Virus record (IMG/VR): IMGVR_UViG_3300010374_000004
Location: 1 to 36,148 of that record
Reading direction: 5' to 3' (one strand)
From: a virus
DNA: 36,148 nucleotides
Shown here: piece after piece, positions 1-36,148 of the stretch
Numbering within the stretch: the stretch's first letter is position 1
How the letters are laid out: the number at the start of each line of letters is the position of its first letter
Notes under the pieces: model-generated
Databases searched by the model: none
The model's input: the letters and a program-made list of their open reading frames with translations, nothing else
What the model was told of the DNA's origin: nothing
Position numbers and translations under genes: made by a program

Positions 1-221
1 ACTTAGAAGATATTTCCTATAGAAAAAGGTAACTCGGCCGCCAGCGTAAGAACGCAGGCCTTCCCATCCTTCCCATAAGGCCCCGAGCCGCTAACGCTCG
101 GCTCTCGCCCACCGCGACCCGACGCGCGAAGCGCGGAGGTCAATGCGGCGAGGCGAGAGCCGAGCGACTTTTCAGGCGAGGAGCAGAGCGACGAGGCCTC
201 GACCCGCCGCTCCGCACCTAC
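1..221. other. Non-coding end region downstream of the leftward operon
   Basis: No convincing gene lies here. The first 35 bases are AT-rich (a TATAGA motif at about 17-22) and contrast sharply with the GC-rich remainder. Positions 83-166 hold competing inverted repeats, described separately. Because the leftward operon ends at 222, this is where its transcript would terminate, but no hairpin followed by a T-tract in the leftward direction is visible. The region could also be a boundary with another, unseen transcription unit to the left. Confidence 0.5.
83..166. repeat. Long inverted repeat with a competing internal hairpin
   Basis: Positions 95-109 are perfectly complementary to 152-166 (15 bp, 42-base spacer). 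The left arm can alternatively fold on itself: 83-88 (CCGAGC) pairs with 96-101 (GCTCGG). The two folds are mutually exclusive because they share bases 96-101. The spacer holds further GC-rich short palindromes around 123-135. It lies 56 bases downstream of the last leftward stop codon, so it may protect or end that transcript, or act as a DNA structure. Confidence 0.6.
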
Positions 222-1109
222 TTACTTCTCGACCACGCTGTCTTCGATCTGGCGCTGCACGAACTTCGGAGAGCGCAGCACTTCGTCGAGCTTCTTCACG
301 GCTTGCATGCCGAGGCCGACGACTTGCATGAACGTCATCGAATCCAGCTTGCGGTTCGATTTGGCTCGGTCGATCTCACGCACGATGGCATTGCGTGCAG
401 CTTCGATCAGCACACGTTGCGTGCCGAGATCCATGAGCCAGAAGTCGCTCGCCACGTCATCCATCGGTTCGCGCTCTGCCAGGATGAAGAAGTTCTGCAC
501 GATGTGCGCTTGGCTCTCCAGCGTGTCGGCCATGCGCTCCAGCTCGTTCTTGCGACGCTCGACATCCAGAGCAACCAGCTCGTCGACCGACAGGTTGTCG
601 GCCAGGCCATGTTCCTTCATGAGCTGCGCAGTGGCGTTGATGCGCTGCTTCTCCAGGTCCGTGACGCGCATGTTGGGACGCATCATGAACAGGTCGTTCA
701 AGTCGGTCGGCTCGAACTTGCGCGGATCGCCCTTCCAGTCCACGGTCATGGCAGTGAGCGATTGAGCGGACTCGTTGACTGCGTCGCGCATGGCCAGCAA
801 CTCCTTGATGATCCGCACAAACCCGCTGCGGTTCATGCCGGTCTCATGAAACGCTGCATCTGCTGCTTTCATCTCTGCGAAGGCTGCTTCGATTTCAGCC
901 AGCGTGTCAGCGGTACGCTCGGCCATGGGCAGCGATTCCTGCTCTTCCTTGCGCAGCTGCTTGAAGATCGCACGCGCATTGCTCTGGATGAGCACGTCGA
1001 TGCGGAAGGCCACGGACTGCATGGCCTGTGCCGCGATTTCGACGTTGGGCAGATCCTGGATGTACTCGATCAGGTCGAACGACATGTTGGTGCTGAAGGT
1101 CTTGGACAT
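222..1109 (-). CDS. Hypothetical helical protein, last gene of leftward operon
   Basis: A 295-residue protein of unrecognised family. The start chosen is the ATG at 1109 (MSKTFSTNM), preceded by an AGAGAG purine-rich site with good spacing; an in-frame extension upstream to 1193 has no such support. The sequence is rich in Glu, Lys, Leu, Ala and Arg with few Gly or Pro, suggesting a mostly alpha-helical soluble protein; the segment LDVERRKNELERMADTLES looks like a coiled coil. No signal peptide, membrane segment or enzyme motif is visible. It is the largest of the leftward genes, and its position away from the virion genes suggests an early or host-directed role, but that is inference. Confidence 0.8.
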   Translation of the reverse strand: MSKTFSTNMSFDLIEYIQDLPNVEIAAQAMQSVAFRIDVLIQSNARAIFKQLRKEEQESLPMAERTADTLAEIEAAFAEMKAADAAFHETGMNRSGFVRIIKELLAMRDAVNESAQSLTAMTVDWKGDPRKFEPTDLNDLFMMRPNMRVTDLEKQRINATAQLMKEHGLADNLSVDELVALDVERRKNELERMADTLESQAHIVQNFFILAEREPMDDVASDFWLMDLGTQRVLIEAARNAIVREIDRAKSNRKLDSMTFMQVVGLGMQAVKKLDEVLRSPKFVQRQIEDSVVEK

Positions 1110-1189
1110 GGGGAACTCTCTTTCGTTACAGGTTGGAATGACGCGGGAGTGCGTCTGTCTGGGCACGCGCAGCACCCAGAGAGATGAAC

Positions 1190-1459
1190 TCACTCAAGCC
1201 ACTCGAACGGATGACGCTGCTCGTGTGCGAGACGCAGCGCGTTGGCCATGCGAGGGAATTGCTCCCAGTACTCGTCAGGCAACGAGAAGGGGCGTTGCGG
1301 CGTGGTGGCTGGGACGGTCTCCAGCCGGTAGACGAACGCAGGCTTGTGGTCCTCGCGCGGTGGTGCGGAGAACAGCGGTGCGTTGTCCACCGGAGCTTTC
1401 ATGCTGCGTTCGATGCGCTTGGCTTCGAGACGCAGTGCTTCAGTGCGCAAGTCCAGCAT
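1190..1459 (-). CDS. Hypothetical small protein (89 aa)
   Basis: An 89-residue protein starting MLDLRTEAL and ending HPFEWLE; family not recognised. The ATG at 1459 overlaps the stop codon of the upstream gene in a TGATG arrangement, indicating translational coupling. A GTG three bases earlier is also possible. The first 22 residues are charged and probably helical; the middle is proline-rich (APPREDHKP, TTPQRPFSLPDEYW) and probably less ordered. About 80 bases separate it from the next gene, where a fresh ribosome site is found. Confidence 0.7.
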   Translation of the reverse strand: MLDLRTEALRLEAKRIERSMKAPVDNAPLFSAPPREDHKPAFVYRLETVPATTPQRPFSLPDEYWEQFPRMANALRLAHEQRHPFEWLE

Positions 1460-1656
1460 CACATCCGCTCCAGGATGATTCGCTCTGCCTCTTCCTCGGT
1501 GCAGTCCAGCAGAGAGGCGAGGTTCTTGGTCTTGCGACGCAGCACCTCATACGGCTCCGTGCTGGTGTCTGCCTGCTCTGCCAGTTCGTGCGTAATCTCT
1601 TCAAGAGAAACGAACGAAGCACGGATTTCGGTATAGCGCTTGATCTTCACTGCCAT
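1459..1656 (-). CDS. Hypothetical small acidic protein (65 aa)
   Basis: A 65-residue protein starting MAVKIKRYTE. The upstream CGGAG sequence at a suitable distance fixes the ATG at 1656; the long in-frame extension upstream is read in shadow and is not used. The C-terminal half (DCTEEEAERIILERM) is a probable charged helix. No known domain is recognised. It ends in the TGATG overlap with the 89-residue gene, so the pair is probably translated together. Confidence 0.7.
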   Translation of the reverse strand: MAVKIKRYTEIRASFVSLEEITHELAEQADTSTEPYEVLRRKTKNLASLLDCTEEEAERIILERM

Positions 1657-1685
1657 GTTGGGCTCCGATGTTGTGAGAGGTGAAT

Positions 1686-1913
1686 TCAGGCCAGGCAGCT
1701 TGCTGACTGGGCAGCCTTGCGCCATGCACGCTCTTCCGGGGTGAGCTTGTCCTCCGGCAGCGTGATGACAGGCGTCATGTACTCGGTGGGCGTGATGCCA
1801 GGCTCGAGCATTTCGCGCAGCGTGCGCCGAGCGAATGACCCGAAGGTCGGATGCGACTCGAGCCTGGTGAGCGCGTTGAGGTAGCGCCGCACCGTAGGCA
1901 TGTCGATGGTCAT
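1686..1913 (-). CDS. Hypothetical small protein (75 aa)
   Basis: A 75-residue protein of unknown function, starting MTIDMPTVRRYL. The start at 1913 forms an ATGA overlap with the preceding gene's stop and has an AGG-containing site about nine bases upstream; an ATG six bases earlier (1919) is possible but would sit too close to that site. The protein has a basic N-terminal half (RRYLNALTRLES, FARRTLREML) and a C-terminal segment with PEERAWRKA. No domain recognised. Confidence 0.65.
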   Translation of the reverse strand: MTIDMPTVRRYLNALTRLESHPTFGSFARRTLREMLEPGITPTEYMTPVITLPEDKLTPEERAWRKAAQSASCLA

Positions 1914-2194
1914 CCCCATGCACCTGCGTCGATAGCGGCCTCGGGCTGAGTACGCAGCATCTCGTGCATCTGCTCGGTGGGACGCAGCAGCGGGCGGTAT
2001 TCCGCGGCATGCATGTCGACCTTGTAGACGAAATCGCTGAGCCCGTTCATGTCGCGGGCTTCGATGACGGCGTGGTCGTAGCTGAGCACTTCGAGGGCAT
2101 CGAGCCACGCTTCCTCGAACGTGGAGTGCGTGGCGATGTAGGCGGGCGATTCGTTGTTGCCCTTGTGCGCGACGACGGTGAATTTCATGGCCAT
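1910..2194 (-). CDS. Hypothetical small protein (94 aa)
   Basis: A 94-residue protein starting MAMKFTVVAHKG. A strong AAGGAG site lies seven bases before the ATG at 2194, inside the end of the upstream gene, and the start overlaps that gene's stop (TGATG). The N-terminus alternates hydrophobic residues in beta-strand style (KFTVVAHK), followed by a helix-like stretch (FEEAWLDALEVL) and HAVIEARDMNG, suggesting a small alpha/beta fold. No family recognised. Confidence 0.7.
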   Translation of the reverse strand: MAMKFTVVAHKGNNESPAYIATHSTFEEAWLDALEVLSYDHAVIEARDMNGLSDFVYKVDMHAAEYRPLLRPTEQMHEMLRTQPEAAIDAGAWG

Positions 2195-2340
2195 CACTTG
2201 GCTCCTTTGAATTTGATCTGCACGTTAGAGTGGCCACGTGCTTCGGCCCATGCCTGCTTGCGCAGCGCAGCTTCGTGAGTGGGGACCAGCACCGTTACGT
2301 GCCAATCCGCGTCTCGATCCCAGTACGACACGACCCACAT
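2194..2340 (-). CDS. Hypothetical microprotein (48 aa)
   Basis: A 48-residue ORF starting MWVVSYWDRDADWHVT and ending FKGAK. It is supported by context rather than length: its ATG overlaps the upstream stop as TGATG, its own stop overlaps the next ATG in the same way, and it fills exactly the space between two coupled genes. It is rich in Trp and His and looks like a compact alpha/beta peptide; function unknown. Skipping it would leave an otherwise gap-free operon with a 145-base hole. Confidence 0.6.
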   Translation of the reverse strand: MWVVSYWDRDADWHVTVLVPTHEAALRKQAWAEARGHSNVQIKFKGAK

Positions 2341-2486
2341 CACGCAGCCTCCTTCTCGCAGAGCTGCTCATAGATGCGTTCGCGCAGTACGTCGAAGCCG
2401 GGCGAGTTCGGCGACTCGCGCTCGGCCGCTGCGATGTACGCCTCTTCGTCGAGGCGTGCGAGGGTCTGTTCGTCAAGCTCACGCAT
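2340..2486 (-). CDS. Hypothetical acidic microprotein (48 aa)
   Basis: A 48-residue ORF starting MRELDEQTLARLDEE and ending CEKEAA. The start at 2486 overlaps the stop of the upstream membrane-protein gene (TGATG) and its stop overlaps the next start the same way. It is strongly acidic and predicted helical throughout. The in-frame open region extends upstream, but that extension overlaps the whole membrane-protein gene and has no support. No function recognised. Confidence 0.6.
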   Translation of the reverse strand: MRELDEQTLARLDEEAYIAAAERESPNSPGFDVLRERIYEQLCEKEAA

Positions 2487-2794
2487 CACGCGATCTCCTG
2501 TTTCGTGTAGCCCACGATGCCGCGTCGATAGCGCGTGCCCGTGATGTAGCCGAACACCATGCGTGCAATGCTCACGGTGAAGATGGAGCAGATGAACGAG
2601 AAGATCCCGCTCATCGTGCCAATCAACGTACCCCAGTGAATCGCGAGATTCAGGATGAGGCACAAGAAGTGCAAGCTCACACATTGAGCCTGCGAACCCA
2701 GCACTCTGAGCCGAGTGCGCGGCGGGATCATGCTGAGCAAGATGAACTCGAACAGCACGTTCAGAAACCCGAAGACGAACACCGCTTCGATCAT
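2486..2794 (-). CDS. Small integral membrane protein (102 aa)
   Basis: A 102-residue protein with two clearly hydrophobic stretches: residues about 2-23 (IEAVFVFGFLNVLFEFILLS) and a second region about 41-81 that could hold two segments (LHFLCLILNLAIHW, and SGIFSFICSIFTVSI). The tail (RYRRGIVGYTKQE) is basic, suggesting a cytoplasmic C-terminus. An AAGGAGAG ribosome site precedes the ATG at 2794. It is the first gene of the tightly overlapping leftward cluster. A role in the host inner membrane, such as exclusion or modification of membrane functions, is only conjecture. Confidence 0.75.
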   Translation of the reverse strand: MIEAVFVFGFLNVLFEFILLSMIPPRTRLRVLGSQAQCVSLHFLCLILNLAIHWGTLIGTMSGIFSFICSIFTVSIARMVFGYITGTRYRRGIVGYTKQEIA

Positions 2795-2882
2795 TTCGCT
2801 CTCCTTAGCGTGATGCGGACAAACGAGGTCAAGTCGCTGCCCACACGGCAGGACTCAACCCATACAGACGGGATGTGACGGG

Positions 2883-2923
2883 CGAGGCGGCAAGCGAGCC
2901 GCGCCGCCCAGCTCGAGCGGCGC
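2883..2923. other. GC-rich palindromes between leftward genes
   Basis: Two overlapping GC-rich folds sit just after the stop of the 106-residue gene: 2886-2891 (GGCGGC) with 2903-2908, around a GCAAGC-containing loop, and 2901-2907 (GCGCCGC) with 2917-2923 (GCGGCGC). Neither is followed by a T-tract in the leftward direction. They may stabilise the 3' end of one message or act as weak terminators before the 2794 gene, whose own strong ribosome site lies 90 bases further on. Confidence 0.45.
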
Positions 2924-2927
2924 ACGA

Positions 2928-3248
2928 TCATTGCTTCCTCCTCACAACGCCGCCCAGTTCCCGGGCGCGCTGCATTGCACGCAGGTAGTCGCCCGGCAGA
3001 TCCGGGTCGAACTCGTGGACGATGCGGTTGCGCTGCGGCAGCACTCGCACACGCTCACTCGGTGAGCCAGTGACAAGGCCCATGCCATCGGCCTTGTTGG
3101 CCGGTGCTGCCTTGAGCCTGGCGACCTGGGAACGAAGCTCGTCGTTCTCCAGCGCCAGCACGTCGCACTTCGTGCTGAGTTCGTCGCAGTGGCGACGCAG
3201 CACATCCAGCTCGGCCGCCATCTCGGCCTTGGTCACGGTCTTGCCCAT
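2928..3248 (-). CDS. Hypothetical coiled-coil protein (106 aa)
   Basis: A 106-residue protein starting MGKTVTKAEM, with an AGGAGAG site upstream of the ATG. Residues about 10-47 show a regular heptad pattern (LDVLRRHCDELSTK, LENDELRSQVARLK) typical of a parallel coiled coil or leucine-zipper-like dimer. The C-terminal half is basic and more loop-like (RVRVLPQRNRIVHEF, RARELGGVVRRK). A small dimeric nucleic-acid-associated or adaptor protein is possible, but no DNA-binding motif is identifiable. Confidence 0.75.
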   Translation of the reverse strand: MGKTVTKAEMAAELDVLRRHCDELSTKCDVLALENDELRSQVARLKAAPANKADGMGLVTGSPSERVRVLPQRNRIVHEFDPDLPGDYLRAMQRARELGGVVRRKQ

Positions 3249-3288
3249 GAAGCTCTCCTGTTACCCATGAATGCGCCCGAGGCGCGAG

Positions 3289-3312
3289 GCACCGGGGCCT
3301 TGGCCCCGGTGC
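3289..3312. other. Perfect 11-bp hairpin downstream of a leftward gene
   Basis: Positions 3289-3299 and 3302-3312 are perfectly complementary with only TT between, so the practical loop is larger. It lies eight bases beyond the stop codon of the 103-residue gene. The stem is strong enough for an intrinsic terminator but there is no T-tract on the leftward side; it may instead define the 3' end of that message. The loop sequence (GCCTTGGC) resembles the GCTTGC loops of neighbouring hairpins. Confidence 0.5.
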
Positions 3313-3319
3313 TGATGCG

Positions 3320-3631
3320 TCAGGCCTTGGCCGTGCGACGCGGTGCCTTGATGCGCACCGGCTCGGCTTCGGCGGGCTCGGCCACGAGGCCGGCGATGTC
3401 GAGCAGGCCCTGCTCGGCGCGCGCCTTGAGTTCAGCGCGCATGGCCTCGCGCCGTGCAGCGAGTTCCTCGCTCTTGACGGTGTACTGCGCGGTGGCGCCC
3501 GCAGTGATGTCAGCGCCGAGGCGGCCAGCGCCCTCTGCGGCACGGACAGCGCCGTGGACGGTGTAGGCGGCAGCGTTGCCGAGAGCCTTGCCGATGGTCA
3601 GGCCGATGGTGGTGTTAGCGCGTGCAGTCAT
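3320..3631 (-). CDS. Hypothetical Ala-rich protein (103 aa)
   Basis: A 103-residue protein starting MTARANTTIG. The ATG at 3631 is preceded by GGAG within a leader that is nearly copied upstream of the next gene. The N-terminal half is Ala/Gly-rich with small residues (IGKALGNAAAYTVHGAV, AGRLGADITAGATAQYT) and could be weakly amphipathic or membrane-associating; the second half is charged and helical (SEELAARREAMRAELKARAEQ). No family recognised. Confidence 0.7.
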   Translation of the reverse strand: MTARANTTIGLTIGKALGNAAAYTVHGAVRAAEGAGRLGADITAGATAQYTVKSEELAARREAMRAELKARAEQGLLDIAGLVAEPAEAEPVRIKAPRRTAKA

Positions 3632-3702
3632 GATGTGCTCCAGTGATGAAAGTTGAGACAGAGGTGGCATGCAGGCCAGCCGGCTTGCCGGCTGGTGGCT
3701 GT
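3632..3702 (-). promoter_or_regulatory. Repeated leader module, copy 1
   Basis: Reading leftward, this spacer has a hairpin (3676-3684 with 3687-3695, core GCAAGC), then TCTCAACT (complement of 3651-3658), nine bases, then GGAGCACAT/C and the ATG of the 103-residue gene. The same order and spacing recurs at 3886-3950 before the 60-residue gene. The conserved arrangement suggests a shared 5' leader, promoter-proximal element or mRNA-stabilising hairpin rather than random spacer. Confidence 0.5.
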
Positions 3703-3885
3703 TCAGAACGGCATGTCGTTGAAGTAGACGATCCACGCCTGGACGTGTGCGTCGGGGTTGATCTCGCGCGCGTGCTCCCACGCGGCGTCGACGTGGGCGT
3801 CGCACACCGCGGCCGGGTGCGGCGGGTGGATGTCAAACGCTTCGTCAGCGACAACGACTTCGACGTCAAGTTCGATGCAATCCAT
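3703..3885 (-). CDS. Hypothetical acidic protein (60 aa)
   Basis: A 60-residue acidic protein starting MDCIELDVEVVV and ending FNDMPF. AAGGAG lies nine bases before the ATG at 3885. The composition is rich in Asp, Val, His and Ala, with alternating hydrophobic residues at both ends (ELDVEVVVADEAF, VQAWIVYF), compatible with a small alpha/beta fold. It is the first confidently called gene of the leftward arm. Function unknown. Confidence 0.65.
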   Translation of the reverse strand: MDCIELDVEVVVADEAFDIHPPHPAAVCDAHVDAAWEHAREINPDAHVQAWIVYFNDMPF

Positions 3886-3955
3886 GGTGTGCTCCTTCGT
3901 GGAGAGTTGAGATGCACGGCGCACGCAGGACGACCAGCTTGCTGGGCGTCGGCTG
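3886..3955 (-). promoter_or_regulatory. Repeated leader module, copy 2
   Basis: This is the second copy of the leader seen at 3632-3702. From the start codon outward it has the GGAGCACA element, nine bases, TCTCAACT (complement of 3905-3912), then a hairpin around 3931-3950 (CCAGC-TT-GCTGG core, flanking GACG/CGTC). Shared sequence extends to the CAACAGCC-like start of the module. It may have arisen by duplication together with or before insertion of the small genes. Confidence 0.5.
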
Positions 3956-4160
3956 TTGGGCAGCGCAGCGAGGTACTCGTGAGCCAGGAGCGAAGAGACT
4001 CCTTTTCGAGGCGCTCGGAGACGAAATCCGAAGTGGGGTGCGTCCAAGCGGCGAGGGGGAGGGGAGACTCACGCGGCGCTGTGTAGCCCTCCACCACGAC
4101 TTTTCTTCGCCGCCCCGCCACCGAATCCGAAGTACCCCACCCCTCGCGACTTACCCACTT
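3956..4160. other. Intergenic stretch between divergent arms, no gene seen
   Basis: Both strands are open in several frames, but none has a ribosome site plus plausible protein composition. In the leftward direction an AAAAGGAG sequence occurs around 4006-4013 but no start codon follows at useful distance. The stretch probably contains the 5' leader of the leftward transcript and part of the control region between the divergent arms. Confidence 0.45.
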
Positions 4161-4213
4161 CCAAAAATTTTGCGAGAAAATCGTTTGTCGAGAAACGATC
4201 TAGAATCGAGGCC
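4161..4213 (+). promoter_or_regulatory. AT-rich divergent control region with operator-like palindrome and TAGAAT
   Basis: This is the AT-richest stretch between the two arms. A perfect inverted repeat, ATCGTTT (4180-4186) and AAACGAT (4193-4199), lies immediately upstream of TAGAAT (4201-4206), which begins only 13 bases before the terS ATG. The element TCGTTTGTCG (4181-4190) recurs upstream of a second TAGAAT at 21036. No good -35 box exists at 16-18 bases; TTGTCG at 4185 is too close. On the other strand TCGACA at 4187-4192 could be a -35 for leftward transcription, with a weak AT-rich -10. A phage-specific or activator-dependent promoter is likely. Confidence 0.45.
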
Positions 4214-4816
4214 ATGCCAGCCAAGCAAGTCCGACCCCCAGACAAGACGCGCGGCGCCGCTGTGCGTGCAGTCGCCCGCGAGACCACGACCATGGCCGCC
4301 GCGGCGCTGGTGCCCGTGGACAAGCCGCTCACGGAGATGCAGAAGGCCTTCGTGAAGTACTGGGCCGAGGGTGAGTCGATCACCACTGCCATGCACCGCG
4401 CCGGCTACAACGAGCAGCCCAGCTACGGCTACCGCATGGCCAAGATGCCCAACATCCGCGCCGAGTACGACCGGATCAAGGCCCGCTTCGAAGAAGCCGC
4501 CCAGATGACCCGCAAGAAGGTCATGGACATGCACATCGAGGCCTACGAGATGGCCAAGCTCATGGCCGAGCCGGCCACGATGGTGTCAGCCGCCCGTGAG
4601 ATCGGGCGCATGTGCGGCTACTACGAGCCCGTGAAGCAGAAGATCGAGGTGTCCGTCAACGGCCAGGTCGTCCACAAGAAGCTGGAGACCCTGGACACGG
4701 AGGACCTCATCAAGATGGTTGCCGAGGGCATGGCCGCGATCCAGGCGGCCGAAGCCATGGCGCTCCCCAACCCCGACGACCCTGATGGCGAGGAATCCGA
4801 TGATCACAACGTCTGA
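4214..4816 (+). CDS. terS: Terminase small subunit
   Basis: A 200-residue protein. Small terminases bind the packaging site on phage DNA and recruit the large subunit. Residues about 38-75 (PLTEMQKAFVKYWAEGES, ITTAMHRAGYN) match the N-terminal helix-turn-helix pattern of terminase small subunits, followed by a helical oligomerisation-like region with repeated charged residues and VSAAREIGRMCGYYEP, a typical sequence in this family. The acidic tail (DDPDGEESDD) could contact TerL. The ATG at 4214 has only a GAGG two bases before it, so the spacing is poor and a near-leaderless transcript from the TAGAAT element is possible; a second ATG occurs at residue 27. Its position immediately before terL supports the call. 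Confidence 0.85.
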   Translation: MPAKQVRPPDKTRGAAVRAVARETTTMAAAALVPVDKPLTEMQKAFVKYWAEGESITTAMHRAGYNEQPSYGYRMAKMPNIRAEYDRIKARFEEAAQMTRKKVMDMHIEAYEMAKLMAEPATMVSAAREIGRMCGYYEPVKQKIEVSVNGQVVHKKLETLDTEDLIKMVAEGMAAIQAAEAMALPNPDDPDGEESDDHNV

Positions 4817-5054
4817 TGGCCTCCAGTACAAAGACGCGCTCCACGTCCTCCTCGACAAGCCGATCGAAAACGCGCGCAACCGCGAAGTCCGCAAGCTCCG
4901 TGAAGAAGGGCGCAGCGAAGACTTCATCCGCGTCTGGATCGAAGGTTGGGAGAACGCAGGCCCCGGCCCCGTCTCCGCGAAGCGCCGCTGGTGGTGCGCC
5001 CTTGCGTGGGTGCGCGCCCGCAGCCCCTCCAGCGCCAGCAGCGCCCAAGCCTGA
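4800..5054 (+). CDS. Overlapping small protein between terS and terL (84 aa)
   Basis: An 84-residue ORF starting MITTSDGLQYKDALHV. GAGG lies seven bases before its ATG, a better ribosome site than that of the overlapping TerL start at 4816. Its first 55 or so residues look like ordinary protein (LLDKPIENARNREVRKL, EDFIRVWIEGWEN) and its codons end mostly in C or G, as in neighbouring genes. The last 25 residues (from SAKRRWWCALAW) look less natural, and beyond this point the TerL frame becomes convincing. It is either a true small gene overlapping an N-terminal extension of TerL, or the 5' part of terL joined by a +1 frame change. Function unknown. Confidence 0.55.
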   Translation: MITTSDGLQYKDALHVLLDKPIENARNREVRKLREEGRSEDFIRVWIEGWENAGPGPVSAKRRWWCALAWVRARSPSSASSAQA

Positions 5055-6600
5055 CCCCAAGGTCCTGGCCGCCCAGGTCGAGCTGGCCCAGCGCATCCTG
5101 GCCAAGCGCCACCTGATCCCGTTCACGCAGCGCATCAACCCCCGCTACAGCGCCGGCTGGGTCCATCAGGACATCGCCCGGCGCCTGGAGCGCTTCTCGC
5201 GTGAGGTCGCCGAGGGCAAGAGCCCGCGCCTGATGATCCTGATGCCCCCGCGGCACGGGAAGTCGGAGCTGGCCAGCCGCATGTTCCCGGCCTGGCACCT
5301 GGGGCACTACCCCGAGCACGAAATTATCGCCTGCTCGTACAACGTGTCGCTGGCCATGTCCTTCAGCCGCAAGGTCAAGGAGGTGCTGGTCGACCCGAGC
5401 TACCAGAGCGTCTTCACCACCCGCCTGCACCCTGACTTCCAGGCCAACGAGGAGTGGGGCATTGCCGGCACGCGCGGGGGCTACGTGGCCGCCGGCGTGG
5501 GCGGCGGTATCACGGGTAAGGGCGCGCACGTCCTGCTCATCGACGACCCGATCAAGAACGCCGAGGAGGCAGACAGTGCTGATGTCCGCGAAAAGCTGTG
5601 GGACTGGTACGGCTCGACTGCTTACACGCGTCTTGCACCTGGTGGCGGCGTCCTCGTCATCCAGACCTGGTGGCATGACGACGACCTGGCAGGCAAGCTC
5701 CAGACCGCCATGGCTTCTGACCCCGAAGCCGACCAGTTCGAGATCGTCAAGTACCCCGCCATCGCCGAGCACGACGAGTACCTGGACGACGAGACGGACC
5801 TGATCGTCTATGACGAGCCGCCGGCGTCGGGCCGGATGCTGCGCAAGAAGGGCGAGGCCCTCCACCCGGAGCGCTACGACCTGGTCAAGCTCAACCGCAT
5901 CCGCAAGACGATCCCGAACCGCTTCTGGGCCGCCCTGTACCAGCAGAACCCGGTGCCTGACGACGGCGCCTACTTCACGAAGGAGCAGTTCCGCCAAGGG
6001 CCGCTGCCGCCGCTCAAGCGCGCCAACGTCTACGTGGCTTTCGACTTCGCCATCAGTGAGAAGAAACACAACGACTACACCGTCGGATCGGTCGGTCTTC
6101 AGGACGAAAACGACATCCTGCACGTCGCCGACATGGTCCGCTTCAAGAGCGGCGACGCCTTCTTCATCGTTGAATCTATCTTGAATCTTTGCCAGAAATG
6201 GTATAGTCCGAACCTGATCTTGGGCATGGAGGACGGCCAGATCTACCGCGCGATCGAGTCGCTTCTGAAGAAGCGCATGCGAGAGCGGAAGTTCTATCCG
6301 TCCGTCGTGCTCTTGAAACCCATCACCGACAAGCAGGCCCGAGCCCGACCGCTCCAAGGCCGTATGCAGCAGGGGATGGTGAGCTTCGCTGAAGGTGCTG
6401 GGTGGTACGACGCCGCTCGCACGGAGATGCTCCGATTTCCGACCGGCGTGCACGACGACCAAGTCGACTCGCTGGCCTGGATGACGACCATGGCGGTGGG
6501 TCGAGAGCCACCCCGAGCACAGCAGGCGAAGCCAATGAAGTCGTGGAAAGACAAAGTCCGGAGTCTGATGGGTGGTGGCGGCAGCCACATGACCGCGTGA
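4816..6600 (+). CDS. terL: Terminase large subunit, ATPase and nuclease
   Basis: The packaging motor: the N-terminal ATPase drives DNA into the procapsid and the C-terminal RNase H-like nuclease cuts the concatemer. Numbered from the ATG at 4816, Walker A is PPRHGKS (144-150), Walker B VLLIDDP (239-245), and likely metal-binding acidic residues are D410 (AFDFAIS), D473 (GMEDGQ) and D547/D548 (HDDQVDS). The family-like sequence begins only near residue 80 (PDPKVLAAQVELAQ). The first 60-70 residues are an unusual Ser/Thr/Lys/Ala-rich run with poor third-position C/G preference, read opposite the 84-residue ORF, so the true start is uncertain (TTG near 5002 is an alternative). The ATG at 4816 overlaps the terS stop as TGATG. 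Confidence 0.92.
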   Translation: MASSTKTRSTSSSTSRSKTRATAKSASSVKKGAAKTSSASGSKVGRTQAPAPSPRSAAGGAPLRGCAPAAPPAPAAPKPDPKVLAAQVELAQRILAKRHLIPFTQRINPRYSAGWVHQDIARRLERFSREVAEGKSPRLMILMPPRHGKSELASRMFPAWHLGHYPEHEIIACSYNVSLAMSFSRKVKEVLVDPSYQSVFTTRLHPDFQANEEWGIAGTRGGYVAAGVGGGITGKGAHVLLIDDPIKNAEEADSADVREKLWDWYGSTAYTRLAPGGGVLVIQTWWHDDDLAGKLQTAMASDPEADQFEIVKYPAIAEHDEYLDDETDLIVYDEPPASGRMLRKKGEALHPERYDLVKLNRIRKTIPNRFWAALYQQNPVPDDGAYFTKEQFRQGPLPPLKRANVYVAFDFAISEKKHNDYTVGSVGLQDENDILHVADMVRFKSGDAFFIVESILNLCQKWYSPNLILGMEDGQIYRAIESLLKKRMRERKFYPSVVLLKPITDKQARARPLQGRMQQGMVSFAEGAGWYDAARTEMLRFPTGVHDDQVDSLAWMTTMAVGREPPRAQQAKPMKSWKDKVRSLMGGGGSHMTA

Positions 6601-6607
6601 GGCGCCG

Positions 6608-6970
6608 ATGACTGACCACGCCGCCCAGCTCGTTGCCCGCCTTTTCGCCGCCCGCACCGCGGCGCACATGGCGCACTTCAAGACCCGCTCCTACGCCGCG
6701 CACGTCGCGCTGCAGGCGTTCTACGAAGACATCGTCGAGGCCGCGGACTCGTTCTGCGAGGCCTATCAGGGCCTGTTCGCCGTGATCGACGAATACCCGG
6801 AGGTGCCCGTCCCCGCAGCCGACCCGCTGATCTTCCTGGTCGACCTGGTGGACTGGCTCAAGGCGAACCGCACCAACGTCTGCGCAGGAGAGACGGCCCT
6901 CGAGAACATCGTGGACGAGGCCATCGCGACGACCGCGCAGACCCTCTACAAGCTGCGATTCCTCAAGTGA
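6608..6970 (+). CDS. DUF5856-like phage protein (120 aa)
   Basis: A 120-residue helical protein with a GAGG site five bases before the ATG. The sequence AHMAHFKTRSYAAHVALQA followed by FYEDIVEAADSFCEAYQG resembles the DUF5856 family, small phage proteins with conserved His, Glu and Asp residues on helices, somewhat reminiscent of ferritin-like bundles. Metal binding is conceivable through H20, H23, H32 and the downstream Glu/Asp residues, but this is inference. It sits between terL and portal with almost no spacing, a common location for this family in podovirus genomes. The assignment is from memory of the pattern. Confidence 0.65.
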   Translation: MTDHAAQLVARLFAARTAAHMAHFKTRSYAAHVALQAFYEDIVEAADSFCEAYQGLFAVIDEYPEVPVPAADPLIFLVDLVDWLKANRTNVCAGETALENIVDEAIATTAQTLYKLRFLK

Positions 6971-6978
6971 GGCCCTGA

Positions 6979-9132
6979 ATGCCCATCGATAACGATCTGG
7001 CGACCAAGGTCTGGACGCGCTACTCCTGGGCCCGCGACAACGGGCACGCCAAGTACATCGAGAAGGCCGACAAGTGCGACGCCTTCTTCCGCGGCGACCA
7101 ATGGGACCGCGCCGACAAGGCTCGTCTGGACCTCGTGCGCCGCCCGGCGCTGACCATCAACAAGATCATCTCGACCGTCAGCACCGTGATGGGCGAGCAG
7201 ATCTACAACCGCGCGGAGACGAGCTTCCGCCCACGCAACGGCTCGCCGTCGCAGACCGCCGACATCCTCAACAAGGTCTTCAAGCAGATCGCTGACAACA
7301 ACCAGCTCGACTGGAAGCGCAGCGACATGTTCGCCGACGGGATCATCACGTCGCGCGGCTTCCTGGACGTGCGGATCGACTACAACGACAGCATGCAGGG
7401 CGAGGTTCGCATCGAGAACCTGAACCCCAAGAACGTCGTGATCGACCCGGACGGCGAGGAGTACGACCCGGACAGCTGGGGCGAGATCTTCACGACGAAG
7501 TGGGTCACCGCCGACGACATCGCCGTGCTGTACGGCAAGGAAGAGGCTGAGCTGCTGCGCAACCGCGACCAGAGCTACTTCCCGTTCGGCTACGACAGCA
7601 TCCAGGCCTACCGCGACCGCTTCGGCGAGCGCTTCAACCCGATGTACGGCGGCGGCCACGACTTCTCGGCCGTGGTGCGCAACATCCGCCTCATCGAGCG
7701 CCAGCACCGCACCCTGGACACGCAGAAGCACTTCGTCAGCCCCGAGACGGGCGACATGCGGCCCATCCCGGACGACTTCGACCGCAACCGGATCGCCTGG
7801 TTCGTCGAGAAGTTCGGCTTCCAGGTCACGAAGAAGCTCGTGCGCCGCATCCGCTGGAGCGTGATCGCCGACAACGTGCGCCTGCACGACGACTGGAGCC
7901 CGTACAAGCACTTCACGGTGGTGCCGTTCTTCCCGTACTTCCGCCACGGGCAGACCATCGGCATGGTCGAGAACCTGCTGGGCAGCCAGGAGCTGCTCAA
8001 CAAGGCCACCAGCCAGGAGCTGCACGTTGTCAACACGACGGCGAACAGCGGCTGGAAGGTCAAGGCCGGCGCGCTGACGAACATGACCGTCGAGGAGCTG
8101 GAAGAGAAGGGCGCCCAGACCGGCCTCGTGCTCGAAGTCAACGAGATGGACGCCGTCGACAAGATCCAGCCCAACCCGGTGCCAACGGGCCTCGACCGCG
8201 TGTCCTACAAGGCCGAGGAGCACATCAAGGGCATCTCGGGCGTGTCCGACAGCATGCAGGGCTTCGATCGCGAGGACGTGGCGGCCAAGGCCATCGACAA
8301 GAAGCGCCAGGCCGGCTCCACGAACCTGGTCAAGCCGCTGGACAACCTGACCCGCAGCGACTTCATCCTCGCCCGCAACGTCCTGGACCTGATCCAGGAG
8401 TTCTACAGCGAGGAGCGCGTGCTCACGATCACCAAGGACGCTGTCACCGGCGAGACCGAGGACTTGACGATCAACCAGGTCATCGAAGAGACCGGCCAGG
8501 TGCTCAACGACCTCACCCTGGGCGAGTACGGCGTCGTCATCACGAGCGTGCCGCACCGCGAGACGCTGGAAGACAGCCAGTTCGAGCAGGCCGTGGCCCT
8601 CAAGGAGCTGGGCGTGGCCATCCCGGACGAGGTGCTCATCAACTCCAGCCGCCTGATGAACAAGGCCGACATCATCAAGCAGATCCGCGCCGCCAGCGAG
8701 AGCCCCGAGGCCCGCGCCGCCGCCGCGCTGCAGCAGCGCGCCCAGGCCGCCGAGGTCGGCAAGATCGAGGCCGAGGCAGCGAACAAGCACGCCGACGCCC
8801 AGCTCAAGGGCACGAAGGCCCAGAAGACGCTCGTCGAGACCCAGGTGCTGGCCAACACGCCTATCGAGGGGCCGGAGGCGCCCCAGGACAACAGCCACGA
8901 GCTGGCCAAGACCGCCGCCGAGATCGACCTCAACGAGCGCCGGTTCGAGCACGAGCGCGAGATGGACTACGCCGAGCTGGCGATGAAGCGCGAGCAGCAG
9001 CAGACCGACACCGCACTGAAGGTCCGCGAGCAGCAGCAGAACGCGCTCCTGCGCCGCCAGCAGGCCAATGCACAGGCTGCAGCCGCAGCCCAAGACCCGC
9101 GGGGCCGTCAACCCACCGCATCCCTGCGGTGA
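6979..9132 (+). CDS. Portal protein (P22-like)
   Basis: A 717-residue protein, the size and sequence style of P22-type portals. Twelve copies would form the ring at one capsid vertex through which TerL pumps DNA and to which tail proteins attach. Family-like stretches include AFFRGDQWDRADKARLD and RPALTINKIISTVSTVMG near the N-terminus, GFLDVRIDYNDSMQGEVRIE, and PKNVVIDPDGEEYDPDSW. The C-terminal 150 residues are Ala/Gln/Glu-rich and coiled-coil-like (MKREQQQTDTALKVREQQQN), analogous to the barrel region of P22 portals. GAGG lies seven bases before the ATG. It follows terL and the DUF5856-like gene in the usual packaging order. Confidence 0.9.
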   Translation: MPIDNDLATKVWTRYSWARDNGHAKYIEKADKCDAFFRGDQWDRADKARLDLVRRPALTINKIISTVSTVMGEQIYNRAETSFRPRNGSPSQTADILNKVFKQIADNNQLDWKRSDMFADGIITSRGFLDVRIDYNDSMQGEVRIENLNPKNVVIDPDGEEYDPDSWGEIFTTKWVTADDIAVLYGKEEAELLRNRDQSYFPFGYDSIQAYRDRFGERFNPMYGGGHDFSAVVRNIRLIERQHRTLDTQKHFVSPETGDMRPIPDDFDRNRIAWFVEKFGFQVTKKLVRRIRWSVIADNVRLHDDWSPYKHFTVVPFFPYFRHGQTIGMVENLLGSQELLNKATSQELHVVNTTANSGWKVKAGALTNMTVEELEEKGAQTGLVLEVNEMDAVDKIQPNPVPTGLDRVSYKAEEHIKGISGVSDSMQGFDREDVAAKAIDKKRQAGSTNLVKPLDNLTRSDFILARNVLDLIQEFYSEERVLTITKDAVTGETEDLTINQVIEETGQVLNDLTLGEYGVVITSVPHRETLEDSQFEQAVALKELGVAIPDEVLINSSRLMNKADIIKQIRAASESPEARAAAALQQRAQAAEVGKIEAEAANKHADAQLKGTKAQKTLVETQVLANTPIEGPEAPQDNSHELAKTAAEIDLNERRFEHEREMDYAELAMKREQQQTDTALKVREQQQNALLRRQQANAQAAAAAQDPRGRQPTASLR

Positions 9133-9157
9133 CCCGCACAACCACCCGGAGAGAACG

Positions 9158-10195
9158 ATGAAACTGCACTGGATCTTCAACCGCTTCATGGGGCCTGCCG
9201 GCGACGACCTGAGCACCGGCGGTGGTGCGGCCGACGACTACGGCAACGACTTCACCCCGACCGGCCCGGACGCTGACGGCGCCGGCGAGGGCAGCGAGGG
9301 CGCCCCCAAGGACGCTCCCAAGGACGCTCCCAAGGACGAGCCCAACCCCTTGCGCGAGGCCGCCGAGACCCCGCCGGAGGGCGAGACGGACCCTGAAGGC
9401 GAGACGGACCCCGAAGGCGAGGGTGAGGGTGAGGGCAAGACCAAGAAGGGCGCCCGCATCCCGCTGAGCCGCCACGAGAAGATCCTGGCCAAGGAGCGCG
9501 AGCGTCGCCAGGAGCTGGAGCGCCAGGTCGCTGCGTTCCAGCAGGGTCAGAAGGTCGCCGAGGTGAACGCCGACATCACGAAGATCGAAGACAAGATCGT
9601 CGACCTCGAGAAGCAGTACAACGAAGCCATGGGCAACGGCGACGTGGCCGAGGCCACGAAGTTGATGCGCGAGCTGCGCACCCTGGACCGCCAGGTGGTC
9701 GAGGCCCGTGCTGAGATGCGCGCAGCCGCGGCCGAGGCCCGTGCCGTCGAGCAGGTGCGCTACTCGACCGCTCTGGAGCGGATCGAAGAGAGCTTCCCGG
9801 TGCTGAACCCGGACCACGAGGACTTTGACGGTGAGATCCTGCAGGACGTGGCCGACCTGAAGGCCACCTACGAGCGCCGCGGCATGACGCCCACCCAGGC
9901 CCTGCAGAAGGCCGTCAAGAAGCTCGTGGACGTCGACACCCGCGCCCAGCGTGACGCCACCGAGGTGCAGCCCCGCGTGAAGGCCGAGGACTTGGCCGCC
10001 AAGCGCAAGAAAGAGGCCGTCACGAAGGTCGTGGACGCCACCAAGCGCACGCCCCCGAGCACCGCCCGCGTCGGCATGGACGCCGACAAGCTGGGCGGCG
10101 GCATCTCGGCCAAGGACGTCATGAAGATGAGCCACGCCGACTTCTCGAAGCTGACGGACGAAGAGCTGTCCCGCATGCGCGGCGACGAGTTCTGA
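9158..10195 (+). CDS. Scaffold-like head assembly protein
   Basis: A 345-residue highly acidic, helical protein between portal and capsid genes, the position and composition of an internal scaffolding protein that guides shell assembly and leaves or is degraded. The start is the ATG at 9158 (MKLHWIFNRF) after CGGAGAGA. The N-terminal third is disordered, with tandem PKDA units (about residues 49-60) and GETDPE/GEGEGE repeats (about 75-92). A long coiled coil follows (RHEKILAKERERRQELERQ, then DITKIEDKIVDLEKQ). The C-terminus (ISAKDVMKMSHADFSKL, then TDEELSRMRGDEF) is a conserved-looking helix typical of capsid-binding ends of scaffolds. No protease motif is visible. Confidence 0.75.
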   Translation: MKLHWIFNRFMGPAGDDLSTGGGAADDYGNDFTPTGPDADGAGEGSEGAPKDAPKDAPKDEPNPLREAAETPPEGETDPEGETDPEGEGEGEGKTKKGARIPLSRHEKILAKERERRQELERQVAAFQQGQKVAEVNADITKIEDKIVDLEKQYNEAMGNGDVAEATKLMRELRTLDRQVVEARAEMRAAAAEARAVEQVRYSTALERIEESFPVLNPDHEDFDGEILQDVADLKATYERRGMTPTQALQKAVKKLVDVDTRAQRDATEVQPRVKAEDLAAKRKKEAVTKVVDATKRTPPSTARVGMDADKLGGGISAKDVMKMSHADFSKLTDEELSRMRGDEF

Positions 10196-10208
10196 TCGGG
10201 AGACGACC

Positions 10209-10613
10209 ATGATGCACATCACTTCCCCGCGCACCGACGACAACGCCATCGAGCAAGAGATCCAGGCCAAGGGGCTGACCGCGCCGCGCGTGACGCCTGC
10301 TGACGTTGAGGCCAACATCAGCGCCGAGTTCTATTTCACGGCCGATGACGGGATCGAAGGCTCGAGGGCGCGAGGGCAGCTTTGCGCCATCCGCCGAGAT
10401 GACAGGATGGCCTCCACTGCCACCAGCCTCCTGACGTTCTGCGTGCTCGTCCTCAAGAACGGCTTCACCGTCACCGGCGAGTCGGCCTGCGCCAGCCCTG
10501 AGAACTTCGACGCCGAGGTGGGCCGCAAGATCGCCCGCGCCAACGCGGTCAACAAGATCTGGCCCCTGATGGGCTACGCCCTGAAGGAAAAGCTCGCCGG
10601 AGGTGCCAAATGA
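10209..10613 (+). CDS. N4 gp49 / Sf6 gene 66 family protein
   Basis: A 134-residue protein whose second half strongly resembles the phage family named after N4 gp49 and Sf6 gene 66: STATSLLTFCVLVLKNGFTV, then TGESACASPENFDAEVGRKI and ARANAVNKIWPLMGYALKEK. The key conserved residues (C of the FCVL motif, NGF, TGES, NFD, WPL.GY.L) are all present. The biochemical function of the family is not known to me; members usually occur as small accessory genes. Two tandem ATGs begin the ORF after GGGAG, and it overlaps the next gene by ATGA. Its insertion between scaffold and capsid is unusual for a family often found in early regions. Confidence 0.85.
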   Translation: MMHITSPRTDDNAIEQEIQAKGLTAPRVTPADVEANISAEFYFTADDGIEGSRARGQLCAIRRDDRMASTATSLLTFCVLVLKNGFTVTGESACASPENFDAEVGRKIARANAVNKIWPLMGYALKEKLAGGAK

Positions 10614-10975
10614 GCAACGACCTGACCCTGGCCATCGCACGCGTGGCCCACGAAGTGAACCGCGCCTACTGCATGGCGCTCGGCGATTTCTCCCAGCCCG
10701 TCTGGGAGGACGCCCCGCAGTGGCAGAAGGACAGCGCCATCGCCGGTGTCGAGATGCACCTGGCCGACCCGCATGCCGGGCCCGAGGCCTCGCACAAGGC
10801 CTGGATGAAGAAGAAGCTGAACGAGGGCTGGAAGTACGGGGCCTACAAGGACCCGGAGAACAAGCTGCACCCGTGCATGGTGCCGTTCGGCGACCTGCCG
10901 CCCGAGCAGCGGGCCAAGGACTACATCTTCATGGGCGTGGTGCGTGCCATTGCACGCGAGCAGGCCCGCGACTGA
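10610..10975 (+). CDS. RyR-domain-like phage protein
   Basis: A 121-residue protein matching the phage branch of the RyR domain family: IARVAHEVNRAYCMALGD, SQPVWEDAPQWQKDSAIAGV, then SHKAWMKKKLNEGWKYG, PENKLHPCMVPFGDLP and KDYIFMGVV. Conserved Trp, His, Pro and the GWxYG and HPC motifs are all visible. RyR-type domains are small ligand- or interaction-modules; in phages their target is not established. GGAGG lies seven bases before the ATG, inside the end of the preceding gene, so the two are coupled. A strong terminator follows 21 bases after its stop. Confidence 0.85.
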   Translation: MSNDLTLAIARVAHEVNRAYCMALGDFSQPVWEDAPQWQKDSAIAGVEMHLADPHAGPEASHKAWMKKKLNEGWKYGAYKDPENKLHPCMVPFGDLPPEQRAKDYIFMGVVRAIAREQARD

Positions 10976-10996
10976 CCCTCGCTCGCTGACCGACAA

Positions 10997-11030
10997 AGAA
11001 ACGACGCCTCTGGCGTCGTTTCTCGTTTTT
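10997..11030 (+). terminator. Strong intrinsic terminator before the capsid gene
   Basis: A 12-bp perfect stem (10997-11008 with 11012-11023), a three-base loop TCT, and CGTTTTT immediately after. It is a textbook rho-independent terminator separating the packaging/scaffold unit from the capsid gene, so capsid expression must come from readthrough or a separate promoter in 11031-11166. Confidence 0.9.
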
Positions 11031-11166
11031 CGATTACACTTCGATCTGTCGGTAAGGCAAGGCACGATAGCCCTTCCACTTTTCCGCCCCGTCAGAGCGA
11101 CATCTGAGCAAGCAGTGGTCCGTCCGCGGATCGTTTCTCGTTCAAAGATTTGGAAAGGATGCCATC
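11031..11166 (+). promoter_or_regulatory. Capsid gene leader with probable promoter
   Basis: A 136-base leader between terminator and capsid gene. The 12-mer TCGTTTCTCGTT occurs at 11131-11142 and also in the terminator at 11015-11026; its core is the reverse complement of 4189-4198 in the terS control region. A clear consensus sigma70 promoter is not seen: TTACAC at about 11034 lacks a partner at the right distance. The ribosome site is GGAAAGGA, seven to eight bases before ATG. The long leader and strong site fit high-level capsid expression. Confidence 0.4.
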
Positions 11167-12273
11167 ATGGCATTGACCAATTTCGCTGCTCTGACCTCGG
11201 AGCAGAAGACCGTCTGGTCGCGCGACCTGTGGAAGCAGGCTCGCAACATGTCCTTCGTCAACAAGTTCCTGGGCAACGGCCCGAACTCGATGATTCAGCA
11301 CATCACGGAGCTGAAGAAGTCGGAGAAGGGCGCTCGCGCCGTGATCACCCTGCTGGCTGACCTGGTCGGCGACGGCGTTGCCGGCGACCGCACCCTGGAA
11401 GGCAACGAAGAGGCGATGCAGTCCTTCGACCAGGTGATCCGCATCGACCAGCTGCGTCACGCCAACCGCCACGAGGGTCGCATGGCCGACCAGAAGTCCG
11501 TGGTCGAGTTCCGCAACAACAGCCGCGACGTGCTGGCCTACTGGCTCGCCGACCGTATCGACCAGATGGCGTTCTTGACGCTGTCGGGTGTGTCGTACGG
11601 CAAGACCAACACCGGCGGCAACCGCGTGGGCTCGGACCTGCAGTTCCTGGAGTTCGCCGCCGACGTGTCGGCCCCGACCGCGAACCGCCGCCTGCGTTGG
11701 GACGGCACCGCCAAGGCCCTGGTTGCCGGCGCTGCCACCTCCGGCCTGGCCGCCACCGACACCCCGACCTGGAGCATGTTCGTCCAGCTGAAGGCCTACG
11801 CCAAGGAGCGCTACATCCGCGGCGTGATGGATGGCGGCGAGGAGACCTTCCACGCCTTCCTGTCGCCCACGGCCTTCGCCAAGCTGAAGCAGGACCCGGA
11901 CTACATGCTGAACCTGCGTCACTCGCAGCAGCGTGACAAGAACGAGGCGCTGTTCAGCGGCAGCTCGGTCAAGATCGACGGCATCTACCTGCACGAGTTC
12001 CGCCACGTCTACAACACCCGTGGCGCGGCCGCCGGCAGCAAGTGGGGCGCGACCGGCAACGTGGACGGCTGCCAGATCCTGTTCTGCGGCGCTCAGTCGC
12101 TGGGCATGGCCGACATCGGCGCCCCGTACTGGGAGGAGAAGGGCTTCGACTACGAGAACCAGCAGGGTATCTCGGTCGGCAAGATCCTGGGCTTCAAGAA
12201 GCCGACCTTCCAGACCATCTACGAGAACAGCACCGAAGACTTCGGCGTGATCTCGTGCTACGTCGCTCAATAA
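11167..12273 (+). CDS. Major capsid protein, N4 gp56-like
   Basis: A 368-residue protein resembling the N4 gp56 family of HK97-fold major capsid proteins. Typical features are the N-terminal LTSEQKTVWSRDLWKQARNM and SFVNKFLGNGPNSMIQ, the stretch KSEKGARAVITLLADLVGDG, EEAMQSFDQVIRIDQLRHAN, and VVEFRNNSRDVLAYWLADRI. The C-terminal part contains LHEFRHVYNTRG and ILFCGAQSLGMADIG, typical of the family's P-domain end. No N-terminal cleavage sequence is evident. It would form the icosahedral shell around the scaffold. Codons are strongly biased to C-ending forms, consistent with high expression. Confidence 0.92.
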   Translation: MALTNFAALTSEQKTVWSRDLWKQARNMSFVNKFLGNGPNSMIQHITELKKSEKGARAVITLLADLVGDGVAGDRTLEGNEEAMQSFDQVIRIDQLRHANRHEGRMADQKSVVEFRNNSRDVLAYWLADRIDQMAFLTLSGVSYGKTNTGGNRVGSDLQFLEFAADVSAPTANRRLRWDGTAKALVAGAATSGLAATDTPTWSMFVQLKAYAKERYIRGVMDGGEETFHAFLSPTAFAKLKQDPDYMLNLRHSQQRDKNEALFSGSSVKIDGIYLHEFRHVYNTRGAAAGSKWGATGNVDGCQILFCGAQSLGMADIGAPYWEEKGFDYENQQGISVGKILGFKKPTFQTIYENSTEDFGVISCYVAQ

Positions 12274-12286
12274 GGAGGGTACGACC

Positions 12287-12727
12287 ATGCCGCAACTCCG
12301 CAAGAACAGCGCCCGCCAGTACCCGCTGGTGGCTGAGTTCACCTTCAGTCTGACGGACACCATGGTGGCCACCGACGGCGCTGTGCGCGCCTTCGGCGCC
12401 GGCGGTGCCTCCGCGGTCTTCGACGCGATCAACCTGCCCACCAACGCCGTCCTCATCGGCGGTGAGGTGGTCGTGGAGACCGCATCGAACGACTCGGGTA
12501 CCGCCACCGTCGCCGTCGGCGACTCGGGCAACGCGACCCGCTACCTGGCCGCCACGTCGATCAAGGCCGCCGGCCGTACCGCCCTGGTGCCCACCGGCTA
12601 CCGCGGCAACGGCGAGGACCTGCGCCTGACGTTCGCCAACGCTGGCGGCAACGCCACCGCGGGCACCGTCACCGTGCGCGCGCTCTACACCATCACGGGC
12701 CGCTCCCACGAGGTGCAGCCGAACTGA
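12287..12727 (+). CDS. Putative capsid decoration protein
   Basis: A 146-residue protein translated from an excellent AAGGAGGG site, 14 bases after the capsid stop. The sequence is rich in Gly, Ala, Thr and Val with alternating beta-strand patterns (VLIGGEVVVETASNDSGTAT, then LAATSIKAAGRTALVP, GTVTVRALYTI) and lacks charge clusters, consistent with an all-beta surface protein. Strong translation signals and location directly behind the capsid gene point to an abundant head protein such as a decoration or cement protein. No specific family is recognised, so the role is inferred from context. Confidence 0.65.
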   Translation: MPQLRKNSARQYPLVAEFTFSLTDTMVATDGAVRAFGAGGASAVFDAINLPTNAVLIGGEVVVETASNDSGTATVAVGDSGNATRYLAATSIKAAGRTALVPTGYRGNGEDLRLTFANAGGNATAGTVTVRALYTITGRSHEVQPN

Positions 12728-12743
12728 TCGTCGCGTTGAAATG

Positions 12744-12766
12744 AACGGGGCTTCGGCCCCGTTCTT
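12744..12766 (+). terminator. UUCG-loop hairpin, partial terminator
   Basis: An 8-bp perfect stem (12744-12751 with 12756-12763) closed by TTCG, giving the very stable C(UUCG)G tetraloop, followed by CTTCC. The T-tract is short, so it probably attenuates rather than stops transcription, giving more capsid and decoration mRNA than downstream tail mRNA. It may also protect the 3' end of the capsid message. Confidence 0.6.
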
Positions 12767-12780
12767 CCAGGAGAACCCAC

Positions 12781-13161
12781 ATGAAATTCAAGCTGCACCG
12801 CACGCTGACCGTGCCCACCACGAAGGGCCACGTCATCGACTTCGTCAAGGGCGAGCTGACCTACGTGCCGCCCGAAGCCTACAACGACGTGATCGCCGTC
12901 GGCGCCATCCCCGAGAGCGAGCTGCCCGAGGACGAGAAGTCGACCACGGACGAGCCCACCGACCCGGCAGAGCGCCAGGCCGCTGTGTTCGCTGCGTTCG
13001 AGGCCATCGTGCTGAAAGGCGCCCGTGAAGACTTCGCTGCCTCCGGCGCCCCCGGCGGCAAGGCCGTGAACTCCGTGCTGGGCTGGGGCCTGCCGAGCCA
13101 GGAGCGCCTGCGCTACTGGAACGCGTTCGTCGAAGCTCGCGGCGAAGCCAAGGCTGACTGA
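12781..13161 (+). CDS. Hypothetical virion-region protein (126 aa)
   Basis: A 126-residue protein, MKFKLHRTLTVPTTKGHVID at the start, with AGGAG eight bases before the ATG. The N-terminal 45 residues have short beta strands and resemble small head-completion or capsid-associated proteins in tone only; an acidic linker (ELPEDEKSTTDEPTDPAE) follows, then a helical domain (QAAVFAAFEAIVLKGAREDF, then GWGLPSQERLRYWNAFVEA). It overlaps the adaptor gene by TGATG. Its place between capsid and adaptor genes suggests a head-completion or connector role, not provable here. Confidence 0.65.
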   Translation: MKFKLHRTLTVPTTKGHVIDFVKGELTYVPPEAYNDVIAVGAIPESELPEDEKSTTDEPTDPAERQAAVFAAFEAIVLKGAREDFAASGAPGGKAVNSVLGWGLPSQERLRYWNAFVEARGEAKAD

Positions 13162-13814
13162 TGACGCCGGGCGAACTCCTCCACCGCTTCCGCCTCGAGA
13201 TGGTGGACACCGTCGAGCCGTACCTCTGGTCTGACGAGGAGGTGTTCGCCTACGCCAACAGCGCCCAGTCGATGCTTGCCCGGCTGACGGGCGGCATCGC
13301 TGACTCGTCGTCCTACGTGACCGAGATCGAGGTCGTGCCGGGCGAGACCTGGTACGACCTCAGCCCGAAAGTGCTCAAGGTCCGCACCGTCACGCTCGGT
13401 AGCACGGGTCGGCGCCTCGACGTCGTGTCGCCCGAGACCGCTCAGGACAAGGGCTACGTCTTCCGTCCTGGGCTGACCGGCGAGGTTCGCGCGGTGGTCA
13501 CCGGACTGGAAGACGGCAAGGCCCGCGTGTGGCCCGTGCCCACCAAGGCCGACGTGCTGAACCTGAGCGTCCTGCGGATGCCGTTCGGCAGCATCGACGG
13601 CGAAGACAGCCGGATCGAGGTGGCCGAGCAGCACCACGAGCACCTGCTGCTGTGGATGAAGTCCCGCGCGTACCTGAAGCCGGATGCTGAGACCTTCGAC
13701 AAGAGCAAGGCCCAGGAATTTGAAGGTGCCTTCCGCGCCTATTGCAGCTTCGTCCAAGCCGAGCTGAGCCGCCAGCGCCGCAGTGCTGGCACCACCACCT
13801 ACGGAGGTCTGTAA
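13161..13814 (+). CDS. Head-to-tail adaptor, DUF6682/P22 gp4-like
   Basis: A 217-residue protein. The N-terminal LLHRFRLEMVDTVEPYLWSD followed by EEVFAYANSAQSMLARL is the characteristic opening of the DUF6682-type podovirus adaptors, which dock under the portal and bind the tail, analogous in position to P22 gp4. The middle is beta-rich with YDLSPKVLKVRTVTLGSTG, and the C-terminus has the helical HHEHLLLWMKSRAYLKPDA and DKSKAQEFEGAFRAYCSFV, also typical. It is coupled to its neighbours (TGATG at the start, TAATG at the end). The assignment rests on pattern recognition and position. Confidence 0.75.
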   Translation: MTPGELLHRFRLEMVDTVEPYLWSDEEVFAYANSAQSMLARLTGGIADSSSYVTEIEVVPGETWYDLSPKVLKVRTVTLGSTGRRLDVVSPETAQDKGYVFRPGLTGEVRAVVTGLEDGKARVWPVPTKADVLNLSVLRMPFGSIDGEDSRIEVAEQHHEHLLLWMKSRAYLKPDAETFDKSKAQEFEGAFRAYCSFVQAELSRQRRSAGTTTYGGL

Positions 13815-14218
13815 TGACCGTGCAATTCTCTGCCGCCGTGCGCAACGCCATGCTCGACGCTGTCGAGGTCGCCATCGGCGCGTCCCCCAAGCTGCGTTTC
13901 TACTCCGGCGCCATGCCGGCCAACTGCGCCGCCGCCGCCACCGGCAGCCTGCTGCTGGAGATGGCTCTGCCGTCGAACTTCTACGATGACGCTGCCGGCG
14001 GCTCCAAAGCCCTGGCCGGCACCTGGTCGGGCCAGGCCAGCGGCGCCGGCACCATCGGCTACTACCGCATCCTGAACGCGGCGGGCGACACCTGCCATGA
14101 GCAGGGCACTGTGACCGTCGCCGGTGGCGGCGGCGACATGATCATCGACAACGCGACTGTGTCTGCCACGCAAACCGTCACGGTGTCGGCGAAGACTCTG
14201 ACCGCAGGCAACGCCTGA
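13814..14218 (+). CDS. Conserved phage virion protein (134 aa)
   Basis: A 134-residue protein beginning MTVQFSAAVRNAMLDAVEVA, with GGAGGT five to six bases before the ATG, which overlaps the adaptor stop as TAATG. It matches a common type of small beta-rich phage structural protein: IGASPKLRFYSGAMPANCAA, ALAGTWSGQASGAGTIGYYR, CHEQGTVTVAGGGGDMIIDN. Such proteins are usually encoded next to head-tail connector and fibre genes. The exact position in the virion is not known to me; tail-tip or fibre-attachment roles are possible. Confidence 0.7.
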   Translation: MTVQFSAAVRNAMLDAVEVAIGASPKLRFYSGAMPANCAAAATGSLLLEMALPSNFYDDAAGGSKALAGTWSGQASGAGTIGYYRILNAAGDTCHEQGTVTVAGGGGDMIIDNATVSATQTVTVSAKTLTAGNA

Positions 14219-14229
14219 TCGGAGGCAGC

Positions 14230-14916
14230 ATGCCCCAACCGCACCGATTCTGGCGGTTCGCCAACATGGCGAACGCCCAGGGTGGCAACCTCGTGACGTT
14301 CAGCATGCTGGCGCCGTACGGTGCCGACGGCAACGAGGCCGTGTACTCGTTCCAGCTCGGCACCGCCACGCTCGTGACTGCGAGCGGCACCGGCAACTCG
14401 ACTATCGAGGCGTCCGTCGGCACCGAGGCCTACCAGCCCACCACGCTGAACGGCAACGACACGCCGGGGGACCCTGCGGCGCCGTGGGTGAAGTTCGACT
14501 TCGGGTCCGAACCCCGCGCGCTGGTCTCGGCCGACTTCCGCACCACCCCGGGTGCGGGCGGGCAGCAGCCTGACCAGTTCGCGCTCCAATGGTCTGACGA
14601 TGGCGCCAGCTGGACCACCCAGTGCACCCGGACGCTGAACAACGGGGTCATGGCCGACAACACCACGTACGCGGTGGGCCTGGTGGACTACGAGATCGCC
14701 GGCGTCATCACGACGGACGGCGGCCCGCCGCCGGCCCCCGGTGGAGTGGTCATCGTGGTCGACCGCTGGCTGACCGCTCAGATGGGGATGACCGACGCCG
14801 CAGGCAACTTCTCCATCCTGATGCAGGACCCCTCGCCGGTCACGGTGATCGCCGCCGGCTCGGCGACTGACAACGCCAAGGTCTACACGAACGTCACGCC
14901 CGTGGAGAAGGTATGA
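14230..14916 (+). CDS. Putative tail/fibre-associated protein, discoidin-like domain
   Basis: A 228-residue protein with GGAGG five bases before its ATG. Residues about 1-150 resemble a galactose-binding (discoidin-like) jelly-roll: FWRFANMANAQGGNLVTFSM, a Trp-containing core WVKFDFGSEPRALVSADFRT, then QFALQWSDDGASWTTQCTRT. A proline-rich hinge (GGPPPAPGG) leads to a small C-terminal domain (IVVDRWLTAQMGMTDAAGNF) similar to carboxypeptidase-regulatory-like beta folds. Discoidin-like modules often bind sugars, so a host-surface or fibre-docking role fits, in line with its location upstream of the collagen-like and fibre genes. Function inferred. Confidence 0.6.
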   Translation: MPQPHRFWRFANMANAQGGNLVTFSMLAPYGADGNEAVYSFQLGTATLVTASGTGNSTIEASVGTEAYQPTTLNGNDTPGDPAAPWVKFDFGSEPRALVSADFRTTPGAGGQQPDQFALQWSDDGASWTTQCTRTLNNGVMADNTTYAVGLVDYEIAGVITTDGGPPPAPGGVVIVVDRWLTAQMGMTDAAGNFSILMQDPSPVTVIAAGSATDNAKVYTNVTPVEKV

Positions 14917-15692
14917 GCTACACCCCGCCGGTCGGCAACGCCCTGACGTTCAGCTTCAGCTCGGCGGCCGGCTACACCCCACCGGCCGGGAACGCGCTCA
15001 CCTTCGAGTTCGGCACTTCTGGCGGCACGCCTGGGGCTGTTGCCTCGTCGGCCGTCGTGCTGGAAGCAGTGTCCCAGTCCTCCGCCGCCGCCACGTCCGC
15101 AGCCCTGGCTGCCCGCGTCGCTTCGGGTGCGGCAGCGCTGGCAGCAGTCGCCGGCGCCGCTGTCGCAAAGGTGCTCGCCCAGGCGGTCGGCTCCACGACC
15201 TTGGCTGATGTGGTCCAGGCCGCAATGGCCGGCATGCCGCAGCTCCAGTCCGTGGGCGCCGTGCTGCTCGACAGCCTGGTCTCCAGCGGCTCGGCCGAGA
15301 CCGCTGCCCTGACCGAACCGAACTTGCCGCGAGCTATGAAGCCAGCCAACTTCCCCCTGAACGTCCTGCAGGGCGCGAACTACACGCGCACGATCACCTG
15401 GAAGGTGGGCGACCCTGCAGGGCCGGTCGACTTCTCCGGCTGCACGGCGCGGGCCCAGATCCGCACCACCGTACAGGCCAAGAACGTGCTGCTGGAGATG
15501 ACGACCGAGAACGGCCGCTTGGCCCTCGGCGGCCCTGCCGGCACGCTGACCATCGACCTGGACGAAGCTGCCACGAGCCAGCTGCCGGCGGGCGACGCGG
15601 TCTATGACCTGGAGCTGGTGTACCCGGTGAGCGGGCGCGTCGTGCGCCTGATGGCCGGCATCGTCCGCGTGAACCCGCAGGTGACGCGATGA
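14913..15692 (+). CDS. Modular tail protein with repeat N-terminus
   Basis: A 259-residue protein whose ATG overlaps the upstream stop (ATGA) after GGAGAAGG. It starts with two tandem copies of YTPPxGNALTFxF (residues about 3-32), which look like short beta-hairpin binding motifs. An Ala/Val/Ser-rich helical segment follows (about 40-120, [20 protein letters not shown]), possibly a trimeric stalk. The last 120 residues ([51 protein letters not shown]) match the small beta domain often found in phage tail or baseplate proteins next to fibres. A fibre-anchoring subunit is the most likely role. Confidence 0.6.
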
Positions 15693-16174
15693 GCACGTCC
15701 CCCGCCGTCACCGCCATCGTGCTGGAGGACGCGACGCCCATCGTCGCGGAAGTCAGCGCGGAGACCACCGTGGTGGAGGTGCCCGCGGGGGAGCCTGAGT
15801 TCGTCGTGCTGGAGGTCGCCGCCCAGGGTCTGCCGGGCGTGGACGGGCCGAAGGGCGACAAGGGCGACGACGGTGCCCAAGGCCCCCAGGGCGAGCCTGG
15901 CCCGCAAGGCATCCAAGGGCCGCAGGGCGAGGTCGGGCCGCAGGGCGAGGTCGGGCCGCAGGGCGAGGTCGGGCCGCAGGGGGAGCCCGGCGCCGATGCG
16001 CTGCCGTACGGCAAGAGCCTGCAGGTCGATGCCAGCCGCCCCGTGGCCTACGTCGGCTACGCGACGCGCATCCTGCGCCTCGACTACGCGAGCTACCCGC
16101 CCGCGATCACGAGCCGCGCCACAGCGAACCTGGCCGCCGACTGGCCGAACCGCACAACCCTGAGCTACACCTGA
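15689..16174 (+). CDS. Collagen-like tail protein (161 aa)
   Basis: A 161-residue protein with a beta-rich N-terminal domain of about 48 residues, then an uninterrupted collagen-like stretch of Gly-X-Y triplets (about residues 50-107, with GPQGEV repeated), then a 55-residue C-terminal cap. In phages such repeats form trimeric helical rods in fibres and their connectors. Bacteria and phages lack prolyl hydroxylation, so stability comes from the charged Gln/Glu/Lys positions seen here. The start overlaps the previous stop (ATGA) with AGGTGA upstream. It directly precedes the long fibre gene and may be its adaptor or a separate short fibre. Confidence 0.8.
15917..15979 (+). repeat. 18-bp tandem repeat in the collagen-like gene
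   Basis: Three exact, adjacent copies of an 18-base unit (15917-15934, 15935-15952, 15953-15970) and a partial fourth. Each encodes two Gly-X-Y triplets (GPQGEV). The identity at DNA level, not only protein level, indicates recent expansion, so the rod length may vary between related phages. Confidence 0.9.
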
Positions 16175-16175
16175 C

Positions 16176-19100
16176 ATGGCAAACATCTACAGCATCAAGA
16201 GCGGCCTCGCATCCGACCCGACCGTCTGGAACGGGGGTGTCGTGCCTGTGTCGGGCGACCGCGTGCTGATCAGCGCAGGCCACACCGTGACGGTGGATGG
16301 CACCTACACCTGGGGCGATGACAGCACCGCGACGATCAGCATCAACGGGGTGAGCACGACCGCCAGCCTTTGGGTTGCCGGCACGCTGCGGTTTTCGCGC
16401 ACCGTGAACACCTCTCTCACGCTGCGCGGAAACATCGGCTGGGGCGCGAACGGGGCGTGGGACCAGGGCACGAAGGACGATCCCATCCCGGCAAACGTCA
16501 CGTCGGTGTTCTCCCCGAACGGCAGCGCGACGCTCGCCAACCTCAAGTACAACTTCGCCACGCCGACTGCTGCCGGCACGACATTCAAGGTCTGGGGCGC
16601 AGCGAAGACTGTCGTGACCAGCTTCTTGGACGCTGCGGCTCAGACCGACACCGTCATCCGCGTCGCAGACGCCTCAGGGTGGCAGGTTGGCGACTGGCTG
16701 ACGTTCGGACCGGCCTCTGCGACGGCGACTATGCCGACGCTGACTAGCATCCGCGCCATCACTGCGATCACCCCCACTACCACGGGGGTGCTGGTCACCC
16801 TCGGGGCAGCCCTGCCTGAGGGGAGTTCTGTTGGGCGGCGCGTCGCCAACATGACCCGCAATGTGCGTTGGATGCCTCAGGCGGCTTGCCAACTGAACAT
16901 CTCAGGCTCACTGCAAGCCGCAGGCGCCTTTGAGGTTGGCTACCTGGAAGTGCGAAACATCGGCACGAACACGTCGTCGAACCTGAACCAGGCAACGCTC
17001 TCTCTCACCGCAGCGGCGTCGATCTTGGTGCAGTGTGAGGGGGTGAGCGCTCACAACCTGGGGTCGGTGGTCGGTTCGACTCAGACGATTGTGTTCGGCT
17101 CTTCGTTTGTCCAAGGGGTCGGCATCCTGGGGTCGAGCCCTACTGCGACAAAATGCCTCTCAACTATCGGCCCCAACAACAGCAGCGCCACGATCGGCTA
17201 CATGGCCGTTGGGTCGGGGTTCACCGGCGGCGACAACTACGTCGGCTTCGCGTACTGCGCGACCGCATCGACGTCGACAGCATTCCCGGTGTCCCACTCT
17301 GGCATCGAGGTGCTGGCCTGCCTCGGGGGCGGTCTGTGGGGTTCGGGAGGGACCAGCAGCGTCCAGGCATCCGCACTGCTGAAGGGCATCAAAGCGCCGA
17401 ACATTACCTCGCTGTTTGACGTGGGCGCGTTCACTTCGGCAAACATGCCGAAGCTCGATATCTCGGACTGCGATTTCGGGTCTGTGAACGGACCTGCGGC
17501 GCAGACCACCGCACTCAAGTTCAAAGCAGGCGGCATCTATTACAACGTCACGTTCCGCAACTGCACGATGCCGCCTCAAATGTCGCTTGCTCGGGTCGGC
17601 AGCAACCTCGAGACGACCTACAAGGACACCGTCGTCAGCATCATGTATCGAGATTCGGACCCAACAAAGCACGAGCGGTACACGCCGGCCGGCAGCATGC
17701 TCCGCGACAACGACGTGTATTGGCGTGGCGCTTCGTCCGTACGGATGGACTGCTGGTATTCCGGCATCACTCACACCTACTCGTTCACTTTCCCTCTCGC
17801 AGCAGGACAGACTGCCACCTTGGTCGGAGCCATGCGTTACAACGCGACCTACGGCACAAGCTTTGCGCCGCGAGTGACGGCCTCTGTGTCGGGGCAGGCA
17901 GATGTCCAGGTTGTTGCCCCCGCAGGATCTCCGGACGCCTGGCACCCCTATTCGCTGACGGTGTCTAACACCAAAGCCTACCGGGTGGATGTCACGGTGA
18001 CCTACTCAGCGGCGTCTGCGGCGAACACGACGGGCGCCTACTGCTGGTTCGACGGCGTGCCCGACTCCCCCTGGGTCGAGACCGTCCGACATTTCGGCTA
18101 CGTCTTCGACAACAACGTCTACCGCACGGCCGACCCGCGCATCACCATGACTGAAGCAGCCGCTCTGGCGCTGCCTGTGGTGGTGGACCACACCGCTCAG
18201 ACCATCACGGTGACGGGCGCAGTGACCACGGCCGAGGTGTTCCAGGCATGCATCGCCGACCTGTGCCAAACCGCGAACCTGGGCCGGGCCGTGCACATCA
18301 CCAGCAGCGACGGCAGCGACTTCACCACGAGCTACAGCGTGGTGGGCCGCAGCAACGTGACCGGCGCGTTCACTGATGCGACCGGCCGCGCTGTGACGAT
18401 CACCGCGCCCGCACTGATCGCCGGCAGCCGCGTGCAGATCTACGACCTGACGTCGGCGACGGAGATCTACAACGGGGTGCTCGCGGGCACCGGGCTGACC
18501 CTGGCCACGACCTACGTCTCGTCGCACATCATCCGGCTGCGCGCCGAGCACAGCACCAAGCTGCCCCTCGAGACAGTCGGCGTGCTCACGTCCTCGGGCC
18601 TGTCGTTCCTCGACGTGCAGGACGAGGACACCGTCTACCTGCAGGCCGGCATCGACGGCAGTACCGTCACCGAGTTCGCGACGGACGGCACGAACATCGA
18701 AGTCGACATCAACGACCCCGACGGCATCACGACCGTGCAGCGGCTCTACGCCTGGATGCAGCACTACCAGACCACCGAGGAGGGCATCCGCAGCGTGTTC
18801 TTCGGCGCGCTCTCGGCCATCGACGACGTGAACTTCGTGATCGACCAAGCCCTGGTCGACATGAAGCTCGACAACGTGAGCGGCATTCCGCTGCGCGTCA
18901 TCGGCGGCCACCTCACACGGAAAGACGGCAGCACCGTGATCGCGACCAACAGCGGCAGCATCCAGATGGACCCGGGCAAGGCCTACGCGATCAGCGTGTC
19001 CGGTTCCGGCGGCACTACCACGGTCGACAACGCCGCCATCGCCAACGCCGTCTGGGCGAGCGCGACCCGCACGCTGACCAGCCCGGCGGCTCCGACCGCC

Positions 19101-19637
19101 GCTCAGAACGCCTCGGCGGTGCGCACGGAGCTGGCGACCGAGCTGGCCCGGCTGGACGCCACCGTCAGCAGCCGGCTGGCCACCGCCAGCTACACCGCCC
19201 CGTCTGCTGCCCCCGCGGCGACTGACGTGGCGGCGGCGGTGCGAACCAACTTGGCGGCCGAGCTGGCCCGACTGGACGCCGCCGTCAGCAGCCGGCTGGC
19301 AGCCGCTTCGTACACGGCGCCGAGTACGGCCCCGACCGCAGCTCAGAACGCCGCCGCGGTCCGCGCCGAACTGACGCCAGAGCTGGCCCGACTGGACGTG
19401 GCGGTCTCGTCCCGCCTTGCTGCGAGCAGCTACAGCGCGATCACGGTCGATACGTCGGCTATCGCCAATGCCGTGTGGAGTAACACCACTCGCACCCTGA
19501 CCGTGGCCTCCGGCCTGACGCCGGCTCAGGAGGCCAAGATCGACGAGATCAAGACCAAGACCGACAACCTCCCGACTTCGCCTGCGGATCAAACGACGCT
19601 GAACCAGGTGCAGACCAAGATCGACGCAACTCTGTAA
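16176..19637 (+). CDS. Tail fibre / spike with G8-like and beta-helix regions
   Basis: A 1153-residue protein, the largest in the fibre region. The N-terminus (SDPTVWNGGVVPVSGDRVLI followed by SAGHTVTVDGTYTW) is the signature start of a G8-type domain, which precedes right-handed beta-helices in many surface proteins. Residues about 100-560 are Thr/Ser/Gly/Val-rich with short periodic strands, in keeping with a beta-helix, and could carry receptor binding or depolymerase activity, though no catalytic set is identifiable. A middle part has Ig-like strands. The C-terminus has three 40-residue repeats flanked by two AIANAVW..TTRTLT motifs, and ends in a probable coiled coil (AKIDEIKTKTDNLPTS). 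The start codon has only a weak ribosome site. Confidence 0.8.
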   Translation: MANIYSIKSGLASDPTVWNGGVVPVSGDRVLISAGHTVTVDGTYTWGDDSTATISINGVSTTASLWVAGTLRFSRTVNTSLTLRGNIGWGANGAWDQGTKDDPIPANVTSVFSPNGSATLANLKYNFATPTAAGTTFKVWGAAKTVVTSFLDAAAQTDTVIRVADASGWQVGDWLTFGPASATATMPTLTSIRAITAITPTTTGVLVTLGAALPEGSSVGRRVANMTRNVRWMPQAACQLNISGSLQAAGAFEVGYLEVRNIGTNTSSNLNQATLSLTAAASILVQCEGVSAHNLGSVVGSTQTIVFGSSFVQGVGILGSSPTATKCLSTIGPNNSSATIGYMAVGSGFTGGDNYVGFAYCATASTSTAFPVSHSGIEVLACLGGGLWGSGGTSSVQASALLKGIKAPNITSLFDVGAFTSANMPKLDISDCDFGSVNGPAAQTTALKFKAGGIYYNVTFRNCTMPPQMSLARVGSNLETTYKDTVVSIMYRDSDPTKHERYTPAGSMLRDNDVYWRGASSVRMDCWYSGITHTYSFTFPLAAGQTATLVGAMRYNATYGTSFAPRVTASVSGQADVQVVAPAGSPDAWHPYSLTVSNTKAYRVDVTVTYSAASAANTTGAYCWFDGVPDSPWVETVRHFGYVFDNNVYRTADPRITMTEAAALALPVVVDHTAQTITVTGAVTTAEVFQACIADLCQTANLGRAVHITSSDGSDFTTSYSVVGRSNVTGAFTDATGRAVTITAPALIAGSRVQIYDLTSATEIYNGVLAGTGLTLATTYVSSHIIRLRAEHSTKLPLETVGVLTSSGLSFLDVQDEDTVYLQAGIDGSTVTEFATDGTNIEVDINDPDGITTVQRLYAWMQHYQTTEEGIRSVFFGALSAIDDVNFVIDQALVDMKLDNVSGIPLRVIGGHLTRKDGSTVIATNSGSIQMDPGKAYAISVSGSGGTTTVDNAAIANAVWASATRTLTSPAAPTAAQNASAVRTELATELARLDATVSSRLATASYTAPSAAPAATDVAAAVRTNLAAELARLDAAVSSRLAAASYTAPSTAPTAAQNAAAVRAELTPELARLDVAVSSRLAASSYSAITVDTSAIANAVWSNTTRTLTVASGLTPAQEAKIDEIKTKTDNLPTSPADQTTLNQVQTKIDATL
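19095..19454 (+). repeat. Three 120-bp repeats in the fibre gene
   Basis: Three units of exactly 120 bases start at 19095, 19215 and 19335. Each encodes 40 residues with the pattern AAVRxELxxELARLDxxVSSRLA followed by SYTAP. The first two are close at DNA level, the third has diverged most at its end. Helical heptads in each unit suggest a trimeric coiled-coil stalk near the fibre C-terminus. Confidence 0.85.
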
Positions 19638-19642
19638 GCACC

Positions 19643-19888
19643 ATGGACGATGTAAAGCAACAGACCGCCGAAGCCGCAGCCGCAGCCGTGGCTTCCAAGA
19701 TGACCTACGCGGGGGCAGGCACCAGCGTGTGGGGCTGGTTCGCATCGAGCGAGGCCGGGGTGATCCTCGGCATCGTCATCGGCGTGATCGGCTTGCTGGT
19801 GAACATCTTCTTCCGTTTGCGCCAGGACCGGCGCCACCAGACTGAGCACGAAGCGCGCATGCGAGCGATCCGCGGGGAGTACCTGTGA
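19643..19888 (+). CDS. Holin (single-membrane-span)
   Basis: An 81-residue protein with one strong transmembrane segment (about residues 37-58, EAGVILGIVIGVIGLLVNIFF), a small-residue N-terminal part (TYAGAGTSVWGWFASS) and a basic C-terminal tail (RLRQDRRHQTEHEARMRAIR). This matches a known phage holin superfamily found with SAR endolysins: it would accumulate in the inner membrane and open small or large lesions at a set time. It is placed directly before the endolysin with a TGATG overlap. The ribosome site is weak, which would suit low, timed expression. Confidence 0.8.
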   Translation: MDDVKQQTAEAAAAAVASKMTYAGAGTSVWGWFASSEAGVILGIVIGVIGLLVNIFFRLRQDRRHQTEHEARMRAIRGEYL

Positions 19889-20388
19889 TGGAACTCCGCA
19901 ACCGCATCGCCGTCGCTGCGCTCGCCATGTCAGCCGCGGCCTTCGTGGGCCTGACCCGCGACGAGAGCTACACCAGCACCGCCGTCATCCCGACCAAGGG
20001 CGACGTGCCCACCATCGGGTTCGGCACCACCGAGGGCGTCAAGCTCGGCGACACGATCACGCCGCCCGTCGCCCTGGAGCGTGCTCTGCGCGACGTGTCC
20101 AAGTTCGAGGGCGCCATCAAGGAGTGCGTGCGCGTGCCGCTCACGCAGGCCGAGTACGACGCCTATGTGAACCTGGCCTACAACATCGGCTCTGGTGCGT
20201 TCTGCGGCTCGACCCTCGTGCGCAGGCTCAACGCCGGTGACTACTCCGGTGCGTGCCGCCAGATCCTGGAGTGGCGCTTCTACAAGGGGCAGGACTGCTC
20301 GCAGCCCAACCGCGTGTGCGCGGGCCTCTGGACCCGCCGCAAGGCGACCTACAAGCAGTGCATGGAGGGCGTCTATGCAGCGTCTTGA
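19888..20388 (+). CDS. SAR endolysin, GH24 lysozyme
   Basis: A 166-residue muramidase that cleaves peptidoglycan glycan strands. Residues 7-22 (IAVAALAMSAAAFVGL) are a weakly hydrophobic, Ala/Gly/Ser-rich signal-arrest-release segment, which lets the enzyme be exported by the host Sec system as an inactive membrane-tethered form. The catalytic region is E26 in RDESY, then D39 and T42 in KGDVPTIGFGTTEG, the usual GH24 Glu/Asp/Thr arrangement for this subfamily. Cys residues at the C-terminal half (ECV, FCGS, ACRQ, DCSQ, VCAG, QCME) could form periplasmic disulfides. GGGGAG lies eight bases before the ATG at 19888, overlapping the holin stop. Confidence 0.9.
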   Translation: MELRNRIAVAALAMSAAAFVGLTRDESYTSTAVIPTKGDVPTIGFGTTEGVKLGDTITPPVALERALRDVSKFEGAIKECVRVPLTQAEYDAYVNLAYNIGSGAFCGSTLVRRLNAGDYSGACRQILEWRFYKGQDCSQPNRVCAGLWTRRKATYKQCMEGVYAAS

Positions 20389-20893
20389 TCACGTCATGCT
20401 CGGCGCTATCGCGCTGCTCGCTGTGCTGCTGCTCCTGGCCTGTACCGGCTGGCTCTACGCCCGCGAACAGGCCGCCGAGGCCAAGGCCCAGCTCGCTCAG
20501 CTCAAGGCGAAGACCGTGACCGTGGCGGCCAGGTCGGTCGAGAAGGCCCGCGACAAAGAGCACGATGCCAACGCCAACCAGATGGAGACCGTCAATGAAC
20601 TTCGCTCGCAGCTTGCTGATCGCGACGCTCGCGTTGCTGACCTTTCTCGGCGGCTGCGCCTCGCAGCCCGAAGTGGTGCAGGTCGCGCCGGCCATCCCCC
20701 GAGTGCCGCAGCCTCCGAAGGAGGTGATGGAGAACGACATCCCGGACTACGAGGCGTGGATGCAGAAGATCTTCTCATCGATGAAGCCGGCCAGCTCGAA
20801 CTCGCCCGCTTCGCAGTCAGCGCCAAAGACACCGGCGAAACCCTGAAAGGGTGTCGTCGACTGCTGCGCCAGGCGTGGCAGATGACGAACTGA
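20375..20893 (+). CDS. Spanin, inner-membrane subunit (Rz-like)
   Basis: A 172-residue protein starting MQRLDHVMLG after GGAGGG, overlapping the endolysin end by 14 bases. It has one N-terminal membrane anchor (about residues 8-28, MLGAIALLAVLLLLACTGWL), then a periplasmic coiled coil (AREQAAEAKAQLAQLKAK, VNELRSQLADRDARVADLSR) and a C-terminal part ending CRRLLRQAWQMTN. This is the architecture of Rz proteins, which join Rz1 to span the periplasm and fuse inner and outer membranes in the last lysis step. Rz1 is fully embedded in it in the +1 frame, the type known from lambda. Confidence 0.85.
   Translation: MQRLDHVMLGAIALLAVLLLLACTGWLYAREQAAEAKAQLAQLKAKTVTVAARSVEKARDKEHDANANQMETVNELRSQLADRDARVADLSRRLRLAARSGAGRAGHPPSAAASEGGDGERHPGLRGVDAEDLLIDEAGQLELARFAVSAKDTGETLKGCRRLLRQAWQMTN
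20595..20846 (+). CDS. Spanin, outer-membrane lipoprotein (Rz1-like), embedded in Rz
   Basis: An 83-residue lipoprotein completely inside the Rz gene in another frame. It begins MNFARSLLIATLALLTF, with a typical signal sequence and a lipobox LGGC (residues 18-21; Cys21 would be lipid-modified). The mature part is Pro-rich as in Rz1 proteins (AIPRVPQPPKEV) and ends in a short Ser/Pro/Lys tail. GGAG lies seven bases before the ATG. The pairing with Rz and the lysis context make the call solid; the host must have an outer membrane. Confidence 0.87.
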   Translation: MNFARSLLIATLALLTFLGGCASQPEVVQVAPAIPRVPQPPKEVMENDIPDYEAWMQKIFSSMKPASSNSPASQSAPKTPAKP

Positions 20894-20969
20894 ATTCGGC
20901 ACTCGGCCCAGTGGGGGGTGGCCGCCGTTTCGGGGGACTCGTGCTACCTCCGTATCCAACTCCCCACCT

Positions 20970-21024
20970 GAGCCACGCCCCGGTCAACTCCGCTGGGGCG
21001 TGGCTCTACCTCGTTTGTCGTTTT
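20970..21024 (+). terminator. Probable terminator after lysis cassette
   Basis: A 12-bp perfect stem (20970-20981 with 20995-21006) and 13-base loop, followed after a few bases by CGTTTGTCGTTTTG. The T-rich stretch is offset by about nine bases, so termination may be partial or factor-dependent. It lies 76 bases after the Rz stop and just before the promoter-like element for the next tail genes. Confidence 0.6.
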
Positions 21025-21046
21025 GCTATCGGCGATAGAATGAGCC
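21011..21046 (+). promoter_or_regulatory. TAGAAT promoter-like element with palindrome, before tail genes
   Basis: TTGTCG (21015-21020; four of six -35 consensus bases) is 15 bases from TAGAAT (21036-21041), and the ATG follows five bases later. A palindrome CTATCG-G-CGATAG (21026-21038) overlaps the -10. The element shares TCGTTTGTCG and the CGAT-TAGAAT-GAG-CCATG layout with the terS control region. If transcription starts the usual 6-8 bases after TAGAAT, the mRNA would be leaderless or almost so. Confidence 0.5.
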
Positions 21047-22216
21047 ATGACCTCGCGCATCACGAACCCCACCCTCGGCCCGTTCAAGCGGGGCATGAAC
21101 AACCGGCTGCCCGACCACGCGCTCTTTGACGTGGAGGAGCGCGTGCAGCTTCTGCGCAGCGCGACCAACGTGGACGTCACGAACGCAGGCACGCTGCGGC
21201 GCCGGCCGGGCTACGTCAAGCTCGTCCCTGGGACGGACTGCCACAGCTTGGCCAAGATCGGCGACCGGCACTACTTCGTCGACGGGCAGGACCTGAAGAT
21301 CGTGCTGCCCGATCGCACGGTGGTGACGCCCCGCAGCGGACTTGAGCCGGGGGCGCGAATGTCGTTCTCGGCCACGCCCGTCGGCGACGTGCTGTTCGCG
21401 AACGGGCATGAGATGGGGCGGATCGTCGGCGACGAGGCGCTCCCGCTCGCAGCACCTGCCGCGCCGCCCCCAACCGTGTCGGCAGTCGTTGGCGTCATGC
21501 CTGCCGGCGCGTACCAGGTCGCCATTGCTTTCGCCAGCGCCCTCGGGCTGGGCCCCGCCTCCACGCCCGTGCTCATCACCCTGGAGTCGCCCGGCGGCTT
21601 GGCCGTCGAGGTCCCTGCGCTGCCTGCTGGCGCGGAGGAAGTGAACATCTACCTGACGGCTCCGAACGGACAGACGCTCCAGCGCGCACGCACCGTGTCG
21701 TCAGCGGGCACGGTGCTCATCACGTCGGTGGGGCCGCTCGGCGCACGGTGCTACACCCAGAACCTCGCCGAGCTGCCGGTGGGCCGCATCGTGCGCAGCC
21801 ACATGGGGCGCGTGCTGGTGGCCACCGGCAACACGCTGTGTTTCAGCGAGCCCTACTCAGCACTGTGCGTGCCGAGCAAGGGGTACATCCCGCTGCCCGC
21901 CGAGATCACGGTCGTGGAGCCGTGCGAGAACGGCGTCTACGTCGTCGCTGACCAGGCGTACTGGTTCGCCGGCGACCTGGCCGAGACGGAGCCGCGCGTG
22001 GTCCTGCCCTACGGAGCGCCTTTCGGTGGCAGCGGCGCTGTGCCGAATGGCAAGGCAGTGTGGTGGATGAGCCATCGCGGCCTCGTGCGTGCCGACAACA
22101 ACGGGGTGGCGAAGAACCTCCAAGAGCGCGACATCGACTTCCCGCTCATGGACTCGGCCGCCGGCACTTTCATCGAGCGCGGCGGGCTCAAGCAATTCCT
22201 GGTGAGCACGCGATGA
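21047..22216 (+). CDS. Tail tube/stabilisation-type protein (389 aa)
   Basis: A 389-residue protein. The start (PTLGPFKRGMNNRLPDHAL, then LLRSATNVDVTNAGTLRRRP followed by GYVKL) is typical of podovirus tail-stabilisation or needle-adaptor proteins, which open with G(M)NN and a TNVD..G.LRRRPG motif. The middle contains a beta-sandwich-like insertion (AGAYQVAIAFASALGLGPAS) with fibronectin-like features, and the rest shows beta-propeller-like blades (GRIVRSHMGRVLVATGNTL, CFSEPYS, NGVYVVADQAYWFAG). It probably closes the tail tube below the adaptor, as P22 gp10 does. The ribosome site is weak, GAG two bases from ATG. It overlaps the next gene by ATGA. Confidence 0.7.
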   Translation: MTSRITNPTLGPFKRGMNNRLPDHALFDVEERVQLLRSATNVDVTNAGTLRRRPGYVKLVPGTDCHSLAKIGDRHYFVDGQDLKIVLPDRTVVTPRSGLEPGARMSFSATPVGDVLFANGHEMGRIVGDEALPLAAPAAPPPTVSAVVGVMPAGAYQVAIAFASALGLGPASTPVLITLESPGGLAVEVPALPAGAEEVNIYLTAPNGQTLQRARTVSSAGTVLITSVGPLGARCYTQNLAELPVGRIVRSHMGRVLVATGNTLCFSEPYSALCVPSKGYIPLPAEITVVEPCENGVYVVADQAYWFAGDLAETEPRVVLPYGAPFGGSGAVPNGKAVWWMSHRGLVRADNNGVAKNLQERDIDFPLMDSAAGTFIERGGLKQFLVSTR

Positions 22217-24036
22217 AGAGCTTCTTCCCTAAGCTGTGGGGCGGCCCGAACGCCGTCGGCGAGGGGAAGCTGCGCGCCCTCGAAATGACCGACGCGCCAT
22301 ACCAGACCTCGTCGGGACCTGGCTTCATCGCCCGCAAGAAGGGCATGTTCCGCGAGGTGGAGAGCCTGCCGGGCGATGACGTGCGGCTGAAGTTCCGCAT
22401 CAGTGACGTCGACCCGGCGACGGCTGGGTACTACAGTCCGACAGGCGTCTACACGGCTGTGCCGCACGCCCGGCCGTCGGTCATGCTGAAGCTGCGGAAG
22501 AAGGACGGCAAGACGGACGTCGTCGGCGCCCAGCGGTCTGACACGCCCTACATGCGCACGATCAACTGGGTCAGTGCGGACAAGAAGACGGTGGTGTCGT
22601 GGCGGGCCCGGGGGCGGTACGGCTCGCCAACGCGCCCGCAGTACGGCGCTGACAACTCAGTGGCCGAGAACGGTCTGCCTGGGGCGTTCTCCTCTTGGTA
22701 CAGCTATGGGCTTCTGACTCAGAGTTACGCAACTCCGTACGGCTCGGCCATCTGGGTCAACGGACGCAAGTACGTGACCCCCTACCTCGTCGTCGGGGCC
22801 TGCGTCGTCCGACTTGCCGGCACCGATGGGGTGGTGAAGGACTTCCTCAAGATGGTGGCGTGGGATTTCTGGCAGCCCTTCGGCGCCGCCACTCTCGGCC
22901 CATGGCGGTACATCGTGTGTCCGCTGGAGCTGGCCGGGCAGACCTCTGGGACGGATTACTCGGCCTATGACATCCGGCCAGGACTGCAGGCGCTGGGCGC
23001 GTCGGGGGACGACTACGACGGTCCATTTCTGTTCGACTCGTTCGGGACCGCCGCCGTGTGTACCGGCACCGACCGCCTATCGCCCGTGCTGATGTCGTGC
23101 CCGGGGCGGGGAGCCCCGGCGTTCTCCAGCACGCGGGACCTCGTCACGGGTGTGCCGAGTGGCACGACCACGAGCACCAGCGGGACAGCGGAGTCGGGGA
23201 CCACCACGCTCACACAGACTCTCGGGTACTCCGTAGGGGCCGCCGATTTCGCAGCAGGTGCGAGCGCGCCGACCCTGTACGTGGTCTCGACGGAGCGTAC
23301 ACAAGAGTCCTTCGTCCTTCACAAACTCACCAACGACTCTCCGGGTCCGGGTGCCCCTATCGAGGGGACCAAGATCGAGGAGACGTCTTGGACCAACAAG
23401 TCCAACTCCGACAAATATCTGGTGGGCGGGCAAGAGGTTCTGCTTCTGACGAGCACGGAGCAGCGGACGCGTTCGCTCCTGGCCTTGTCAGGGACGTTCG
23501 GCGAGGGGGTCACGCTCAGCGAGTCTGCGTCCGCCGAAGGCAGCCTGAACGCCGCCCTATGGCCGCTGGATCTGCGGGTCGGCGTCTATCGGGTGACTTA
23601 CCCCGTCAGCCAAGGCCCCGTGTCTGCTTCCGAGACAGCGACGTTCCCCAATCTCTCGGTGACGCCGGAGCGCATAGTCTTCCTGCCAGCGCCGCCTGTA
23701 GTGGACAAGGCGGAGCTTCGGCACGGCACGGCGGTGATCGCCGACATCCCCGGGGCGCTGGGGGTCCAGGGCACGAACGTGTTTGCTGAGGCCGCAGCAG
23801 ACCCGACCGACCCAAGTCGGTTGCTGTGCGTCGTTGGGCGCCAATACACGCCCGACCTCACCACAGCTGAGCTGCGCTCGAAGTGCTTCTTCTACAACCT
23901 GCAGGACAGCTCGACCACGCTGCTCGCCGACTCGGAAGTCGCGGGGCCCAACCAGCGCGGCGGCGTGCCCGACGACGGCAAGCGTCACGCATACCTCCAC
24001 ATCTGCTACGCCCACAACTCCAAGGACGGCGCATGA
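22213..24036 (+). CDS. Large tail protein of unknown family (607 aa)
   Basis: A 607-residue protein starting MKSFFPKLWGGPNAVGEG. The chosen ATG (22213) overlaps the previous stop; the open frame extends upstream but that part is shadow. Codon third positions are less strictly C/G than in the capsid genes. The sequence is beta-rich with many aromatic residues in the first half (WSYGLLTQ-like and YATPYGSAIWVNGRKYVTPY, FLKMVAWDFWQPFGAATLG) and Thr/Ser-rich in the middle (TTTSTSGTAESGTTTLTQTL). The C-terminal half has VDKAELRHGTAVIADIP. No family recognised; its place between tail proteins suggests a tail-hub or tubular component. Confidence 0.75.
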   Translation: MKSFFPKLWGGPNAVGEGKLRALEMTDAPYQTSSGPGFIARKKGMFREVESLPGDDVRLKFRISDVDPATAGYYSPTGVYTAVPHARPSVMLKLRKKDGKTDVVGAQRSDTPYMRTINWVSADKKTVVSWRARGRYGSPTRPQYGADNSVAENGLPGAFSSWYSYGLLTQSYATPYGSAIWVNGRKYVTPYLVVGACVVRLAGTDGVVKDFLKMVAWDFWQPFGAATLGPWRYIVCPLELAGQTSGTDYSAYDIRPGLQALGASGDDYDGPFLFDSFGTAAVCTGTDRLSPVLMSCPGRGAPAFSSTRDLVTGVPSGTTTSTSGTAESGTTTLTQTLGYSVGAADFAAGASAPTLYVVSTERTQESFVLHKLTNDSPGPGAPIEGTKIEETSWTNKSNSDKYLVGGQEVLLLTSTEQRTRSLLALSGTFGEGVTLSESASAEGSLNAALWPLDLRVGVYRVTYPVSQGPVSASETATFPNLSVTPERIVFLPAPPVVDKAELRHGTAVIADIPGALGVQGTNVFAEAAADPTDPSRLLCVVGRQYTPDLTTAELRSKCFFYNLQDSSTTLLADSEVAGPNQRGGVPDDGKRHAYLHICYAHNSKDGA

Positions 24037-24467
24037 CCACCTGGATCATCAACGCGGAGACCGGCGCCAGCGCCATGTACTCCAACCACGACTTCACCGG
24101 CTACTCGGACGAGCTGGCCTGCAGGGCCGACGGCATCTACCTGCTCGGCGGCGACAGTGACGACGGAGAGCCCATCGCCGCCACGGTCAGTCTCGGCGTG
24201 CAGCTCTTGGGCAGCACCATGCAGAAGACCGTGCAGTACGTCTACCTGGGCACGAGCGGCAACATGGCCGTGCGGATCACCGCCAACGGGCAGACCTTCA
24301 CCTACCCGCTGCGGACGCACAACCCGCTGCTCACCACCCAGCGCGCCGACTGCGGCCGAGGCCTGAAAGCCACCCACATCCTGCTTGAGCTGGTCAACGT
24401 CGAAGGCGCTGACTTCGACCTCGCCAGCGTGCAGCTCATGATCGCCAACCTCACTCGGAGGATCTGA
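24033..24467 (+). CDS. Hypothetical tail protein (144 aa)
   Basis: A 144-residue protein starting MTTWIINAETGASAMYSNHD, with AAGGA seven bases before an ATG overlapping the upstream stop (ATGA). It reads as a compact beta protein (FTGYSDELACRADGIYLLGG, then YVYLGTSGNMAVRITANGQT, ATHILLELVNVEGADFDLAS). It is coupled to both neighbours and lies in the tail operon, so it is probably a small tail or tube-associated subunit. No specific family recognised. Confidence 0.65.
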   Translation: MTTWIINAETGASAMYSNHDFTGYSDELACRADGIYLLGGDSDDGEPIAATVSLGVQLLGSTMQKTVQYVYLGTSGNMAVRITANGQTFTYPLRTHNPLLTTQRADCGRGLKATHILLELVNVEGADFDLASVQLMIANLTRRI

Positions 24468-25459
24468 TGCCCATCATCAACTACACCGGCAGCTCTGCTG
24501 CTGCCGTCTTTGCCGCCGGCGTCATCAACGCCTCGCACGACATCGCCCAGGCGAAGATGGTCCAGGTCGACGACTATGCGACCCAGGCCATCGACGCAGC
24601 GAGCGCCGCCGCGCCGACGCTCAACGGCATCGCCGTCCCGAGCGTGAGCGCGACGATCAACACGGGCGACGTGCTGGCCCGGCGCTCGACGCTGCTGGCC
24701 GAGATGGGCACGGGGGCCACGGAGCTGATCAGCCAGCTGGCCAACATGTTCACGGGCTTCCTCAGCACCAACTTCCCCTGGGACGCCGAGTACACCGCGG
24801 CTCAGGCCTGGGTGAACAAGGCGCTGACCACCGGGGGCACCGGGCTCAGCCCGTTTGTCGAGGACCAGATCTGGCAGCGGGAGCGCGACCGCCTGCAGGA
24901 CGAGGCCCAGCAGGGCGAGGAGGAGATCACTGCGGCCTGGGCGGCCCGCCGGTACCCGCTGCCTCCTGGCGCTGCGGCCCACCAGCTCCTGATGGTGCGT
25001 CAGAACCTGCGCGACAACCTGGCCAAGTCCTCGCGCGAGGTGGCCATCAAGCAGGCCGAGATCGAGCTGGAGAACACCCGCTTCGCCTTGACCACGGCGC
25101 TGGACGTGCGCAAGGCGTCGGTACAGGCGGGGCTGGATTACCTGGCCCGCATGACCTTCGGCTACACCTTCCCCGCCGAGAAGGTGGTGCAGTCGGCCCA
25201 GGCCTCGGCTCAGCTGGAACAGGCGCTGACGGCGTACTACCAGGCGCAGGTGGGCCTGAAGGAGCTGCTGCTCAAGAACTCGATGGGCGTCTACGAGATC
25301 CAGACCCAATTCGTGAAGGACAAGGCCCAGATCGAGCTGGGCTACCTGAAGGAGAAGGTGGGGGCGATCACGAACGCGATGCAGGCTATCAGCGTGCAAG
25401 CTGCCGCAACTCTCAACGCGCTGCACGCCTCGACGGGCTACACCGGCACCGACGTGTGA
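24467..25459 (+). CDS. Helical tail/injection protein (330 aa)
   Basis: A 330-residue protein with a CGGAGG site before an ATG that overlaps the previous stop (TGATG). After an Ala-rich N-terminus (SSAAAVFAAGVINASHD) it becomes almost entirely helical, with long charged coiled-coil segments (VEDQIWQRERDRLQDEAQQG, IKQAEIELENTRFALTTALD, FVKDKAQIELGYLKEKVG). No catalytic motif is seen. A tail-needle, tube-completion or ejection role is plausible from composition and position between the tail proteins and the giant internal proteins. Confidence 0.65.
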   Translation: MPIINYTGSSAAAVFAAGVINASHDIAQAKMVQVDDYATQAIDAASAAAPTLNGIAVPSVSATINTGDVLARRSTLLAEMGTGATELISQLANMFTGFLSTNFPWDAEYTAAQAWVNKALTTGGTGLSPFVEDQIWQRERDRLQDEAQQGEEEITAAWAARRYPLPPGAAAHQLLMVRQNLRDNLAKSSREVAIKQAEIELENTRFALTTALDVRKASVQAGLDYLARMTFGYTFPAEKVVQSAQASAQLEQALTAYYQAQVGLKELLLKNSMGVYEIQTQFVKDKAQIELGYLKEKVGAITNAMQAISVQAAATLNALHASTGYTGTDV

Positions 25460-25488
25460 GGTAGGATCGGCGCAGGAGGATGAAGGTT

Positions 25489-25650
25489 ATGACAGAGAAG
25501 GCTGGTAACTGGATCGGCGCCATCTTGGTCTTGTTGGGGTTTGTCGCTGCCCGCGTAGTGCCGCCTGCCCCGGCCGACTCGGGGTTCGTGTTCACGGTCG
25601 GTTGGTACCTCGGCGGCTTCTTCCAGTGGGTCGTCAATCTTTTCGGCTGA
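25489..25650 (+). CDS. Small membrane protein (53 aa)
   Basis: A 53-residue ORF, MTEKAGNWIGAILVLLGFVA at the start, ending QWVVNLFG. AGGAGG lies nine bases before this ATG; an in-frame ATG at 25480 directly abuts AGGAGG and is therefore too close. Two hydrophobic segments (about 7-22 and 35-52) are separated by a Pro-rich turn (VVPPAPADSG), a helical-hairpin topology. It could be a second holin or antiholin, a small virion membrane component, or an unrelated accessory protein. It fills most of the only real gap between tail genes. Confidence 0.6.
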   Translation: MTEKAGNWIGAILVLLGFVAARVVPPAPADSGFVFTVGWYLGGFFQWVVNLFG

Positions 25651-25690
25651 CCCGGTAGAATCCACGCATTCCACCACTGGAGCTGCGGCA

Positions 25691-25747
25691 ATGAAGGTGT
25701 TCCTCACGGAGCACCTCTATGCCTACCCCTGGTTCCCTCGCGTTTGA
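25691..25747 (+). CDS. Possible 18-residue leader peptide overlapping the next gene
   Basis: An ORF of 18 codons (MKVFLTEHLYAYPWFPRV) starts at 25691 with GGAG eight bases upstream and ends 26 bases inside the 637-residue gene in a different frame. It may couple or tune translation of that gene, whose own ATG at 25719 also has GGAG eight bases upstream. The evidence is only the signal spacing and overlap; chance is quite possible. Confidence 0.25.
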   Translation: MKVFLTEHLYAYPWFPRV

Positions 25748-27632
25748 CAGCCTTCGCAACGCCGTCGCGCCTGCGACGCCCGTTCCCGACCCCGGCCAAT
25801 GGACTGCTGACCAGCTCTCGCGGCGTCCCACCCTTGGTACCCCGGCCGATCCCGCGTACTACGGCGACGGCCGGCGCGGCCTCTCTATGCCGGAGATGCC
25901 GAAGGCAGCGCCCGCAACGCCGGTCGCACCCACGAACCCGCAGCCCGGCTGGTTCAAGCGCACAGCCGGCGCGCTGCGCAACCCGACGGCCGAGGGCGTC
26001 GGTCGTGCACTTGGTAAGGTCGGGCGGGTCGCCGGCCCGGCGGTCGCTGGGTTCGCGGCCGGCAAAGAACTCGGCACCTATCAGATCGACGACCCTGAGG
26101 TCGACTCCAGCGTAGCAGGCACGATGAGTGCGCTGCGCCAGGGCAACTTCGGCGCAGCCGGTCGGTCCCTGAGCAAGGGCGCACTCGAAGCCACGATGGA
26201 CCTGGGCGGCATGGCCGCCTCGGCGGTCGATGCGGTCAACCCGTTCGGCTCGCCGGCAAAGGAAGCGTACGAGCGGGGCCTGCGCAACACCTTCGGCGGT
26301 CAGCTCCGCATCAATGGGCAGTCCGCGCCCGCAACCGCCGGCCCTGACCCCCGCCTGCAGAACCCGGGCCGTGGGGTGGGCTTCGACGACCCCCGCCGCC
26401 TGGACATGGACAACACCCGGGGGAGCCTGCGCGAGTCGCGCAACTTCGCCCCCGAGCTGGCCAGCGTGCCGGCCCAGCTCCCGGATGACCTTCGTGAGGG
26501 TGTGGTCTTCAAGACCAAGGACGCCAGCGGCCGGACGGTCTACAGCGGCAAGAACATCAAGGGCGACATCCAGCTCGTGGACGGTCTGGGCGCCACCCAG
26601 GCCTCCCGCGGGGCGTCCAGCGTGGTGCCTGCTGGCCCCGCCACGGGCCTTTCAGGGGCTGGCCAAGGGGTCGCCATGGGCAGCGCCCTGGCGGCCTCCC
26701 AGCAGCCCATGCAGACCGAACCCGCCGGGTTTAACACTGGCCGTAATGGCAACGCCTTCGCACGCTCGCCCGAGCAGCAGCGGGCCGACGCCGCCACCCA
26801 GGCCAGCTCCATCGACCCCCGCACCCGCGCCCTGGGCCTGCGCACCCTGGACAGCCTGGACAAGTCGGACGCCGCCCAGCTCGCGTCCGAAACTGCCAAG
26901 TTCAACGCTCGTGCCGCTGCCGATGCGGCGATGTACGGCGCTGACCGCAACCTGGAGGGCAACCTCGCCCAGGCCCAGGCTACCGGCCTGCGCTACGGCT
27001 ACGACCAGCGCCTGAAGGCCACCCAGATGGCGATTCAGGCCCAGGCCATGCAGATGGCCGGCGGCGACACGCGCAAGGCGGCGCAGCTCATCCTCCAGAT
27101 GGGCGGCGATCCGAGCAACCTGATCCAGGCTGCCACGGGGTTCCAAGGGCTCGACACCAAGAACAACGAGGACGCCCGAGGCTACTTCCGCGGCATGGCC
27201 ACCATGCTCGACAAGGACGACAAGCCGTACACCAACGAGGCCCTCCAGAACCAGCTCTACGACACCGCCATGCGGATGACGAGCGGTAAGTGGGCGTCCA
27301 TGAGCACCCAGGAACGCCAGGCCTTGGCCCCCGAGGTCCAAGCGGCGGTGCAGGCAGTGGGCGGTATGAACCGCCTCCGCAACAACGGTTTGCTGCAGAT
27401 GATCGGGTGGGACCCGGCCACGCCGGAGATCAGCCAGTTGCCGGAGCTGCGCGGCGCGACCTTCGGCCGTGTGGGCAAAGTCAGCGGCGCGTTGACCCCC
27501 GGCGACGTCAGTCGGGGCGACTACGAGATCCGCACCGCCAAGGGCGACACCTACTACATCCCGGCCGACCAGGCCAGCGAGCGCGTGCTGCGCATGCTGG
27601 AGAACAACGGCGCCACCAAGCGCAAGGACTGA
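25719..27632 (+). CDS. Putative internal virion / ejection protein (637 aa)
   Basis: A 637-residue protein rich in Ala, Gly, Gln and Asn, with GGAG eight bases before the ATG. The N-terminus is Pro-rich and disordered; residues about 90-190 are Ala/Gly-rich and amphipathic (VGRALGKVGRVAGPAVAGFA, ATMDLGGMAASAVDAVNPFG), the middle is low-complexity, and the last 240 residues are helical with Gln-rich stretches (RLKATQMAIQAQAMQMAGGD, KAAQLILQMGGDPSNLIQAA). This composition and its location just before the giant gene are typical of podovirus proteins stored in the head and ejected with the DNA to build a channel across the cell envelope. No enzyme motif seen. Confidence 0.65.
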   Translation: MPTPGSLAFDSLRNAVAPATPVPDPGQWTADQLSRRPTLGTPADPAYYGDGRRGLSMPEMPKAAPATPVAPTNPQPGWFKRTAGALRNPTAEGVGRALGKVGRVAGPAVAGFAAGKELGTYQIDDPEVDSSVAGTMSALRQGNFGAAGRSLSKGALEATMDLGGMAASAVDAVNPFGSPAKEAYERGLRNTFGGQLRINGQSAPATAGPDPRLQNPGRGVGFDDPRRLDMDNTRGSLRESRNFAPELASVPAQLPDDLREGVVFKTKDASGRTVYSGKNIKGDIQLVDGLGATQASRGASSVVPAGPATGLSGAGQGVAMGSALAASQQPMQTEPAGFNTGRNGNAFARSPEQQRADAATQASSIDPRTRALGLRTLDSLDKSDAAQLASETAKFNARAAADAAMYGADRNLEGNLAQAQATGLRYGYDQRLKATQMAIQAQAMQMAGGDTRKAAQLILQMGGDPSNLIQAATGFQGLDTKNNEDARGYFRGMATMLDKDDKPYTNEALQNQLYDTAMRMTSGKWASMSTQERQALAPEVQAAVQAVGGMNRLRNNGLLQMIGWDPATPEISQLPELRGATFGRVGKVSGALTPGDVSRGDYEIRTAKGDTYYIPADQASERVLRMLENNGATKRKD

Positions 27633-27635
27633 AGC

Positions 27636-30600
27636 ATGGCATCCCTCCGCAACCCCCTGTTCACCCTGGACGCCGCACCGTCGCAGGAGACCATGCAGGC
27701 GCTGGCCAATGACGGCAAGAGCAGCCTGCGCCGCGGCTGGGAAGCTGGCCGCCTGAGCACCGACATCAACGCCCTGGCCGCCGACGAGATGAGTCTGCGT
27801 GCGAACGGCGACATCCAGGGCGCCGAGAACCTGCGCCTGCAGCGCCAGGGTCTGGAAGCTGTCCGCGCCGGTGTGGCGCCGCAGGTGCAGAGCCTGGCCC
27901 AGGTCAACAGCCTGGGCTCGGGCCTGGACTGGGCTGCCGGGCAGGTGGGGCAGGGCGCTGCGTCGATGGCAGACCCCCTCATGGCCGCTGGTAGCGTCCA
28001 GGGGCTGGGGCGCTTGGCCGGCATGACGAAGACCCCGCTGGGGCGCGCGGTCGAGCTGGCGACGCAGTTCGCGGCCCCGGCCACAGCCTACGGCATCAAC
28101 CAGCGGCAGCTGACCGGCGAGTTCGGCGCGGACGTGATGAACGACCCGACCCTGGCCGACAAGATCAGCGCCCAGGACCTGAACCGCCAAGCCAACACCT
28201 ACGGCCTCGGCGCCGCCGCGCTCGACACCCTGCTGCCGGCAGCGGCAGCTCGGCGCGTGGTGGGCACTGGCACGCTGCGTGCGCTCGACCGCATGCCGCT
28301 CGGCGCCCGCGCGGGTCTCGACCTCGTCGGTGAGGGCACGACCGAGGCCCTGCAGGCCAAGGGCAGCCAGCTCATGAAGTCGGGCATCAACCCGAACCGC
28401 GACACCACCGGCGACACCCAGGAGCTGGTCGACTCGTTCGCTGGCGGCTTCGTCGGTGCTGGTCCGGTGAGCCTGGCCTCGAACATGGCCCAGGCCGGGC
28501 ACGACCGCCTGGGCAAGACGGGCGACGCGATCGGCAAGAAGGCCGGGGACGTGGCCGACCTGGCCACCGGCACCGTGACCGAGGCGGCGCAGAAGGGCAA
28601 GGGCCTGCTGGCGCGCGCCGTGGGTGTGTTCCGCCGGGGCGATGCTGCCGGCGAAGACCTGGGCGAAGACGCCGCGCCCGAAGCCGGCAAGCCGCAGGCA
28701 TCTGGCATCCAGTTCGACAAGGCCGACATCGACTACCTGAACAGCGTGCCTGAAGGCGTCGACCCGATGGACGACCTCAAGTCGCGCGTGAAGATGGCCC
28801 AGCGCTATCTGCCGCAGTTCCAGGACGACCCGGAGGCACAAGACCTCCTGGCCCAGATCCAGGAGGGCGCGCGTGCCGGCGACATCGACATGCTGGGCAG
28901 TGCAGTGGACGCCGCCAGCACGAAGATCGCGCAACGCCACAACCAGGACGAGCTGATCCGCCGCGCTGAGCAGGGCACGCCGGCCGAGCAGCTGGCCCGC
29001 ATCGCCGGCGGCCTCGCCACACGCGGTGTGAAGGCGGCGGCCAAGGGCGCGTTCAAGGTGGGCAAGGCTGCGGTCGAGGGCGTCACCGCTGCGGCCACGA
29101 AGAAGAACATGCAGGGCGCCGAGCAGACCGGGGCGTTCGACGAGTCTCTGGGCGACACGTTCGGGGCGTACCTCGGGGCCGAGGCGCAAAACTCGACCTT
29201 CGGTTTGCGCACCGGACGTGCGGGGAAGCACTTCGAGCGCCTCGGCCAGGACTTCGGCGACCTCATCACGCTCAGCGAGAGCGCGAAGACCTCGAAGTCG
29301 GGCAAGCGCCGGAAAGCCGCCGAGATGGCCCCGCAGATCCGGCGCGCCATCAACTCCCTGGCACGCGACATGGACGCTGCGTTTGGTCGGGACGGCGCGA
29401 TCACCCGAATCGAGGCGATGAAGCTCATGTCTGCCAACGGACATGAGATGCTGGATGCCTTGCGAGACCGAGTCGCCGACGAGACCATCCGCAACCACGA
29501 CACCGCCTACGAGCAAGACGACGCGCGCACCGCAATGGAGCTGATGCGCCTGCTGCCGGACAAGGCCCGCGCTGAGCTGGCCGGTAGCGCCCAGCTGCGC
29601 TCGGAGTTCCTGGGTGCGGTCGACCGCGTGGCCACAGGCCGTGCGACGGCGAAGCAGCGCCAGCTCCTGGAGCAGGCCGTGGGTGGCCCCAAGGTGCTCA
29701 ACGGCCTGCTGAGCGCGTACAGCGGTCAGATGGAGGACCCGGAGACCGAGGCAGAGCAGGGCGGCGAGAAGACCGCTGCCGCCATCGAGGACGACGAAGG
29801 CGAGCAGTTCGGCGAGGACTACGAGGCCGGCAAGCAGAGCGGTGCCGAGAAGGCGCTGGCCAACGGCGCCGCGCCAAAGCTGTACGGGTTCGATCGCACT
29901 CCTACGCTGAAGGCCGGCACGAAAGAGCGCCCCGACCCGTTCCGTGGGAAGGACCTCCCGAACCTGTTCGACCCCGAGCGCATCCTCCACAAGCAGTCGC
30001 CGGACGACCCCGACGTGCGGGCGCTCGACAAGCGCCTGGCCGATATGGCCGAGCAGCTGCGCCTGAAGGGCACCGAGGGCGACGATGGGCACCGCTATCA
30101 GGTCTCGGCTAAGAGCGCGCTGACGGTGATGAAGGAGCGGGGCTACACGCCCGAGCAGGTGCTCGACACCTACCGCCGCTACCGCAGCAAGGTCCTCGCC
30201 GAGGCGCTGAAGAGCAAGGACAGCCCACTCTCTGCGGACGACGAGCGCGCGCTGCGCAAGCTCCTGAGCGATCTCTCTGCGACGCTGGATGCCGCAGTAC
30301 CGACGGGCACGGACCCCAACGCCCTGCCCGCGCCGAAACGCCTGGGCCTGCCGGACCTGAAGGAGTTCAGCAGCTATGACGAGCTGCCCTCTGAAGAACG
30401 CGCCGCCCTCGACAAGGACCGCCGCGCCGGACGCATGCAGACCCGGGCTCGCTTCCGCCGGGCGATCACCGGCGCGAGCGATCTGGGCAGCGTTTCTGCC
30501 GACCGCCTGCGCGACCTGTATGCATCCGCGCTCGAGTTCTTCGACTACCACAAGGTGGCTGTCGCGGAGCAGCTCAGCGACCGACTGGTCGAGCGCATGG

Positions 30601-33600
30601 AGCCAGCCGAGCTGAGCTACCTTGTCGAGAAGGCTTCGCGCGCCGTCGACTTCGCCCGTAAGGCGACCGCTGACCGTTTCAAGGATCTGGTTGAGGCGGC
30701 TCCGACTGCCGAGCCGGACGAGATCCTGGCCATGCAGGAGGAAGCTCGCCTGGCCGGGGCCGAGGTCTTCGACAACAACAACATCATCACCTTCGAGTCG
30801 ACCACGCTCGCAACGCGGGGCGAGCGCAAGGGCAAGCCCGTGCTGCTGCACATGCGCGCTGACGACCTGGCCCGCTGGGCCGCGAAACAGCGCCGCGAGC
30901 AGAAGTCGGCGGACTTCGAGAAGAACGCCGACAAAAAAGAGCTGAGTGACGACTCGCGCGACAGCCAGTTCCTCAAGGATCTCGCCTCAGGGATCGCCGC
31001 CGTACTGGCCTCGGGCGACGTGCGCGACACCATGCCCTACAAGATCACCGCGGTCGGCGGCAAGGTAACCAAGCAGCGATTCGCCGAGGACAGCATCCCG
31101 GACTCGCTGACGCTGCCCACGGAGACGATGGGCGACCGCAAGGCCGGTCGGGCCGCGCGCGCAGAAAGTTACGCCCAGGCGTACCGTGAGGGCCGGGCGG
31201 CCCGGAACCTGCCAATGCACGACCGCCGACCGATGAAGGTCAGCCGCACCATCAGCCTGTACGAAGGCGGTAAGGAGGTGGGTCAGAAGAAGGTGCTCAC
31301 CGACAACCCCAAGCGCGACCAGCGGACGTGGGAGGTGTATCAAGATCGCGTCGCAGAAGACCAGGACCACGACTTCTTCACTGCCGACCCGCTGGAAGGC
31401 GAGGAGGTGCAGCCGGAGATCCAGCCGCAAGAGTACGCCGCCATGACGGCCAGCGAGCGGGAGCACTACCGGAAACTGCGGACGCCTTCGGGGCGCAAAG
31501 AGTTCCTGCAGCAGCGCGGCTTGACCCGCAAGAGCGGTGAACGCTTCTCGACGGTACAGAGCAGCTCACGAGGCCCGGTGGCGGTCGACCGCGTGGAGGT
31601 TAACGCCCAGGGCGAGGAAGAGCGCACGCGGGTCGTGGACCAAGAGACCCGCCTGCAGGACTATGGCGCCGACCCCAAGAAGCCGCTCGAGTTCGGTTCC
31701 GACAAGCCCAGCCCCTACGGCGGCGTGCGGGCGGCATACACCGCCGAGCCGAAGAAAGCCGCCGACGTGTCGTGGAATATGCGCTGGGGTGGCTGGCGCG
31801 AAGACTCCGACGACAACATCTCGCCCCTCGACTTCTTCGACAAGCTCCAAGCGCCCGAGACCCCCGATGAGTTCGCTGATCAGCGCTACACCTCCCGCAC
31901 GCAGGGCTTCGACGCTACCGCTGGTGCCCGCCCGATGGAGAACAAGGGTCAGGCGCTGGCCATGGCCAAGTCGCGCGGGATGGAGCTGGCGCAGGAAGGT
32001 CTCGACGCGATTGCTCGCCGCATCCGCACTGCCCGCCGCGATAAAACGGGTGACCTCGTTGGCGCGCCGCACTACATCTTCGCTGCTGCCGCCGCCCTGA
32101 CCGGCGACAACCTCTCGATGATGGATCTCTCCGCGAGCGAGATGCAGCGAGCCGCCGACATGCGCGGCGAGGTCGCTGCGATCCTCAACAAGATGGCCCC
32201 GAAGGACGCCCTCGCCGGCGCGCGTCTGCTGTTTGACAGCCCGAACATCTCGCTCAGCCAGTACCGCAAGATGCTGGCCGAGGAGATCGACTCTTCGCCG
32301 ACCGCAGTCGCTGCGCGCGCGACTAAGCTGAGCCCGGCAGAGCTGGAAGCCCAGAAGGCACGGCGGGAGGCCGAGAAGGCGAAGGCGGAGGCGAAGGCAG
32401 AAGCGCTCACCAAGGACATCGCGCAGTTCGAAGACCAGCTCTCCAAGGTCAAGGAGTCCTTGGTCCGTCGCGAGGACGACGATACCGCCGGGCGGAAAGC
32501 GGACATGCTCCGCGCCGACGTGCTCCGCATGAAGATCGACCGAGCCCAGAGCCTGCGGGCGAAAGCCCTCGCCAAGCTCGACGAAGCCCCGAAGACCGAA
32601 GCGACGGCCGAAGCACCCGCAGCACCGACGGCCGAAGCACCGAAGCCCGCAGCACCTGCCCGCGACCCCGCCTACGAGAAGGACGTGATGGACCGTCTGA
32701 TGAACGAGCGGTACGACTTCAAGACCGCTGCCGAGGTGGACAAGTTCCTGAAGACCGGCTACGCCATGTGGCAGCGCGGCAAGGCCGCGGAGGCCAACCT
32801 GCGCAAGCAGCGCGCGGACCTCGAGGCCACCGAAGGCTTCGACCGGGCCAAGCACGCCCAGCTCGACAAGGCACTCGACATGATCCGCGTGCTCGACGAG
32901 ACGTTTGCCATGGGTGCTGCGGCCCATACCGACCTGGGCTCGTTCTACGACGGTGTCGAGGGCGAGTGGAAGGACGACAAAGAAGCACGCGCCATGCTCA
33001 AAGGTGCCGCCCCGGAGGTGGCGGCCCAGGCCCCAAAATCCCAAGGCGCGCTGAGTGGCGGTCGTAGTCCTGCCCTGGGCGGCACTGGCCCCTACGCTGC
33101 GAAAGACCAGGCAAAGTCTGACCAGGCCAACAAGTTCATCGGCCGTGGGTCCGCTGCATCGTCGACGGCCAAGTACGCCAAGGCGTGGGGCGCTCGCGCC
33201 AACACCGGCCAATACACGTCGTCAGACGTCGTGTTCGTCTCCGCGGAGGGCAACCGCGGCGGACGCATCGCCCCCGACCTGGACGAGATCGGCCGAGCGG
33301 TTCAAGCCCGCGCCACGATCATCACCGACGACAAAGCCAACCGCGACCGCGAGTACAACGTGGGTGAGCGCGAGGTGGCCAAGTTCTTGGCTGAGAGCGG
33401 GTATCGCGAGTCTGCACCAGGTCGTTGGACTCCGAGTGGCGCTCGTAACGCCCAGGCCAGCACCACCGCTGCCGCCGGCGACAACAGCCAGGAGGCCATG
33501 ATCCGCGCCAAGGAGTACCTGCACAAGGTGCTCCCTGGCGTGCGCCTGGAGTTCCGCAACCTGACCGGCTACAGCGGTGAGTGGATCGAGGCCGAGAACA

Positions 33601-36035
33601 TCGTGCGCGTGAGCACCACCTCCGCGCCCGGTGTGCTGCAGACCACCTACCACGAGGCCATGCACGCCTTCTTCAGCAAGTTCGTGCAGGCCAATCCGCA
33701 GGCCAAGCGCGTGCTGGCCAGCCTGGTCAACCACGGCCCGACTCTCGACCGCCTCGTCGCGCTGCTCGACGGCCACCCGGCTGCCCAGGCCCAGCTGGCC
33801 AACGCCGAAGAGCGCCTGGCCTACGCCTACCAGTTCTGGGCTGCCGGCCTGCTGGATCTGCCCGGCACGTCCGGCAAGAGCTTCTTCGCCAAGGTGAAGA
33901 AGTTCCTGCGGCGCGTGGCCGGCGCGATCTCCGACCACGAGCGTGCCGCCGACATCCTGATCGCCTTCCACGAAGGCAAGCTGGCCCAGCCGAGCGCTGC
34001 CGGCCAGGTGGTGGGCAAGATCATCGCCCAGGGCACCATGAACCTGAAGGCTCGCCGCCGGATGGACCGCACCATCCAGTGGGCCTACAGCCGTGTGGCC
34101 CCGGCCGAGACCGTGCTGGCTCGCAGCCCCAGCGCCACCGCGCAGAAGCTGGCCAAGGAGCTGTTCACCAACCCGGGCGACGAGGGCAGCGCTGGGCTGC
34201 CCGAGGGGTACCTCAACGCACGCCGCACGTCGTACACCCGGTTCAACAACCGGATGGCCCGCATCGTGAAGGACCTGGGCGAGCGCGACTCGGCCCAGGT
34301 GCTGAAGTACCTGCAGGACGAGGCCGAGCTGGCCGACATCCCGTTCGCCCCGCACCGCGAGGCTGTGCGCGAGATCCGCAAGCTCCTGCGCGACTTCTAC
34401 AACTACTCGGTGGAGAAGGGCGTCGAGCTGCAGGACCGGGGCGAGAAGTACTTCCCCATCGTCTGGGACTTCAACAAGCTGATGGACAAGCGCGCCGAGT
34501 TCATCAACCTCGTCACCACGAAGTACGGCCGCGACGGCGAAGCCGTGTGGGACGCACTCACCGGCGTGACGGACCCGGCGCGCGACAACAAGCGCGACCC
34601 CGACCGTGCCGACGGCGTGCTGTCGCCGTTCTTCGCCGGTAAGGAGGAAGTCACCCTCGACTTCTTCGAGCCGGCCGACCGGCAGAAGTTCTTGCAGGAC
34701 AGCCTGGTGGGCACGCTCTCGAACTACTTCCACCAGGGCGCGCGTAACGCCGAGTACACCCAGCGCTTTGGCGCCAAGGGCGAAGTGCTCAACGCCCGCC
34801 TGAACAGCATCGGCAACGAGCTGCGCAAGCACGCCGCCGAGGAGCTGGCCGCCGGGCGGTTCACCGACAAGAAGCAGGCCGACGCCTGGGCCGACCGCCA
34901 GCTCCAGCTCGTGCAGGATTCGGTGGGCGCCATCGAAGGCTCCCTGGGCAAGGACACGGCCCACGGGTGGCGCAAGGCCACGAGCTGGCTGACGGCGTAC
35001 CAGAACCTGCGCCTGCTGCCGCTGACGCTGTTCGCCTCGTTCGTGGACCCGCTGGGCATGGTCGCCCGTGGCGCCACGATGCGCGAGGCCTATGACAGCT
35101 TCCTGCGCGGCATGCGTGAGGTGTTCACCCAGTGGGGCGACATGTTCCGCGACCAGCCCAAGCAGCGCCAGCTCGACCGCTGGGAGAAGCTCGCCGAGGA
35201 CATCGGCGCGGTGGATGCGGTCATGCTCAGCCACCACGTTGCCGAGGAGTACTCGTCGGGCTACATGGCCCCGGGCGCCAAGAAGGTCAACGACTGGCTG
35301 TTCCGCCTGAACGGCATGGAGGCCTGGAACCGCGGCATGCGTGTGGGCGCGACGAAGGCAGCCACGCGCTTCATCGTGCGGCACGCCACCCGACCGGAGT
35401 TCCACAGCGAGCGCTGGCTCAAGGAGCTGGGCCTGACCAAGGACGACGTCCACCTCGACGCCGACGGCGAGCTGGTGCTCAGCCCGAAGGCGCTGGAGGC
35501 CACGGGCATGTCCAAGGACCAGGCACGCGAGGCGGCCGTGAAGCTGCGCAACGCAGTGAACCGCTGGGTCGAAGGCGCGGTGCTCACGCCGAACGCTGCT
35601 CAGCGCCCGGCCTGGGCCAGCGACCCGCGGTGGTCCTTCATGTTCCACCTCAAGCAGTTCAGCTACAGCTTCCACCAGACGCTGCTCAAGCGTGCGATCA
35701 AGGAGATGAACTACGGCAACCTGGCACCGATGGGCGCTTTCGCCTGGTACGTGCCAGCGATGATGGCAAGCGACATCATGAAGGGCCTCATCCAGGGTGG
35801 CGGCTCGCTGCCCACGCACATGCAGGGCTGGACGCTGGGCGATCACGTCATGCACGGCATCGAGCGTGCCGGCTTCCTCGGCATCGGGGCGGTGGGTGTG
35901 GACGCCAGCCAGGACATCTGGTCGTTGGGCGGCCCGGCCATCGAGCAGGTGATCGACGCGATGGTGGACCCTGCAGGTCAGACGGTGCTGCGGGCGATGC
36001 CGCTCAACGGGGTCTATGCGGAGCTGGTCCGCTGA
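27636..36035 (+). CDS. Giant multidomain virion protein with HExxH metallopeptidase motif and LPD38-like C-terminus (2799 aa)
   Basis: A 2799-residue protein, AAGGA eight bases before ATG, four bases after the preceding stop. Residues about 80-330 are Ala/Gly-rich with possible membrane-active helices (LVGEGTTEALQAKGSQ is typical of ejection proteins). A long helical, linker-rich middle follows, with a strong coiled coil at about 1565-1650 and an Ala/Pro linker to about 1680. Residues about 1834-1945 form an apparent alpha/beta domain (SSDVVFVSAEGNRGGR, REYNVGEREVAKFLAESGY). A zincin motif HEAMH lies at 2006-2010, with E2058/E2059 as candidate third ligand. The last 260 residues (RPAWASDPRWSFMFHLKQFS followed by YSFHQTLLKR) resemble large polyvalent protein domain LPD38. 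No T7- or N4-type RNA polymerase motifs are seen. It is likely ejected into the host, where the peptidase could act on envelope or defence proteins. Confidence 0.85.
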   Translation: MASLRNPLFTLDAAPSQETMQALANDGKSSLRRGWEAGRLSTDINALAADEMSLRANGDIQGAENLRLQRQGLEAVRAGVAPQVQSLAQVNSLGSGLDWAAGQVGQGAASMADPLMAAGSVQGLGRLAGMTKTPLGRAVELATQFAAPATAYGINQRQLTGEFGADVMNDPTLADKISAQDLNRQANTYGLGAAALDTLLPAAAARRVVGTGTLRALDRMPLGARAGLDLVGEGTTEALQAKGSQLMKSGINPNRDTTGDTQELVDSFAGGFVGAGPVSLASNMAQAGHDRLGKTGDAIGKKAGDVADLATGTVTEAAQKGKGLLARAVGVFRRGDAAGEDLGEDAAPEAGKPQASGIQFDKADIDYLNSVPEGVDPMDDLKSRVKMAQRYLPQFQDDPEAQDLLAQIQEGARAGDIDMLGSAVDAASTKIAQRHNQDELIRRAEQGTPAEQLARIAGGLATRGVKAAAKGAFKVGKAAVEGVTAAATKKNMQGAEQTGAFDESLGDTFGAYLGAEAQNSTFGLRTGRAGKHFERLGQDFGDLITLSESAKTSKSGKRRKAAEMAPQIRRAINSLARDMDAAFGRDGAITRIEAMKLMSANGHEMLDALRDRVADETIRNHDTAYEQDDARTAMELMRLLPDKARAELAGSAQLRSEFLGAVDRVATGRATAKQRQLLEQAVGGPKVLNGLLSAYSGQMEDPETEAEQGGEKTAAAIEDDEGEQFGEDYEAGKQSGAEKALANGAAPKLYGFDRTPTLKAGTKERPDPFRGKDLPNLFDPERILHKQSPDDPDVRALDKRLADMAEQLRLKGTEGDDGHRYQVSAKSALTVMKERGYTPEQVLDTYRRYRSKVLAEALKSKDSPLSADDERALRKLLSDLSATLDAAVPTGTDPNALPAPKRLGLPDLKEFSSYDELPSEERAALDKDRRAGRMQTRARFRRAITGASDLGSVSADRLRDLYASALEFFDYHKVAVAEQLSDRLVERMEPAELSYLVEKASRAVDFARKATADRFKDLVEAAPTAEPDEILAMQEEARLAGAEVFDNNNIITFESTTLATRGERKGKPVLLHMRADDLARWAAKQRREQKSADFEKNADKKELSDDSRDSQFLKDLASGIAAVLASGDVRDTMPYKITAVGGKVTKQRFAEDSIPDSLTLPTETMGDRKAGRAARAESYAQAYREGRAARNLPMHDRRPMKVSRTISLYEGGKEVGQKKVLTDNPKRDQRTWEVYQDRVAEDQDHDFFTADPLEGEEVQPEIQPQEYAAMTASEREHYRKLRTPSGRKEFLQQRGLTRKSGERFSTVQSSSRGPVAVDRVEVNAQGEEERTRVVDQETRLQDYGADPKKPLEFGSDKPSPYGGVRAAYTAEPKKAADVSWNMRWGGWREDSDDNISPLDFFDKLQAPETPDEFADQRYTSRTQGFDATAGARPMENKGQALAMAKSRGMELAQEGLDAIARRIRTARRDKTGDLVGAPHYIFAAAAALTGDNLSMMDLSASEMQRAADMRGEVAAILNKMAPKDALAGARLLFDSPNISLSQYRKMLAEEIDSSPTAVAARATKLSPAELEAQKARREAEKAKAEAKAEALTKDIAQFEDQLSKVKESLVRREDDDTAGRKADMLRADVLRMKIDRAQSLRAKALAKLDEAPKTEATAEAPAAPTAEAPKPAAPARDPAYEKDVMDRLMNERYDFKTAAEVDKFLKTGYAMWQRGKAAEANLRKQRADLEATEGFDRAKHAQLDKALDMIRVLDETFAMGAAAHTDLGSFYDGVEGEWKDDKEARAMLKGAAPEVAAQAPKSQGALSGGRSPALGGTGPYAAKDQAKSDQANKFIGRGSAASSTAKYAKAWGARANTGQYTSSDVVFVSAEGNRGGRIAPDLDEIGRAVQARATIITDDKANRDREYNVGEREVAKFLAESGYRESAPGRWTPSGARNAQASTTAAAGDNSQEAMIRAKEYLHKVLPGVRLEFRNLTGYSGEWIEAENIVRVSTTSAPGVLQTTYHEAMHAFFSKFVQANPQAKRVLASLVNHGPTLDRLVALLDGHPAAQAQLANAEERLAYAYQFWAAGLLDLPGTSGKSFFAKVKKFLRRVAGAISDHERAADILIAFHEGKLAQPSAAGQVVGKIIAQGTMNLKARRRMDRTIQWAYSRVAPAETVLARSPSATAQKLAKELFTNPGDEGSAGLPEGYLNARRTSYTRFNNRMARIVKDLGERDSAQVLKYLQDEAELADIPFAPHREAVREIRKLLRDFYNYSVEKGVELQDRGEKYFPIVWDFNKLMDKRAEFINLVTTKYGRDGEAVWDALTGVTDPARDNKRDPDRADGVLSPFFAGKEEVTLDFFEPADRQKFLQDSLVGTLSNYFHQGARNAEYTQRFGAKGEVLNARLNSIGNELRKHAAEELAAGRFTDKKQADAWADRQLQLVQDSVGAIEGSLGKDTAHGWRKATSWLTAYQNLRLLPLTLFASFVDPLGMVARGATMREAYDSFLRGMREVFTQWGDMFRDQPKQRQLDRWEKLAEDIGAVDAVMLSHHVAEEYSSGYMAPGAKKVNDWLFRLNGMEAWNRGMRVGATKAATRFIVRHATRPEFHSERWLKELGLTKDDVHLDADGELVLSPKALEATGMSKDQAREAAVKLRNAVNRWVEGAVLTPNAAQRPAWASDPRWSFMFHLKQFSYSFHQTLLKRAIKEMNYGNLAPMGAFAWYVPAMMASDIMKGLIQGGGSLPTHMQGWTLGDHVMHGIERAGFLGIGAVGVDASQDIWSLGGPAIEQVIDAMVDPAGQTVLRAMPLNGVYAELVR

Positions 36036-36068
36036 AAATCGCGGCCCATAAGCAAACAGCCCAAAAGA

Positions 36069-36100
36069 AAAGCCGGCCCGCCTGGGTCGGCTTTGTTCTT
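36069..36100 (+). terminator. Intrinsic terminator after the giant gene
   Basis: Stem 36069-36079 with 36084-36094 (one G-T pair), loop GCCT, followed by GTTCTTCTGTCTCTTT. It lies 33 bases after the giant gene's stop and is the clear end of the rightward late transcript. Confidence 0.88.
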
Positions 36101-36148
36101 CTGTCTCTTTATACCTCTTACATACTTACATTACATTCTTCTTTTATC
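36101..36148. other. AT- and pyrimidine-rich end segment
   Basis: The last 48 bases have an abrupt base-composition change from the GC-rich coding arm: the plus strand is nearly free of G and carries three TTACAT motifs (36118-36123, 36126-36131, 36131-36136). No gene is visible. It may be the beginning of a control region or genome-end feature that continues outside the window. Confidence 0.5.

Follow-up and report, generated by a model that had tools for sequence, protein, structure and literature searches.

A small gene of a new family very probably nested in the beginning of a phage terminase large-subunit gene

Two genes on the same strand very probably share positions 4816-5054 of the window, by which we mean the whole 36,148-base virus record analyzed here: a small gene belonging to a new family, and terL, which appears from sequence comparison to be read through it in the +1 frame (Table 1). 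The alternate frame of the overlap encodes a conserved protein, and the TerL frame is also constrained. Loci of relatives are designated by L-numbers.

Table 1. Features of the terminase locus in the window
Feature	Position	Strand	Basis
terS, terminase small subunit	4214..4816	+	Pfam Terminase_2 (E 1.3e-8); PHROG 51 (E 3e-12)
Likely ribosome-binding site (GAGG) for the nested gene, 6 bases 5' of ATG 4800	4790..4793	+	sequence; Shine-Dalgarno scan
Nested small gene, 84 codons, ATG 4800 to TGA 5052-5054	4800..5054	+	leave-one-out profile; AlphaFold2; alignments
TGATG, terS stop overlapping TerL start	4814..4818	+	sequence; arrangement recurs in relatives
terL, terminase large subunit, full length from ATG 4816, 594 codons	4816..6600	+	Pfam Terminase_6N; PHROG 38; codon-constraint tests
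Dual-coding stretch in which a Ser/Thr/Ala/Pro/Lys-rich TerL tail, presumably disordered, overlies the small gene	4816..5051	+	shuffle and codon tests
Pro/Ala-rich linker in TerL that is probably the older tail (compare non-nested relative L003)	5002..5070	+	alignment; composition

Re-reading of the sequence bore out the coordinates that the initial annotation had assigned to terS, the 84-codon ORF, the GAGG upstream of it and the TerL frame, as well as the TTG at 5002 in the TerL frame. The terminase domains matched by TerL are PF03237 (Terminase_6N, E 4.9e-16) and PHROG 38 (E 1.4e-109), and a match to PF17289 (E 0.0017) falls below the cutoff of that family. Alignment of TerL to its relatives begins at about residues 79 to 90, in keeping with the earlier remark that homology starts near residue 80. 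Codon-position composition is that of an ordinary gene in the small frame from 4816 to about 4995, with GC at positions 1/2/3 of 0.75/0.20/0.85 over 4816-4875 (the third-position pattern had been described correctly), and in the TerL frame only after about 5056. The TGATG overlap of terS stop and TerL start is found in 10 of 16 nested loci, with ATGA, AATGA or GTGA in most of the others.

TerL-based scans yielded 80 viral and 5 bacterial-genome loci, with further loci added later. In the -1 frame upstream of the TerL core, a small ORF recurs across these loci and follows the pattern FDPxAxFxxxDGLxYEDxAxxLxGxPxxCxRNxxIxxxxxxGRxExxxxxWxxxYD. There are 17 nested copies in 16 loci (the window, L001, L002, L005 (twice), L006, L011, L013, L019, L031, L034, L036, L037, L041, L073, L081 and L268), all in the identical relative frame. 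A leave-one-out profile recovers the window ORF with an E value of 1.7e-12 among 22,533 ORFs and the other members with values from 3e-4 to 5e-25; the small ORF of L268, which lay outside the training set, scores 1.3e-10. The family came to light only via the alternate frame of TerL relatives: the 84-residue ORF used as a query found no relative in viral contigs, the best E value among 50,697 phage records being 0.4, and the 13-row family alignment is too diverged for a pattern scan. No member was found in 393 and 369 bacterial genomes, an absence that is uninformative since only part of the candidates was scored. One relative also carries four un-nested paralogues (L041:1087-2818), located upstream of terS and in the terS-terL interval, several of which overlap head to tail by 4 bases.

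The alignments place the conserved domain at residues 1 to about 52 of the small protein, and residues from about 65 to 84 are probably only run-on. AlphaFold2 predicts a beta-hairpin plus helices, with pLDDT of 93-97 for residues 1-50. Sequence searches of Pfam, PHROGs, NCBIfam and the PDB gave no convincing match for the family, and structural searches with the predicted model gave a best E value of 1.5 (PDB) and 0.84 (BFVD) by Foldseek and a best Z score of 4.3 by VIA-align. Searching PDB sequences also returned myosin matches (best E 0.011) that span 37 residues of a single eukaryotic family; these were judged to be chance. By eye, the domain recalls the NUMOD/IENR DNA-binding module of homing endonucleases, a likeness that is unsupported, with no Pfam match up to an E value of 10. 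Neither the window protein nor the scanned members matched any HNH family in Pfam, PHROGs or NCBIfam, and a His-Asn-His pattern is not conserved in the alignment.

The openness of the TerL frame in the window by itself is unremarkable: the probability that it stays open given the small protein is 0.88 under permutation of the gene's own synonymous codons and 0.75 if codons are sampled according to the usage of the TerL core. The significance therefore comes from the homologues and from codon choice. All 17 overlaps are open, with a joint probability of about 10^-15 under TerL-core codon usage; the corresponding value is only about 0.03 when codons are permuted within each small gene, because that codon set is already biased. 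Leu/Val NTG codons account for 2/178 in the overlap versus 822/1319 in TerL cores (p 2.5e-64), and A-ending Glu/Lys/Gln codons for 176/254 versus 211/1370 (p 1.7e-65), pooled values that overstate independence because the 17 small genes are related. This bias runs opposite to that of the TerL core, in the same direction in every locus. In the window alone, NTG codons are 1/11 versus 38/73 (p 0.009) and, over the first 62 codons, A-ending codons are 7/12 versus 14/83 (p 0.004). Through this codon choice in the small gene, TerL-frame triplets that would otherwise read as stop, Trp, Cys or Arg become codons for Ser, Thr, Ala, Pro and Lys; the TerL tails hold 166 Lys against 30 expected, 0 Trp against 49, 3 Cys against 41 and 0 stops against 23. 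The initial annotation had treated the Ser/Thr-rich run by implication as a low-complexity artefact; this was wrong, as the Ser/Thr/Ala/Pro/Lys composition is itself selected.

Foreign codon usage does not account for the bias, as two comparisons indicate. Within L041, NTG codons number 24/57 in the four non-nested paralogues and 0/19 in the nested copy (p 3.5e-4), and A-ending codons 13/55 and 19/27, respectively (p 8e-5). The small-ORF codons lying upstream of the TerL start, few as they are, show NTG at 4/4 (p 4e-7) and A-ending codons at 2/12 (p 4e-4).

The bias thus sets in at the TerL start codon, which bears on the possibility, raised in the initial annotation, that the small gene alone is genuine in 4816-5000 and that TerL begins at TTG 5002 or nearby, its upstream frame being an unread shadow. 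A GGTG lies near this TTG, in the close TerL relative L003 the tail is short and possibly starts from a TTG, and an open TerL frame in the window alone is what chance would give. We nevertheless regard so late a start as quite unlikely, given the constraint that already begins at the upstream ATG, the openness of all 17 overlaps and the sequences of L005, L036 and L081, in which a scan for ATG, GTG and TTG found none of these codons between the upstream TerL ATG and the core. Because the bias begins there and these three loci offer no other such start, the most likely TerL start is 4816, next to the stop of terS, with the frame continuing through the nested gene. In about 15 related phage lineages, selection appears to act on both frames.

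The converse, that only TerL is real and the small ORF is a shadow of its Ser/Thr/Ala/Lys-rich tail, draws on the tendency of low-complexity NCN codons to keep neighboring frames fairly open, and we consider it extremely improbable. Synonymous shuffling of the TerL tail (16 genes, 300 shuffles each) never reached the observed profile score, which argues that the small ORF is no such shadow; in the window the small frame stayed open in only 25/300 shuffles and the profile score was lost, with a maximum of 18.4 bits compared with 48.4 bits for the actual ORF. Moreover, the position of the TerL start relative to the small domain varies among relatives, lying at the DG motif (the window, L001, L002 and L268), at the FDPHA motif (L005 and L006) or upstream (other loci), so that conservation of the domain is no by-product of a conserved TerL tail. 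The same family also exists un-nested in L041.

A +1 frame change, programmed or due to a sequencing indel, that joins the small ORF and TerL into one protein would suit the handover of ordinary composition from the small frame to the TerL frame, which looks like one shifted gene, but it is scarcely credible: relatives have separate starts and SD-like sites, with a TerL ATG (in L041 a GTG) close to where the small ORF starts in 16/16 loci; the small-ORF ends are unrelated, lying 89 bases before the core in L006 and about 196 bases inside it in L002; L005 has two tandem small ORFs within one open TerL frame; a fusion would leave no need to keep an unread TerL frame open and Lys-rich; and independent contigs show the same arrangement, so a sequencing indel is not the cause. 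Among the three explanations that the initial annotation had set in competition, it is thus the true same-strand overlapping pair that the homologue profiles and the codon constraint in both frames support.

The nested gene is patchily distributed among 81 TerL cores; a quick tree requires no fewer than 8 gains or losses, compared with 15.6 for shuffled labels. The TerL tail has a median length of 112 codons in nested loci and 17.5 in others. The close relative L003, 83% identical to the window across the core columns, lacks a nested gene, and its TerL tail is short and Lys/Ala/Pro-rich. We infer that the small gene once lay between terS and terL, and that the terL start would then have moved upstream to the preceding stop, with terL running through the small gene. 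A basic tail may predate the nesting, because L025, L056, L064 and L076 have Ala/Lys/Pro/Ser/Thr-rich TerL N-terminal tails in loci where no nested gene was detected. The close pairs L011/L012 and L033/L034 each differ by a single base in the overlap, which is too little for a substitution test.

Other departures from a plain TerL were seen among the relatives. In L218:2453-5023, TerL is broken by an intein-like insertion (CLPAGT...VHN) that holds a 255-residue, Cys-rich, HNH-like ORF in a different frame, from near 3186, a possible second out-of-frame gene in TerL. L084:3992-6589 and L059:2710-5310 have an in-frame LAGLIDADG-like intein at the TerL Walker A motif (PPR(S/H)GK...HNSE), and an Rfam intron search of these two loci gave no match. 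A Cys-rich, zinc-ribbon-like N-terminal extension replaces the low-complexity tail in L072, L074, L080, L085 and phiR18 (L290:2156-2500).

In the arrangement we propose, the small gene would be translated from its own Shine-Dalgarno site, GAGG, and ATG 4800, and TerL would initiate at TGATG, probably by termination-reinitiation coupled to the terS stop. Sequence statistics show that both frames are constrained, and both are probably translated in vivo. TerL would thereby gain a long, presumably disordered basic tail ahead of its ATPase/nuclease core, which probably serves as a soluble, Lys-rich extension that is tolerated and varies in length with the nested gene. Given that the family was found solely at the terminase locus in the whole records searched, we speculate that the small protein is probably a packaging accessory working with TerS/TerL, a guess that we hold less firmly than the overlap itself.

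Same-strand overlapping or nested phage genes are well known, for example in phiX174 and in lambda Rz/Rz1, where likewise two proteins are encoded in two frames of one strand with constrained codon choice; unlike in those cases, here a new small family lies in the TerL N-terminal tail, in several lineage-specific arrangements. The TerL of Pseudomonas phage phiR18 (Kochitakasuvirus), an annotated relative, has a homologous core and an N-terminal extension that overlaps the end of terS, but this extension contains Cys (CSKC...CLSC) and no small-family gene is nested in it. The phiR18 gene before TerL (L290:1465-2175, presumed terS) starts with a long Thr/Lys-rich repeat (MARTTKTATKVTKTATK...), which resembles the TerL tails in flavor. 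A further parallel is the ShiLan-type element, an out-of-frame HNH endonuclease gene in a phage methylase gene whose own frame stays open (PMC11855218). The two share an inserted alternate-frame gene, an open host-gene frame and a patchy distribution, whereas the nested terL family shows no detected HNH or other nuclease family, sits at the TerL N-terminus instead of mid-gene, is confined to one locus in the searched records and overlies a host-frame tail under strong selection for composition.

The open-access literature yielded no account of this small family, nor of any conserved gene lying within terL; the family and the nesting site thus appear to be new, nested phage genes as such being known. 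Gene callers usually keep a single frame where two overlap, a possible reason why a family present in 16 loci is missing from Pfam, PHROGs and NCBIfam. The nested and un-nested paralogues of L041 provide a natural within-genome control for the effect of dual coding on codon choice. Terminase genes, which are widely used phage markers, can bear long overprinted tails, and these deserve separate treatment in phylogeny and annotation. More tentatively, and more probably wrong than right, the nested family could represent an unrecognized third terminase component in a group of uncultivated phages, in which terL would repeatedly extend upstream to the preceding stop and make the region dual-coding for motor and accessory.
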